Below are positions 1 to 53,176 of a DNA stretch of 53,176 nt, piece after piece. The notes under the pieces are model-generated. The model was not told the origin of the DNA. It was given only the letters and a program-made list of their open reading frames with translations, and searched no databases. How positions within the stretch are numbered: the first letter of the stretch is position 1; every line of letters begins with the position of its first letter. A program made the position numbers and the translations under genes. Location of the stretch: the NCBI GenBank assembly GCA_028685755.1, contig JAQUDJ010000012.1, forward strand, positions 3,894 through 57,069, in the 5' to 3' direction. This DNA is from Eubacteriales bacterium (lineage in GTDB: Bacteria; Bacillota; Clostridia; Saccharofermentanales; UBA5734).

Positions 1-524
1 GACTGCATCAGCATGTAGTTGAATTCAAGGAAGGTCAGACCATGTTCCATGCGGTTGCGATAGCAATCGGCCGTTAACATCCGGTTGACTGAAAAATGAG
101 GCCCGATATCGCGCAGGAATTCCACATAATTTAAATGAAGTAGCCAGTCAGCATTGTTGACCATGATCGCTTGACCTTCGGAAAAGTCGATCAGTAAGTT
201 GAGCTGAGTTTTGAATTTTTCACCATTTTGAGCAATCATTTCGGCGGTCATAATTTGCCGTAGATCTGTACGACCTGACGGGTCGCCGATCATCGTGGTT
301 CCGCCACCAATCAAGGCGATCGGGCGGTGGCCAGCGCGTTGCATGTGGGCCATGACCATCATCTGCACAAAATGACCAACATGGAGACTGTCGGCAGTCG
401 GATCAAAGCCAATATAAAAAGTGGCGCCGGGTTTTTCTAATAAGTCGCGGACTTCCGCTTCGTGGGTGACCTGAGCGAGGTATCCGCGCTCTTTTAGGGT
501 ATCAAAAACACTCGTGGCAGCCAT
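1..524 (-). CDS. tyrS: Tyrosyl-tRNA synthetase, N-terminal part (cut by window edge)
   Basis: Charges tRNA-Tyr with tyrosine in the cytoplasm. The first 174 codons are present and the rest lies beyond position 1. The class I signature is visible: a Rossmann entry reading [15 protein letters not shown], with HVGH (about residues 48-51) as the HIGH motif, followed by the tyrosine-binding region with [13 protein letters not shown]. The ATG at 524 is preceded by a purine-rich GAAAGAGAG that can act as a weak ribosome binding site. It lies 41 bp downstream of tmcAL on the same strand, so the two may be cotranscribed. The KMSKS loop and S4 domain are outside the window. Identification is from recognised motifs and is secure. 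Confidence 0.96.
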
Positions 525-565
525 TTGAATCACTCTCTTTCGTGGGTTTAAGGGACTTTCAAATT

Positions 566-1822
566 TTAGCGGATCACAACAGCCCTGTCAAAATCAGAAC
601 CTGGTTTGCCACCAGCGGCGATTTGCCAGAGATCGGAGGCCGCAATATCAAGCTGAGCTTGACGTTGGAGGACATCATTTTCAGGATAATCATGAAAGTC
701 TGAGCCGCGTGTGATAATCGGCAACTGAGCTTTTTCTCGCATGAGCTTTAACAGGTAGCGACCGCTTTTGTCAAAGCCCAGGACACGGATATATTGGGGG
801 CCACTGGCCGCATCAAATTGCTGATAATCAACTTGGGTGAGCCCTAATAGCATGGCGGTCAACGCTCGCTGAACTCGCGTTTTTGGTAATCGCCGACTCA
901 TCGCTTGCTCAACGAGTGCATCGAATGTCTGGCAAACGTCCGTTTTGGCTATAGCGACAAGCCGTTGAGCGAGACCTTCGCCCATTCCAGGGATATTTTC
1001 AAGGGACTCAACTGAACGCGTCCGTAAATTGGCCATGATCGGCAGAAACAAATCATCACTAAAGAGGGGACCCTGAGCTTTGGCGACTGCCTCAAGGAGC
1101 GTGGCCAAGGAAGCAGTGGGCATCGTATGAGCAAGCCCTTGGAGTTGATTGGCGACATCACGGGGGGCCATTTTAATCAATTGGCGAATTGCCGTCGCAC
1201 TCGACAAGGCTGACTGTAAACGTGGATCATTAAAGGCTTGACCTTGGCGCAAAAAGGTCACGGGCTTAAGGCGCGATCGCGACGTGAGGCGACGATTTGC
1301 TTTCAAATATTCGACCGCCAGAATATTATTTGAATTTTTCAACAATTCAGCGTCTGCTGGCTGCTCAAGTGTTCGTGCCAAAGCTTCCTGACGGGCGGCG
1401 GCGAAAGATTGACCGAGTTCGAGCTGTTCGGCCAAGGCTGCTTTGAAGGCTGACGATTCCTCGGTTAAAGCTGCGGCTAATCGTTCAAGTGCTGGCAACT
1501 CACCGTGTTCGCTACCAAATACAAGCGTTTTGGTGATGCCAGTCGCTGCGAGTAACTGCACCCCGCCAGCGGCAAAACGTTCGGCACTGGCGGTGGCGTA
1601 CGCAAACGGCAACTCAATCACGAGGCTTGCACCACAGTCGAGCGCCATTTTTGCGCGAGCCCATTTATCGATAAGGGCTGGTTCGCCACGCTGGGTGAAA
1701 TGCCCACTCATGACGACGACAACGGCGCAATCGGATCCGAAAGTCGCTTTGACCTGTTTGATTTGCCATTGGTGGCCATTGTGAAGGGGATTGTATTCGA
1801 CAATAATACCTGCTGTTTTCAT
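566..1822 (-). CDS. tmcAL: tRNA(Met) cytidine acetate ligase (TmcAL, YlbM family)
   Basis: The family forms N4-acetylcytidine at the wobble base of elongator tRNA-Met, using acetate and ATP. The nucleotidyltransferase entry motif EYNPLHNGH (residues 9-17) and the downstream [14 protein letters not shown] segment are characteristic. The reading frame is open upstream to 1885, but the start at 1822 fits the family N-terminus ([12 protein letters not shown]) and gives 418 residues, the usual size. No Shine-Dalgarno sequence precedes this ATG. Instead an extended -10 box ends 6 nt before it, so the mRNA may be leaderless. It is divergent from the gene at 1868. An acetate-using enzyme lying near pta-ackA is suggestive, but the link is inference. 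Confidence 0.93.
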
Positions 1823-1828
1823 GCGTCG

Positions 1829-1861
1829 ATTATAGCAGGCATAGGCTGATTCTGCTATGAT
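1829..1861. promoter_or_regulatory. Back-to-back extended -10 promoters between tmcAL and the gene at 1868
   Basis: On the minus strand TGCTATAAT occupies 1837-1829 and the tmcAL ATG starts 6 nt later at 1822. On the plus strand TGCTATGAT occupies 1853-1861 and the next ATG starts 6 nt later at 1868. Both fit TGnTATNAT extended -10 elements, and neither start codon has a Shine-Dalgarno sequence. The two boxes are arms of an inverted repeat (ATAGCAG at 1832-1838, CTGCTAT at 1852-1858). With a normal 6-7 nt spacer, transcription would begin at or next to each ATG. Confidence 0.6.
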
Positions 1862-1867
1862 GGCGGC

Positions 1868-3160
1868 ATGGCAACGATTGAACAAAAGCGCAGTGGAAAA
1901 AACCGACTAGGCATATGGCTGGGCATTCCAGCTGGTTTGGTGCTGATTGGCATCCTGATTTTTTATATTTTCATTTATGCACCGCCGCGGCCGTTTTCGG
2001 TGCCAGGTTCGGCATCCTTTGATCGAGCGACACAATACACAATCAGTTCGGATGTTACGACAGCTCTAGCCGATCGTCTCCGCTTGAACTTAGCGACTGA
2101 TGTCGGGTTAGTCGCTTGGTATCGTCAAGAAAATCGGGAACTCGCTTTACCCCGTGAAGTCGCAACGTCTTATGATGCATCGGAACAACTACGATATGGG
2201 GCCTGGCTCTCAGAACAAGCAAATTCTACAGCGTTCAACACCTGGCTTCGCAATTTTCAGGTGGCTTTTATTTCGCCGGACGGGCTAGTGTATGTGAGCC
2301 GTACTGCTGAGGCCGCGACCAATCGAACGCAACTCAAACCGGAGGACTCGACTGCTGTTTCGTGGCCAGACTCACTCCTTTACCTGAGAGTCATTGCCCA
2401 AGGCTATGCCAAATGGCCTAGTCGTAATTTGGACAAAACAGAAAAAGCCGCGCTTGCAAGCCTGGGTATCGTGCTCGGTGACCAACTAGCCGCGGATAGT
2501 CAAATGGCCATACAGACTGCAGCGCCAACCCTTGACCCTGCAGAGTTACCACCGGAACCAACAGCCCCGCAAGCTGTATCAGAACTTCCAACAGAACCCG
2601 TGATTCGTTTAGAAACCCTTGACCTCTTGACACTGCAGTATCTAGGTGAACTCGATGCACGATTTGCCACGCGTTACCTAGAAGCACTTGCGATCGCCCA
2701 AGGTGGTCTAATCAGTGAGACATTACCACTCTATGCCGCGACCTTCTACCCGGCTAATCAAGGCTATGTCCGTTACGAGGGTACCGTTCCGGAAATCAGC
2801 TTAGAAGCTTCCTTACAGGTAGCTTTGCACCTCGCAGAAGTTGGACAACTTGACCCACGAACGCTTAGTTGGTTATCTGAACATTTACTCAACGACGGAG
2901 CACTTTACACGCATTATCATATTGCCCAAGGTCAGGCGACTCGCCATGAAGAAAGCCTGGTTGGCTATGCCCTAACAGCCCGCATTGCACGTATCGCTGG
3001 GCAAGAGGCGCTTTACGAAAAGGCGGTCGAACGATTGCAATGGCATTTGGCTACAAGTCTAACGAGTCAAGTGCGTGGCGCGATTTTTCGACAAGAGGCC
3101 GATGAACGGATAATAATGACCGCAAATGACAATATTTGGGCGTTGTTAGCCTTTTCGTAA
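1868..3160 (+). CDS. Unknown membrane-anchored extracellular protein
   Basis: 430 residues. A short basic N-terminus is followed by one hydrophobic segment at about residues 15-37, so the bulk should lie outside the cell. There is a Pro/Glu-rich linker near residues 220-243 (many P, E and T), separating two helical regions. The pattern of Trp/Tyr-rich helices, and phrases such as SEQLRYGAWLS and ANDNIWALLA, remind me of the (alpha/alpha)6 barrel of family 8-like glycosidases. I cannot identify catalytic acids and do not assign that function. The start at 1868 has no Shine-Dalgarno sequence but sits 6 nt after an extended -10 box. Alternatives are a cell-wall-associated hydrolase or a purely structural surface protein. 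Confidence 0.7.
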   Translation: MATIEQKRSGKNRLGIWLGIPAGLVLIGILIFYIFIYAPPRPFSVPGSASFDRATQYTISSDVTTALADRLRLNLATDVGLVAWYRQENRELALPREVATSYDASEQLRYGAWLSEQANSTAFNTWLRNFQVAFISPDGLVYVSRTAEAATNRTQLKPEDSTAVSWPDSLLYLRVIAQGYAKWPSRNLDKTEKAALASLGIVLGDQLAADSQMAIQTAAPTLDPAELPPEPTAPQAVSELPTEPVIRLETLDLLTLQYLGELDARFATRYLEALAIAQGGLISETLPLYAATFYPANQGYVRYEGTVPEISLEASLQVALHLAEVGQLDPRTLSWLSEHLLNDGALYTHYHIAQGQATRHEESLVGYALTARIARIAGQEALYEKAVERLQWHLATSLTSQVRGAIFRQEADERIIMTANDNIWALLAFS

Positions 3161-3174
3161 ACGAATTTTTCGAC

Positions 3175-3180
3175 TATACT
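3175..3180 (+). promoter_or_regulatory. Probable -10 box for pta-ackA-proS
   Basis: TATACT is a good -10 hexamer at the right place to drive pta. No clear -35 lies 16-18 bp upstream, so the call rests on the -10 and its position between two genes. Transcripts starting near 3187 would run through the GC-rich hairpin region at 3218-3250 before reaching pta. Confidence 0.4.
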
Positions 3181-3217
3181 TAACGTGTTAAAAAATGGAT
3201 TGCCCACAGAAAGCTGA

Positions 3218-3250
3218 GCCGGAAGCGAACAACCGGCCTTTTTTGCCGGC
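3218..3250 (+). terminator. Terminator or attenuator hairpin in the pta leader
   Basis: GCCGG (3218-3222) can pair with CCGGC (3233-3237), followed by CTTTTTT: a short intrinsic-terminator layout. A third segment, GCCGG at 3245-3249, can instead pair with CCGGC 3233-3237 and enclose the T run in its loop. The two foldings exclude each other. It may simply terminate the upstream gene, or act as a leader switch for pta, since it lies downstream of the TATACT box. Confidence 0.55.
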
Positions 3251-3273
3251 TAATACCAATAAGGAGCATGACT

Positions 3274-4266
3274 ATGGGTTTTATCGACACGATTTTCGCC
3301 AAAGCTAAAAGCGACAAAAAGACCATTGTTTTACCAGAGGCTTCGGATCCGCGAACCATCGAAGCTTGTGCCAAAATACTGGAAAAAGGCATCGCGAACA
3401 TTGTCCTGATCGGTAATCCCGACCAAGTCAAAGCCGTCGCCCCGCAGTGGGATATTTCCGGCGCAACAATCGTTGATCCCAAGACCAGCGCCAAGTATGA
3501 ATCTTACGCCAATGCATACTACGAGCTGCGCAAGGCCAAAGGTATGACCCTAGAGCAAGCACATCAGACGATGCTTGATCCACTTTTCTATGGTGTCATG
3601 ATGGTCAAAATGAACGAAGCTGATGGCATGGTCGCCGGTGCAATCAATTCCACCGCCAACACTTACCGACCGGCCCTACAGATCCTCAAAACAAAACCGG
3701 GCACCAAGCTCGTATCCTCATTCTTCATCATGGTCGTGCCGGATTGTGAATATGGCGCTAATGGTACCTTCCTTTTCTCGGATGCCGGTCTGATGGAAAA
3801 TCCAGATGCTGATCAACTATCCGAGATCGCCTTGTCATCTGCGGCATCTTTCCAAAATCTGACCGGGATTGAACCGATCGTTGGGATGTTGTCCTACTCA
3901 ACTTATGGCTCAGCCAAAAACCCCCTCGTCGACAAAGTCATTGAGGCCACCCGTTTAGCCAAAGAAAAAGCCCCTGATCTAGCGATTGATGGCGAATTAC
4001 AGCTCGATGCCGCGATCGTCCCATCGATTGGCAAAAGCAAAGCCCCCGACAGCACCGTCGCCGGTAAAGCAAACTGTTTGATTTTCCCAGACCTCAACGC
4101 CGGTAATATCGGATATAAACTCGTACAACGCTTGGCCAAAGCCGAGGCTTATGGCCCGGTATCACAGGGTATCGCTCGTCCCGTCAACGATTTATCCCGC
4201 GGTTGCTTTGCTGACGATATCGTCGGTGTGGTCGCAATTACTGCCGTTCAGGCTCAGGAGGCTTAA
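3274..4266 (+). CDS. pta: Phosphate acetyltransferase
   Basis: Converts acetyl-CoA and phosphate to acetyl phosphate in the cytoplasm, the step before acetate kinase in acetate fermentation. The 330-residue length matches the short, single-domain Pta of Gram-positive bacteria. Family features visible are the N-terminal KKTIVLPEASDPRT, the central MMVKMNEADGMVAGAINSTA and the C-terminal GNIGYKLVQRLAKAEAYGP. The first ATG (3268) is only 1 nt from the AAGGAG at 3261-3266, so the ATG at 3274 (7-nt spacing) is the better start. It is followed 3 nt later by ackA, whose AGGAGG lies in the pta 3' end, so the two are translationally coupled. Confidence 0.97.
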   Translation: MGFIDTIFAKAKSDKKTIVLPEASDPRTIEACAKILEKGIANIVLIGNPDQVKAVAPQWDISGATIVDPKTSAKYESYANAYYELRKAKGMTLEQAHQTMLDPLFYGVMMVKMNEADGMVAGAINSTANTYRPALQILKTKPGTKLVSSFFIMVVPDCEYGANGTFLFSDAGLMENPDADQLSEIALSSAASFQNLTGIEPIVGMLSYSTYGSAKNPLVDKVIEATRLAKEKAPDLAIDGELQLDAAIVPSIGKSKAPDSTVAGKANCLIFPDLNAGNIGYKLVQRLAKAEAYGPVSQGIARPVNDLSRGCFADDIVGVVAITAVQAQEA

Positions 4267-4269
4267 TCC

Positions 4270-5475
4270 ATGAATGTTCTCGTTATCAACGCCGGAAGTT
4301 CCTCACTCAAGTACCAGCTCCTGGATGCCAAAAATGGTGATGTTTTAGCGAAGGGCGGTGCTGAACGCATCGGTCTCGATAATGCGAACATCAGACATAC
4401 GAGCAAAGGCTGCGATGCCGTCACCTTAAACATGGACCTGCCCAACCACAAAATCGCAGTCCAGCAAGTCCTTGCCGTCCTCACTTCCGAAGACCATGGC
4501 ATCATTAAATCCATGGCTGAAATCGATGCAGTCGGCCATCGTGTTGTTCACGGTGGTGAAAAGTTCTCGGCCTCCGCGCTGATCACACCAGAAGTTAAAC
4601 GGGCCATTCGTGGTTGTTTTGACTTGGCACCTCTGCACAATCCGCCGAACATGACCGGGATCGAAGCGTGTGAAGAAGCGATGCCAGGTGTGCCGCAAGT
4701 CGCGGTTTTTGACACCGCATTCCACCAGACCATGCCGGCCAAAGCCTATATGTATGCATTACCCTACGAAATGTACGAAAAACATGGCGTCCGCAAATAT
4801 GGTTTTCACGGTACGTCCCACGGCTTTGTTGCCCGTCGGGCTGCTGAAATGCTTGGCAAGCCTTTTGAAATGGTCAACCTGATCACCTGCCATCTCGGCA
4901 ACGGTTCCTCGATTGCTGCCATCGAAAAAGGCAAGTGTGTTGATACCACCATGGGTCTTACCCCTTTGTCCGGGATCTGCATGGGCACCCGCAGCGGTGA
5001 TATCGATCCGGCAATCGTCACCTTTCTGATGGAAAAAGAAAGCCTCGACACCAAGGGTGTTGAAAACATGATGAACAAGCAGTCCGGCGTGCTCGGGATT
5101 TCTGGAGTCAGTTCCGACTTCCGCGACTTGTATTCGGCTGCAGGCGAAGGCAATAAGCGTGCCCGTTTGGCTCTCGAAATTTTCAAATACCAATGCCGTA
5201 AATATATCGGCATGTACGCCGCTGCCTTAGGTGGCGTCGATGCTGTCGTCTTTACTGCGGGCATTGGTGAAAACACCGCAGATATTCGCCAAGGTGCCTG
5301 TGATGGATTGGCATACATGGGCTGCGAAATTGACGCCTACCGCAATGCCTCCGTCCGTGGCCGTGAAGCGGTAGTTTCAACCGATGAATCTAAAGTGAAA
5401 GTGTTGGTCGTGCCGACGAACGAAGAACTGGCAATTGCCCGTGAAACCGCTCGTATCTGTGGCTTTACGATCTAA
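4270..5475 (+). CDS. ackA: Acetate kinase
   Basis: Transfers phosphate from acetyl phosphate to ADP, giving ATP and acetate; with pta it forms the main acetate-producing, ATP-yielding branch. The length (401 residues) is standard for the family. Visible signatures are the N-terminal phosphate loop [14 protein letters not shown], the second signature around [13 protein letters not shown], the HLGNGSS loop and the C-terminal [11 protein letters not shown]. The start at 4270 has an AGGAGG with good spacing inside the end of pta. proS follows 14 bp downstream, so pta-ackA-proS probably form one transcript ending at the hairpin at 6941-7033. Confidence 0.98.
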
Positions 5476-5489
5476 AGGAGAACAGCCAC

Positions 5490-6926
5490 ATGGCTAAACA
5501 AGATAAACTGGTCGAAGCGATCACCGCAATGGACCAGGACTTTGCACAATGGTATACCGACGTCGTCCTAAAAGCTGAATTGATCGACTATTCTGCGGTC
5601 AAGGGTTGTATGATATTGCGCCCCTATGGATATGCCATTTGGGAAAACATCATGCAAAATCTCGATCGAATGTTCAAAAAGACGGGGCACGAAAATGTCG
5701 CCATGCCGATGTTTATTCCTGAAAGCTTGCTACAAAAAGAAAAGGATCATGTTGAAGGCTTTGCGCCGGAGGTTGCTTGGGTCACCCATGGTGGCAATGA
5801 CAAACTGACGGAAAAACTGTGCATTCGTCCGACTTCGGAGACCTTGTTTTGCGACCATTACGCTAATATTATCCAATCGTGGCGCGATCTGCCGAAGCTC
5901 TATAATCAGTGGGTTTCAGTAGTCCGTTGGGAAAAGACGACCCGTCCTTTCTTACGCACGACAGAGTTTTACTGGCAAGAAGGGCACACCGCCCACGCTA
6001 CAGCTGCTGAAGCGCAGGAAGAAACCTTGCGCATGCTCGAAACCTATGCCACGTTCTATCGCGACTATTTGGCGATTCCGGTTGTTCGCGGTCAGAAAAC
6101 AGACAAAGAAAAATTTGCCGGCGCCGTTTCGACCTATACCGTTGAAGCGATGATGCATGATGGCAAAGCCTTGCAGTCGGCGACCAGCCATTATTTTGGT
6201 GACGGATTTGCAAAGGCATTTGGCATTCAGTTTACCGACAAAAACAATACCCTCAGCTATGTCCATCAGACCTCCTGGGGGCTATCGACTCGCTCAATTG
6301 GTGCGATCATCATGGTTCACGGCGATGACAATGGATTAGTGCTACCGCCGCGCATCGCACCGATTCAAGTCGTACTTGTTCCGATTGCTGCGCACAAACC
6401 GGGCGTGCTCGAAAAAGTTCGCGCCGTCGCGGATGATCTCGGTGAGCTCTTCCGTGTCAAGCTCGATGAATCCGATAAAATGCCTGGCTGGAAGTTTGCA
6501 GAATATGAAATGAAGGGTGTCCCGCTCCGTCTCGAAATTGGACCGCGTGACCTCGAAAACAATCAGTGCGTTGCTGTCCGGCGCGATTCGGGTGAAAAAG
6601 TCACCTTGTCCCTTGATAATTTGGCTACTGAGGTCAAACGACTCCTTGACGAAATTCACACTGGCCTCTACAAAAAAGCCGAGGATAGTCTCAACTCTCG
6701 CATCTATGACGCCAAGGATTGGGCAACATTCACCGATCTCATCGCCAACAAACCTGGCTTCATTCGCGCCATGTGGTGTGGCGATCTAGCCTGTGAACTT
6801 AAAATTAAAGAAGAGACTACCGCAACTTCCCGTTGTATGCCCTTCGAACACACTGCAAATGGCGATACCTGCGTTTGTTGTGGTAAACCAGCCGACAAAC
6901 TCGTGATGTGGGGCAAAGCCTACTAA
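5490..6926 (+). CDS. proS: Prolyl-tRNA synthetase (short, archaeal/eukaryotic-type)
   Basis: Charges tRNA-Pro with proline. At 478 residues it lacks the large editing insertion of the usual bacterial ProRS. It ends in a Cys-rich zinc-type domain (CMPFEH...CVCCGKP) and a C-terminal tyrosine (GKAY), the hallmarks of the archaeal/eukaryotic-type enzyme found in some Clostridia and Mollicutes. Class II motifs are visible: [12 protein letters not shown] for motif 2 entry, [19 protein letters not shown] around the active site, and [14 protein letters not shown] near motif 3. An AAAGGAG precedes the ATG. It lies 14 bp after ackA, an unusual partner for acetate genes that may reflect simple cotranscription. 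Confidence 0.96.
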
Positions 6927-6940
6927 TAACAGAATAAAGG

Positions 6941-7033
6941 ATCCTGGCTGTACTTGGTCATATGAATATGCACCCCAAATATTGGTGTTATCCAACATTT
7001 GGGGTGCATATCAGCTCGTGCCAGGATTTTTTT
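6941..7033. terminator. Large nested hairpin terminator between convergent proS and rluA-type gene
   Basis: An outer stem, ATCCTGGC (6941-6948) with GCCAGGAT (7020-7027), is followed on the plus strand by a run of seven T. Inside it sits an independent hairpin at 6966-7011: ATATGCACCCCAAAT pairs with ATTTGGGGTGCATAT, extended by TTGG/CCAA after one mismatch and closed by a TGTTAT loop. The stop codon of the minus-strand gene is inside the T run. It should terminate proS transcription, and the internal hairpin could work in both directions. Confidence 0.85.
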
Positions 7034-8069
7034 ATTTGGGCAAATCCAAGTCGTAATCAGGTTCAATTTGAAAGGTCTTGCCAGCTAAGTCAGCTAGTGG
7101 GCCTTTACTAATGCGCGGCGAAAAATTTAGCTGGCAAGCGAACAATTGTTGGTATTTTAGCGTCCCGCCTGTCCGCGTTTTAAAGAAGCGGTTGTAAGCA
7201 TTGCGGCCATATTTGCCATCGCCGAGTATGGGGTGGCCAAAGTGTGCGAGGTGCGCACGGATTTGGTGGGTGCGGCCTGTGACCAATTCGACTTCAAGCT
7301 CAGATACGGCTTCGTAATCCGGCCCGAATTCAGGAAAACGCTTGAGAATCCGATAACGGGTGGTCACGGTTAAATCACCCGGTCGTTGATCGTTGTGAAT
7401 ATACACTTCGCTTTGTACGGCACGCTTTTCAAGAAATGAATCGAGCTGCCAAAATTTGTGATTGTCTTCACTGCGGACTGCTTGCCCGGCGATTGGTTCA
7501 CCGCGGACTAGGCAGTGGTAGCGCTTCGACAACAAGCCATCCTTCATCAGTTTTTCGATCTCTTGCTGATAAAGCGCTGTATGTGCCAAAATGATCAACC
7601 CGCCGGTGTTGCGATCAAGGCGGTGGCATAGCGTCAAGTTTGGATCGCCAAAATAATTGCGGGCAAGCGCAATTAGCGTTGAGGCTTCGCTCTCTGGACT
7701 TGCGTCTGGACCACCGCCATGGACCGTAATGCCCGCTTCTTTATTGAGAATCATGATTCGGCTATCGCGAAACACAACTTGAAAAGGCAATTTGTCAGTT
7801 CGGACACGGTTCACAACTGCGTTCGCGGAATCGCCTTCACCTGTCGAACTGGCAATATCCTGATCCGTATCAGCTAAATAAAGATCAATGACATCACCGA
7901 CTGCAACGGTTTGATCCGCTTGCAGGCGTTTGCCGTTGAGGCGGATATCCTTTTTGCGAAGGGCCCGATAGACCTGGCTTGCGCTGAGCCCGGGGACAGC
8001 TGCAATCAGAACTGGGATAAGACGCTGAGTCTTGGCTGATTCAGATACGGTAATGTGTTTATGGATCAC
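7032..8069 (-). CDS. RluA-family RNA pseudouridine synthase
   Basis: Isomerises uridine to pseudouridine in rRNA or tRNA. An S4-type RNA-binding domain occupies roughly residues 10-68, with an RluA catalytic domain from about 95 onward. The catalytic motif HRLDRNTGGL is present with the nucleophilic Asp at residue 152, and the C-terminal RTHQIRAHLAHFGHPILGD is typical. The 345-residue length is normal. The start is a GTG whose last bases form the stop of the upstream gene (GTGA overlap) and it has a GGAGG just before, so translation is coupled. Which uridine is modified (RluC, RluD or another type) cannot be decided here. Confidence 0.93.
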   Translation of the reverse strand: MIHKHITVSESAKTQRLIPVLIAAVPGLSASQVYRALRKKDIRLNGKRLQADQTVAVGDVIDLYLADTDQDIASSTGEGDSANAVVNRVRTDKLPFQVVFRDSRIMILNKEAGITVHGGGPDASPESEASTLIALARNYFGDPNLTLCHRLDRNTGGLIILAHTALYQQEIEKLMKDGLLSKRYHCLVRGEPIAGQAVRSEDNHKFWQLDSFLEKRAVQSEVYIHNDQRPGDLTVTTRYRILKRFPEFGPDYEAVSELEVELVTGRTHQIRAHLAHFGHPILGDGKYGRNAYNRFFKTRTGGTLKYQQLFACQLNFSPRISKGPLADLAGKTFQIEPDYDLDLPK

Positions 8070-8500
8070 TTAATCCTCCGTTTGGTGGCGACTCGATCGC
8101 CTACCCATTCAATTATGCCGGTTAGTAGCAAGATGATCCAAGCGATTGACCAACCGCCGTTCAAACCCCAAATTAAGAAAATCAAAAATGCGAGGAGCCA
8201 AATAGCTAAGTTCACGCCCTCATGAATGCCTTCTCGACCAGTCTGTGGCGCGATTTTTGCTGCACCTATTCGGTCTGTGCGTATCCAGTAATCTTGGACG
8301 ATTAGATAAATCGCCGCCGATAGAAAAATCGAAAACGGGATCAGCGCCACGCGCCAATTTGTTTGCTGCCACGTCGCGATCAAGAGCACGACTGCAATGC
8401 CAAGACATGCAAGACTAATCAGCCGCCTAGTGGACATCACGGATAACAGCAATTTGGCAAAAAGTGTGAAATAAGACTTCTTTGAGGGCTCACTCGTCAT
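8066..8500 (-). CDS. Small four-helix membrane protein, unknown function
   Basis: 144 residues with about four hydrophobic segments (near 30-45, 50-70, 98-112 and 117-132) and basic ends. I do not recognise a family. The ATG at 8500 is preceded by AGGAG at about 10-nt spacing. It is translationally coupled to the downstream pseudouridine synthase through a GTGA overlap, which is an operon link rather than evidence of shared function. The gene is divergent from ddl, with about 130 bp between them holding the ddl promoter. Confidence 0.75.
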   Translation of the reverse strand: MTSEPSKKSYFTLFAKLLLSVMSTRRLISLACLGIAVVLLIATWQQTNWRVALIPFSIFLSAAIYLIVQDYWIRTDRIGAAKIAPQTGREGIHEGVNLAIWLLAFLIFLIWGLNGGWSIAWIILLLTGIIEWVGDRVATKRRIK

Positions 8501-8558
8501 AACTTCGTTGCTCCTGTACAGCCATCTTGGCCAAACGCTTCCGCTTTGTCAAGTTGAC

Positions 8559-8587
8559 TTGACCCCGTTCGTCGTGAGGGCTAAACT
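8559..8587 (+). promoter_or_regulatory. Sigma-A-type promoter for ddl-murI
   Basis: TTGACC (8559-8564), a 17-bp spacer, then TAAACT (8582-8587). Both hexamers are close to consensus and the spacing is ideal. Transcription would start near 8594, about 36 nt before the ddl ATG. Confidence 0.7.
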
Positions 8588-8629
8588 AGAGCGGATATTT
8601 CTCATCACGCGTGAAAGGTGTGCCTGATC

Positions 8630-9736
8630 ATGGCTTTAAAGACTGTATTGGTGCTGTTCGGCGGTGTTTCGACCGAACACCTGATTTCGTTAAGATCAGC
8701 TTTCAATATTATCGGCGGTCTGCGCCGTGCTGGTCTTGCCGTACAGGCCGTTGGCATTGCCAAAAACGGCGATTGGCTAGCTTATGAAGGCGCCGATGAG
8801 GCCATTCCGGATGGCACATGGGAAACCATTGCTCGCGAACAAGCAAAATCACGTCCTGCATATGCTGTGCGCTCGCCCCGTGAATTCATCACCCAGTTTC
8901 ATGGTCAGACCCCTGACGTTGTTTTTCCAGCCGTTCATGGCATCAACAGTGAAGATGGTACGTTGCAGGGCCTGCTAGAACTGAGTGGCTTGCCCTACGT
9001 CGGTTGTGGTGTCCTTGCATCAGCTGCCGGGATGGACAAGCTCCATGCCAAAACGATTTTCAAAGCTGCCCGCATCCCCCAGTGTCGCTATCTAGCCGTA
9101 ACGCGTGCCGAAATCCAACGCAACCCAGAAGCTGTAGCCACCCGCGTGGCTGCCAAGCTCGGTTACCCCTGCTTCCTCAAACCAAGCAATGGCGGGTCCT
9201 CAGTCGGGACAAAACGCGCTGATCAGTATCAAACTCTCGTTGACGCCTTGAAAGAAGTCAGTGCTTTTGACAACGTGGTGATCATTGAAGAGTTCCTCGT
9301 CGCTCGCGAAATTGAAGTGGCTGTGATGGGCAATGAACGGCCAAAAGCGGCTTTAATTGGTGAGGTCCAGACGAATGAAGCAGTTGAATATTACGATTAC
9401 GAAGCCAAATACTTTAAAGCCGACGGCGCCCAAGTCAGTGTACCTGCCAATTTGCCACCAGAAATGGCTGCAAAAGTCCGCCGTTTAGCACTCAGAGCAT
9501 ACAAATCTCTCGGTTGCCGAGGCCTATCACGGGTTGATTTCTTTTTAACAATGAAGGGCACCGCACCTGACCAGCTTTATCTCAACGAGGTCAATACCCT
9601 GCCTGGATTTACCCCGATCAGTATCTTCCCAAAAGCCTTTGCAGCTTCTGGAGTCAACCTTGAAGAACTAGTCAAAAAGCTTTGCCAGTATGCGATCGCC
9701 GAGAAAAAGGCTCGCAGTCGACAGGAGCTGATTTGA
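8630..9736 (+). CDS. ddl: D-alanine--D-alanine ligase
   Basis: Joins two D-alanines with ATP to make the dipeptide end of the peptidoglycan precursor. 368 residues, an ATP-grasp enzyme of usual size. Visible motifs are the N-terminal VLFGGVSTEH, the central FPAVHGINSEDGTLQG, the lysine-containing FLKPSNGGSSVGTKR loop and the metal-binding YLNEVNTLPGFTPISIFPK near the end. The ATG at 8630 follows GAAAGGTG at acceptable spacing; an in-frame GTG at 8618 lies within that site and is less likely. The stop overlaps the murI start (TGATG), so the two peptidoglycan D-amino-acid enzymes are translationally coupled. Confidence 0.97.
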   Translation: MALKTVLVLFGGVSTEHLISLRSAFNIIGGLRRAGLAVQAVGIAKNGDWLAYEGADEAIPDGTWETIAREQAKSRPAYAVRSPREFITQFHGQTPDVVFPAVHGINSEDGTLQGLLELSGLPYVGCGVLASAAGMDKLHAKTIFKAARIPQCRYLAVTRAEIQRNPEAVATRVAAKLGYPCFLKPSNGGSSVGTKRADQYQTLVDALKEVSAFDNVVIIEEFLVAREIEVAVMGNERPKAALIGEVQTNEAVEYYDYEAKYFKADGAQVSVPANLPPEMAAKVRRLALRAYKSLGCRGLSRVDFFLTMKGTAPDQLYLNEVNTLPGFTPISIFPKAFAASGVNLEELVKKLCQYAIAEKKARSRQELI

Positions 9737-10617
9737 TGTCTGCGCCATCACATGTTCCGGCATCCCGGCCAATCGGCGTATTTGATTCTGGTTTAGGCGG
9801 CTTAACTGTCTTACAAGCCATCCAAGAGCGCTTGCCTGCTGAAAACACCGTCTATTTTGGTGATACCGGGCGCACCCCATATGGCACCAAATCACCCGAA
9901 ACCATTATCAAATATTCGCAGCAAATCAGCCGGTTCCTGCTTGAGCAAAACGTCAAGATGATCGTCATTGCCTGCAATACAGCGAGTGCAACAGCTTTTG
10001 AAGCCGTTCGTGATGCGGTTGATGTCCCAGTCATTGAGGTCATCACCCCAGGTGCTGAAGCGGCAGCGACGGCGACCCAAAATGATCATATTGGCATCAT
10101 CGGGACACGCGGTACCGTCAATAGTGGCGTCTACGTCCGGGCCGTGCGCAAAGCGATTGGCAAACGGCTCGCTTTAGCCGCTTGCTGCCTCAATAATCCG
10201 CATCAAGATGCAACCAAAGTCCAAATTCTACAACAAGCTTGTCCACTTTTTGTGGGGCTTGCCGAAGAAGGTTGGTGGGATCACCCGATTACGCAGGCGG
10301 TTGCTACTGAATACCTAAAGCCTCTGCAAGACGCTCACGTTGATACCTTGATTCTCGGCTGCACCCACTATCCACTTTTAGCCAAATCGATAGCCGATGT
10401 GATGGGGCCGGAAGTCAAGCTCATCAACGCCGGAAACAATGTTGCAACCGAAGTTGAGGCCGTACTTCAGAAAAACGGCCTGCTCAATTTATCAAATAAT
10501 CATGCGACACATGCCTACTTCACGAGTGACGACGCCGCTCAATTCCAGCAATTAGGCAGTGCATTTTTGAACCGACCGGTCCAAGCTGCTGGTCGAGTGG
10601 ACATCGAACGCTACTAA
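9736..10617 (+). CDS. murI: Glutamate racemase
   Basis: Interconverts L- and D-glutamate, supplying D-Glu for peptidoglycan. 293 residues. The N-terminal IGVFDSGLGGLTVL, YFGDTGRTPYG and the two catalytic cysteines in IACNTASA (Cys80) and LGCTHYPLL (Cys209) are all present. The start at 9736 overlaps the ddl stop by one base (TGATG) and uses the CAGGAG in the ddl end as ribosome binding site. It is cotranscribed with ddl and probably with the DUF1934 gene 15 bp downstream. Confidence 0.97.
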   Translation: MSAPSHVPASRPIGVFDSGLGGLTVLQAIQERLPAENTVYFGDTGRTPYGTKSPETIIKYSQQISRFLLEQNVKMIVIACNTASATAFEAVRDAVDVPVIEVITPGAEAAATATQNDHIGIIGTRGTVNSGVYVRAVRKAIGKRLALAACCLNNPHQDATKVQILQQACPLFVGLAEEGWWDHPITQAVATEYLKPLQDAHVDTLILGCTHYPLLAKSIADVMGPEVKLINAGNNVATEVEAVLQKNGLLNLSNNHATHAYFTSDDAAQFQQLGSAFLNRPVQAAGRVDIERY

Positions 10618-10632
10618 GCAACGAGGAGTTTT

Positions 10633-11061
10633 ATGCAACCCAATGTCATGATTACCATCGAAGGCCATCAATGGGGTCTCGAAGAGCCTGAACAAACGAT
10701 TCGCTTGACCACTGAGGGTCAACTTTATCAAGAAAATGAGATCTGGCATGTTGCATATGACGAAAGTGAAGCGACTGGGATGGCTGGGACGCACACCGTA
10801 TTGACCGTCGATCCGTTCGGTGCAGTGACCTTAGCGCGCAGTGGCAGTCACGATATGGAACTTGTCTTTGTCCAAGGCTCACGCCACATCACCCGGATGG
10901 CAACCCCCTACGGTGATCTCGATGTTGGAATCTATACGAATGTCGTCCAGTCCGACCTCAAGGCGAGTGGTGGGAGTATCCATTTGGGCTATTCGGTGGA
11001 CTTTAATCAACAAGAAACAACGAACACACGATTGGATATGCAAATTCGCCTGAAAGGTTGA
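10633..11061 (+). CDS. DUF1934 (YwiB-like) beta-barrel protein
   Basis: 142 residues resembling the DUF1934/YwiB family, small lipocalin-like beta barrels of unknown role found mainly in Firmicutes. The WHVAYDESEATGMAGTHTVLTV stretch (about residues 38-59) and the LGYSVDFNQQETTNTRLDMQI tail fit the alternating beta pattern of the family. It has no signal peptide or membrane segment, so it is cytoplasmic. GAGGAG precedes the ATG. It is the third gene of the ddl-murI transcript. The last codon and stop are part of the -35 box of the next promoter, so the two units abut without spacing. Confidence 0.8.
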   Translation: MQPNVMITIEGHQWGLEEPEQTIRLTTEGQLYQENEIWHVAYDESEATGMAGTHTVLTVDPFGAVTLARSGSHDMELVFVQGSRHITRMATPYGDLDVGIYTNVVQSDLKASGGSIHLGYSVDFNQQETTNTRLDMQIRLKG

Positions 11062-11086
11062 CAGAACGTCGGCTATCGGTGATAAT
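11058..11086 (+). promoter_or_regulatory. Near-consensus sigma-A promoter for yceD-rpmF
   Basis: A perfect TTGACA (11058-11063), a 17-bp spacer and GATAAT (11081-11086). The -35 box overlaps the TGA stop of the DUF1934 gene. The strength fits a ribosomal-protein operon. Transcription should begin near 11093, about 20 nt before the GTG start. Confidence 0.85.
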
Positions 11087-11112
11087 GTTGTTCGCGTGTT
11101 TGGAGGTGCCCT

Positions 11113-11625
11113 GTGCTCATCGATATCACATCAATTTCGCACGGCATGGGCGATTACCTCTCACTTGAATGGACGGCCCGTCCAGACGAGCTGAATCTGG
11201 ACACGCAGGACGACGCCGAATATTCAGCCATTTCTTTCACCGGCCGCTTGGAAAATAGTGGCAAAAATCAGTACATACTGAGTGGTGAAGTCAGTGCTGT
11301 TTCGACCACACCTTGTGCCCGCTGTCTCATGCCAGTCACTAACCCGCTGAGCATCCAAGTCAGGGAGCCGTATAGTCCCGGATCACTCGAATCCAACACT
11401 GGACTCGATGCTGAAGGGTACCGCTACGAAGGCCATGTGATCAACATCCGGCAGGCGCTCCACGACAATCTTCTGCTGGCAAGTCCACCCAAGTTGATTT
11501 GCCAGACCGATTGCCAGGGCCTGTGCCCGACCTGCGGCCAGAATCTAAACCTTGGACACTGCAAGTGCGCGGATGACCATCCAAGCCCGGTGTCACCCTT
11601 TGATCAATTAAAAACACTGCTCTAA
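11113..11625 (+). CDS. yceD: YceD family (DUF177) protein
   Basis: 170 residues of the DUF177/YceD family, proteins linked to 23S rRNA accumulation and nearly always encoded just before rpmF. The family core CARCLMPV near residues 73-80 is present, as is a C-terminal Cys cluster (CQTDCQGLCPTCGQNLN, then CKC) that could bind zinc. The GTG at 11113 is preceded by GGAGGTG with good spacing. It lies 48 bp upstream of rpmF and shares its promoter and terminator, matching the conserved yceD-rpmF pair. Confidence 0.9.
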   Translation: MLIDITSISHGMGDYLSLEWTARPDELNLDTQDDAEYSAISFTGRLENSGKNQYILSGEVSAVSTTPCARCLMPVTNPLSIQVREPYSPGSLESNTGLDAEGYRYEGHVINIRQALHDNLLLASPPKLICQTDCQGLCPTCGQNLNLGHCKCADDHPSPVSPFDQLKTLL

Positions 11626-11673
11626 GCTGGCGAAAGCGCTCGATTACGGCAGACAACATGGAGGTGAATTGAG

Positions 11674-11853
11674 ATGGCAAATCCCAAACGTAAATGGTCC
11701 AAGCAGAGAACTTCACGGCACCGCTCACTCTGGAAGCTGAGCATCCCGGGTCTAGTTGACTGCCCGCAGTGCCACACCAAGAAAATGGCTCACAAGGTCT
11801 GCAAGTCCTGTGGCTATTACAATGGTAAGGAAATTGTCAAAGTAGCTGAATAA
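11674..11853 (+). CDS. rpmF: 50S ribosomal protein L32
   Basis: 59 residues starting MANPKRKWSKQRTSRHRS, the standard L32 N-terminus. It carries a zinc-ribbon pair of CxxC motifs (Cys30/Cys33 and Cys43/Cys46), so this is the zinc-binding form. GGAGGTG lies 7 nt before the ATG. It is directly after yceD, as in most bacteria, and is followed by a terminator. Zinc-binding and zinc-free L32 copies can be exchanged under zinc limitation, but no second copy is seen here. Confidence 0.97.
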   Translation: MANPKRKWSKQRTSRHRSLWKLSIPGLVDCPQCHTKKMAHKVCKSCGYYNGKEIVKVAE

Positions 11854-11898
11854 GCTCACTTTACAACAATTTCGTGAAATCGATGAACAGTCGATAAC

Positions 11899-11934
11899 GC
11901 AGCGGGGATGAGCATTCGGACTCGCTGCTTTTTC
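11899..11934 (+). terminator. Intrinsic terminator after rpmF
   Basis: GCAGCGGG (11899-11906) pairs with CTCGCTGC (11921-11928) with one internal mismatch, followed directly by TTTTTC. It closes the yceD-rpmF unit. Confidence 0.8.
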
Positions 11935-11951
11935 TATGGAAGGGGAGGAAC

Positions 11952-13343
11952 ATGCCGAAAAGCATAGGGCAGCTCATTAGTGGCTGCCTGCCCGGCAGCA
12001 TCGCAGAGGAACTTGGCATTCGTGCCGGGGATCACTTGCTTTTGATTGATGGTCAAAAGGTCCGCGATGTATTTGACTTCCGCCTGCGCCAGCTAGCTGA
12101 GAATTTGATTCTGACCGTCGAACAGGCTGATGGTACACCGATTGAGTACGACATCGAAAAAGATGAAGACGAAGACCTTGGTCTCGAATTTGTAGATGAA
12201 CTGCTCGATGACTGCACCGCCTGCCATAACAAATGCGTCTTCTGTTTTATTGATCAGCTCCCCAAAGGCTTGCGCAAAACCCTTTACTTCAAAGATGATG
12301 ACTTGCGACTGACCTTCCTAAACGGCAATTACGTCACGCTGACAAATATCAGTGATGATGAGCTCGATCGCTTGATTGCATACAAGTTTTCACCGATGAA
12401 TATTTCGGTGCACACAACGGATCCAGCCTTGCGATTGAAAATGATGAAAAACAAGAACTCCGGGCAGATTATGGCGCGCTTGCAACGCATTGCCTCAGCA
12501 GGCATCGCCTTGAACACCCAGATCGTTCTCTGTCCGGGTTGGAATGACCAAGCTGCGCTCGAACGCACGATTGCAGATCTTTCAACATTACATCCGGCTG
12601 TGCAGAGTATTGCCGTTGTCCCGGTTGGCGTAACCCGCTATCGAGATGAGAACGGACTTGAAAAAATGCGCACGTTCACTGAGGACGAATGCCGTGATGT
12701 AATTTTGTCAGTTGAACGGTGGCAAAATCACTTCAAAGCGACGCGCGGCACCTATGTCTACCACGCTGCTGACGAATTTTATCTGCGTGGACATGTCGCA
12801 TTTCCTAGTCCCGAAACCTACGACGATTTTCCGCAATTAGAAAATGGCGTCGGGATGGTTTCCCTGTTTCTTTCGACAATCACCACCTATTTGCAGGGCG
12901 AGCTTGCGATTGAAGCAATGGAGCCATTTGATTCAGCCGTGCCACCTTTGTTGCCCACATCGGGAACGCGTGTACTCATTCCAACCGGAACTTTAGTCGG
13001 GCCGATTGTTGCAGCAGCTACTGCAAAACTTGCGTCACGCCTTGGCCTTGAGATTGTGGTATGCCCGATCATCAATGCGTTCCTCGGTGACACCATCACG
13101 GTGACTGGCCTTTTGACCGGGCAAGATGTGCAAAAGCACTTACAAACAATTGTCTTACCTGGCGATGTCGTTTTGATGCCTGCAAGTATGTTCAAAGCCG
13201 ACAGTCCGGTTTTTCTAGATGATATGACGCAAAATGATCTGGCTATCGCCTTAAACGTGCCAGTTCATGCCGTCAAAGCCGATGCCCAAGGCTTGATCAG
13301 CGGGCTGTTGTGGCTTATCGCGCAAAGGAGTACCACCCCATGA
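11952..13343 (+). CDS. DUF512 protein: PDZ-like plus radical SAM-like domain
   Basis: 463 residues. Residues about 5-60 form a PDZ-like segment (GCLPGSIAEELGIRAGDHLL). This is followed by a radical-SAM-type cysteine motif CHNKCVFC (CxxxCxxC) and FIDQLPKGLRKTLYFKDDDLR, which is the DUF512 signature. The C-terminal DUF512 domain contains GTLVGPIVAAATAKLA. The substrate of this widespread Firmicutes family is not known to me. It starts with GGGAGGAAC before the ATG. Its last bases overlap der (ATGA), matching the conserved DUF512-der gene order in Clostridia. It leads the operon that ends at the U32 peptidase. Confidence 0.92.
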   Translation: MPKSIGQLISGCLPGSIAEELGIRAGDHLLLIDGQKVRDVFDFRLRQLAENLILTVEQADGTPIEYDIEKDEDEDLGLEFVDELLDDCTACHNKCVFCFIDQLPKGLRKTLYFKDDDLRLTFLNGNYVTLTNISDDELDRLIAYKFSPMNISVHTTDPALRLKMMKNKNSGQIMARLQRIASAGIALNTQIVLCPGWNDQAALERTIADLSTLHPAVQSIAVVPVGVTRYRDENGLEKMRTFTEDECRDVILSVERWQNHFKATRGTYVYHAADEFYLRGHVAFPSPETYDDFPQLENGVGMVSLFLSTITTYLQGELAIEAMEPFDSAVPPLLPTSGTRVLIPTGTLVGPIVAAATAKLASRLGLEIVVCPIINAFLGDTITVTGLLTGQDVQKHLQTIVLPGDVVLMPASMFKADSPVFLDDMTQNDLAIALNVPVHAVKADAQGLISGLLWLIAQRSTTP

Positions 13344-14665
13344 GCAAACCGATCGTGGCCGTAGTTGGCCGCCCAAACGTCGGAAAATCGACCTTCTTCA
13401 ATTATCTGGCCGGCGAACGCGTGTCGATCGTCGATGATGAGCCAGGCATCACCCGCGACCGCATTTATGCCGAATCTGAATGGCGCGGCCGCGCTTTCTC
13501 GATTATTGACACCGGGGGTATCGAACCAAAAACCGATGACATGATCTTGAAATTCATGCGTGAACAAGCCCAGATCGCGATCGATACGGCGGATGTTATT
13601 GTCTTTATCGTCGACATCAAAGCCGGCCTCACTGCCGACGATGCAGATATCGCTGAAATCCTTCGCAAGTCTGGCAAACCCGTCGTCGTCGCCGTCAACA
13701 AGGCCGACCATGTTGGCAACACCCCGACAGATGCTTACGAATTTTACAACCTCGGTTTAGGCGAAATTTTCGCCATATCGTCAGCCCATCGTCTCGGTAT
13801 CGGCGAACTCCTCGATGAGGTCTTCACCTATTTCCCAGAAGCAGGCAGCGAAGACGAGAACGAAGACCGGATCGCGGTCGCCGTGATCGGCAAGCCAAAC
13901 GCTGGCAAATCCTCCCTCGTCAATCGAATTGTCGGCTTTGAACGCACGATCGTCTCGGATGTCCCAGGCACGACACGCGATGCGATTGATTCCGATTTGA
14001 GCAATGAATTTGGCCATTTTCGCTTCATCGATACGGCTGGCTTACGCAAAAAAAGCCGCATTGATGTTAGCGTCGAAAAATACAGTATGATTCGCGCGTT
14101 GGCCGCTATCGAACGCGCCAATGTATGTTTGATTTTGATCGATGCCGCTGAAGGTGTCACCGAACAGGATACGAAGGTTGCGGGTTATGCTCACAATGCA
14201 GGCAAAGCGTCGATCATCGTTGTCAACAAATGGGACCTGATTGAAAAAGAAACAGGTACCCTCGAAAATTATGAGCGCCAAGTTCGCGAAAAGTTCCCCT
14301 TTATGGCCTATGCACCGATTTTATTTATCTCAGCTAAGACTGGCCAACGCGTCCACAAGCTGTATGAAAAAATCAACGAGGTCTATCAGGGTTCAAGCTT
14401 ACGTCTCTCAACCGGTATGCTCAATGACCTGCTCAATGAGGCTACCGCGATGGTGCCGACACCACAGGACAAGGGCAAACACCTCAAGATCTATTACGGC
14501 ACACAGGTGGGCGTCCGTCCGCCACAGTTTGCCCTTTTCGTCAATGATCACAAGTTGATGCATTTCTCTTATGAACGTTATCTGGAAAACCAGTTACGCA
14601 AGAACTATGGCTACACCGGCACGCCGATTTGGATCATGCTGCGTGACAAAAACAAAGAAAATTGA
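13340..14665 (+). CDS. der: Ribosome-assembly GTPase Der (EngA)
   Basis: Tandem-GTPase needed for 50S subunit maturation. 441 residues with two G domains: P-loops GRPNVGKST near residues 10-18 and GKPNAGKSS near 188. DTGG and DTAG are the two G3 motifs, NKAD and NKWD the two G4 motifs, and the KH-like domain follows (YYGTQVGVRPPQFALFVN). The upstream open frame allows a longer protein, but the ATG at 13340 overlapping the DUF512 stop (ATGA) with AAAGGAG upstream is the right start. Confidence 0.98.
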   Translation: MSKPIVAVVGRPNVGKSTFFNYLAGERVSIVDDEPGITRDRIYAESEWRGRAFSIIDTGGIEPKTDDMILKFMREQAQIAIDTADVIVFIVDIKAGLTADDADIAEILRKSGKPVVVAVNKADHVGNTPTDAYEFYNLGLGEIFAISSAHRLGIGELLDEVFTYFPEAGSEDENEDRIAVAVIGKPNAGKSSLVNRIVGFERTIVSDVPGTTRDAIDSDLSNEFGHFRFIDTAGLRKKSRIDVSVEKYSMIRALAAIERANVCLILIDAAEGVTEQDTKVAGYAHNAGKASIIVVNKWDLIEKETGTLENYERQVREKFPFMAYAPILFISAKTGQRVHKLYEKINEVYQGSSLRLSTGMLNDLLNEATAMVPTPQDKGKHLKIYYGTQVGVRPPQFALFVNDHKLMHFSYERYLENQLRKNYGYTGTPIWIMLRDKNKEN

Positions 14666-14677
14666 GGAGCTATTTAC

Positions 14678-16531
14678 GTGTCTACTGAAATCAAAGACCT
14701 TCGCAATATTGCGATCATCGCCCATGTTGACCACGGAAAGACAACACTCGTTGACGTCATGCTGAAGCAAAGCGGTGTTTTCCGCGACAATGAAACGATC
14801 GTCGAGCAAGTAATGGACTCCAACGCCCTCGAACGCGAACGTGGTATCACCATCCTCGCCAAAAATACGGCAATCCGCTATGGTGACTGTCGCGTCAATA
14901 TCGTTGATACCCCAGGTCACGCTGACTTTGGCGGCGAAGTCGAACGCGTCCTGAAAATGGTCGATGGCGTGCTCCTTGTTGTCGATGCCTATGACGGCCC
15001 GATGCCACAGACCCGCTTTGTGTTGCGTAAGGCGCTTGCGATGAAATTGCAACCAATCGTGGTTATCAACAAAGTTGACCGCCCTGACGCTCGTCCGATG
15101 GAAGTTGTTGACATGGTTCTCGAGCTCTTCATCGAACTCGGCGCGGATGACGACCAACTCGATTTCCCAATCATTTATGCATCAGCTCGAAATGGCTACT
15201 CCTGCATTGATCTCAAGGATATCGAAGGTGACAAAAAAGATACGGCCGACTTCCGTCCACTCTTCGATGCAATCGTCGAACATATTCCCTGCCCAATTGG
15301 TAACCCGGACATGCCGCTCCAATTGCTGATCTCCAACCTCGATTACGACTCCTATATCGGACGAATCGCCATTGGCCGAATTGTTCGTGGCTCAATCAAC
15401 CAAAACCAACAAGTCACTGTTTGCACATACAACGATTCGGCGACTCGCAATGCCCGCGTAGTCAAGCTGTTCCGTTATGAAGGCTTACATCGCAGTGAGG
15501 TCCTCGAAGCAAAAGTCGGCGAAATTGTCTGCGTCGCTGGGATTTCGGAAATCAACATCGGGGATACGGTTTGCGCAGCGGGTGCTGTTGAAGCCCTGCC
15601 CTTTGTCGACATCGATGAACCGACAATCGCCATGACCTTCTCAGTCAACGACAGTCCTTTTGCTGGGCGCGAAGGCAAATTCGTCACCTCCCGCCACTTG
15701 CGCGAACGTCTGTTCCGCGAAATGGAAACCAATGTGTCAATGCGTCTCGAAGAAACCGACACGACCGAATCCTTTATTATCAAAGGCCGTGGTGAGCTAC
15801 ATCTCTCGATTTTGATCGAAACGATGCGCCGCGAAGGCTTCGAATTCCAAGTCAGCAAACCAAAAGTTATCGTCAAAGAAATTGACGGCCAGCTCCAAGA
15901 ACCGGTCGAACTCGTCATGATCGACGTACCGGAAGAATTCGTAGGCGCCGTCATCGAAAAGCTCGGCCGCCGCCGCGCAGAATTACAAAATATCCTGCCG
16001 CCGGAGAAGGGCTATACCCGCCTAGAATTCCGCATACCCTCCCGTGGCTTGATCGGTTACCGCACCGAGTTTTTGACCGACACCAAGGGCAATGGTATAA
16101 TGAACAGCGTCATTTCAGGCTTTGAGCCATGGAAAGGCGAGATTGAAACCCGTCCACATGGCGTACTAGTCGCTTGGGAAGCTGGGGATGCTGTCGGTTA
16201 TGGCTTATATAATGCGCAAGACCGCGGTGCGATGTTTATCGGTGCGGGTGTCCCTGTCTATGAAGGCATGGTTGTCGGCGCCAATCCTAAAAACGAAGAC
16301 ATCGTTGTCAACGTCTGCAAGAAAAAGCAAGTCACTAACATGCGCGCATCAGGGACCGACGAATCGCTACGCCTTGTGCCACCGATTCAAATGAGTCTTG
16401 AACAGCACCTCGAATTTGTCTCTGATGATGAGCTGATTGAAGTAACCCCCAAAACCATTCGATTGAGAAAACGCATCCTGAATTCTGAAATGCGCATGAA
16501 GGCTGCCTCGCGCGCAAAGAAGAACGACTAA
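14678..16531 (+). CDS. typA: Translational GTPase TypA (BipA)
   Basis: EF-G-like GTPase that binds 70S ribosomes and supports ribosome assembly and stress or cold growth. 617 residues, standard. The G1 IIAHVDHGKTTL is at residues 14-25, with ERERGITI, the G3 DTPGHADFGGEVER and the G4 NKVDRPDA following. The C-terminal domains include the family-specific PSRGLIGYRTEFLTDTKGNG. It starts with GTG after GAGGAG. It is 12 bp from both der and mltG, inside one operon. Confidence 0.97.
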   Translation: MSTEIKDLRNIAIIAHVDHGKTTLVDVMLKQSGVFRDNETIVEQVMDSNALERERGITILAKNTAIRYGDCRVNIVDTPGHADFGGEVERVLKMVDGVLLVVDAYDGPMPQTRFVLRKALAMKLQPIVVINKVDRPDARPMEVVDMVLELFIELGADDDQLDFPIIYASARNGYSCIDLKDIEGDKKDTADFRPLFDAIVEHIPCPIGNPDMPLQLLISNLDYDSYIGRIAIGRIVRGSINQNQQVTVCTYNDSATRNARVVKLFRYEGLHRSEVLEAKVGEIVCVAGISEINIGDTVCAAGAVEALPFVDIDEPTIAMTFSVNDSPFAGREGKFVTSRHLRERLFREMETNVSMRLEETDTTESFIIKGRGELHLSILIETMRREGFEFQVSKPKVIVKEIDGQLQEPVELVMIDVPEEFVGAVIEKLGRRRAELQNILPPEKGYTRLEFRIPSRGLIGYRTEFLTDTKGNGIMNSVISGFEPWKGEIETRPHGVLVAWEAGDAVGYGLYNAQDRGAMFIGAGVPVYEGMVVGANPKNEDIVVNVCKKKQVTNMRASGTDESLRLVPPIQMSLEQHLEFVSDDELIEVTPKTIRLRKRILNSEMRMKAASRAKKND

Positions 16532-16543
16532 ATCTGAGGTACT

Positions 16544-17692
16544 ATGATTGCCCGACGAGTTAAGCGCACGCTGCTGATCGTAGCCACAACGTTTATTCTG
16601 CTGGTTATTGCAGCCATCGGCTTCTATTTTGGTATGACGTACGTGATTTCTCAGAATTCACGATTTGACCAGCTTGATATAGAATTCGCCAAGCCTGAAG
16701 CCGAAAATAAATATAAAATTGATGAAGATTCACCTGGATCGATCGAAATTTACATACCGCGTGCAGCGGATACCCAAGTTATTGCCGATGTTTTAAAAAA
16801 GGCCAATGTCATCGAAAATTCGATGGTTTTTACCGTCTTATCCAAGTTTAACGGCTTTGATGGGGCTTATCTTGCCGGCACGCATTATGTCACCAACGAC
16901 ATGAGTTACGATGAGATCATGTATATTTTGACGCAAAAACCGAATGCCGTTCGAGTGACTTTTCCAGAGGGTTTAAGTTATATCGAGGTCAAACAGCGAC
17001 TTACCGAGGCCGGCGTCAATTATGACGAACAAGTTCTCGATAGCATGATGATCAATCCACAACTTTTTGTTGACTACCCATTTGTCGCCGAAATTAAAGA
17101 CAAACCAGGTCGCAAATGGATGCTTCAAGGTTATCTCTATCCGGATACTTACGAATTTGACATGAACACCGACGAAGAGGCGATTATCCGCACCTTCCTC
17201 AATAATTTTCAGGCGAAAATGTCCGATAAGTACGAAGCCCGTGCGGCTGAAATCGGTATGACTTTTGACGAAGCGGTCGCTTTAGCGTCGATTGTCCAAA
17301 TTGAATGTGCCTTGAATGAAGAAATGCAGACCGTTGCCGGCGTTTTTAAGAATCGTTTGGATCAGGACATCCCCCTTGGGACTGATGCAACAATTAACTA
17401 TCTGCGCAAAGAAGCTGGACTCGATACGAAGCTCTGGTTGTCGAGCGAAGAGGTCAATTTCTTTGATAGCCCTTACAATCTTTACAACAACCTCGGATTA
17501 CCCCCAGGTCCAATTTGTTCACCGGGGGATTTAGCGATCAAAGCGGCACTCTGGCCGATCAAACATAATTATCTTTATTTCGTAGCAACCGGCGATGGCC
17601 ACAATGTATTTGCCACGACACTCGACCAACACAATGTGAATGTCGACAAATATTTTGCGATCTATCAGAAACAGCAAGCAGAAAATGGCTGA
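16544..17692 (+). CDS. mltG: Endolytic murein transglycosylase MltG
   Basis: Cuts nascent glycan strands at the outer face of the membrane. 382 residues with an N-terminal membrane anchor (about residues 9-32), a LysM-like segment around residues 66-130, and the YceG catalytic domain. The YPDTYEF strand and the region ASIVQIECALNEE with Glu254 align with the family's catalytic glutamate; NRL and LGTDATINY follow. The usual first Glu of the VEKE motif is Gln here, while the second is kept. GAGGT precedes the ATG. Its end overlaps the next gene by 8 nt. The mltG-U32 peptidase order matches the yrrL region of Bacilli. Confidence 0.94.
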   Translation: MIARRVKRTLLIVATTFILLVIAAIGFYFGMTYVISQNSRFDQLDIEFAKPEAENKYKIDEDSPGSIEIYIPRAADTQVIADVLKKANVIENSMVFTVLSKFNGFDGAYLAGTHYVTNDMSYDEIMYILTQKPNAVRVTFPEGLSYIEVKQRLTEAGVNYDEQVLDSMMINPQLFVDYPFVAEIKDKPGRKWMLQGYLYPDTYEFDMNTDEEAIIRTFLNNFQAKMSDKYEARAAEIGMTFDEAVALASIVQIECALNEEMQTVAGVFKNRLDQDIPLGTDATINYLRKEAGLDTKLWLSSEEVNFFDSPYNLYNNLGLPPGPICSPGDLAIKAALWPIKHNYLYFVATGDGHNVFATTLDQHNVNVDKYFAIYQKQQAENG

Positions 17693-18986
17693 TTCGTTGC
17701 AACGGTTTAATCGCAATTCATTGACCGGTCAACATCATCTCGAGCTTTTGGCCCCTGCTGGCGACCGTAGCAAAATGGAAATGGCCATTGCCTATGGGGC
17801 CGATGCGGTTTATGTCGGCAGTCAGCACTTCAGTTTGCGCGCGCATAGTAAGAATTTTTCGCTGACAGAACTCCACTCGGCCATCGCATATGCACACGAA
17901 CGATCGGTCAAAGTTTATGTTGCCGCAAATATCCTCGCACATCAGCAAGATATGTCTGGGGTGCGCGATTTAGTTCGTGAACTTAAGCCACTTCAGCCAG
18001 ATGCCTTAATCATTTCTGATCCAGGGGTCTTTTCGATTGCCCGTCAGGAAGCGCCTGAAATCGCACTTCATATCAGCACGCAAGCGAGTGTGACGAACGG
18101 TGAATCAGCGCGTTTTTGGGCCGAACAGGGCGCGAGTCGAATCATTCTCGCTCGTGAATTAACGTTGCCGGAAATCACCTCGATCAGACATGACTTGCCA
18201 CCACACATCGAACTTGAAGCTTTTGTTCATGGCGCGATGTGTATGGCCTATTCGGGTCGCTGTCTATTGTCTAATTTTCTGGTCAATCGCGGTGCGAATC
18301 AGGGTGAATGCTCTCAGTCCTGTCGTTGGGAATATGAGGTCCGCGAGGTTAAACGCCCTGATCAACCGCTACTATTGACTGAAGACGAGCGGGGCACTTA
18401 TCTGATGAATTCCAAAGATCTTTGCATGATCGAACATATTCCGGCACTCGTTCAAGCTGGTTTAACGAGTTTCAAAATTGAGGGACGGGTAAAATCCTCC
18501 TTTTATGTGGCAACCGTGGTCAAGGCCTATCGTGAAGCGCTTGATCGGTATTTGAAGGATCCCCAAAACTATGTTTTTGATCCGACTGGCCTCGCTGACT
18601 TAGAAAAAACGGTCCATCGGCCATTTGATACAGGCTTTTACTTTCAGACACCGCACGAAGACGCGAAAATTTACCTCGAAGATACACAAGTCCGCGAAGC
18701 CGCTGTTGTCGGGATCGTCCAGGCATACTTGCCGGAAAGTGGACTTGCCCTGATCGAACAACGCAACAAAATCATAACCGGTCAGTCTCTCGAAATTGTC
18801 GCCCCTAAAGGACCACATCTTGATGTTCTAGCTACGGGGATGTTAGACCTTGAACGCCGACCCATTGACAGCACACCTCACCCGCGGATGTATTTTTATC
18901 TGCCTGTGCCGCAACCCGTTCAGCAGGGCTCTTTTGTTCGTAGAATCGGCGATAAGGATCAACCAAAAACAACGGCAGCCCTTTAA
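17685..18986 (+). CDS. U32 family peptidase, probably tRNA uridine hydroxylation protein (TrhP/YrrO-like)
   Basis: 433 residues. The N-terminal TIM-barrel-like LLAPAGDRSKMEMAIAYGADAVYVG and the U32 signature EAFVHGAMCMAYSGRCLLSNFL, followed by the Cys-rich NQGECSQSCRW, are visible. These cysteines fit the iron-sulfur ligands of the family. U32 proteins next to mltG in Gram-positives are YrrN/YrrO types, which take part in 5-hydroxyuridine formation in tRNA wobble positions; I infer that role from context. The ATG at 17685 lies within the mltG end (8-nt overlap), so translation is coupled. The stop codon lies in the loop of the following terminator. Confidence 0.88.
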   Translation: MADSLQRFNRNSLTGQHHLELLAPAGDRSKMEMAIAYGADAVYVGSQHFSLRAHSKNFSLTELHSAIAYAHERSVKVYVAANILAHQQDMSGVRDLVRELKPLQPDALIISDPGVFSIARQEAPEIALHISTQASVTNGESARFWAEQGASRIILARELTLPEITSIRHDLPPHIELEAFVHGAMCMAYSGRCLLSNFLVNRGANQGECSQSCRWEYEVREVKRPDQPLLLTEDERGTYLMNSKDLCMIEHIPALVQAGLTSFKIEGRVKSSFYVATVVKAYREALDRYLKDPQNYVFDPTGLADLEKTVHRPFDTGFYFQTPHEDAKIYLEDTQVREAAVVGIVQAYLPESGLALIEQRNKIITGQSLEIVAPKGPHLDVLATGMLDLERRPIDSTPHPRMYFYLPVPQPVQQGSFVRRIGDKDQPKTTAAL

Positions 18987-19003
18987 GGCCGCCGTTGTTT
19001 TTT
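18966..19003 (+). terminator. Intrinsic terminator overlapping the end of the U32 gene
   Basis: AAAACAACGGC (18966-18976) pairs with GCCGTTGTTTT (18991-19001), with an inner GCC/GGC pair, ending in a T run. The left arm lies in coding sequence and the TAA stop is in the loop. It ends the DUF512-der-typA-mltG-U32 operon. Confidence 0.88.
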
Positions 19004-19053
19004 GAGTCGAAAATGTTGTCGCATAATGAAGTTCGAAACCTAAACGATCAGAT

Positions 19054-20268
19054 TTAATCGAAGAGTTTATTTAATAAATTTCCAGTCATTTGGCGCAGGC
19101 GTTGATCAAACCCGAACTCGGAGAAGATTTCTTTGGCAATGACCATGATGACTGGGCCGATTAGGATACCACTGAAGCCATAAAATGCCACACCTACGAT
19201 CATTGAAAAGAGCGTAGCCATCGGATGCAGCCGCAAAGCATTGCCAAGAATCGGCGGCTCGATGAACCGGCGTACCAGGGTAATCACAACTAGCGTGATG
19301 ATCGCCCCAATACCTGCCCATAACTGACCATTTAGGACCATATAGATCGCAATTGGGATCATGGTCGCGCTAATACCGAGAACGGGCAAGAAATCAATAA
19401 TCGCTGCAACCAACGCAAAGATCACCGCATACGGCATTTTGATAATCAACAAGCCGATCAACGCCATCACAAAGGTGATAATTAAAAGCAGCATGTAGCC
19501 GCCAATGACTCGCAAGAGCGTTTTTGACAAAATATTAAATAAATTAATAGACTTGGCGAGGAATTTTTTATTATTTAGACTGCGATCGAGGAACCGATAC
19601 AAGTTGGCACTATCCGTAATGAAATAATACCCGGATAGCAAAATGACAATGATTGCTAGAAAAATTGCCGGAAGATTGCCGACGAAAATACCCACACTAT
19701 TGAGCATCGCTGAAGCCATACTCGGAATCGCATCAACAAGCCCATTCTGCCAATCAATCAAGGCTTGCTCAATCATCGCGATCGCATCGATCGGTACGAA
19801 TCCACCTAGCAAGCTTTCAAGGCCTTTTAATGGAGCAATTAAGGCTGTCGACAAATTGACTGAACTAAAAAATTGTGGAATATAAGCCGCTAATTCGCGC
19901 AACTGAGTAATGCTTGCAAAAATGACACCTGCTAACAATGCAATCAGGCCAATGACTAAAAACGTATAAACCGTGATTGCCCATTTGACATTGAGCAGGG
20001 CGACTGGCGCACCAATTTCAATGTCGGTCGCTTCTTTGACCGGGTTGGCACCTGATTGTTTTTTGAAAGGATTGCGCGGAGGGTGAATCCGGTTAGCAAC
20101 CGCAATCGAAGTTCGAGCCAACACAAGACCCGCAAGAAACGGCAAGAGGAGATAAAAAAGCTTGAAGCTGAGTAAAACGACACCTATGACCAAAGCCGTA
20201 ATCAATACATATTTGATAATTGCCAGAATAGTCGCCTGATCACGCTGCATCTTGTTCATTTCCGGCAT
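19054..20268 (-). CDS. AI-2E family (PerM/YtvI-type) membrane permease, copy 1
   Basis: 404 residues with about eight membrane segments and a hydrophilic loop near residues 50-70, the layout of AI-2E family transporters. The C-terminal RRFIEPPILGNALRLHPMATL is the family signature. Members have been linked to autoinducer-2 export, Na+/H+ antiport or no clear substrate, so the substrate is left open. AAAGGAG at 6-nt spacing precedes the ATG at 20268. A second family member is at 39069-40211; the two are clearly different sequences. It lies downstream of the CPBP protease and prepilin peptidase genes on the same strand. Confidence 0.88.
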   Translation of the reverse strand: MPEMNKMQRDQATILAIIKYVLITALVIGVVLLSFKLFYLLLPFLAGLVLARTSIAVANRIHPPRNPFKKQSGANPVKEATDIEIGAPVALLNVKWAITVYTFLVIGLIALLAGVIFASITQLRELAAYIPQFFSSVNLSTALIAPLKGLESLLGGFVPIDAIAMIEQALIDWQNGLVDAIPSMASAMLNSVGIFVGNLPAIFLAIIVILLSGYYFITDSANLYRFLDRSLNNKKFLAKSINLFNILSKTLLRVIGGYMLLLIITFVMALIGLLIIKMPYAVIFALVAAIIDFLPVLGISATMIPIAIYMVLNGQLWAGIGAIITLVVITLVRRFIEPPILGNALRLHPMATLFSMIVGVAFYGFSGILIGPVIMVIAKEIFSEFGFDQRLRQMTGNLLNKLFD

Positions 20269-20304
20269 GGTAGACTCCTTTGAATGTCATGTAAGTAGCT
20301 AGAG

Positions 20305-21327
20305 TCAGATCGCTTGAAAATACGTCACCATCATTGTAGCAAGAAGCATCAGCAATGCCAACGCGAATTTCCAATCCCGCGGGATGAAGCTAGTCCCAGG
20401 TTCTGGTTCATCATCAGAATCGGCATCAGTGATATCGCCATGGCCTAAACGGTAGATATTGATTTGGTGGCTTAAAACATGCTCGTCACTATTTTCTGGC
20501 CGCAAATGGCTGATTAAAGCCAACAACGGAACGAGTGCAACGGCCGCAATAAATGTTGCGATTAATGAGGCGTAAAAAAGGGAGCTGGTTGAACGGGTAG
20601 ACAGATTCAAATAGTGCGCCGTCAGCTCCGGTAGGAGTGGGCTAATCAGCAACAGCGTCAGGTTCATACTTAAATGGGCCAAAATTCCGGGCAAAATACT
20701 GTTGCCATTTTGGCGTAAAAGACCAAGTAAAAGGCCAGCTAATAAGGGTGCAACAATAAAAACTGGATTGCTATGAAATAATGAAAAAGCAACAGCTTGC
20801 CAAATAAGGGCAGCAAAGGGCGCCATATAGCGTTTCAGACTGCCTTGGATCACGCCGCGAAACATCAATTCTTCGACAACTGCTGGCGTCAAGACCTGAA
20901 TGATCACGACAGTCAGGATGATCAAATAACCCTGATCCCAAAGACCTTGAGATAATTGATCGCTCACGGTACGCGTGCTTTGTGGAATTGCAATTCCCAT
21001 CCGGGCTGCAAAATAAAGGGTTAGATTATTTAAGCCTTGAAACACTACACCTGCCGGAATTCCGACAACAACCGCAAGAATCAAACTACTCGGCGTGCTC
21101 CGATGACCTGTGATTTGCCCAGGAGTAAGTTTGAAATACCAAATTACCCAGAGGGTTGGCAACAAAATCAAGGCGCCTTGCATAACTACCGCACGTGTGA
21201 CCGTGCCGAGCAAACTGGGAACAGCCAACCAAGATGCTAACTGCGGGCTCATCAGAGCCGTCAGCTGGATCAGCCATGTGAGAACCGTATGAATGAGCAG
21301 TAGGGCACCTGCAGCTCGCTTTTGCAT
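20305..21327 (-). CDS. CPBP family intramembrane metalloprotease (CAAX-type)
   Basis: 340 residues, about eight hydrophobic segments. The catalytic motif VVEELMFRG (EExxxR-type pair of glutamates and arginine) near residues 151-159, the FSLFH histidine motif near 180, and a third motif with His and Asn in LAHLSMN near 218 are all present. These are the Abi/CPBP metal ligands. Members process prenylated or peptide substrates or give bacteriocin self-immunity; the substrate is unknown here. The start overlaps the prepilin peptidase stop (TAATG), so the two are translationally coupled. Confidence 0.88.
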   Translation of the reverse strand: MQKRAAGALLLIHTVLTWLIQLTALMSPQLASWLAVPSLLGTVTRAVVMQGALILLPTLWVIWYFKLTPGQITGHRSTPSSLILAVVVGIPAGVVFQGLNNLTLYFAARMGIAIPQSTRTVSDQLSQGLWDQGYLIILTVVIIQVLTPAVVEELMFRGVIQGSLKRYMAPFAALIWQAVAFSLFHSNPVFIVAPLLAGLLLGLLRQNGNSILPGILAHLSMNLTLLLISPLLPELTAHYLNLSTRSTSSLFYASLIATFIAAVALVPLLALISHLRPENSDEHVLSHQINIYRLGHGDITDADSDDEPEPGTSFIPRDWKFALALLMLLATMMVTYFQAI

Positions 21328-22082
21328 TAAAACAAGCCGATATATGCAGACCAGATTTGCGTTAACTCGGGACCAATAACTTGGATAAAGATCGTTGCTA
21401 CAGCGATAAACGGTCCAAAGGGTAAGACATTTTCGCTCATCTGGTCGTCGTCCGCGCGCTTCCCGAAATATTTTTTTATGAGCATCGGAAAAGCCAAAAC
21501 TGATGCGGACAGGAAGGCGAGAAAGATCAAGGGTAAAGCCTTTCGATAATCAACGAGCCACACGCAGACGGCAATGAGCTTTACATCGCCCATCCCCATC
21601 GCTTCCTGTCCCGCCAATTTTTCGCCGATCCAACCGATCAAGAGGAAAAGCCCAGCTGCGGCAAACCCCGCGCCTATCTGCCACAGGAGCGTTAACCACG
21701 TCATTTCACCGCGAAGCGCAGCAAATAAGATCGCAAGACCGGCGAGGACAAGCACACCGCCAGTTAAGGGATCCGGGATGATCATGGTTTTCCAATCAGC
21801 CAAAATAATTAACAGTAACAGCGACGTGCTTATCGCAAATATTAGAAAATGGGGGAGGTGTGGCAACCGTTGCCAACCTAAACCGGCACTCATCGCGGTC
21901 AGTATCATCATCAAAAGCCCGTCTTGCCAGCGCATATTTTTCTGGACGCTGAGCAGCTCGGGAGTCACTTCGGATTCACCATATTCCATGAGCCAAACAG
22001 TCGGTAAGTTGCGAAAAAGTTGCCATAAACCCAGGCCAGCTGCAGCCCCTGTTATATAAACAGCCCAATTGGTTACATTCAT
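21327..22082 (-). CDS. Prepilin peptidase, A24 family, without methylase domain
   Basis: Aspartic membrane peptidase that cleaves type IV prepilin-like leaders. 251 residues, about seven membrane segments. The two catalytic aspartates lie in DWKTMIIPD and GMGDVK, the A24 signatures. The Cys-rich N-terminal methyltransferase region of classical PilD is absent. An in-frame GTG at 22091 belongs to the GAGGTG ribosome binding site, so the ATG at 22082 is chosen. No pilin or secretion ATPase gene is in the window, so its substrate must be encoded elsewhere. It is divergent from glgP. Confidence 0.87.
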   Translation of the reverse strand: MNVTNWAVYITGAAAGLGLWQLFRNLPTVWLMEYGESEVTPELLSVQKNMRWQDGLLMMILTAMSAGLGWQRLPHLPHFLIFAISTSLLLLIILADWKTMIIPDPLTGGVLVLAGLAILFAALRGEMTWLTLLWQIGAGFAAAGLFLLIGWIGEKLAGQEAMGMGDVKLIAVCVWLVDYRKALPLIFLAFLSASVLAFPMLIKKYFGKRADDDQMSENVLPFGPFIAVATIFIQVIGPELTQIWSAYIGLF

Positions 22083-22131
22083 GTGGTGCACCTCATGTGT
22101 ATCAGTTTAGACTAAGTAATTTCGAGGAACA

Positions 22132-22182
22132 ATGTCAAAGTTGAACATGTCCACTGAATGTAAAATGTCATTCGAATGACAT
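22132..22182. promoter_or_regulatory. Operator-like region: 18-bp perfect palindrome plus ATGTC repeats
   Basis: ATGTCATTCGAATGACAT at 22165-22182 is a perfect 18-bp palindrome ending 6 bp before the glgP -35 box. Two further half-site-like copies, ATGTCA (22132-22137) and ATGTCC (22147-22152), lie upstream in the same orientation. The region sits between divergent glgP and the prepilin peptidase gene. It looks like a binding site for a dimeric repressor or activator; the protein is not identified. Confidence 0.65.
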
Positions 22183-22188
22183 GATTCG

Positions 22189-22217
22189 TTGCGCTTGATT
22201 AGAAGTTCAAGTATAAT
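22189..22217 (+). promoter_or_regulatory. Sigma-A promoter for glgP
   Basis: TTGCGC (22189-22194), 17-bp spacer, perfect TATAAT (22212-22217). Transcription would begin near 22224, about 28 nt before the glgP ATG. Confidence 0.75.
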
Positions 22218-22251
22218 GAGCCGAGTTTTGTTTTATTGACAGGAGGACATC

Positions 22252-24627
22252 ATGATCACAGCAAATCAAATCAAAGACAAGATTGCCATTCAATTAAAAG
22301 CTGAATATGCCCGCCAACCTGAAACGGCTACGGCATTTGAATTTTGGACCGCACTCTCCCGATCGGTAGTTGAAATTTTAGCCGAAAATTGGGAAAACTC
22401 GACGGCGAAGTACAACCAAGTTCGTCAGGCACATTACTTTTCAGCCGAATTTTTAGAAGGCCGCTCACTCGTTAACAATTTAGTTAATCTCAATATGTAT
22501 GAAGCCGTTCGTGAAGCTGTTGCTACTTTTGGCTATGATCTGACGACCTTAGAAGAACAAGAGAATGATGCGGCGCTTGGTAATGGCGGACTAGGTCGTT
22601 TGGCAGCCTGCTTCCTTGATTCGTGTTCAACCTTAAATCTTCCAGTGACTGGTTACGGGATCTTATATCGCTATGGTTTGTTCCGTCAAGGCATCGACAA
22701 CGGATTCCAAAAGGAATTTCCGGATGTCTGGATGGAGAAAGGATATCCTTTCGTTGTCCGTCGTGATGCCGATAAGATGCTCATCCATTATCAGGATATG
22801 GATGTCTTTGCGGTTCCGTACGATATGCCGATAACCGGTTTTGGAACCAACAATGTGAATACCTTGCGCTTATGGCGTGCAGAGCCTGCCGAAGAATTCG
22901 ACTTTAATCTCTTTAACTCTCAGCGTTTTGATGACGCCGTGCTCGCGAGAAATCGCGTGAACGACATTTTCCGTGTTCTTTATCCGAATGACACATCTTA
23001 TGACGGCAAAGTCTTGCGTGTTCGCCAACAATATTTCTTTGTCTCGGCTTCTTTGCAAAGCATCATCCGCGACCACAAACGTGCTCACGGCAACGATTTG
23101 ACCAATTTTGCCGCCTTGCACAGCATTCAGCTCAATGATACGCACCCAGTCGTTGGAATTCCGGAATTGATGCGCCTCCTGATCGACGAAAATGGCATGA
23201 CATGGGATGCCGCTTGGGCGATAACCACCCAAACGTTCGCTTACACCAACCATACTGTTATGGCCGAAGCGCTTGAAAAATGGGATATCAGCATTTTTCA
23301 ATTTCTCTTTCCGCGAGTGCTCGAAATTATTGGTCAAATTGATGCCAAATTCCGCTCAGATCTGCAGGCTAAAGGTGTGCAATATGATCGGATCAATTAC
23401 CTTGCCCCGATGGGTGATGGCAAAATCCGCATGGCGTGGCTTGCTGTTTACGGCGCTTTCTCAGTCAATGGCGTTGCTGCCTTACACACCAATATTCTCA
23501 AACAAGACACCTTGCGCGACTTTTTTGAAATATGGCCGGAAAAATTCTCCAATAAGACGAACGGGGTCACACCGCGTCGCTGGCTGAGAACGTGCAATCC
23601 TGAACTATCATCGCTTTTGACTAAACTCAATGGCGATGAGTCCTGGGTTACCCATCTCGACAAATTAGCTGTTCTTGAAAAATATACGGCTGATGAATCT
23701 GTTATGCGGAGCTTCCTTGACATTAAACGCCAAAGTAAAGTCAAGTTAGCCGCCTATATTGCCCGCGTTGAAGGTGTTCAGATTGATCCTGATTCGATTT
23801 TCGATGTTCAAATCAAGCGCCTGCATGAATACAAACGCCAACTCCTCAATGCGTTGGACGTTTTGGACACGTATTTCCAACTCAAAGACAACCCGTCTCT
23901 CGATCTTGTGCCACGCACATATATTTTTGCAGCAAAAGCAGCTCCTGGTTACTTTAAAGCCAAAGCGACGATCAAATTCATCAATGAAATTGCTCGATTG
24001 GTCAACAACGACAATGATGCCAACAAAAAAATCAAAGTCGTCTTTATGCGTAACTATAATGTCTCCCGGGCAGAAGTGATTTTCCCGGCATCAGATCTGT
24101 CTGAGCAGATTTCGACCGTCGGCCTCGAAGCATCAGGTACCGGGAATATGAAGTTCATGATGAATGGGGCCCTGACAATTGGAACTTATGATGGCGCCAA
24201 TATCGAAATCGCCGATAGCGTTGGACCTGAAAATTGCTTTATATTTGGCCAAAAGGTCGAAGAATTCTATGCTTCCAAAAGCTATTACAACCCACAATGG
24301 CAATACAACAACATCTCTGGCTTGAAGCGCGTCCTCGACACCCTCGTTGACGGGACATTTAATGACGAAGGCACGGGGATGTTCCAAGATTTATTCAACG
24401 GCCTGATCAACGGCTCTAATTGGCAGCCCGCCGATCCATTCTATGTCCTCGGCGACTTTGAAGACTACCGTCGCGCTCGCAAAGCCACCGATCTCGCCTA
24501 CCGTGACCAGCTCAGTTGGGCACGTAAATGCTGGGTCAACATCGTCCGCAGCGGCCATTTTAGCTCAGATCGCACCATCCGCGAATACGCCGATGAAATC
24601 TGGCACGTCGAAGCAACTAAACTGTAA
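22252..24627 (+). CDS. glgP: Glycogen/maltodextrin phosphorylase
   Basis: Releases glucose-1-phosphate from alpha-1,4-glucans using phosphate and pyridoxal phosphate. 791 residues, standard for the GT35 family. Visible are the N-terminal AHYFSAEFLEGRSL and NGGLGRLAACFLDS, the central QLNDTHPVVGIPELMRLL, and the PLP-binding EASGTGNMKFMMNGALTIG with the Schiff-base Lys near residue 634. AGGAGG precedes the ATG. It stands alone between its own promoter and terminator. No other glycogen gene is nearby, so whether it acts on stored glycogen or imported maltodextrin is open. Confidence 0.97.
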   Translation: MITANQIKDKIAIQLKAEYARQPETATAFEFWTALSRSVVEILAENWENSTAKYNQVRQAHYFSAEFLEGRSLVNNLVNLNMYEAVREAVATFGYDLTTLEEQENDAALGNGGLGRLAACFLDSCSTLNLPVTGYGILYRYGLFRQGIDNGFQKEFPDVWMEKGYPFVVRRDADKMLIHYQDMDVFAVPYDMPITGFGTNNVNTLRLWRAEPAEEFDFNLFNSQRFDDAVLARNRVNDIFRVLYPNDTSYDGKVLRVRQQYFFVSASLQSIIRDHKRAHGNDLTNFAALHSIQLNDTHPVVGIPELMRLLIDENGMTWDAAWAITTQTFAYTNHTVMAEALEKWDISIFQFLFPRVLEIIGQIDAKFRSDLQAKGVQYDRINYLAPMGDGKIRMAWLAVYGAFSVNGVAALHTNILKQDTLRDFFEIWPEKFSNKTNGVTPRRWLRTCNPELSSLLTKLNGDESWVTHLDKLAVLEKYTADESVMRSFLDIKRQSKVKLAAYIARVEGVQIDPDSIFDVQIKRLHEYKRQLLNALDVLDTYFQLKDNPSLDLVPRTYIFAAKAAPGYFKAKATIKFINEIARLVNNDNDANKKIKVVFMRNYNVSRAEVIFPASDLSEQISTVGLEASGTGNMKFMMNGALTIGTYDGANIEIADSVGPENCFIFGQKVEEFYASKSYYNPQWQYNNISGLKRVLDTLVDGTFNDEGTGMFQDLFNGLINGSNWQPADPFYVLGDFEDYRRARKATDLAYRDQLSWARKCWVNIVRSGHFSSDRTIREYADEIWHVEATKL

Positions 24628-24638
24628 GTCAATCAATC

Positions 24639-24680
24639 AAAAGGTGTCAGGCACGATCAATCAGTGCCTGACACCTTTTT
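24639..24680. terminator. Strong bidirectional terminator between glgP and the phosphoesterase gene
   Basis: AAAAGGTGTCAGGCAC (from 24639) pairs with GTGCCTGACACCTTTT (from 24664) around a short loop. T runs follow on both strands (TTTTT at the plus end, TTTTGATTG on the minus strand), so it can serve both convergent genes. Confidence 0.9.
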
Positions 24681-24711
24681 CAATTCAATTCCACTGTTCA
24701 ATTCAATTCCA
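24679..24711. repeat. Short tandem duplication at the 3' end of the phosphoesterase gene
   Basis: TTCAATTCAATTCCA occurs at 24679-24693 and again at 24697-24711, an 18-bp period. The second copy holds the last codons and stop of the minus-strand gene, and the first repeats them just outside it. It is probably a small slippage duplication. Confidence 0.7.
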
Positions 24712-25597
24712 AAATCGCAATTTCCGGCTTTGATCCAAGTCGCAACGGGAAGAGGACACTGCCGAGGCCACGGCTGATATACCCATTCAACCCGTGAAAT
24801 ATGAAAGGCCCTTTGCGAAAGCCAAGGCGGCCCATTTTTTCGCGTCTTAACAATAGAAACTCTAAATGAAAGGGCATATAAATCTGTCCGCCATGAAAAT
24901 GCCCGGCTAGAAAAAAACGAGCTTGTCCGGACGGTATCTGTAAAATTGTATCAGGATTATGGGCGAGTACAATTCGACGATCTTCTGGGATTGAGGTAAT
25001 TGTCGCGCTAGAATCCACTGGACTTAGTCTCGCGGCACCAAAATCAGGATAGCCCTTTTTAATGATGTCGAGACCAAGTACTTGCCACAGGTAGCCTGTG
25101 CGGTCAGTCACATTCGCATGTTGATTGCGCAATAAGGTAAAGCCATATTGGGTAAGCAACGCTAGCGAGTGTGCAGAATCGTGATTGCCGACTACTGCAA
25201 AAGCCGGCAAATGGCGCAAGGTGAGCACTTCGCGCATCACCGTAAGCCATGGTAACGCCCGTTCTGGCAGATGGTAACGTCCAGTCAAATCTCCGCCGAA
25301 TAGTACACAATCCACATCAGCGATGAGTAGTTCATCGCGGAGCCTTGCCGGGGAAATGCGCAAATGTTCAGCGTGCAAATCAGTCAACAGCAAGACTTTT
25401 AACTGTGGTTTCGTACCCGATCCGACAACCGCCCCGCTCATCGTATCTTCAGCCACGCCATTTTTTGGCATATCCGGACCTGCGCGTGTTAGGCCTAATT
25501 TTGAATGCGACACGTCAAGATCATAGGGTTCTTTTAGGGCGCGCAACAAAAGCAAACTGGCGGCGGCGACTAAACCTGATCCTATGATGATTTTCAT
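24698..25597 (-). CDS. Membrane-anchored metallophosphoesterase
   Basis: 299 residues. The start at 25597 (MKIIIGSGLVAAASLLLLRAL) gives a short N-terminal membrane anchor and has AAAGG upstream; the frame is open further upstream but without a plausible start. The calcineurin-like core is clear: LTDLHAE, FGGDLTGR, VVGNHD, LAHNPD and GHFHGGQ supply the metal-binding Asp, His and Asn residues. The family (YkuE/YaeI-like) acts on phosphoesters such as UDP-sugar lipids at the membrane; the substrate here is unknown. It is convergent with glgP and divergent from the membrane-protein gene at 25663. Confidence 0.9.
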   Translation of the reverse strand: MKIIIGSGLVAAASLLLLRALKEPYDLDVSHSKLGLTRAGPDMPKNGVAEDTMSGAVVGSGTKPQLKVLLLTDLHAEHLRISPARLRDELLIADVDCVLFGGDLTGRYHLPERALPWLTVMREVLTLRHLPAFAVVGNHDSAHSLALLTQYGFTLLRNQHANVTDRTGYLWQVLGLDIIKKGYPDFGAARLSPVDSSATITSIPEDRRIVLAHNPDTILQIPSGQARFFLAGHFHGGQIYMPFHLEFLLLRREKMGRLGFRKGPFIFHGLNGYISRGLGSVLFPLRLGSKPEIAILELN

Positions 25598-25662
25598 CTG
25601 GTAAAACCTTTCTCTGAAAATGGCTATGATATAATGATAGCAAAAAATCAGGAGCCTTCGAG

Positions 25663-26292
25663 ATGAAAAGTCAAACCCGTACCTGGATCCTGACAGTTGC
25701 TTTGACCCTCTTGTGGTCGACCCCCATTGTTTTACCTTTCCGGTATTTCGCGCAGATGTTGGCGAATATTGCGACTTGGCTGATGGCACAGATCAACCTC
25801 TCAATTGCATTTGAAGCCTTTGGCTTAATCGTCTTATTGGTGCTTGCTTTATCAGCCTTTTTTTGGCTTGATCGCAGCCGAAACCGGGTTTATCTGGCCG
25901 GCTTCATCGCGTTAGCGGAGGTCGCTTACCATATCTGGATGAGTTTTCGCACAAAAAGTCCGTATGACATCCCACTACCGATTACGATTGGACTTTCGTT
26001 GGCCTTATTATTTCTCTTGATTTCGAACAAATTACCAGGCGTCTGGTTATCTGACGCATATGTCATGGCAATTCCTGCGTGGCTCCTTGTCGAGACTGTA
26101 TTGGCAGGTCTGTTTGATGTGATGCATTGGCCAGGTGAATTGCTAAAGCCGATCCTAATCATCCCTGATCAATCCCTCATCTTTAAACTTGAAGACTATC
26201 TCGGACTTCCGATATTGGTGTGGTCAGTGCTTGTTCTGATCCTCACCCTAATGCCCCTCATTTTTCTGGCTAAAGGTCGGGCGAAAGGTTAA
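25663..26292 (+). CDS. Multi-spanning membrane protein, unknown function
   Basis: 209 residues with about five to six hydrophobic segments (near 8-30, 48-68, 74-92, 104-121, 130-150 and 182-205). I recognise no family motif. CAGGAG lies 8 nt before the ATG, and a TATAAT within the 65-bp divergent spacer is a likely -10. It ends 6 bp before ligA, so it shares its transcript, but this does not point to a DNA-repair role. Confidence 0.75.
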   Translation: MKSQTRTWILTVALTLLWSTPIVLPFRYFAQMLANIATWLMAQINLSIAFEAFGLIVLLVLALSAFFWLDRSRNRVYLAGFIALAEVAYHIWMSFRTKSPYDIPLPITIGLSLALLFLLISNKLPGVWLSDAYVMAIPAWLLVETVLAGLFDVMHWPGELLKPILIIPDQSLIFKLEDYLGLPILVWSVLVLILTLMPLIFLAKGRAKG

Positions 26293-28308
<2,016 letters not shown>

Positions 28309-28369
28309 ATCAAGTCTCTTGTCGCGCATACTCAAGGCCACAGTCCAAGTCCCTAATCTCGGAGGTCAA

Positions 28370-28852
28370 ATGGTTCTTTTTTTCTGGAGTCTCATCCTTT
28401 GCATCCTGATGACTGGAATAATTCTCATATTTTTAATTCAGGCACTACGTGTTAATCGGGAGCGCAAGAACCGCCATCCAATCAGCTTCTTATTGCCCGT
28501 TGCCCTGACAATTGTTTTTCTCTATCTTTCGATCAATTTAACCATCCCCCGATTTTTGGATCTAGTCAATTTACTGTCTAAAACCTATTCGATCGAAGAA
28601 ATTGAGGTTCCTGAAAATGGCCTCGGATGGAATACCTTACTCACTGCAGACCATCGTTATTTTTATAATCAATGGGAAATCGAATTAGAAGATGGTAAGA
28701 AATATCGAATCGAGTACACGCCACGCAGTTATTATCTCGTGCGGGCGACTTTGGTCGAAACCTTAGAAGTATCGACACGCGCGATAGGAATTTCTAACGA
28801 AACGACTGAATCTATCGCAACGGAAGAATCGATAGCACAAGAGAATGAGTGA
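28370..28852 (+). CDS. Small membrane protein with acidic C-terminal tail, unknown function
   Basis: 160 residues. Two hydrophobic segments (about 2-25 and 40-60) are followed by a soluble domain (about 65-130) and a Glu/Ser/Thr-rich tail. The frame is open to a TTG at 28319, but GGAGG at 28361-28365 places the start at the ATG of 28370. No family is recognised. It is followed 3 bp later by the HPr-like gene, so they are very likely translated from the same mRNA. Confidence 0.75.
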   Translation: MVLFFWSLILCILMTGIILIFLIQALRVNRERKNRHPISFLLPVALTIVFLYLSINLTIPRFLDLVNLLSKTYSIEEIEVPENGLGWNTLLTADHRYFYNQWEIELEDGKKYRIEYTPRSYYLVRATLVETLEVSTRAIGISNETTESIATEESIAQENE

Positions 28853-28855
28853 CGC

Positions 28856-29116
28856 ATGGTAGTTGCATCGGTTCGTGTCTTAAATCCGGCGGGACTCCAT
28901 GCCCGTTTAGCGAGTCTTCTATGCGCACGGGCCAAGGCCTTTCAGGCGAATATCGTGATTCGTGCATCTGGTTACTATATTTCTGCTCGCAATATTCTTG
29001 ATATGATGGCTGCCAATGTGCGCTGTGGTGAAGTGATTGTCATTCATTGCGATGGTCAAGATGAAGCTAATGCGCTCTTGGCTTTGTGTGAATTCATTGC
29101 GAATTTAAGTGAATAA
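28856..29116 (+). CDS. HPr-like phosphocarrier protein with His15 but Asn46
   Basis: 86 residues with the HPr fold pattern. NPAGLHARLAS contains His15 in the position phosphorylated by enzyme I, though the usual Pro after Arg is Leu. The regulatory site, normally KSIMG with Ser46, reads RNILD, with Asn at exactly position 46. HPr kinase could not phosphorylate it there. So it may carry phosphate for the sugar phosphotransferase system, or serve as a related regulator, but cannot act as the usual Ser46-P corepressor of CcpA. Crh proteins show the opposite change (Ser46 kept, His15 lost). A second canonical HPr may exist elsewhere. It lies 3 bp after the membrane-protein gene. The ribosome binding site is weak. 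Confidence 0.88.
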   Translation: MVVASVRVLNPAGLHARLASLLCARAKAFQANIVIRASGYYISARNILDMMAANVRCGEVIVIHCDGQDEANALLALCEFIANLSE

Positions 29117-29240
29117 CGAATCATGGCCGTCGATATATGCCTGTTTCGACAAAAACTTCTGATCCAGTCTATTCAAACACACGAAAAACTATGCCAAAAT
29201 AACCTCGCCGGTTGAAATATCACCCTATTAAATAAGCGGG

Positions 29241-29879
29241 ATGTTATGCATGGTTAAGTATGATTTGCCTACAGCGACACAGCTTTTGCGAAAATTAGAA
29301 AACGATCAAACGAGTTTTTATATTGCATCGACAGACTACGATATGCTTAGTCAAGTTTCGCGATTGATCAATCGCAATGGCCTATTAAGTTTGACGGATA
29401 CATCCGGTCGGGTACAATATCTCGTTGATGGGCGACATGGTTCGCCCCTCGCTGCCCGTCGCATCATGGATGCCACACAACGCCTCATGCGCGACCAAGT
29501 CCTCGATCCTGAATCAATGCGTCCACTGATTATTCTGGGTGTCGATGAAATTTTACGTCGCTGGCAAATTCCAGCACATTTGCGTGGCTTTCGCTATTTG
29601 CGCATGTTGCTGCAGATATCTGTCGGGAATGAACAAGAGCTCAGACCGATCGGCAAAACGATGTATCCCTTGATCGCTCAGCGATTTAATGTGAGTTATT
29701 CCCAGATTGAGCGTAATATTCGATATTGCCTCAAGAATCGCACGGATGATTATGCGCATCTGACAAATACGCAAGCCATCTATGCGCTCAGTGATGAAAT
29801 TTCATATTGGGTGGCACAAGTGGCAAAGCAAACAAATCTGCCCATTGTCGCCGAGGCGTCAATGGGCAGATTTGAATGA
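29241..29879 (+). CDS. Standalone Spo0A C-terminal-domain DNA-binding protein
   Basis: 212 residues. From about 97 to 168 it matches the Spo0A effector domain: VDEILRRWQIPAHLRGFRYLR, then GKTMYPLIAQRFNVSYSQIERNIRY, with the recognition-helix pattern SQIERNIR. The first 95 residues do not show a response-regulator receiver (no acidic pair, no phosphorylated Asp context, no KP). They contain an unusual FYIASTDYDMLSQV segment and LSLTDTSGRVQYLVDGRHG. Residues after 170 form an extra helical tail. Spo0A binds 0A boxes and controls sporulation onset; this looks like a paralogue using another input or none. No Shine-Dalgarno sequence is evident at 29241 or at the alternative ATG 29250, so the start is uncertain. 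Confidence 0.83.
   Translation: MLCMVKYDLPTATQLLRKLENDQTSFYIASTDYDMLSQVSRLINRNGLLSLTDTSGRVQYLVDGRHGSPLAARRIMDATQRLMRDQVLDPESMRPLIILGVDEILRRWQIPAHLRGFRYLRMLLQISVGNEQELRPIGKTMYPLIAQRFNVSYSQIERNIRYCLKNRTDDYAHLTNTQAIYALSDEISYWVAQVAKQTNLPIVAEASMGRFE
29823..29874 (-). terminator. Terminator of the HU gene, inside the coding end of the convergent Spo0A-like gene
   Basis: CAAATCTGCCCATTG (29833-29847) and CAATGGGCAGATTTG (29860-29874) form a perfect 15-bp stem with a 12-nt loop. Read on the minus strand it is followed by the T-rich TTTGCTTTGCC, while on the plus strand no T run follows. It therefore fits the HU transcript, although it encodes the last residues of the plus-strand protein. Confidence 0.7.
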
Positions 29880-29930
29880 ATGCTGAGTAGGTGTCAGAGC
29901 GGTGCTCTTGTGTCAGGTCAGCTAATGGAA

Positions 29931-30206
29931 TTAGCCGTTGACTTTGTCTTTGAGCCCTTTACCAGCTTTAAAAACCGGTGCTTTGGAAGCAGGGATTTTG
30001 ATTTCCTGCTTGGTGCTGGGATTGCGGCCTTTGCGAGCTGCACGTTTCCGAACTTCAAAGGTGCCAAAACCAACGAGAACAACTTTGTCATCATTTGCCA
30101 GAGCTTCCGTGATGGAATCGAGAACGGCAGAGATTGCACTTTCGCTGTCTTTCTTGCTCAGTTTGGCCGCCTTTGCGACGGAATCAATCAAATCTGTTTT
30201 GTTCAT
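29931..30206 (-). CDS. hup: HU-type DNA-binding protein
   Basis: Small dimeric nucleoid protein that bends and compacts DNA. 91 residues beginning [20 protein letters not shown], with the signature [25 protein letters not shown] and the DNA-intercalating arm ending near residue 75 ([20 protein letters not shown]). AAGGGGG is placed 8 nt before the ATG. It is convergent with the Spo0A-like gene and divergent from the fumarase genes, and is transcribed on its own. Confidence 0.97.
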
Positions 30207-30428
30207 GAGGAGCCCCCTTCAGGAAGTGATATCTCGAATATTATCTTATGGATTACAGTTTCAAGTCAAGCCTATAATGTTCATAAATCGCAAAAGTTCG
30301 AACAGTTTTCACATTTTATCAGCATTAAATCACTAGATTTTATGTTAATTTACCGAATAATTACTATTTAAACAGTATTTATAGCAATCAACATGATTTT
30401 TGACCGTTTCGAAAAAGCATTCGCATTG

Positions 30429-30434
30429 TATAAT
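30429..30434 (+). promoter_or_regulatory. -10 box for the fumarase genes
   Basis: A perfect TATAAT about 87 nt before the fumarase start. A TTGACC at 30400-30405 is too far (23-bp spacer) to be a normal -35, and TTTCGA at 30407 is only a weak alternative. The call rests on the -10. Confidence 0.45.
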
Positions 30435-30520
30435 GAATTTCAGTTGTAAGTCTACCCACAAGGATATTAATTTTGCAGGCCACTTGAACGAAGCCCCGAG
30501 TGCGCCGGAAAGAGCCAACT

Positions 30521-31363
30521 TTGAAAGAAATTAATTGTGCTGTAATAGAGCAAGCAGTCGCTCGCCTTTGCCAACAAGCGAATATCGAATTAGGTGAAGA
30601 TATCGTACGAGCCATGCAGCAGGCCTTGGCTAACGAACCTGCTCCGGCCGGTCGGGCTGTATTGGAAGAGCTTATTGAGAATGCGGCTTTAGCACGCCGC
30701 GAACGCCTAGCGATTTGCCAAGATACCGGGATGGCGATCATCTTCGTCAAAATTGGCCAGGACGTCCGAATCACTGGCGGCATACTAACCGATGCGATCA
30801 ATGCAGGCGTCTCACGCGGTTATCGCGAAGGTTATTTGCGGGCATCAGTCGTTTCAGATCCATTATTGCGCGTCAATACCGGTGACAATACTCCGGCTGT
30901 AATTCACTACGATCTCGTAGCTGGTGACGCACTTGAAATCACTGTAGCTCCGAAAGGCTTTGGTAGTGAGAACATGTCTGCTGTCAAACTTTTCAGTCCA
31001 TCTGCAGGTGTGGAGGGCGTTAAGCATTTCGTCCTCGAGACAATCCGTAACGCGGGTTCAAACCCCTGCCCGCCGATAATTGTTGGAATAGGGCTCGGTG
31101 GCTCACTCGACAAATGCACCGAACTCGCAAAAACGGCATTGCTCCGATCCGTTGGTGAATATAATCCACAGCCCCATTTGCGTGCACTTGAAGAAGAACT
31201 ATTAGAGGCGGCCAATCAGACTGGAATCGGCCCGTCGGGACTGGGTGGTCGTACGACCGCGCTTGCTGTGCATGTCGAAGCATATCCAACTCACATTGCC
31301 AGTTTGCCCGTTGCTGTAAATATGAGTTGTCATGCAACGCGCCATGCCAGCGTGACCTTGTAA
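30521..31363 (+). CDS. fumA: Fumarate hydratase class I, alpha subunit
   Basis: With the next gene forms the two-subunit, oxygen-sensitive [4Fe-4S] fumarase that interconverts fumarate and malate. 280 residues from a TTG start preceded by GGAAAGAG at 6-nt spacing; an in-frame GTG at 30500 lacks a site. Visible are ICQDTGMAIIFVKIGQDV (cluster-binding Cys region), GSENMSAVKLFSP, GIGLGGSLDKCTELAKTALLR and the end segment GPSGLGGRTTALAVHVE. Anaerobes use it in a reductive or interrupted citric-acid pathway. No aspartate or malate gene is nearby. Confidence 0.94.
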   Translation: MKEINCAVIEQAVARLCQQANIELGEDIVRAMQQALANEPAPAGRAVLEELIENAALARRERLAICQDTGMAIIFVKIGQDVRITGGILTDAINAGVSRGYREGYLRASVVSDPLLRVNTGDNTPAVIHYDLVAGDALEITVAPKGFGSENMSAVKLFSPSAGVEGVKHFVLETIRNAGSNPCPPIIVGIGLGGSLDKCTELAKTALLRSVGEYNPQPHLRALEEELLEAANQTGIGPSGLGGRTTALAVHVEAYPTHIASLPVAVNMSCHATRHASVTL

Positions 31364-31406
31364 ATTGCAACATGTGATACTAAAAAGCAACCCATGGAGC
31401 TTGAAT

Positions 31407-31970
31407 ATGAATAAAATACAGCTGGAATTACCGCTCACACATGAAGCTATCAAAGACTTAAAAGCGGGTGACTTGGTCAGCTTGAGTGGTGTACTCTACA
31501 CGGCACGCGATGCTGCCCATAAGCGCTTGATCGCCGCATTGGAACAGGGTGAACCCTTACCAATTGAATTGCACAATCAAACCATCTATTACGCGGGCCC
31601 TTGCCCGGCTCCCCCTGGACGCCCCATTGGCTCAGCCGGACCGACTACGAGTGGGCGCATGGATGCATATACACCACGGTTGTTAGAACAAGGCTTAATT
31701 GCTATGATCGGCAAAGGCATGCGAACAGAAGCTGTTGTGCAGTCGATCGTGCAACATGGCGCTATTTATTTTGGGGCGACGGGTGGTGCCGGTGCGCTTC
31801 TCGCACAACGCATTTTGCAAGCAACTGTCGTCGCCTATGCCGATCTCGGAGCTGAAGCCATCCGAAAATTAGTCGTCGAAGACTTTCCAGTCGTTGTCTT
31901 GATAGACAGCCTAGGCAACAATCTTTATGAATCCGGACCGGCTGCATGGGCCGAAAAACCGCGAGATTGA
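31407..31970 (+). CDS. fumB: Fumarate hydratase class I, beta subunit
   Basis: 187 residues; supplies the second half of the class I fumarase active site. Family features are LPLTHEAIKDLKAGDLVSLSG, YTARDAAHKRL, YAGPCPAPPGRPIGSAGPTTSGRMD and IGKG near residue 104. The frame is open to 31365, but the ATG at 31407 with GGAG upstream gives the normal N-terminus (MNKIQLELPLT). It lies 43 bp after the alpha subunit. The order alpha-beta is the usual one. Confidence 0.94.
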   Translation: MNKIQLELPLTHEAIKDLKAGDLVSLSGVLYTARDAAHKRLIAALEQGEPLPIELHNQTIYYAGPCPAPPGRPIGSAGPTTSGRMDAYTPRLLEQGLIAMIGKGMRTEAVVQSIVQHGAIYFGATGGAGALLAQRILQATVVAYADLGAEAIRKLVVEDFPVVVLIDSLGNNLYESGPAAWAEKPRD

Positions 31971-32030
31971 GTTGTCAGCACGTTTTTGATCGTGTAAAAT
32001 GAGGGCGTGCTACCGCACAGGAGGATTACC

Positions 32031-32252
32031 ATGAATATTCAAAAAGATATGATTATATCGGACGTGCTCGAATTAGATAAGGGCGCCGTACCGATTTTCT
32101 TCAAGAATGGCCTACATTGCTTAGGTTGCTCGATGGCCTCGGGCGAAACAATTGAAGAAGCTTGTATGGTTCACGGGCTGAACGTTGACAACCTACTCTT
32201 TGAACTCAATAGTTATTTTGAAGTCAAAGACCTACCCACAGCGAATGTCTAA
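32031..32252 (+). CDS. DUF1858 family small protein
   Basis: 73 residues. The NGLHCLGCSMASGETIEEAC segment holds the CxxC and third Cys typical of DUF1858, a family of small cytoplasmic proteins often found beside redox or iron-sulfur enzymes. Function is not established. GGAGG precedes the ATG. It lies 60 bp after the fumarase beta gene, an oxygen-sensitive iron-sulfur enzyme; a link is inference only. A terminator follows. Confidence 0.88.
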   Translation: MNIQKDMIISDVLELDKGAVPIFFKNGLHCLGCSMASGETIEEACMVHGLNVDNLLFELNSYFEVKDLPTANV

Positions 32253-32275
32253 GTATTCGATCTGATGACACGATC

Positions 32276-32313
32276 AAAAATCCCTTAGGCTTCAATCGCC
32301 TGAGGGATTTTTT
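32276..32313 (+). terminator. Intrinsic terminator after the DUF1858 gene
   Basis: AAAAATCCCTTAGGC (32276-32290), a 7-nt loop, then GCCTGAGGGATTTTTT (32298-32313). One G-U pair in the stem, followed by a T run. Confidence 0.9.
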
Positions 32314-32363
32314 GGCTTTTGAACCTTTTCCTGGTCCTGTAAAATCTCCCTAGGAGGCAATGA

Positions 32364-33389
32364 ATGGGCCGTGAGCACAGAAGTTTAATGTTTGTGATGA
32401 TCTGGTTTGCCGGGCTTATTTTGACCGGTATGGTAGGTTATACGATCATTCTTGACGTTTCATTACTAGATGCCCTGTACATGACAGTCATAACCGTGGC
32501 GACCGTCGGATTTCGCGAAGTCGCTGATATGAATGCTCCAGCCAAAATTTTCACGATTTTCATGATCTTTGCCGGACTCGGCCTAGTCGGTTATGCACTG
32601 ACGAATCTCGTTGCATTTTTTACTGAGGGCGAACTCAAACAAGCTTTGCGGAGGAATCGGATGGATAACAAGATTCGTGCTTTACACAAACACTATGTCG
32701 TCTGTGGGGCTGGTGAAACCGCACAAAACGTAATGGCGCAACTTCAAGCGGGGAAAGTCCCATTTGTTGTTGTTGATTTGCGCGAAGACAAAATCCGCGA
32801 ATTTCATGAACGCGGGATTCTGGCGATTCACGGTGATCCGACCCATGAATCTGCCTTAGAAAAAGCGAATATTACGAAAGCTGAAGGCTTAATCTGCGCG
32901 CTATCTACCGATACCGAAAATGTTTTTACCATTTTGACGGCGCGGTATCTCAATCCACAGCTCTACATTATTTCACGTGCAATTGAGCCGCACGCCCATG
33001 AAAAATTGCGCATGGCAGGCGCTGACCGCACGATTTCACCAAACGAAATTGGCGGTCGACGGATGGCTTCAATGGTCCTACGGCCTTCGATCTTCTCATT
33101 CCTCGATGTCGTGACTTATGCCGGTGATGATGTTTTTAATTTAGAAGAAGTGATCCTCGGCGCTAAATCCGAGTTAAATGACAAAACGTTACGCGACGCA
33201 AAAATTCCAGATCGCACCGGGCTGATTGTCATGGCCATCAAAAAATCTGGCACCCGAACGATGATCTTTAATCCAACGGCAGATGAAACTATTCACCTCG
33301 GCGACGCACTGATCGTGCTTGGCAATCCTGACCGTGTCGATGCGCTTAAAAAGCTTGCCTGCGACGAAGGTGTTCGTCTCCATCTTTAA
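32364..33389 (+). CDS. Potassium channel protein with RCK (TrkA-N/TrkA-C) domains
   Basis: 341 residues. Two membrane helices (about 9-29 and 61-88) flank a pore loop. The soluble part has an RCK-N nucleotide fold (HYVVCGAGETAQNVMAQL from about residue 109) and an RCK-C domain toward the end (about 250-341). This is the MthK-like layout of ion-gated K+ channels. The filter region reads TVATVGFREV, so the canonical TVGYGD is TVGFRE with Arg in place of the last Gly. AGGAGG precedes the ATG at 32364; the ATG at 32360 is out of frame. The gene ends 11 bp before the convergent sulfatase gene and its terminator lies inside that gene. Confidence 0.9.
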   Translation: MGREHRSLMFVMIWFAGLILTGMVGYTIILDVSLLDALYMTVITVATVGFREVADMNAPAKIFTIFMIFAGLGLVGYALTNLVAFFTEGELKQALRRNRMDNKIRALHKHYVVCGAGETAQNVMAQLQAGKVPFVVVDLREDKIREFHERGILAIHGDPTHESALEKANITKAEGLICALSTDTENVFTILTARYLNPQLYIISRAIEPHAHEKLRMAGADRTISPNEIGGRRMASMVLRPSIFSFLDVVTYAGDDVFNLEEVILGAKSELNDKTLRDAKIPDRTGLIVMAIKKSGTRTMIFNPTADETIHLGDALIVLGNPDRVDALKKLACDEGVRLHL

Positions 33390-33400
33390 TACCGATCAAA

Positions 33401-35290
33401 TTATATCTGGATGGTGTGCTCGCCCCAAAGCCAATCATATTGTAGCCATTCGTATGCATATAGTAGCTCCGCTGAAACACCAGCGGGGCTGTTTTTTTGG
33501 CGCTGCAATTCCATGACAAGTCGATGATGAGCCTGTAAGGGCAACTTGGCCGCATGTAATAATTGGGGCGCTAACGCATTAAAATCACATGCATGCTCAC
33601 CTGACTCCGCCGTTAAAGTCAACCCCATTTGCAACGCTTGGGGATTTGCCCAGAGACACCACGGTACAGCATAAAGCGCGGGGTCCTGGACAGACTTGGC
33701 AAAGCCCGACTTTAACATCAGCTGATAACCTGAATGCTCGCCTAGACCAGGCAAATGGTCACCAAAAGTCAGGATGATGGCTGGCTTTTCACTGGCTTGT
33801 AGATGCGTTTTGACTGCTTGATATAATTTGCCTGCATCACGTACCCCTTGGGTGTAATTGATAATTGCTTGTTGATCGCCTGACGTGGCGGCTAAATGTG
33901 CATCAAAAATCGGTGTTGACTGGGGATCGATCTCGTCTTGGGCGTAGCGAAAAGTAGCATAGGGACCGTGATTTTGCATCGTTAAAACATATAGCATTTG
34001 CGGTTCGCTTGTCGCATCCAGTTGCTGACAAATCGGATCAATTAGTGCTTCATCCGCCATGTACCAGCCCTTTTCACGGTATTGCCCAGCTGCTAAAAAT
34101 TCTTCTAGCCCAAGGAAGTGATCAAAACCAAAGGCTGGATAGATGCGGTCGCGATCATAAAAGGTGCGTGTATAGCTGTGAAAGGCGGTCGTCTGATACC
34201 CTAGCGTTTTGAGATAAGCGGGTAGCGCGGGAACGTCCTGTTGAAGGTGTAGAAATGGACAAGCCGCATCATGAAGATTTTGCATTGATAAACTCGTCAA
34301 GAACTCAAACTCAGTGTTCGCCGTGGATCCGGCAAAACAACTTGCTCGCACGTCACCTTGGAAATCCTGACGAAAAGCGGCAAAGGGGTCTTCGGTAAAT
34401 GTCAGACCGGGAATTCGCGTGATATCCCAAAACGCTTCTAGTGCAAAAATAATCAGTGTCGGAAGTACCGGAGGCTCAGTAATCGGCGAACTTGCCTGTG
34501 GAGTTTCGCAAATAGGGGCATGCAGAGAAGAATCGGGCGTGTTGACGAAAAAGTGACCGCCGGTTTGATTCAACACGTCGCATATGCTGCTAGCATGGTC
34601 GGCTCGATAATCAAGTGGCCGATCTTGTTCGACCGCAACGAGCCGAATATGGCCGACAAAGCCCAACAAAACACCGTGGAGGCGGACATTTTGGTCGTAA
34701 TTTTGACTGTTAAATGATGGCACCAATTTGAATCGCCGATTCATTGTACCGTTGGCCCAACTTGAATAGCGACTAAACAAGACCAGGATCGCGAGTGATC
34801 CGACCAATGCAAATACGCGGGACTCCATGCCCGCAAGTCCTGATGCAAAAGGTCGATCAACAAAACGGGCAATGAAGATATTGCCGACGACTAAAAAACT
34901 GCTAATCGGGACAAATAAAATTGGCCGGATATAGTGACTGACGAGCTCGCTGAATTTGCCAGGATCGCTACTTTTGAATAAATCTGACCACAAAAAATGG
35001 GTCAGCGCGTTTTCGAATTTAACATGGTCAACACTGGCGATAACATAAGTTAAAAAAAGGACCACGGAAAATCCAAGCCAATAGTGGTTAACCAAAGCAA
35101 TCAAAAGCAATTGTGCCAGACTCAGCAGAAGCAGACTTGGCACAATTACCCGCCATTGATGAAAGAGCCATCCAAGCACCGATCGAGGTCGATCAAGTGC
35201 GACAGCCTGAATGATGACCAAGATCAAAAATGAGCTGGCAAGTAAATAATTTACAAGCGGATGAGTGAGTGTTGCAATCAAACTAGTCAT
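33401..35290 (-). CDS. LTA-synthase family membrane sulfatase (alkaline phosphatase superfamily)
   Basis: 629 residues from the ATG at 35290; in-frame ATG 35353 and TTG 35374 are alternatives and none has a clear ribosome binding site. Five membrane helices fill the first 175 residues, followed by an extracellular sulfatase domain. The nucleophile threonine lies in GSTANTEFEFLTS (about Thr323). LTMQNHGPY and FGDHLPGLG contribute metal ligands. Such enzymes add glycerol-phosphate to lipoteichoic acid or related surface polymers, but some clades have other roles. About 30 residues at the C-terminus overlap the terminator of the convergent gene. Divergent from the hydrogenase gene. Confidence 0.87.
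   Translation of the reverse strand: MTSLIATLTHPLVNYLLASSFLILVIIQAVALDRPRSVLGWLFHQWRVIVPSLLLLSLAQLLLIALVNHYWLGFSVVLFLTYVIASVDHVKFENALTHFLWSDLFKSSDPGKFSELVSHYIRPILFVPISSFLVVGNIFIARFVDRPFASGLAGMESRVFALVGSLAILVLFSRYSSWANGTMNRRFKLVPSFNSQNYDQNVRLHGVLLGFVGHIRLVAVEQDRPLDYRADHASSICDVLNQTGGHFFVNTPDSSLHAPICETPQASSPITEPPVLPTLIIFALEAFWDITRIPGLTFTEDPFAAFRQDFQGDVRASCFAGSTANTEFEFLTSLSMQNLHDAACPFLHLQQDVPALPAYLKTLGYQTTAFHSYTRTFYDRDRIYPAFGFDHFLGLEEFLAAGQYREKGWYMADEALIDPICQQLDATSEPQMLYVLTMQNHGPYATFRYAQDEIDPQSTPIFDAHLAATSGDQQAIINYTQGVRDAGKLYQAVKTHLQASEKPAIILTFGDHLPGLGEHSGYQLMLKSGFAKSVQDPALYAVPWCLWANPQALQMGLTLTAESGEHACDFNALAPQLLHAAKLPLQAHHRLVMELQRQKNSPAGVSAELLYAYEWLQYDWLWGEHTIQI
33465..33498 (+). terminator. Terminator of the K+ channel gene, inside the coding end of the convergent sulfatase
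   Basis: AGCTCCGCTG (33465-33474), a 6-nt loop, CAGCGGGGCT (33481-33490), then G and seven T. One G-U pair. It is a clean plus-strand intrinsic terminator located within the last codons of the minus-strand gene. Confidence 0.88.
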
Positions 35291-35589
35291 AACATATTTT
35301 GAATCGATTTTCGGTCCAATGTCAAATCGGTAGCACACGGATAATTGACCCATAAAAATGGTTAAAATGGACAACTTGAATCACATATTTGAGCAAGTCT
35401 TTCTGCTCAACTGCCTAGATCTCACCAAATCAGCCAAAAATGCTCAAAATTCGCAATCGTTTCCGCCCTTTTTCCATTGCATACAATCCAAATTTAGCTA
35501 TAATGGAACTGTTTGTAACCTATGAAACAAAAAAGCTGCCTTATGAGGCCTCGAAAGCTTGGCGAGATTCAAATCAGAGAGGGCAAAGC
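35291..35589. promoter_or_regulatory. Divergent regulatory region between the sulfatase and hydrogenase genes
   Basis: About 300 bp without a gene. It holds a hydrogenase promoter (TTGCAT 35477-35482, 16-bp spacer, TATAAT 35499-35504) and then an 80-nt leader. It also has an inverted repeat TTGAGCA (35389-35395) / TGCTCAA (35404-35410) with an 8-nt spacer, a possible operator. On the minus strand TTGAGC and TATGTG are 17 bp apart and could be a weak sulfatase promoter overlapping that repeat. Confidence 0.55.
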
Positions 35590-38500
35590 ATGAAATCAAT
35601 TTCCAACAAAAACCGGATCAAAGTTACCGTCAACGGGCGTCAAATGGAAGTGTTTGATAACCTAACCATCCTGCAATCTCTTTTACAGGAAAATGTCCAT
35701 ATTCCCCATCTTTGCTATGACATTCGACTAGATCGGGCGAACGGCAACTGCGGATTATGCGTGGTTGAACTCGGCGAAAAAGGCGAACGTGATGTCAAAG
35801 CTTGCCAGACTCCGATTAAGGATGGCATGGTGATCTCGACCCATAGCCCCAAGCTTGATGGCTACCGCAAAGTCAGACTTGAGCAGCTCTTGTCTGATCA
35901 TAACGCCGATTGTGTTGCCCCATGCGTCCAAACGTGCCCCGCCAATATTGACATCCAGGGCTATTTAGCCCAAGTCAGCAACGGCAATTACGAAGCAGCT
36001 GTTCGCATCATCAAAGATAGCAATCCTTTCCCAGTCGTTTGTGGCCGCGTGTGCCCGCATCCGTGTGAAGCCCAGTGCCGTCGCAGCCTCGTCGATTCAC
36101 CAGTCTCGATCAACCACGTCAAGCGTTTTGCCGCGGACTGGGATATGGATCGCGATCAGTGCTGGTTGCCAACAAAAGCTGCCACAACCGGTAAAAAAAT
36201 CGCTGTCGTCGGAGCTGGTCCATCCGGACTAGCCGCAGCATATTACAGTGCCATTAACGGCCACGATATCACCGTTTTTGAAAGACAGCCTTACGCCGGT
36301 GGCATGATGCGCTATGGTATTCCGGAATATCGCCTGCCGAAAGCGACTCTCGATAAAGAAATCGACACGATGCGTGCGCTCGGTGTCAAAATTGTTACCG
36401 GTAAAGCGCTCGGTACCCACATTAGCCTTGAAGATTTGCACAAAGATTTTGATGCGGTTTATTTGGCTATCGGTTCCTGGCGGGCCACTCCGATGTCGAT
36501 CGAAGGTGAAAATCTCGAAGGCGTCATGCTCGGCATTCAATACCTCGAACAAGTCACGCGCGGCCGCACAATTGTCCTCGGCGATGTTGTTGTCGTCGGT
36601 GGTGGTAATACCGCAATTGACTGTGCCCGCACCGCCAAACGCAAAGGTGCCACATCCGTCAAACTTGTTTACCGTCGTACGCAAGAAGAAATGCCGGCTG
36701 AAGCGTTTGAAGTAGAAGAAGCAATCCACGAAGGCATCGAAATGGTCTTCCTGATGGCTCCACAAAAAATCACCTTAGGTGAACATGGTAAAAAGAACTT
36801 AGAATGCATCAAAATGCAGTTGGGTGAGCCTGACCGTTCTGGCCGTCGTCGTCCGGTGCCGATTGAAGGTAGTGAAACCGTAATCGCAGCGGATACGATT
36901 ATAGGCGCCATTGGTCAAAGCACCAACACCCAATTCCTCTATAATGACTTGCCGGTTAAGCTCAACAAATGGGGCGATATCGAAATCAACGGCAAGACTT
37001 CACAGACATCAGAAGACAATATATTTGCCGGAGGTGACTGCGTCACAGGTCCTGCAACCGTCATTCAAGCCGTTGCAGCAGGTCGCCGTGCCTCAGACGC
37101 GATGAACAGCTTTTTACATGCCGGTTATGTCCGCGAATCTAATGTCGACTTTAGTTGCAGCCGTGGCTCAATGGAAGATCTGCCACGATGGGAATTTGAA
37201 GAACGCCCGAAATTCCGGCGCGCCACCATGCCGGCGATCTCCCTTGAAGCCCGAAATCTCAACTTTGATGAAGTTGAACTCGGCCTTTCCGAAGAGGCGG
37301 CCGTCACCGAAGCTCGCCGTTGCTTAAAATGCGGTTGTGGCGAACGCTACGATTGCAATTTGCGCCAAGAAGCGACCGATCACGGGATTGAATATCGTCA
37401 GCCGGTCCATGACCGCCCCTACATCCCGGTCGTCGAAGACCATCCGTTTATCATTCGCGATCACAACAAATGTATTTCATGTGGCCGCTGCATCGCAGCC
37501 TGTGCTGAGATTGAAGGTCCGGATATCTTGACCTTCTACATTAAACAAGGCCGTCAACTCGTCGGTACCAAGAGCGGCCTGCCACTCGATAAAACGGACT
37601 GTGTAAGCTGTGGCCAATGTGTTAATGCTTGCCCTTGTGGTGCACTCGACTACAAACGCGAACGCGACCGTGTTTTCCGCGCGATTCACAATCCCAAGAA
37701 AACCGTTGTGGCTTTCGTCGCACCTGCTGTCCGCAGCGTGATCTCGCAGCATTACGGCAAACCATTCAGCGAGGCCGCGCCATTTACCGCCGGCATGCTC
37801 AAGTCTCTCGGCTTTGACAAAGTTTTTGACTTCACTTTTGCCGCTGATTTAACCATCGTCGAAGAAACCACCGAATTCCTCAATCGCGTTCATGCAGGTG
37901 GTGTCATGCCTCAGTTCACCTCCTGTTGCCCAGGCTGGGTCAACCTCGTCGAACGCCGTTATCCGGAGCTGATCCCACATCTGTCTTCGGCTAAATCACC
38001 CCAACAAATGATGGGCGCAACGGTCAAAAATCACTTCGGCAAAATGGCCGGTATCGATCGCAAGGACTTATTCGTCGTTTCCGTCGTGCCTTGCCTAGCC
38101 AAGAAATACGAAGCAGCCCGTCCTGAATTCGCGGTAGACAAAAATCGAGACGTTGATGCCGTTCTGACGACGACCGAACTCCTTGAAATGAAGAGCCAAG
38201 CTCGGATCGATCCGTCGGAAATCACACCTTGTGAGTTTGATGAGCCATACAAACAAGTCACAGGTGCAGGAATCTTGTTCGGTGCTTCCGGTGGCGTGGC
38301 AGAAGCCGCACTCCGTATGGCAGTCGAAAAATTGACCAATAAACCACTCGTCGAACATCTCGATTTCGAAGAAATTCGCGGGTTTGAAGGCGTCAAGGAA
38401 GCGACAATCAATGCTGACGGCACGAATGTTCGTGTTGCAGTCATCTCCGGCCTCCACAACGCCGAACCGATCATCAACAAAATCATTCAAGGCATTGATG

Positions 38501-39054
38501 TTGGTTACGACCTGATCGAAGTTATGGCTTGCCCAGGTGGTTGTATCAGTGGTGCTGGTCATCCAGTCCCTGAAAAAATCGATGCCTTAGACAATCGCCA
38601 AAGCGTTTTGATCAACATTGATAAGACCTCCAAATACAGAAAATCTCAGGAGAATCCGGACATCTTACGCCTGTATAAAGAATTCTACGGTGAACCGAAT
38701 TCAGAACTCGCGCATGAACTGCTCCATACCCACTACCATGCCAAATTAGGCGACGGGGTCACGAGTATGGTTCGTAACAAAGGCAATTCAGCCTTCGTGA
38801 CTCATGAATTGACCATCTGCTTCTGTGACACCTGCACGAGCAAAGGCTCACGCGAGGTCTATAACAAGCACTTGGCCGATGTCATGCGCCATAACATGGA
38901 CTCCTTTATCGACGTCAAAGCGATTCGTCTCAAAGGCAACCACCCGACCGACGATGTCTTCATGACTCTTGATGGGCTGACTGTTGATGAAGCCAAACTA
39001 GCCCGCGACCTAAAAAAGATCAAGAAAGAGAAGACGGTTATCGTTCAAGTCTGA
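35590..39054 (+). CDS. Multi-domain [FeFe] hydrogenase fused to a GltD-like flavoprotein
   Basis: 1154 residues. Order: [2Fe-2S] domain (about 1-85, Cys in LCYDI and NCGLC); GltD-type Cys segment (CVQTCP, CGRVCPHPCEAQC); FAD motif VVGAGPSGLAAAYY and NADPH motif VVGGGNTAIDC; two [4Fe-4S] motifs (CISCGRC, CVSCGQC); then the H-cluster domain. H-cluster ligands: TSCCPGW (Cys779/780), VPCLAKKYE (Cys835) and EVMACPGGCISG (Cys981/985). A C-terminal ICFCDTC region resembles half of a NuoE-type [2Fe-2S] domain. It should couple NAD(P)H and H2. The ATG at 35590 follows GAGAGGG; an upstream ATG at 35440 lies before the promoter. No maturase genes are in the window. Odd: Val replaces the usual Met before the second H-cluster Cys. 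Confidence 0.95.
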   Translation: MKSISNKNRIKVTVNGRQMEVFDNLTILQSLLQENVHIPHLCYDIRLDRANGNCGLCVVELGEKGERDVKACQTPIKDGMVISTHSPKLDGYRKVRLEQLLSDHNADCVAPCVQTCPANIDIQGYLAQVSNGNYEAAVRIIKDSNPFPVVCGRVCPHPCEAQCRRSLVDSPVSINHVKRFAADWDMDRDQCWLPTKAATTGKKIAVVGAGPSGLAAAYYSAINGHDITVFERQPYAGGMMRYGIPEYRLPKATLDKEIDTMRALGVKIVTGKALGTHISLEDLHKDFDAVYLAIGSWRATPMSIEGENLEGVMLGIQYLEQVTRGRTIVLGDVVVVGGGNTAIDCARTAKRKGATSVKLVYRRTQEEMPAEAFEVEEAIHEGIEMVFLMAPQKITLGEHGKKNLECIKMQLGEPDRSGRRRPVPIEGSETVIAADTIIGAIGQSTNTQFLYNDLPVKLNKWGDIEINGKTSQTSEDNIFAGGDCVTGPATVIQAVAAGRRASDAMNSFLHAGYVRESNVDFSCSRGSMEDLPRWEFEERPKFRRATMPAISLEARNLNFDEVELGLSEEAAVTEARRCLKCGCGERYDCNLRQEATDHGIEYRQPVHDRPYIPVVEDHPFIIRDHNKCISCGRCIAACAEIEGPDILTFYIKQGRQLVGTKSGLPLDKTDCVSCGQCVNACPCGALDYKRERDRVFRAIHNPKKTVVAFVAPAVRSVISQHYGKPFSEAAPFTAGMLKSLGFDKVFDFTFAADLTIVEETTEFLNRVHAGGVMPQFTSCCPGWVNLVERRYPELIPHLSSAKSPQQMMGATVKNHFGKMAGIDRKDLFVVSVVPCLAKKYEAARPEFAVDKNRDVDAVLTTTELLEMKSQARIDPSEITPCEFDEPYKQVTGAGILFGASGGVAEAALRMAVEKLTNKPLVEHLDFEEIRGFEGVKEATINADGTNVRVAVISGLHNAEPIINKIIQGIDVGYDLIEVMACPGGCISGAGHPVPEKIDALDNRQSVLINIDKTSKYRKSQENPDILRLYKEFYGEPNSELAHELLHTHYHAKLGDGVTSMVRNKGNSAFVTHELTICFCDTCTSKGSREVYNKHLADVMRHNMDSFIDVKAIRLKGNHPTDDVFMTLDGLTVDEAKLARDLKKIKKEKTVIVQV

Positions 39055-39060
39055 TATCAT
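39052..39060 (+). promoter_or_regulatory. Extended -10 box directly before the second AI-2E permease gene
   Basis: TGATATCAT fits TGnTATNAT and overlaps the hydrogenase stop. The ATG follows 8 nt later with no good ribosome binding site, so a leaderless transcript is possible, or the gene is read through from the hydrogenase. Confidence 0.4.
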
Positions 39061-39068
39061 GTTCAGGT

Positions 39069-40211
39069 ATGAATGAACAACAAAATGCCCCTTTGACCGC
39101 AAAATCGCTGGCGCTGGCTCTGTCCGGTGTAGTTATCCTGTACTTTGTCTTGGCGAATATAAATGTCGGTTTTGCTGTGATCTATAACCTCATCGCGGTG
39201 GCCATGCCTTTAATTCAAGGCATGGCCATTGCTTATATGCTTAACCTGCCCATGCGAGGCATCGAAAAACAACTTGGCAAAATATGGCAGAAACAGCGTA
39301 AGGGTTTGCGCGCCGTTAGCCTAATTTTCACACTCATTTTATCCGGAGGCATCTTAGCGGCTGTGCTGATGTTGCTGATTCCACAATTAATCGTCAGTGT
39401 AACGGATCTAGGCAGTCGCTTGCCTAGCCTGATCACCCAGACCAGCAACTGGCTCAATCAGACCGCTGCCGCATATCCCTGGATATTAGAGGCTTTTGAT
39501 TCGCTGCACTTTACCTCAAGTGATTTAATAGCCTGGTTTACACAAGTGATATCTGGCAATGGCGCTGGTTGGTTTAGCTCGACCCTCAATTTTGTTGCAT
39601 CGGCGTTTGGTTGGGTAGTCTCTTTGATGTTGAGCCTGATTTTCGCCATTTACCTCTTGCTTGCTAAAGATCGCCTCCAACACCAATTAGATCGCCTGCT
39701 GAGTGCGATGCTGTCGATGCGAATGGCACAAAAAATTCGCGGGTTGGCGCATTTAACTCATGAGACTTTCGGCCATTTTCTGACCGGCCAATTCATTGAG
39801 GCGTTAATCTTGGGCGGGATTTTTCTAGTGATATTAATCGTTTTTGGCTTCCCCTACGCACTGCTGATTTCTGTCGTGATCGCCTTGACAGCGCTTATCC
39901 CGATGGCTGGTGCATATATCGGCTTACTAGTTGGCGCTTTCCTGATTTTGCTCATTAACCCATGGCAAGCGCTGGTTTTTAGTTTGATTTTTTTGATCGT
40001 GCAACAACTTGAAAACAACCTGATCTATCCCCGGATTGTGGGGGATTCGATCGGGTTGCCGGCAATTTGGGTCTTGGCTGCTGTCGTATTAGGCGGTGGT
40101 CTTTTTGGGGTCCTCGGGATGCTTTTATTTATTCCGTTGACCTCGGTTGTCTATAAACTGCTTTATGGGTGGGTCAAACAGCGCGAAAAGCTTGCAAAGC
40201 ATCCAGAATAA
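39069..40211 (+). CDS. AI-2E family membrane permease, copy 2
   Basis: 380 residues with about eight membrane segments. The family C-terminal signature is NNLIYPRIVGDSIGLPAIWVL, and QFIEALILGGIFLVILIVFGFPYALLISV is the conserved inner region. It lies 14 bp after the hydrogenase but has its own extended -10. The ribosome binding site is weak. Its last 38 bp overlap the 3' end of the convergent UPF0303 gene. It differs from copy 1 at 19054-20268, and the substrate is unknown. Confidence 0.88.
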   Translation: MNEQQNAPLTAKSLALALSGVVILYFVLANINVGFAVIYNLIAVAMPLIQGMAIAYMLNLPMRGIEKQLGKIWQKQRKGLRAVSLIFTLILSGGILAAVLMLLIPQLIVSVTDLGSRLPSLITQTSNWLNQTAAAYPWILEAFDSLHFTSSDLIAWFTQVISGNGAGWFSSTLNFVASAFGWVVSLMLSLIFAIYLLLAKDRLQHQLDRLLSAMLSMRMAQKIRGLAHLTHETFGHFLTGQFIEALILGGIFLVILIVFGFPYALLISVVIALTALIPMAGAYIGLLVGAFLILLINPWQALVFSLIFLIVQQLENNLIYPRIVGDSIGLPAIWVLAAVVLGGGLFGVLGMLLFIPLTSVVYKLLYGWVKQREKLAKHPE

Positions 40212-40656
40212 CTTGGTGATCGTCAAGATCACTCGGTAGCCCTGAGATACAAATCGAGCCGATCATCCCCGTGTTTTTAAGTAAAATTGGAAAACCACCC
40301 CCGCACGCAGCATAAAGCTCACTGTTGAGGTGACGTGATTCCAACGTGCGACCGCCTTCTGATAACCAGGCGTTAAACCGTAAGGAAGACATCGCCATCA
40401 GTTCGACCGAATTTCGTTTGCGCAACAGCCACATTTCGCTATCTAAAACAGACCCATCGGTAAAATGACGAAAGACAACTAAGCCGTTGATAACAATTTC
40501 AACAGCAACGGGATCTGGATAATGCTTGGCAGCGTCTAACATCTTTAAGCCTAACGATAAAGCGTCTGCGCGGGAAAATGACTCAAAAATAGTTGCATCT
40601 TCCTGAGCTTTCAGTTTCAAGTTTAATTCGTGTGCTGTCTGATCAATTTGTTTCAT
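40174..40656 (-). CDS. UPF0303 / heme-degrading-domain family protein (GlcG-like fold)
   Basis: 160 residues. The segments PVAVEIVINGLVVFRHF, MWLLRKRNSVE and YAACGGGFPILLKNTGMIGSICISGLP match the UPF0303 family. No experimentally firm activity is known to me, and a heme-binding role is by homology of the fold. The ATG at 40656 is used; an in-frame TTG lies just before. AAGGAG is in the stop region of the upstream Gfo/Idh gene, 6 bp away. The 3' end overlaps the AI-2E gene on the other strand by 38 bp. Confidence 0.85.
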   Translation of the reverse strand: MKQIDQTAHELNLKLKAQEDATIFESFSRADALSLGLKMLDAAKHYPDPVAVEIVINGLVVFRHFTDGSVLDSEMWLLRKRNSVELMAMSSLRFNAWLSEGGRTLESRHLNSELYAACGGGFPILLKNTGMIGSICISGLPSDLDDHQVILDALQAFRAV

Positions 40657-40662
40657 CAACTA

Positions 40663-41835
40663 TCAAACTCCTTCATTCGCAAGAAAATCGACAGGCACGG
40701 CAGCCGGCCGATTAAATGTCGTTGTCATGTGGTAATACTGTTTTTCGTGAGCGGAACGTATAAGTCCTTCCATCGCTTCTAACTGATGGAGTGCCATCGC
40801 GCCACTACAGCGTTCTGGGCGGTTGTCACGAATTGCCAATACGAGATCGATCAGACCGACCCCACGACTATTTTTGTTATGACTTGTTTCATTAAAGGGG
40901 CGATGATTCGGGACGATTTGCCAGTCGGGAAGTTTTTCGGGGCGGGGTAGACCAGTCCAGCGATAATTCGTGCGAGTCCGCAGCAACACATCGCCACCAA
41001 ATAAATTTGGACCACTCAACGGATCGGCGTCATTCAGGCAGATCGTGCCTTTCGTCCCGTAAATTTCAAGCCGTGGCAATTCAGAATCCCAAATGTCAAA
41101 ACTAGCCATGATCGTTGCGATTGCGCCATTCTCAAATTCATACGTGCCGGTAATGTGCGTATCAACTGAAACAGGGACGACTTGGCCACGATTGGGTTCA
41201 CTCTCAATGGTGCGTTCCGTAAATGTCATTTTAGCCATGCCGGCGCAACTTTTGATCGGACCTAAAAGCGATAGTAATGCCGTCATATAATAGGGGCCAA
41301 TGTCGAGGAGTGGGCCACCGCCTGGGGCATAGAAAAAGCCCGGATTTGGGTGGTGCCATTCATGACCATGACTAACCACAAAAGCACTCGCGCCAACGAT
41401 ATCGCCAATGACACCTTGATCAATCAGCTCGCGACAGGTTTGCAAGCGCCCTCCAAAGAACGTGTCAGGTGCAGATGCGATGCGCAAGCCCTTTTTCTTA
41501 GCTAAATCGATCAATTCACTGGCCTCGGCAAAGGTTGAGGCGATTGGCTTTTCGGTGTAGACATGCTTGCCGGCCAAGAGGGCTGCCTTATTGAACTCAT
41601 AGTGGACGGCAGGTATCGCCAAATTCAAAACAAGATCGATCTCGGGATCAGCAATCAATTCATAACTGTTGCTATAGGTCTTTCGAAAGCCGTGTTCGGC
41701 GGCTTTGGCTTGCGATTTTTCCAAGCCGCGACTGGCACAACCAACCACTTCAACGAGTGGATATTGCTTGAGGCTGTTAAGATAGACCTCACTGATATCT
41801 CCGATGCCGATTACCCCGATTTTGAGTGGATTCAT
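40663..41835 (-). CDS. Gfo/Idh/MocA family oxidoreductase (first copy)
   Basis: 390 residues. The N-terminal Rossmann fold GVIGIGDISEVYL, the DLVLNLAIPAVHYEFNKAALLAGKHVYTEKPIA region with the catalytic-site lysine in EKP, and the C-terminal beta-sheet domain with GGGPLLDIGPYYMTALLSLLG are all typical. It oxidises or reduces a sugar or cyclitol with NAD(P); substrate unknown. GAGGG lies 7 nt before the ATG. Upstream is a LysE transporter gene (18 bp gap) and downstream a UPF0303 gene, so these form a three-gene unit. It is separate in sequence and regulation from the second copy at 46622. Confidence 0.9.
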   Translation of the reverse strand: MNPLKIGVIGIGDISEVYLNSLKQYPLVEVVGCASRGLEKSQAKAAEHGFRKTYSNSYELIADPEIDLVLNLAIPAVHYEFNKAALLAGKHVYTEKPIASTFAEASELIDLAKKKGLRIASAPDTFFGGRLQTCRELIDQGVIGDIVGASAFVVSHGHEWHHPNPGFFYAPGGGPLLDIGPYYMTALLSLLGPIKSCAGMAKMTFTERTIESEPNRGQVVPVSVDTHITGTYEFENGAIATIMASFDIWDSELPRLEIYGTKGTICLNDADPLSGPNLFGGDVLLRTRTNYRWTGLPRPEKLPDWQIVPNHRPFNETSHNKNSRGVGLIDLVLAIRDNRPERCSGAMALHQLEAMEGLIRSAHEKQYYHMTTTFNRPAAVPVDFLANEGV

Positions 41836-41853
41836 ACATTGCCCTCGACTTTC

Positions 41854-42435
41854 TTATAAGAATAAAGATAAGGCGCTCCCCGCCAAAAGTAGACCTAAAA
41901 TCCGGTTCATCACTTTTTCATGAGTTAAAAAAAGTTTGCTAAATAAGCTGCCGAATAGCCCCCAAGCGCAGGTCGCCAAAAACCCAGCTGTCGCAATTAA
42001 GACGACAAAACTTAAAATTGTCAGGGGATTACTATAATAAGGCGTGATAAAGGTTGCCAACAAGGTCAGACCGAAAATAATGACTTTAGGGTTGATAAAT
42101 TGCAGTGCAAAACCCATCCAAAAAGTACTAGCTCTTGAGGTCTTTGCAGGCTTATGACTATTACTGAAGGCGATCGTCCAAGCGAGCCAAAGAATATATG
42201 CTGCACCGGCGACTTGCAAGATCGGTTTAAAGATTGGCAAGACAGCGACGAGGTAGAAATTAAAGGCTGCTAGCAAAGCGTTGATCACCAAAAAACCAAA
42301 GTACATCCCCAAATTGAGACGAAAACTCTGACGAAATCCAACTTGCGCCGCGCGCGACATCGACAAAATATTGTTGGGTCCAGGCGTCAAGGTGGAAATC
42401 AGTAAAATTGTGATAAAAGGGATCGGATTGGGCAT
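41854..42435 (-). CDS. LysE family amino-acid/metabolite exporter
   Basis: 193 residues with about six membrane segments. The N-terminal TPGPNNILSMSRAAQVGFRQSF is the LysE/RhtB family signature, and FINPKVIIFGLTLLATF is the second conserved region. Members export amino acids such as lysine, threonine or homoserine; the substrate is not predictable here. GGAGG precedes the ATG. It is first in a minus-strand unit with the Gfo/Idh and UPF0303 genes and divergent from the ABC exporter genes. Confidence 0.9.
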   Translation of the reverse strand: MPNPIPFITILLISTLTPGPNNILSMSRAAQVGFRQSFRLNLGMYFGFLVINALLAAFNFYLVAVLPIFKPILQVAGAAYILWLAWTIAFSNSHKPAKTSRASTFWMGFALQFINPKVIIFGLTLLATFITPYYSNPLTILSFVVLIATAGFLATCAWGLFGSLFSKLFLTHEKVMNRILGLLLAGSALSLFL

Positions 42436-42537
42436 GTGACCTCCGATTGGATAGACATGACGATTTAAAAAGGACTATTCTATATATAGTATCATACGAC
42501 GAGTTGTTCCTAGACCCTCACAAAGGAGAAATGGCCG

Positions 42538-43425
42538 ATGAAAAATGTCATCGAATTCAAGCACCTAACGAAGTACTATAACAAAAAATCTCGTGGCATC
42601 ATTGACGTTAGTTTTGACGTCCGTGAAGGTGAAATCTTTGGCTTTATTGGCCCTAACGGTGCCGGTAAATCGACCACAATCCGTACGCTCCTTTCACTGA
42701 TTTATCCAACAAGCGGTTCTGCGACAATTTTCGGCAAAGATTGTATCTTATACGGTCATGAAATTCGCCGCGAGATCGGGTATCTGCCTTCAGAGGTCTT
42801 TTACTACGACAACATGAAAGTCCTTGATCTACTCAAATATTCAGCATCTTTTTATGGGAAGCTCGATATGAAACGTTTGAAAGAGCTTGCTGACATCATG
42901 GAGCTTGACCTCACACGCAAGATCGATGATTTAAGCTATGGTAACAAGAAAAAAGTCGGTATTGTCCAAGGCCTGTTGCACAATCCGAAACTAATTATTC
43001 TAGACGAACCGACTAGCGGCCTCGATCCCCTGATGCAACAGAAGTTTTTTGATCTGATCAAAGCCGAGAATGCCAAGGGGGCAACGGTGCTCATGTCTTC
43101 GCATATCCTGACCGAAGTGCAGAAGCTTTGTTCCCGCGTCGCGATTATCAAAGAAGGCCAGATCATCAAGATCGAAGATATCCAAACCATGCGCGAAACC
43201 GCCTACAAAAAAATCCGTCTGACGTTTGCCGATGGCCAACCCTTCAAGCTCGCTGAATTGCCAGGGATTAGCAGCTACGAACAAAATGGGTCTGATTCGA
43301 CCTTCCTATACAAAGGCAGTGTCAATGCCTTGGTCCAAACAATCAGTGGCATCGATTTGGCCAACGTAACAATCGAAGAGCCCGATCTCGAAGAAATCTT
43401 CCTGCATTATTATAAGGCGGATTAA
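42538..43425 (+). CDS. ABC-2 type exporter, ATP-binding protein
   Basis: 295 residues. Walker A is GPNGAGKST (residues about 39-47), the signature region is LSYGNKKKVGIVQGLLHNP and Walker B is LIILDEPTSGLDP, with a C-terminal extension of about 80 residues typical of drug, antibiotic or NatA-like exporters. AAAGGAG precedes the ATG. It lies 4 bp before the first permease gene. The 102-bp spacer upstream holds a short CTATATATAG palindrome but no certain promoter. The exported substrate is unknown. Confidence 0.94.
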   Translation: MKNVIEFKHLTKYYNKKSRGIIDVSFDVREGEIFGFIGPNGAGKSTTIRTLLSLIYPTSGSATIFGKDCILYGHEIRREIGYLPSEVFYYDNMKVLDLLKYSASFYGKLDMKRLKELADIMELDLTRKIDDLSYGNKKKVGIVQGLLHNPKLIILDEPTSGLDPLMQQKFFDLIKAENAKGATVLMSSHILTEVQKLCSRVAIIKEGQIIKIEDIQTMRETAYKKIRLTFADGQPFKLAELPGISSYEQNGSDSTFLYKGSVNALVQTISGIDLANVTIEEPDLEEIFLHYYKAD

Positions 43426-43429
43426 GACG

Positions 43430-44224
43430 ATGATGTTGCTGTTTGAATTTAGAAAATCGTTTCGATCCTGGTTGAACTTCACGATCGGCCTCTTGTTAAC
43501 GTTTACCATCTTTGCTAGCTTTTTTGATTTCTTTCGCGAAGATGCGGCCTTGATGGATCAACTTCTGCAAAATTTCCCGGAGGAGTTTCGTGCTGCATTT
43601 GGATTTGCGAACGTCAATTTATCTGAAGTTGAAGGTTATTTGAGTTTCATCATCAGTTATATCGTTTTAGTGGGCGCAGTTTATGGCATGAAACTCGGTG
43701 TAGGTCTGTTATCGGCCGAACCGCGGGAAAAAACATCTGATTTTTTGCTGTCAAAACCGGTTCGACGCTGGGAAATCGTTGCAGCTAAGCTTGAGATCGC
43801 GCTCATATTACTTGTCGCTCAAGCGCTCGCCCTATTCACGCTTGGTCTTGCAGAAATCAAAATAATAATCAAACAGCCAATTGATGTTGGAATTTTTGCC
43901 CTGCTTGTGTTTGCAATGCTTTTAGTCCAACTGTTTTTCCTTGGCATTGGCTCCGTTGTAGCAGCCGCCGCGAGCAAAATCAAATCGATTATGCCGGTCG
44001 CTTTAGGTATCGTGTTCTTTTTCTTCATCATTGAATTAGTCAATGAATCACTGCATCTCAAAGAATTGACCTATCTGACACCCTTTGCGTATTTTAAAGG
44101 CTCTTCGATTCTCACATTGCGTCATTATGAATGGCCACTGCTAGCGATTGATTTGACCATCTTTGTCGTTGCGACCGGACTCAGCTTCTGGATCTATCAA
44201 CGCAAAGACTTTCACGCGGTGTAA
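43430..44224 (+). CDS. ABC-2 type exporter, permease subunit 1
   Basis: 264 residues with about six membrane segments. After the first helix is a long loop (EDAALMDQLLQNFPEEFRAAF), followed by LLSAEPREKTSDFLLSKPVRRWEIVAAKL, the conserved coupling-helix region of bacterial ABC-2 permeases. It starts 4 bp after the ATPase gene with a weak AAGGCGG. Its sequence organisation parallels subunit 2 (same REKTSDFLL / RDKTADFLL element), so the two are probably a heterodimer that arose by duplication. Confidence 0.88.
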   Translation: MMLLFEFRKSFRSWLNFTIGLLLTFTIFASFFDFFREDAALMDQLLQNFPEEFRAAFGFANVNLSEVEGYLSFIISYIVLVGAVYGMKLGVGLLSAEPREKTSDFLLSKPVRRWEIVAAKLEIALILLVAQALALFTLGLAEIKIIIKQPIDVGIFALLVFAMLLVQLFFLGIGSVVAAAASKIKSIMPVALGIVFFFFIIELVNESLHLKELTYLTPFAYFKGSSILTLRHYEWPLLAIDLTIFVVATGLSFWIYQRKDFHAV

Positions 44225-44239
44225 AGGAGTCGGCACAAT

Positions 44240-45043
44240 ATGAATATTTATCTCCGAGAAATCAAGGCCAACTTTAAGTCTTTACTCGTCTGGTCAGCAA
44301 CAATGGTCTTTCTGGTACTTGCTGGCATGATGAAATACTCCGCCTTTCAAAAAACAGGCGAAGCCGTGAACGCGATGTTCAATCAAATGCCTGCTGGAAT
44401 ATTAGCCGTCATGGGTATTTCAGCTGATCAGGATTTAACCTCTGTCGGCGTTTTTTACAGTATATTTTTCCTTTATTTTTTACTCCTCATGACGGTTCAT
44501 AGTTCGATGCTTGGTGTGACAGTCATAGCTAAGGAGGAACGCGATAAAACCGCTGACTTCTTGCTCGTCAAACCCATTCGCAGATCGTGTGCCATCACAG
44601 CCAAAATCCTGGCAGCAATAACGCTCGTAATCGCTTACAACCTAGTGACGTTCATTTCGTCAGCCATGATCGTTAAGCCTTTTAATGACACAGGCACATC
44701 GTTGACTGGCCCCATTTTCTACTTAACCAGCTGCCTGCTCGTCATTCAGATATTATTTTTAGGCTTAGGACTTCTGTTTGGTGCATTAGCACGCACATCA
44801 GAAAAAGCATCAGGTATGGCAACTGCGGTCATTCTTGGCACATTTATCTTAAAAATTCTAATAGACCTCAAAGCGGATCTTGATTACCTCGATTTTCTAA
44901 CGCCTTTCCGATATTTTAAAGCGATTGATGTCATGTACAAACAGGAAATCTCAATTCCCTATGTCATCTTGAGCGTGGTGCTTGCAGGCACTGCTATGGC
45001 AGGAACATACTGGTTATATCAGAAACGTGATTTACACAGCTAA
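44240..45043 (+). CDS. ABC-2 type exporter, permease subunit 2
   Basis: 267 residues with about six membrane segments. The VIAKEERDKTADFLLVKPIRRSCAITAKI coupling region matches that of subunit 1. The end (WLYQKRDLHS) also parallels subunit 1 (WIYQRKDFHAV), supporting a duplication origin. AAAGGAG precedes the ATG. It is followed by a 35-codon membrane-peptide gene and a terminator. Confidence 0.88.
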   Translation: MNIYLREIKANFKSLLVWSATMVFLVLAGMMKYSAFQKTGEAVNAMFNQMPAGILAVMGISADQDLTSVGVFYSIFFLYFLLLMTVHSSMLGVTVIAKEERDKTADFLLVKPIRRSCAITAKILAAITLVIAYNLVTFISSAMIVKPFNDTGTSLTGPIFYLTSCLLVIQILFLGLGLLFGALARTSEKASGMATAVILGTFILKILIDLKADLDYLDFLTPFRYFKAIDVMYKQEISIPYVILSVVLAGTAMAGTYWLYQKRDLHS

Positions 45044-45104
45044 TAACCAATTATTTAAAAATACATGAAAAGCGATATACGAAATGGAAAGGGGGTCAAA
45101 TTAT

Positions 45105-45212
45105 ATGCGTAAACCGTGGTACAAAAAAATTCCGTGGTGGGGATGGGTTCTCATCATACTCGTTATTGTCGTAGGCGGATACATAAAACTTCAATGGTTC
45201 GGGATGCTATAA
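45105..45212 (+). CDS. 35-residue single-helix membrane peptide
   Basis: Reads MRKPWYKKIPWWGWVLIILV and continues to a total of 35 residues. A basic, Trp-rich start is followed by one membrane helix and a short tail. AAAGGGGG is 10 nt before the ATG, and an intrinsic terminator starts 15 bp after the stop, so this is a defined short gene. The N-terminal pattern resembles the anchor of larger Firmicutes surface proteins (basic KPWYKK then helix), so it may be a shortened relative of these. Lying 61 bp after the exporter genes, it could also be an accessory subunit. Function is unknown. Confidence 0.65.
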   Translation: MRKPWYKKIPWWGWVLIILVIVVGGYIKLQWFGML

Positions 45213-45227
45213 GATTAGCTAGTAAAA

Positions 45228-45264
45228 TAAAAGACTTGCTCTCCCCAAGAGGCAAGTCTTTTAA
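45228..45264 (+). terminator. Intrinsic terminator after the small membrane-peptide gene
   Basis: AAAAGACTTGC (from 45228) pairs with GCAAGTCTTTT (ending 45262), with an inner CTCT/AGAG pair, and ends in TTTTAA. It separates the exporter unit from the LacI regulon. Confidence 0.85.
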
Positions 45265-45309
45265 ATACAGTGCACTATTAAGCATGGATTTAAGAACTAA
45301 GGCGAATCC

Positions 45310-45338
45310 TTGACATCTTCTTGTGAGAATCATAAAGT
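45310..45338 (+). promoter_or_regulatory. Sigma-A promoter of the LacI-family regulator gene
   Basis: TTGACA (45310-45315), 17-bp spacer, TAAAGT (45333-45338). Start of transcription is expected at about 45345, within operator site A. Confidence 0.75.
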
Positions 45339-45342
45339 AATT

Positions 45343-45358
45343 TAAGGCACGTGCCCGT
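45343..45358. promoter_or_regulatory. Operator site A (regulator gene)
   Basis: TAAGGCACGTGCCCGT; its core GGCACGTGCC is a perfect palindrome with central CG. It aligns with sites B-E (consensus ACGGGCTCGAGCCCGT) and lies over the expected transcription start of the regulator gene, as expected for autoregulation. It is the most divergent of the five sites. Confidence 0.65.
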
Positions 45359-45379
45359 ATATGTATGAGGAAATGTCAA

Positions 45380-46399
45380 ATGCGAGTAACAATCAAGCAA
45401 ATAGCAGAAATTGCCGGAGTAGCCCGTTCAACTGTCGACAAAGTTATTAACGACCGACCAGGTGTAAGTGATGAAGTTCGCGATCGGGTACGCTATATTG
45501 CAAATGATTTGGGGTATGAAGCCAACATCATTGGTAAAGCATTAGCATTTCAAAATAAACAACTCGTAATCGCTGTCGTCATGCCGAATATTGATTTTAC
45601 AGTAGCTGCACGAGTAGGGATCGAAAAAGCCCTCCAAGAAGTCAAAGCTTTTGGGATTAGTATCGAATATTTTTTGACAAAGAATTACGATACAGCCCAA
45701 CAAATAAGTACACTAGATTATCTAATAACTAAAAAAGTCGCAGGCATTATGATTCGTCCAGTTGACGATATTGAGCTCAGAGATGCTGTACGAAACGTTG
45801 TTTCACACGGCATTCCGGTTGTGACATTTAATTCAGACTTGGTCGATAGTGGCCGACTCTGCTTTGTCGGTCAAGATTCGTTGAAAGCAGGTCGCGTTGC
45901 CGCTAATCTGATGGCGAAAATAATTAATAATCGTGGCAAAGTCGCCATCATCACAGGCTCTATGTCGTTAGCAGCCCTTGAATTACGTTTGGAAGGTTTT
46001 GCAACCTTAATTCAATCAAATTTCCCAATGATAGAAATTGTCGAAGTCGTTGAAACTCATGAAAACAAAATTATCACGTTTCAAAAAACACTTGATCTTT
46101 TGCAACGCCAAAATGACCTTGCAGGCCTCTATATTACTGGCGGCCCGATGGCAGAAGTCGGCAAAGCAATAAAAATGCTCGGCTTGACTAAGTCATTAAA
46201 GGTTGTCTGCTTTGACTTATATCCAGAAGTAATCGAATTGCTTAATGAGGGCGTAGTCGATTTTACAATCGACCAAGATCCGATCGCGCAAGGATACATT
46301 CCGATCAAAGTAATTTTTGAATATTTATTCAACAATAAAAAGCCTGAACAGGAATTCATCTCTACAACGGTTGAAATCCGCGAAAAAGAGAGTTTGTAA
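45380..46399 (+). CDS. LacI-family transcriptional regulator of the sugar regulon
   Basis: 339 residues. An N-terminal LacI helix-turn-helix (VTIKQIAEIAGVARSTVDKVIND, residues about 3-25) leads into a hinge (GYEANIIGKALA). A ribose-binding-protein-like sensor domain follows (about 60-339). It should be a dimer, binding a sugar or sugar-like effector. AGGA is about 10 nt before the ATG at 45380; an in-frame ATG at 45365 is too close to this site. Five matching palindromes lie upstream of it and of the two following units, which is the basis for assigning it as their regulator. Confidence 0.92.
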   Translation: MRVTIKQIAEIAGVARSTVDKVINDRPGVSDEVRDRVRYIANDLGYEANIIGKALAFQNKQLVIAVVMPNIDFTVAARVGIEKALQEVKAFGISIEYFLTKNYDTAQQISTLDYLITKKVAGIMIRPVDDIELRDAVRNVVSHGIPVVTFNSDLVDSGRLCFVGQDSLKAGRVAANLMAKIINNRGKVAIITGSMSLAALELRLEGFATLIQSNFPMIEIVEVVETHENKIITFQKTLDLLQRQNDLAGLYITGGPMAEVGKAIKMLGLTKSLKVVCFDLYPEVIELLNEGVVDFTIDQDPIAQGYIPIKVIFEYLFNNKKPEQEFISTTVEIREKESL

Positions 46400-46414
46400 A
46401 AATATTTAATCAAA

Positions 46415-46430
46415 ACGGGCGCGAGCCCGT
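46415..46430. promoter_or_regulatory. Operator site B
   Basis: ACGGGCGCGAGCCCGT: arms ACGGGC/GCCCGT are perfectly inverted around GCGA. It lies 15 bp after the regulator stop and touches a possible -35 box (TTGCAT 46430-46435; TATGTT 46453-46458 after 17 bp). Shared flank TATTTnnnCA with sites C and E. Confidence 0.75.
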
Positions 46431-46576
46431 TGCATTTTTAATATGTTTGTTGTATGTTATAAATATCGAAGAACTTTCTGCTAATATGCACAACAATTTC
46501 CAAATAATCCCCATATCATTGGACAATAGCAATTAATCGCTCACGAATTCTAATTAAACCAATTTATTTGGGCACA

Positions 46577-46592
46577 ACGGGCTCGAGCCCGT
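46577..46592. promoter_or_regulatory. Operator site C, perfect 16-bp palindrome
   Basis: ACGGGCTCGAGCCCGT is a perfect palindrome centred on CG, about 30 bp before the dehydrogenase gene at 46622 and 162 bp (centre to centre) from site B. With its flanks it matches site E at 29 of 32 positions (46563-46594 against 49180-49211). Confidence 0.85.
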
Positions 46593-46621
46593 AATAAATA
46601 ATATTTAAAGAGGTAGATCAA

Positions 46622-47800
46622 ATGCTTAATGGTGAAAGAAAATTGAATCGTCCTTTGCGCTGGGCCATGATCGGCGGTGGCCGTCTTGGACAAGTTGGGT
46701 ACAAGCATCGTACTGGTGCGTTGCGCGACAATACTGCGTATCAGTTAGTTGCAAATGCCTTTGACATCGACCCTGCCCGTGGTAAAGATTTCGGTATGAA
46801 CCTGGGTGTTGTTGAATCCCGTTGTTATCCCGATTACAAAACCATGATCTCTGAAGAAGCTAAACGCACAGACGGCATTGAAGTCGTTTCAATTGCTACA
46901 CCAAATGGCACACATTATCAGATCACAAAAGACTGTCTGAATGCAGGCCTTCATGTCATTTGCGAAAAGCCCTTCGTCTTTACCGTAGAACAAGCAATCG
47001 AACTCAAAGAACTTGCGATCGCCAAAGGCAAAGTCATCGGAATTACCTATGGATTCTCAGGACACCCGCTGCTCCTCCAGATGCGTCAAATGGTCGCCAA
47101 TGGCGATATTGGTGACGTCCGCATGGTCGATTTAAGCTACGCACACGGCTTCAATGCAACAGACAGTGCTGACAAAACCAGTGATGCCCAAAAGTGGCGT
47201 GTTGACCCCAAAATCGCCGGTCCGAGCTTTGTGCTCGGCGATTTGTCGACACACACTTATTACATGTCTGAACTGATTTTACCCCACATGAAAATCAAAA
47301 AGCTGTTATGCGATCGTCAGAGCTTCATCCCATCCCGCGCACCACTTGAAGACAATGCCTATGTACTCATGCATTACGATAACGGTGCAGTTGGCCGCTT
47401 GTGGGCTTCATCCGTTAATGCGGGCAGCATGGATTCACAGTGGATTCGAATCGTTGGATCAAAAGCAAGTTTAGTGTGGACAGATAATTATCCGAACGAA
47501 CTGCGTGTGGAAGTTCAAGGCGAACCGATCCAGACACTTTCACATGGTATGCCATATTTATATCCAGAAGCCTTGTCAGACGAACGTTTTGGCGCATTAC
47601 ACACGGAAGGTCTCGGCGATTCCTGGGCAAATATCTATCTGAAGTTCGCAGTCGCAATAGATGCCAAAAATCGCGGCGATGAAGCGGCTTTAGCTAAAAT
47701 GGTTTATCCGGATATCGATGCAGGTATCGAGGGTGTGCGTTGGATTGCTAATTGTGTTAAATCAGCAGACGCTGGTTCAGCATGGGTCGATTTCGAATAA
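46622..47800 (+). CDS. Gfo/Idh/MocA family dehydrogenase of the LacI regulon
   Basis: 392 residues. The Rossmann motif MIGGGRLGQVGYKH is near residues 16-29, CEKPFVFT holds the EKP lysine, and the C-terminal substrate domain includes PSFVLGDLSTHTYYM. Members oxidise myo-inositol, scyllo-inositol, or C3 of glucosides with NAD; the substrate is unknown here. GAGGTAGATCAA precedes the ATG. Two operator sites flank its 222-bp upstream region. A TIM-barrel isomerase follows 58 bp downstream, a recurrent pairing in inositol catabolism and in 3-keto-glycoside cleavage. Confidence 0.92.
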   Translation: MLNGERKLNRPLRWAMIGGGRLGQVGYKHRTGALRDNTAYQLVANAFDIDPARGKDFGMNLGVVESRCYPDYKTMISEEAKRTDGIEVVSIATPNGTHYQITKDCLNAGLHVICEKPFVFTVEQAIELKELAIAKGKVIGITYGFSGHPLLLQMRQMVANGDIGDVRMVDLSYAHGFNATDSADKTSDAQKWRVDPKIAGPSFVLGDLSTHTYYMSELILPHMKIKKLLCDRQSFIPSRAPLEDNAYVLMHYDNGAVGRLWASSVNAGSMDSQWIRIVGSKASLVWTDNYPNELRVEVQGEPIQTLSHGMPYLYPEALSDERFGALHTEGLGDSWANIYLKFAVAIDAKNRGDEAALAKMVYPDIDAGIEGVRWIANCVKSADAGSAWVDFE

Positions 47801-47858
47801 TTTACAGCGGATAGAATCGAACAAGTCGATTTGACGCCATTATTGGAGGAATAAAAAT

Positions 47859-48800
47859 ATGAAACTTGCAATTTGCACAGACGCATATGGTAACTTGCCA
47901 TACACCGAAATGCTCGACAAAGTAAAATCACTCGGCATTGATGGCGTCGAAATGACAGCAGGCGGCTGGGGTGGCTGCCCACACTTAAACCGTACCGAAC
48001 TTCTCAATGATCCAGCTAAACTTAAAGCCTTTCAAGCCGAACTTGACAAACGAGGCATGGAAATCTCCGCTTTGAATTGCTCTGGCAACCCGTTAAGCCC
48101 TGGCGAAATGGGTGAAAAGCATACAACAAGTACGTACGAAACAGTTGAACTTGCAGGCAAACTCGGCGTCAAAAGAATCGTTATGATGTCCGGCTGTCCC
48201 GCAGGAGCCCCAGGCGATCAAACCCCGAACTGGATCACATCAACGGTATCCTGGCCGGATTACATGGCGCCAGCCCTCGAATATCAGTGGAATGAAGTTG
48301 CGATTCCGTGGTGGAAGAAATTTGTCGAACATTGTAAAGTCCATGGCGTGAATCAAATTGCGATTGAAGAGTTCCCCTGCATGATCGTTTACAACCCAGA
48401 AACCCTGTGGAAATTGCGCAACGCTGTTGATCCAATCGTCGGGATCAATCTTGACCCGTCGCATTTGTTGATCATGGGTGCTGACCCGATTGCCTCCGCG
48501 AGAGCGCTCAAAGGCGCCATCTACTATATTCATGGCAAAGATGTGCGGATTGAACGTGGTCTAGCGGACGTGAATGGCTTGCTCGAAACTAAACCCGTCA
48601 CAGACTGTGAAAATCGTTACTGGAATTACGTTGCCGTTGGATGTGGCAAAGACCTCCAGTGGTGGAAAGAATTCTTCTCTGTCTGTCACATGGTCGGCTA
48701 CGACGGATACGTATCCCTCGAAATGGAAGATCTAACAATGACCATGGAAGCCGGTATCAGAACATCAGTTGATGCCCTCAAGCAGACCATCAGTGTGTAA
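47859..48800 (+). CDS. Sugar phosphate isomerase/epimerase family TIM-barrel protein
   Basis: 313 residues of the AP-endonuclease-2-like TIM-barrel family. Metal-site residues are visible: Glu in IAIEEFPC, Asp/His in INLDPSHLL, His in YIHGKDVRIE and Glu in VSLEMEDLT. Family members act as epimerases, isomerases, inosose dehydratases or glycoside-cleaving lyases. Paired with the upstream dehydrogenase it probably processes the oxidised intermediate. GGAGG lies before the ATG. It ends at a terminator (48850), so the dehydrogenase and isomerase are separate from the transporter transcript. Confidence 0.92.
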   Translation: MKLAICTDAYGNLPYTEMLDKVKSLGIDGVEMTAGGWGGCPHLNRTELLNDPAKLKAFQAELDKRGMEISALNCSGNPLSPGEMGEKHTTSTYETVELAGKLGVKRIVMMSGCPAGAPGDQTPNWITSTVSWPDYMAPALEYQWNEVAIPWWKKFVEHCKVHGVNQIAIEEFPCMIVYNPETLWKLRNAVDPIVGINLDPSHLLIMGADPIASARALKGAIYYIHGKDVRIERGLADVNGLLETKPVTDCENRYWNYVAVGCGKDLQWWKEFFSVCHMVGYDGYVSLEMEDLTMTMEAGIRTSVDALKQTISV

Positions 48801-48849
48801 TCCCTGCGATTATATCAACTTGAATTAGCCTCCATTCTTTTTTCTCCAT

Positions 48850-48893
48850 AAGGGCTGGACAATTGGTAGATTGTTCGGCCCTTTATATTTTCC
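48850..48893 (+). terminator. Intrinsic terminator after the TIM-barrel gene
   Basis: AAGGGCTGGACAAT (48850-48863) pairs with ATTGTTCGGCCCTT (48870-48883) using two G-U pairs, followed by TATATTTTCCC. Confidence 0.75.
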
Positions 48894-48963
48894 CTTCCAT
48901 TCAGCAATGTGCACAAAAATGATTGAAAAACGAAGTGCAAATTGTCAATTTAAACAAAATGTG

Positions 48964-48993
48964 TTGACAAGACAGGCGGTTGACACGTATATT
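48964..48993 (+). promoter_or_regulatory. Promoter of the sugar ABC transporter operon
   Basis: TTGACA (48964-48969), 18-bp spacer, TATATT (48988-48993). The expected start, near 49000, is the first base of operator site D, so bound repressor would block initiation. A second TTGACA at 48980 has no matching -10. Confidence 0.65.
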
Positions 48994-48999
48994 TGTCTA

Positions 49000-49015
49000 A
49001 AGGGCTCGAGCCCGT
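49000..49015. promoter_or_regulatory. Operator site D
   Basis: AAGGGCTCGAGCCCGT, one base from the perfect 16-bp palindrome, placed at the expected transcription start of the transporter operon. Confidence 0.8.
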
Positions 49016-49193
49016 AACTATTTTTAACAACTGTAAATTTCATGTAGACTGAACTTATATCGGAATTATTGTCTCGCTATTTTGCAGATTACATCAATAA
49101 ATAAATATTATTAGTGAGCTAATCTCCCGATAATCGAAGATGATCAAAAAAACATCGAAGTGAAGTTCTGACAGATATTTTTATTTGGCCAAA

Positions 49194-49209
49194 ACGGGCA
49201 CGAGCCCGT
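49194..49209. promoter_or_regulatory. Operator site E
   Basis: ACGGGCACGAGCCCGT, one mismatch from the perfect palindrome, 194 bp from site D (centre to centre) and about 98 bp before the binding-protein gene. Its left flank TTTATTTGG is identical to that of site C. Confidence 0.8.
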
Positions 49210-49306
49210 AAAGTTGTTTAGAGTTTGTCGCTGGTTCTAGAGGAGTCACCAAAATGGTCAGCGATAGATTTTAATAAAGCCTATAATATTTTGAGGAGGA
49301 ACAACC

Positions 49307-50323
49307 ATGTCAAACAAGAAACTCTTAGCTCTCGTCCTGGTTATCGCTCTCGGCGTTGCAATGCTCGCTGGTTGCGCACAGACCGCAACAACCGCTGCCC
49401 CAGCTGCCGGTGAAACCGAAGCTACCACGGCTGCACCTGCTGCACCTGCTGAAAAGAAAGTTGTCGGCGTCATGATCGGCGACATGTCCGCTCAATTCCA
49501 TGCCTACATTATGGACGGCATGAAAAAGGAAGCTGAAAAGTATCCGGACGTCGAATTCGTCTATGTTGACGGCAAATTCGACCCAAACGTTCAAATGGGT
49601 CAGGCAGAAAACTTCATCGCTGAAGCTGTTGACGCCATCGTCTACATCCCAGGTGACGCTGCTGCTGCTAAAAACCTCGTTGACAAAGTTTCTACTGCAG
49701 GCATCCCACTGATCGGTGTTAACACTGAAGTACTCCCAGAAGACATGGACAAATTGACCTCTTATGCTGGTTCGGTCACCATCGAATCCGGTATCCTGCT
49801 CGGCGAAGCTTTCGCTAAAGTCATGGGTGGCAAAGCCAACATGATCGAACTCCAAGGATTTTACGGACATGAACCGCAGATCATGCGTCATGAAGGTATC
49901 CTCGAAGCATTCAAGAGCTTCCCGGACATGAAGATCCTCAAAGAAGATTCAGGCGAATGGAACCGTGACAAAGCCATGCAGAAAATGGAAAACATCATCA
50001 ACTCTGACCTCAATGGTAAGTTTGATGCCGTTATCTGCCACAACGACGAAATGGCCATCGGCGCAATGAAAGCTCTCGAAGCAGCTGGTATGCTCGACAA
50101 AGTCAAAGTTGCTGGTATCGATGCCACACCTGAAGCCCTCAAGTACATGAAGGAAGGCAAAATCGCCTTCACCGTTTTCCAAGATGCACGCGGCCAGGGC
50201 GCCAAAGGTATCGAAATCGCAGTCAAAGTTATTAACGGCGAAACAGTTGAAAAACGCTACACCATCCCTTACGTCACGGTTATGCCGGAAGAAGCTGACA
50301 AGTACTTAGCTCTCTACGAATAA
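49307..50323 (+). CDS. Sugar ABC transporter substrate-binding lipoprotein (RbsB-like)
   Basis: 338 residues. The lipoprotein signal MSNKKLLALVLVIALGVAML ends in lipobox LAGC, followed by an Ala/Thr/Pro/Glu-rich linker (about residues 25-48) and a type I periplasmic-binding fold (VVGVMIGDMSAQFHAYIMDG onward). It binds a sugar or polyol outside the membrane for import. AGGAGG precedes the ATG. Codon use and the strong ribosome binding site suggest high expression. It leads the transporter operon, followed by a stable hairpin, the ATPase and the permease. Confidence 0.95.
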   Translation: MSNKKLLALVLVIALGVAMLAGCAQTATTAAPAAGETEATTAAPAAPAEKKVVGVMIGDMSAQFHAYIMDGMKKEAEKYPDVEFVYVDGKFDPNVQMGQAENFIAEAVDAIVYIPGDAAAAKNLVDKVSTAGIPLIGVNTEVLPEDMDKLTSYAGSVTIESGILLGEAFAKVMGGKANMIELQGFYGHEPQIMRHEGILEAFKSFPDMKILKEDSGEWNRDKAMQKMENIINSDLNGKFDAVICHNDEMAIGAMKALEAAGMLDKVKVAGIDATPEALKYMKEGKIAFTVFQDARGQGAKGIEIAVKVINGETVEKRYTIPYVTVMPEEADKYLALYE

Positions 50324-50357
50324 TCTGAACGTATAGTGTAACTTAATTGATCAATGA

Positions 50358-50385
50358 GGGGTGCCAGCCATCTGGCTGGCACCCC
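50358..50385 (+). other. Perfect 12-bp hairpin between binding-protein and ATPase genes
   Basis: GGGGTGCCAGCC (50358-50369), loop ATCT, GGCTGGCACCCC (50374-50385). No T run follows. This is the usual form of an RNA-stabilising or processing element that lets the binding protein be made in excess over the membrane components. Confidence 0.85.
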
Positions 50386-50409
50386 ATTCTATTAGGAAAA
50401 GAGTATTCC

Positions 50410-51906
50410 ATGGAAGAACAATATATTTTGGAAATGGTTGATATCTCAAAAAGCTTTCCTGGAGTTCAAGCTCTTAAAGGTGCCGGAATTAAAGTCCGTA
50501 AGGGTTCTGTTCATGCACTTATGGGAGAAAACGGTGCCGGGAAATCAACACTGATGAAAATTCTGGGCGGCTTACAACCGGCTGATTCAGGGAAAATCAT
50601 CCTCAAAGGTCAAGAAGTCTCTTTTTCTAGTCCGAGTGAATCGTTGAAAAATAAAATATCAATGATTCATCAAGAATTGACATCTATACCACACATGACC
50701 GTTGCGGAGAATATTTACCTCGGTCGCGAACCACTAGCTGGTAAGGTATTTGTCAAAGATAGCGATCAAAATGCTCGTGCTACAGAATTATTGCAAGGTC
50801 TAGGTATCCAAATCGATCCCAAAATCAAAATGGTGCGCCTTTCAATTGCTCAGATGCAATTAATTGAAATAGCTAAAGCAATATCATATAACTCAGAAAT
50901 AATCATTATGGACGAACCGACGTCTGCGATCACGGAACGAGAAGTGGAACATCTTTACACCATGATCCGGAACCTGACAAAAAAGGGCGTCGCAGTTATC
51001 TATATTTCGCATAAGCTGAACGAAATTTTCAACATCGCTGATGAAGTAACGGTCATGCGCGATGGCGAGTATGTAAATACTAAGAAAATTGAAGAATTGA
51101 CCCGCCAGGATATCATTTCGATGATGGTCGGCCGTGAATTGACCCATATGTTTCCTAAAGTTGAAGTTGAAATCGGCGAGCCGGTTCTCGAAGTAAAAAA
51201 CTTAACCCGAGCTGGAAAATTCAATAATATTTCCTTCACTTTACATAAAGGGGAAATCTTAGGACTTGCTGGGTTGATGGGCGCTGGCCGTACGGAAGTT
51301 ATGGAGAGTCTTTTTGGATTAGTTCCTGCTAACTCTGGTGAGGTATTGATCAAAGGCAAACCGGTAAACATTAAAAGTGCCTCGGATGCCAAGAAAAATG
51401 GGTTAGCCTTCATCACTGAAGACCGCAAGCTAACTGGACTTTTTTTACCACACTCCGTTAAAGACAACATTATCGCTGCCAGTCTCGATCGGTTTGTAGT
51501 TGGCGGGATTTTCATGAATGAGAAATCAGTGAACGGAATTTGTGAAGATCAGAAGAAACTGTTGCGAATCAAAACGCCAACGATTGAACAGAAAGTCAAA
51601 AACTTATCGGGTGGCAATCAACAGAAGGTTCTCCTAGCTAAATGGCTTCTAACAGACGCAGATATTATTATCCTCGATGAACCAACCCGTGGTATCGATG
51701 TTGGCGCAAAATCAGAAATTCATGCGCTCATGGGTGAACTCGTCAAGACCGGTAAGTCTGTCATCATGATTTCTTCAGAATTACCTGAAATACTTGGAAT
51801 GAGTGATCGAATTATTGTCATGCATGAAGGTAAACTCACGGGAGAAGTCAGTCGCCAGGACGCAACTCAGGATGTTCTGATGAGTTTTGCAACCGGTACG
51901 ATCTAA
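50410..51906 (+). CDS. Sugar ABC transporter ATP-binding protein, double ATPase (RbsA-like)
   Basis: 498 residues with two nucleotide-binding halves. The first has Walker A GENGAGKST and Walker B IIIMDEPTSAI. The second has the degenerate P-loop GLMGAGRTE, the signature LSGGNQQKVLLAKWL and Walker B IIILDEPTRGIDVG. This is the RbsA/MglA/XylG layout. The frame is open to 50347 through the hairpin, but the ATG at 50410 with AGAG upstream gives the family N-terminus. It is the second gene of the operon; the permease follows. Confidence 0.95.
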   Translation: MEEQYILEMVDISKSFPGVQALKGAGIKVRKGSVHALMGENGAGKSTLMKILGGLQPADSGKIILKGQEVSFSSPSESLKNKISMIHQELTSIPHMTVAENIYLGREPLAGKVFVKDSDQNARATELLQGLGIQIDPKIKMVRLSIAQMQLIEIAKAISYNSEIIIMDEPTSAITEREVEHLYTMIRNLTKKGVAVIYISHKLNEIFNIADEVTVMRDGEYVNTKKIEELTRQDIISMMVGRELTHMFPKVEVEIGEPVLEVKNLTRAGKFNNISFTLHKGEILGLAGLMGAGRTEVMESLFGLVPANSGEVLIKGKPVNIKSASDAKKNGLAFITEDRKLTGLFLPHSVKDNIIAASLDRFVVGGIFMNEKSVNGICEDQKKLLRIKTPTIEQKVKNLSGGNQQKVLLAKWLLTDADIIILDEPTRGIDVGAKSEIHALMGELVKTGKSVIMISSELPEILGMSDRIIVMHEGKLTGEVSRQDATQDVLMSFATGTI

Positions 51907-51948
51907 TCGAAATTCTGAGATATGATTCAAAATATGAGGAGTAAAAGT

Positions 51949-52917
51949 ATGAGCGAGGTCGCGGTTAAGCCGAATAATGATTTAAGCAAATCGGTCAAAG
52001 CCTTTTTAACTAAGTACAGTATTTATTTTATTCTGGTCCTACTGGTTGCAATCTTAACCTTTCTGTCACCAGCCTTTTTGAAACCCGTTAACTTAATTAA
52101 CATTGTTCGTCAGATTTCCTTGATTGCGATCGTTGGCTTTGGTGTCACGATGATCATCATCACGACTGGGATCGACTTGTCATCAGGTTCTGTTATCGCA
52201 GTTGCAGGTATTGTGGCTAGCAAATTTGCTCACCCGGATACATATCCTTTGGCCGTTGCTTTAATACTCGGACTCGGTGTGGGACTTCTCGCTGGCGCAA
52301 TTAATGGATTTTTTGTATCAATCGTCAAACTGCCTGCCTTCATCGCAACCTTGGGTATGATGCTTTCGTTCCGTGGTGTTGGTTATATCCTAAGCGAAGG
52401 CCATCCGATTACCAACTTTACTAAAGAATATGATTTTATCGGTTCGGGTTACTGGCTCGGACTACCGCTCATGATCTACATCCTCTTTGGAGCTGCTGTT
52501 CTTTCTTATGTCATCTTGCGCCACACCAAGACGGGCAAATGCATCTATGCTATCGGCGGAAACCAACAAGCTGCAGTCGTTTCTGGTATCAACGTCAAAA
52601 AGAACTTGATGTTTGTTTATTCTTACGCCGGGATGATGTCTGCCTTAGCTGGCATTATGCTTTCATCCCGTTTAAGCTCCGGTCAACCAACCGCTGGTCT
52701 GACCTATGAAATGGATGCGATCTCAAGTGCCGTTATTGGCGGTACCAGTCTTTCAGGTGGTATTGGTACGATTCAGGGTACTTTAATCGGAGCGTTGATC
52801 ATTGGCGTTTTGAACAACGGTATGGATCTCATGCACATTAACGCTTACTACCAACAAGTCGTCAAAGGTTCAATCATCGTCCTTGCCGTTATCCTAGATA
52901 AAGCCAGAAACAGATAA
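51949..52917 (+). CDS. Sugar ABC transporter permease (RbsC-like)
   Basis: 322 residues with eight to ten membrane segments. The family signatures IITTGIDLSSGSVIAVAGIVA and AVIGGTSLSGGIGTIQGTLIGALIIGVLNNGMDLM are visible. The ATG at 51949 follows TGAGGAG at 7-nt spacing; an in-frame ATG at 51922 has none. It completes the importer with the lipoprotein and ATPase. A hairpin at 52949-52991 follows. Confidence 0.95.
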   Translation: MSEVAVKPNNDLSKSVKAFLTKYSIYFILVLLVAILTFLSPAFLKPVNLINIVRQISLIAIVGFGVTMIIITTGIDLSSGSVIAVAGIVASKFAHPDTYPLAVALILGLGVGLLAGAINGFFVSIVKLPAFIATLGMMLSFRGVGYILSEGHPITNFTKEYDFIGSGYWLGLPLMIYILFGAAVLSYVILRHTKTGKCIYAIGGNQQAAVVSGINVKKNLMFVYSYAGMMSALAGIMLSSRLSSGQPTAGLTYEMDAISSAVIGGTSLSGGIGTIQGTLIGALIIGVLNNGMDLMHINAYYQQVVKGSIIVLAVILDKARNR

Positions 52918-52948
52918 CAACGCTGCGCACCGCGAAGTTATCCTTCGG

Positions 52949-52991
52949 TTGGGGATGTGGCTCGCGATCATAATCGTTACCACATCCCCAA
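52949..52991 (+). other. 12-bp hairpin after the permease gene
   Basis: TTGGGGATGTGG (52949-52960) and CCACATCCCCAA (52980-52991) with a 19-nt loop. Only TTCCTTTC follows, so it may be a leaky terminator or a stabilising hairpin allowing some expression of the next isomerase gene. Confidence 0.7.
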
Positions 52992-53052
52992 TTCCTTTCA
53001 GATAGGTATCCTTGAAATATCTTCAAAAAATAAAAATCACGAGGTGTGTTTC

Positions 53053-53176
53053 ATGAAAATAGCATTTGACGTTGACGTCATCGCCAAACAAATGAGCATC
53101 AACGATATGGTCCATCAGGTCGCTGACTGGGGTTACAAGTACATCGAACAATCCCCACACCCGCGGATCAACCCAT
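53053..53176 (+). CDS. Second sugar phosphate isomerase/epimerase family protein (cut by window edge)
   Basis: The first 41 residues, beginning MKIAFDVDVIAKQMSINDMV, resemble the N-terminus of TIM-barrel isomerases/epimerases, including a conserved YKYIEQSPHP-type strand with the metal-proximal Glu. GAGGTG is 7 nt before the ATG. It follows the transporter genes without an obvious new promoter, so it is likely part of the same operon. It differs in sequence from the isomerase at 47859. The rest is outside the window. Confidence 0.8.
   Translation, partial: MKIAFDVDVIAKQMSINDMVHQVADWGYKYIEQSPHPRINP

Follow-up and report, generated by a model that had tools for sequence, protein, structure and literature searches.

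Two divergent genes, separated by a spacer of 45 bp, lie near the beginning of a 53,176-nucleotide stretch of DNA from a Eubacteriales bacterium (contig JAQUDJ010000012.1, positions 3,894 to 57,069; hereafter, the window). Both of their putative promoters are harbored within the spacer. In window coordinates, the locus comprises the following features.

566..1822, minus strand: tmcAL-like gene encoding a HIGH nucleotidyl transferase of 418 aa (PF05636), the message of which is predicted to start at the ATG.
1822-1820, minus strand: tmcAL start codon ATG; the A at 1822 is the predicted transcription start, as judged from the -10 spacing.
1829-1837, minus strand: extended -10 box TGCTATAAT, read from the sequence, 6 nt (CGACGC) ahead of the tmcAL ATG.
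1823-1867, no strand: inter-ATG spacer of 45 bp containing both promoters, without a Shine-Dalgarno (SD) tetramer for either gene.
1853-1861, plus strand: extended -10 box TGCTATGAT, read from the sequence, 6 nt (GGCGGC) ahead of the plus-strand ATG.
1868-1870, plus strand: start codon ATG of the plus-strand gene; the A at 1868 is the predicted transcription start, as judged from the spacing.
1868..3160, plus strand: gene for a membrane-anchored protein of 430 aa that resembles glycoside hydrolase family 8 (GH8-like; profile search, structure model, and Foldseek).

The minus-strand gene encodes what we take to be TmcAL/YlbM, the tRNA-Met cytidine acetate ligase of tRNA modification. Its product matches PF05636 (E 3.6e-122, 409 bits) over residues 1-403 counted from the proposed ATG, the HIGH_NTase1 domain extends over the full length, and the HxGH motif is present as HNGH. 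Against the NCBIfam nucleotidyltransferase model NF010191, the protein scores 356.3 bits, the cut-off being 360. The plus-strand protein has no Pfam or NCBIfam match at E 0.001 and is referred to as GH8-like rather than GH8 because the curated family models give no match. A profile of 15 sequences retrieves PDB 3ren, deposited as ‘Glycosyl hydrolase, family 8’, with E 2.7e-34. The structure model (pLDDT 86.1), which has a predicted N-terminal helix at residues 13-36, yields the same entry as the top Foldseek match (E 4.3e-16, TM by target 0.83). The protein is thus akin in both sequence and fold to solved members of glycoside hydrolase family 8. Its gene stands divergent to tmcAL in the loci examined from the same family of bacteria.

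Direct reading confirms the layout given in a preliminary description of this DNA, namely two extended -10 boxes, each 6 nt before an ATG that lacks an SD sequence, in a 45-bp spacer. The tetramers GGAG, GAGG, and AGGA were looked for at -17 to -5 of both genes and are absent; likewise, no -35 element is recognizable upstream of the minus-strand box. The usual distance from a -10 box to the transcription start is 6-7 nt. A gap of 6 nt fits this distance and places the predicted start point of each gene on its start codon, so that +1 would be the A of each ATG. Hence, we infer that transcription of both genes begins at the start codon.

The genome-wide count of extended -10 boxes before ATG that had been suggested as a check was carried out on the whole genome (2,040,893 bases, 56 contigs) and gives a peak at 6 nt. 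TGNTATNAT followed by ATG at gaps of 3-12 nt occurs 61 times, as opposed to 13 times for the reversed pattern, and gap 6 accounts for 14 occurrences against a mean of 5.2 per other gap (Poisson P 0.001; 0.002 without identical strings). The exact form TGNTATAAT is found 6 nt ahead of ATG at 10 sites versus 1.44 per other gap (Poisson on other gaps, P 3e-6). Six of these ten sites open distinct ORFs of at least 50 aa (one of them, of 91 aa, is doubtful). Three others open only very short ORFs, such that not every gap-6 site marks a gene, and one is a probable duplicate. The promoter and start of an AraC-type gene are found both near the start of contig C22 (L023, 89-106) and near the end of contig C37 (L077, 1997-2014), and the 46 nt compared are identical. 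The two copies are probably a single place split in the assembly, and the number of TGNTATAAT sites at gap 6 may therefore be 9, not 10. In G001-G005, five further family genomes, gap 6 occurs 14 times and the other gaps 4-11 times; it is the largest class among the matches listed (76 rows), yet the peak is weak.

Initiation in this genome otherwise looks SD-dominated, with a small predicted leaderless class. In a 453-kb sample consisting of 20 stretches and the window, an SD-like tetramer precedes a candidate start in 286 of 391 ORFs, compared with 71 of 391 random positions, and the earlier statement that most genes here have strong ribosome binding sites holds as far as sampled. The only extended boxes (at least 5/6 letters) at gap 6 in the sample are the window’s own pair. 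Since the 20 other stretches hold none, the extended-box leaderless class is rare.

The strongest support for a predicted leaderless start comes from the conservation of the tmcAL promoter. The gene is readable in 20 of 23 family genomes (G003, G007, and G017 have no match), and a strict box was defined as TGN followed by at least five of the six letters of TATAAT, 5-9 nt before the aligned ATG. Sixteen of the 20 loci pass (gap 6, n = 7; gap 7, n = 6; gap 9, n = 3), while control windows at gaps of 12-36 nt contain a box in 0 of 100 cases and an SD tetramer is found at none of the 20 starts. The three loci with gap 9 likely have a short leader. Two further loci carry TATAAT without the TG at gaps 8 and 9 and fail the strict test; in the remaining two, both of genus g4, no box was found at gaps 5-9. 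The box is conserved despite a GC content that ranges from 0.43 to 0.74 among the tmcAL loci of the family. Together with the 6-nt peak, this conservation upholds the earlier proposal that both genes of the pair look leaderless.

Extended -10 boxes by themselves can be weak, and the -35 region of tmcAL is not clearly above shuffled sequence (mean match 2.67 versus 2.33, 18 loci). With a -35 match so little beyond shuffled, tmcAL would rely on the extended -10 box. Both points leave room for an alternative in which the boxes are chance occurrences or secondary promoters and the main starts lie further upstream, giving rise to leadered messages without SD sequences. This alternative is quite unlikely, given that box and spacing are kept at the 16 tmcAL loci and never occur in the control windows. 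In addition, each start is merely 45 bp from the coding region of the other gene, and a longer leader would therefore run antisense into that gene.

Outside the family, the tmcAL start has a different appearance. Among the best 10 of 54 non-family genomes with a match, drawn from three other families of the order, the box is present in 0 of 10 and an SD sequence in 7 of 10 (control windows, 2 of 50). At one of these loci, L141, a TATAAT that lacks the TG stands at gap 7, and the trait may thus extend to its sister family. Of 291 genomes drawn from the class, 175 match the tmcAL start pattern together with its upstream region, a lower bound because starts with a G in the first position escape the pattern. 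A second pattern, TATNAT at gaps 5-9 before tmcAL, is found in 3 of the 291 genomes: the present genome (the sole family member drawn), one of the same order, and one of another family.

The plus-strand gene follows a narrower distribution. A divergent ORF of at least 150 aa faces tmcAL in the 20 readable loci. At the protein level, the gene is identified in all but three (G003, G010, and G017) of the 23 genomes; the facing ORF in G010, where the protein search gives no match, is a candidate homologue only. The box stands at gap 6 in this species, in G010, and in G011, and at gap 8 in three congeners, in which the predicted message would begin 5′-AUAUG, i.e., with a 2-nt leader. The gene would thus have no leader, or almost none, at 6 of 20 family loci, which come from two genera only. 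In the other 14 loci, the start is further from the box, mostly after an SD-like stretch (read by eye). The predicted leaderlessness of the plus-strand gene is local to these two genera, and the earlier reading stands for this species and for two genomes of another genus, with a short leader predicted in the three congeners.

The preliminary description had also treated the two boxes as arms of one inverted repeat. The arms, ATTATAGCAG and CTGCTATGAT, do match in 9 of 10 letters, both box regions are identical across four species of the genus, and TGCTATGAT has the same letters in three congeners. These features would suit an operator for a regulator of both genes, with the -10 boxes being incidental. 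However, the boxes of the pair differ in other genera (for example, TGCTATAAT with TGGTATGAT in G011 or with TGATATGAT in G005, by eye), and the separation between them changes among genera while each remains -10-like (by eye). The operator is therefore very unlikely and was rejected on the variation of box pairs and spacing between genera. The repeat is not a feature in its own right; its symmetry arises because two like promoters face apart.

A further alternative holds that the start codons are misassigned and that the true starts lie downstream behind an SD leader. The start codons were indeed called by ORF and alignment only. Four observations make this very unlikely. The TmcAL domain starts at residue 1, and in the 20 family loci the motif E[Y/F]NPxHxGH lies no more than 20 residues past the aligned tmcAL start. 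On the other side, three congeners share the N-terminal MATI of the plus-strand protein, and the next possible start codons of its gene, at residues 24-25, lie within the membrane helix at 13-36.

It is thus likely that two divergent extended -10 promoters lie directly against the start codons and give rise to leaderless messages. In the proposed mechanism, two back-to-back promoters of the sigma-A type would abut the start codons of the divergent genes, and RNA polymerase would start each message at the A of the AUG or, where relatives have a gap of 8-9 nt, a few nucleotides upstream. Translation would proceed without SD contact, most likely by 70S ribosomes on the 5′ AUG. The two start points would be 46 bp apart, such that each -35 region overlies the -10 region of the other promoter. 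Consequently, two polymerases should not bind together, and their mutual exclusion predicts a reciprocal use of the two promoters.

The same arrangement is found at a pgsA-like gene, the name of which is tentative because the protein scores 95.0 against TIGR00560, under the cut-off of 109.1. The strict box is present in 10 of 21 family loci (gap 6, n = 7; gap 7, n = 3; control windows, 0 of 105), the other 11 do not pass, and an SD tetramer is found in 3 of the 21; the count excludes L190 (partial), L191 (a paralogue), and L192 with the other second copies. In contrast to tmcAL, the pgsA-like gene has a -35 element, TTGAGT or TTGACC at 17-18 bp, in ten TATAAT loci (mean match 4.2 versus 2.4 shuffled). 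These comprise nine of the ten strict-pass loci, L172 being left out owing to its position near a contig end, and L187, which lacks the TG. Approximately seven pgsA-like starts from outside the family but within the order, retrieved with a pattern that missed the genome’s own gene and read by eye, have no TATAAT at gaps 5-9. The distance from box to start is held at two unrelated genes, tmcAL and pgsA-like, with different promoter make-up.

Other candidates are confined to fewer genomes. In this species, deoA is preceded by TGCTATAAT, 6 nt, and ATG (L193, 1441-1515), while four congener loci (L194, L195, L196, and L211) have TATAAT and a leader of ~31 nt with a GGTGGG-like SD sequence. A recent change is the likely explanation; deoA of this species appears to have dropped the ~31-nt leader and turned leaderless. 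As a family-wide leaderless gene, deoA was rejected, with the gap-6 box occurring in this species alone among 17 loci; these are 17 of 21 matches, four having been excluded because they are distant paralogues or lack the N-terminus, which is also missing from L197. The birA gene has TGATACAAT at gap 6 in this species and a weak box, TGGTAAGAT, with four of six letters of TATAAT, at gap 7 in three congeners; 14 of 21 matches were read (L148-L161), and L162-L168 were excluded as fragments or for an unreached N-terminus. Further gap-6 candidates by sequence are an AraC-type regulator and an unclassified 400-aa protein, L016, which has just a weak NCBIfam match under the cut-off. Candidates at gap 7 are aminopeptidase P and a sugar transferase.

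A similar layout had been noted at position 39069. The letters are present, with TGATATCAT, 8 nt, and the ATG of an AI-2E transporter gene at 39052-39069, and the TG of TGATATCAT belongs to the TGA stop of an upstream ORF of 1204 aa. The layout is not conserved, and 39069 was rejected as a further leaderless case: the box overlaps the upstream stop, and four congeners are GAGG-led with TATAAT further upstream (11 of 20 matches examined, L214-L224).

Leaderless genes of this kind have precedents among the Firmicutes, the group to which the present genome is assigned through five distant relatives (28-39% identity) from a scan of named genomes. According to Zheng et al. (2011, PMC3160421), genes led by a TA-type signal are, within Firmicutes, concentrated in Lactobacillales and Mycoplasma, and those of Lactococcus have a strong TG. 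A transcription start map of S. pyogenes and S. agalactiae gives 8-9% leaderless mRNAs, 54 of them common to both species (PMC6431027). The earlier statement that leaderless genes are uncommon in Firmicutes thus needs qualifying for the streptococci and for the groups in which such genes are concentrated. Lactococcus and Streptococcus resemble the present case in that a box resembling TATAAT, joined in Lactococcus by a strong TG, stands right before the start in a minority of genes, and many leaderless genes are kept between Streptococcus species. The differences are the lineage, the number (some ten sites with an extended box in a genome, versus 8-9% of streptococcal mRNAs), and the evidence, which here is DNA sequence. 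The present case is a known kind of TG-extended leaderless gene, as in Lactococcus, in another lineage.

Similarly low numbers are given for Clostridioides difficile (15 potential leaderless genes, PMC7438776) and for enterococci (13 and 10, PMC7724050). Those genes were mapped by RNA, whereas the present ones are predicted from a layout that certain genes retain within one family. In Deinococcus-Thermus, according to PMC12340547, leaderless genes with a -10 motif have the form TANNNT, account for approximately one third of the genes of D. radiodurans, and were tested experimentally; motif, proportion, and experimental footing all differ from the present case. Both PMC6431027 and PMC12340547 attribute initiation of the 70S type to leaderless mRNAs generally. 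A limited literature collection yielded no paper on TmcAL and leaderless messages or on divergent leaderless genes, and nothing relevant on leaderless mRNA with pgsA or on leaderless transcripts in uncultured, metagenomic, or Clostridia genomes.

Leaderless starts are known but used by a minority of genes, and here one appears to be kept at tmcAL in most of the relatives examined. This adds a lineage in which the predicted leaderless start of one gene is traceable across numerous genera and can be set against SD-led relatives from sister families; deoA provides one case of apparent leader loss within a genus. Because of these two features, the way in which genes switch between SD-led and leaderless starts is open to comparative study. 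Gene models are affected as well, as programs that use ribosome binding sites to call start codons may place such starts wrongly.

A broader hypothesis, considered quite unlikely, is that the family’s leaderless starts form a selected, lineage-specific set, consisting of tmcAL and the pgsA-like gene, joined in some genera by birA and the GH8-like gene. A number of leaderless AUGs would persist as tiny upstream ORFs, the translation of which would gate a downstream SD-led gene, and expression would thereby reflect how 70S/leaderless and 30S/SD initiation are balanced. Extended boxes with the ATG of a tiny ORF 5-7 nt on are found in the genome itself at L005 1501-1518, L078 2094-2111, and L076 2151-2167. 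Transcription start points have a preference for CAT, and the tiny ORFs may be either leaderless upstream ORFs or a mere reflection of this preference. They can be as short as ATG-stop and lie ahead of another gene start. The same layout occurs upstream of the plus-strand gene in G005 (L120), G016 (L126), G021 (L125), and G022 (L123); in G021 and G022, the stop of the tiny ORF overlaps the ATG of the gene.
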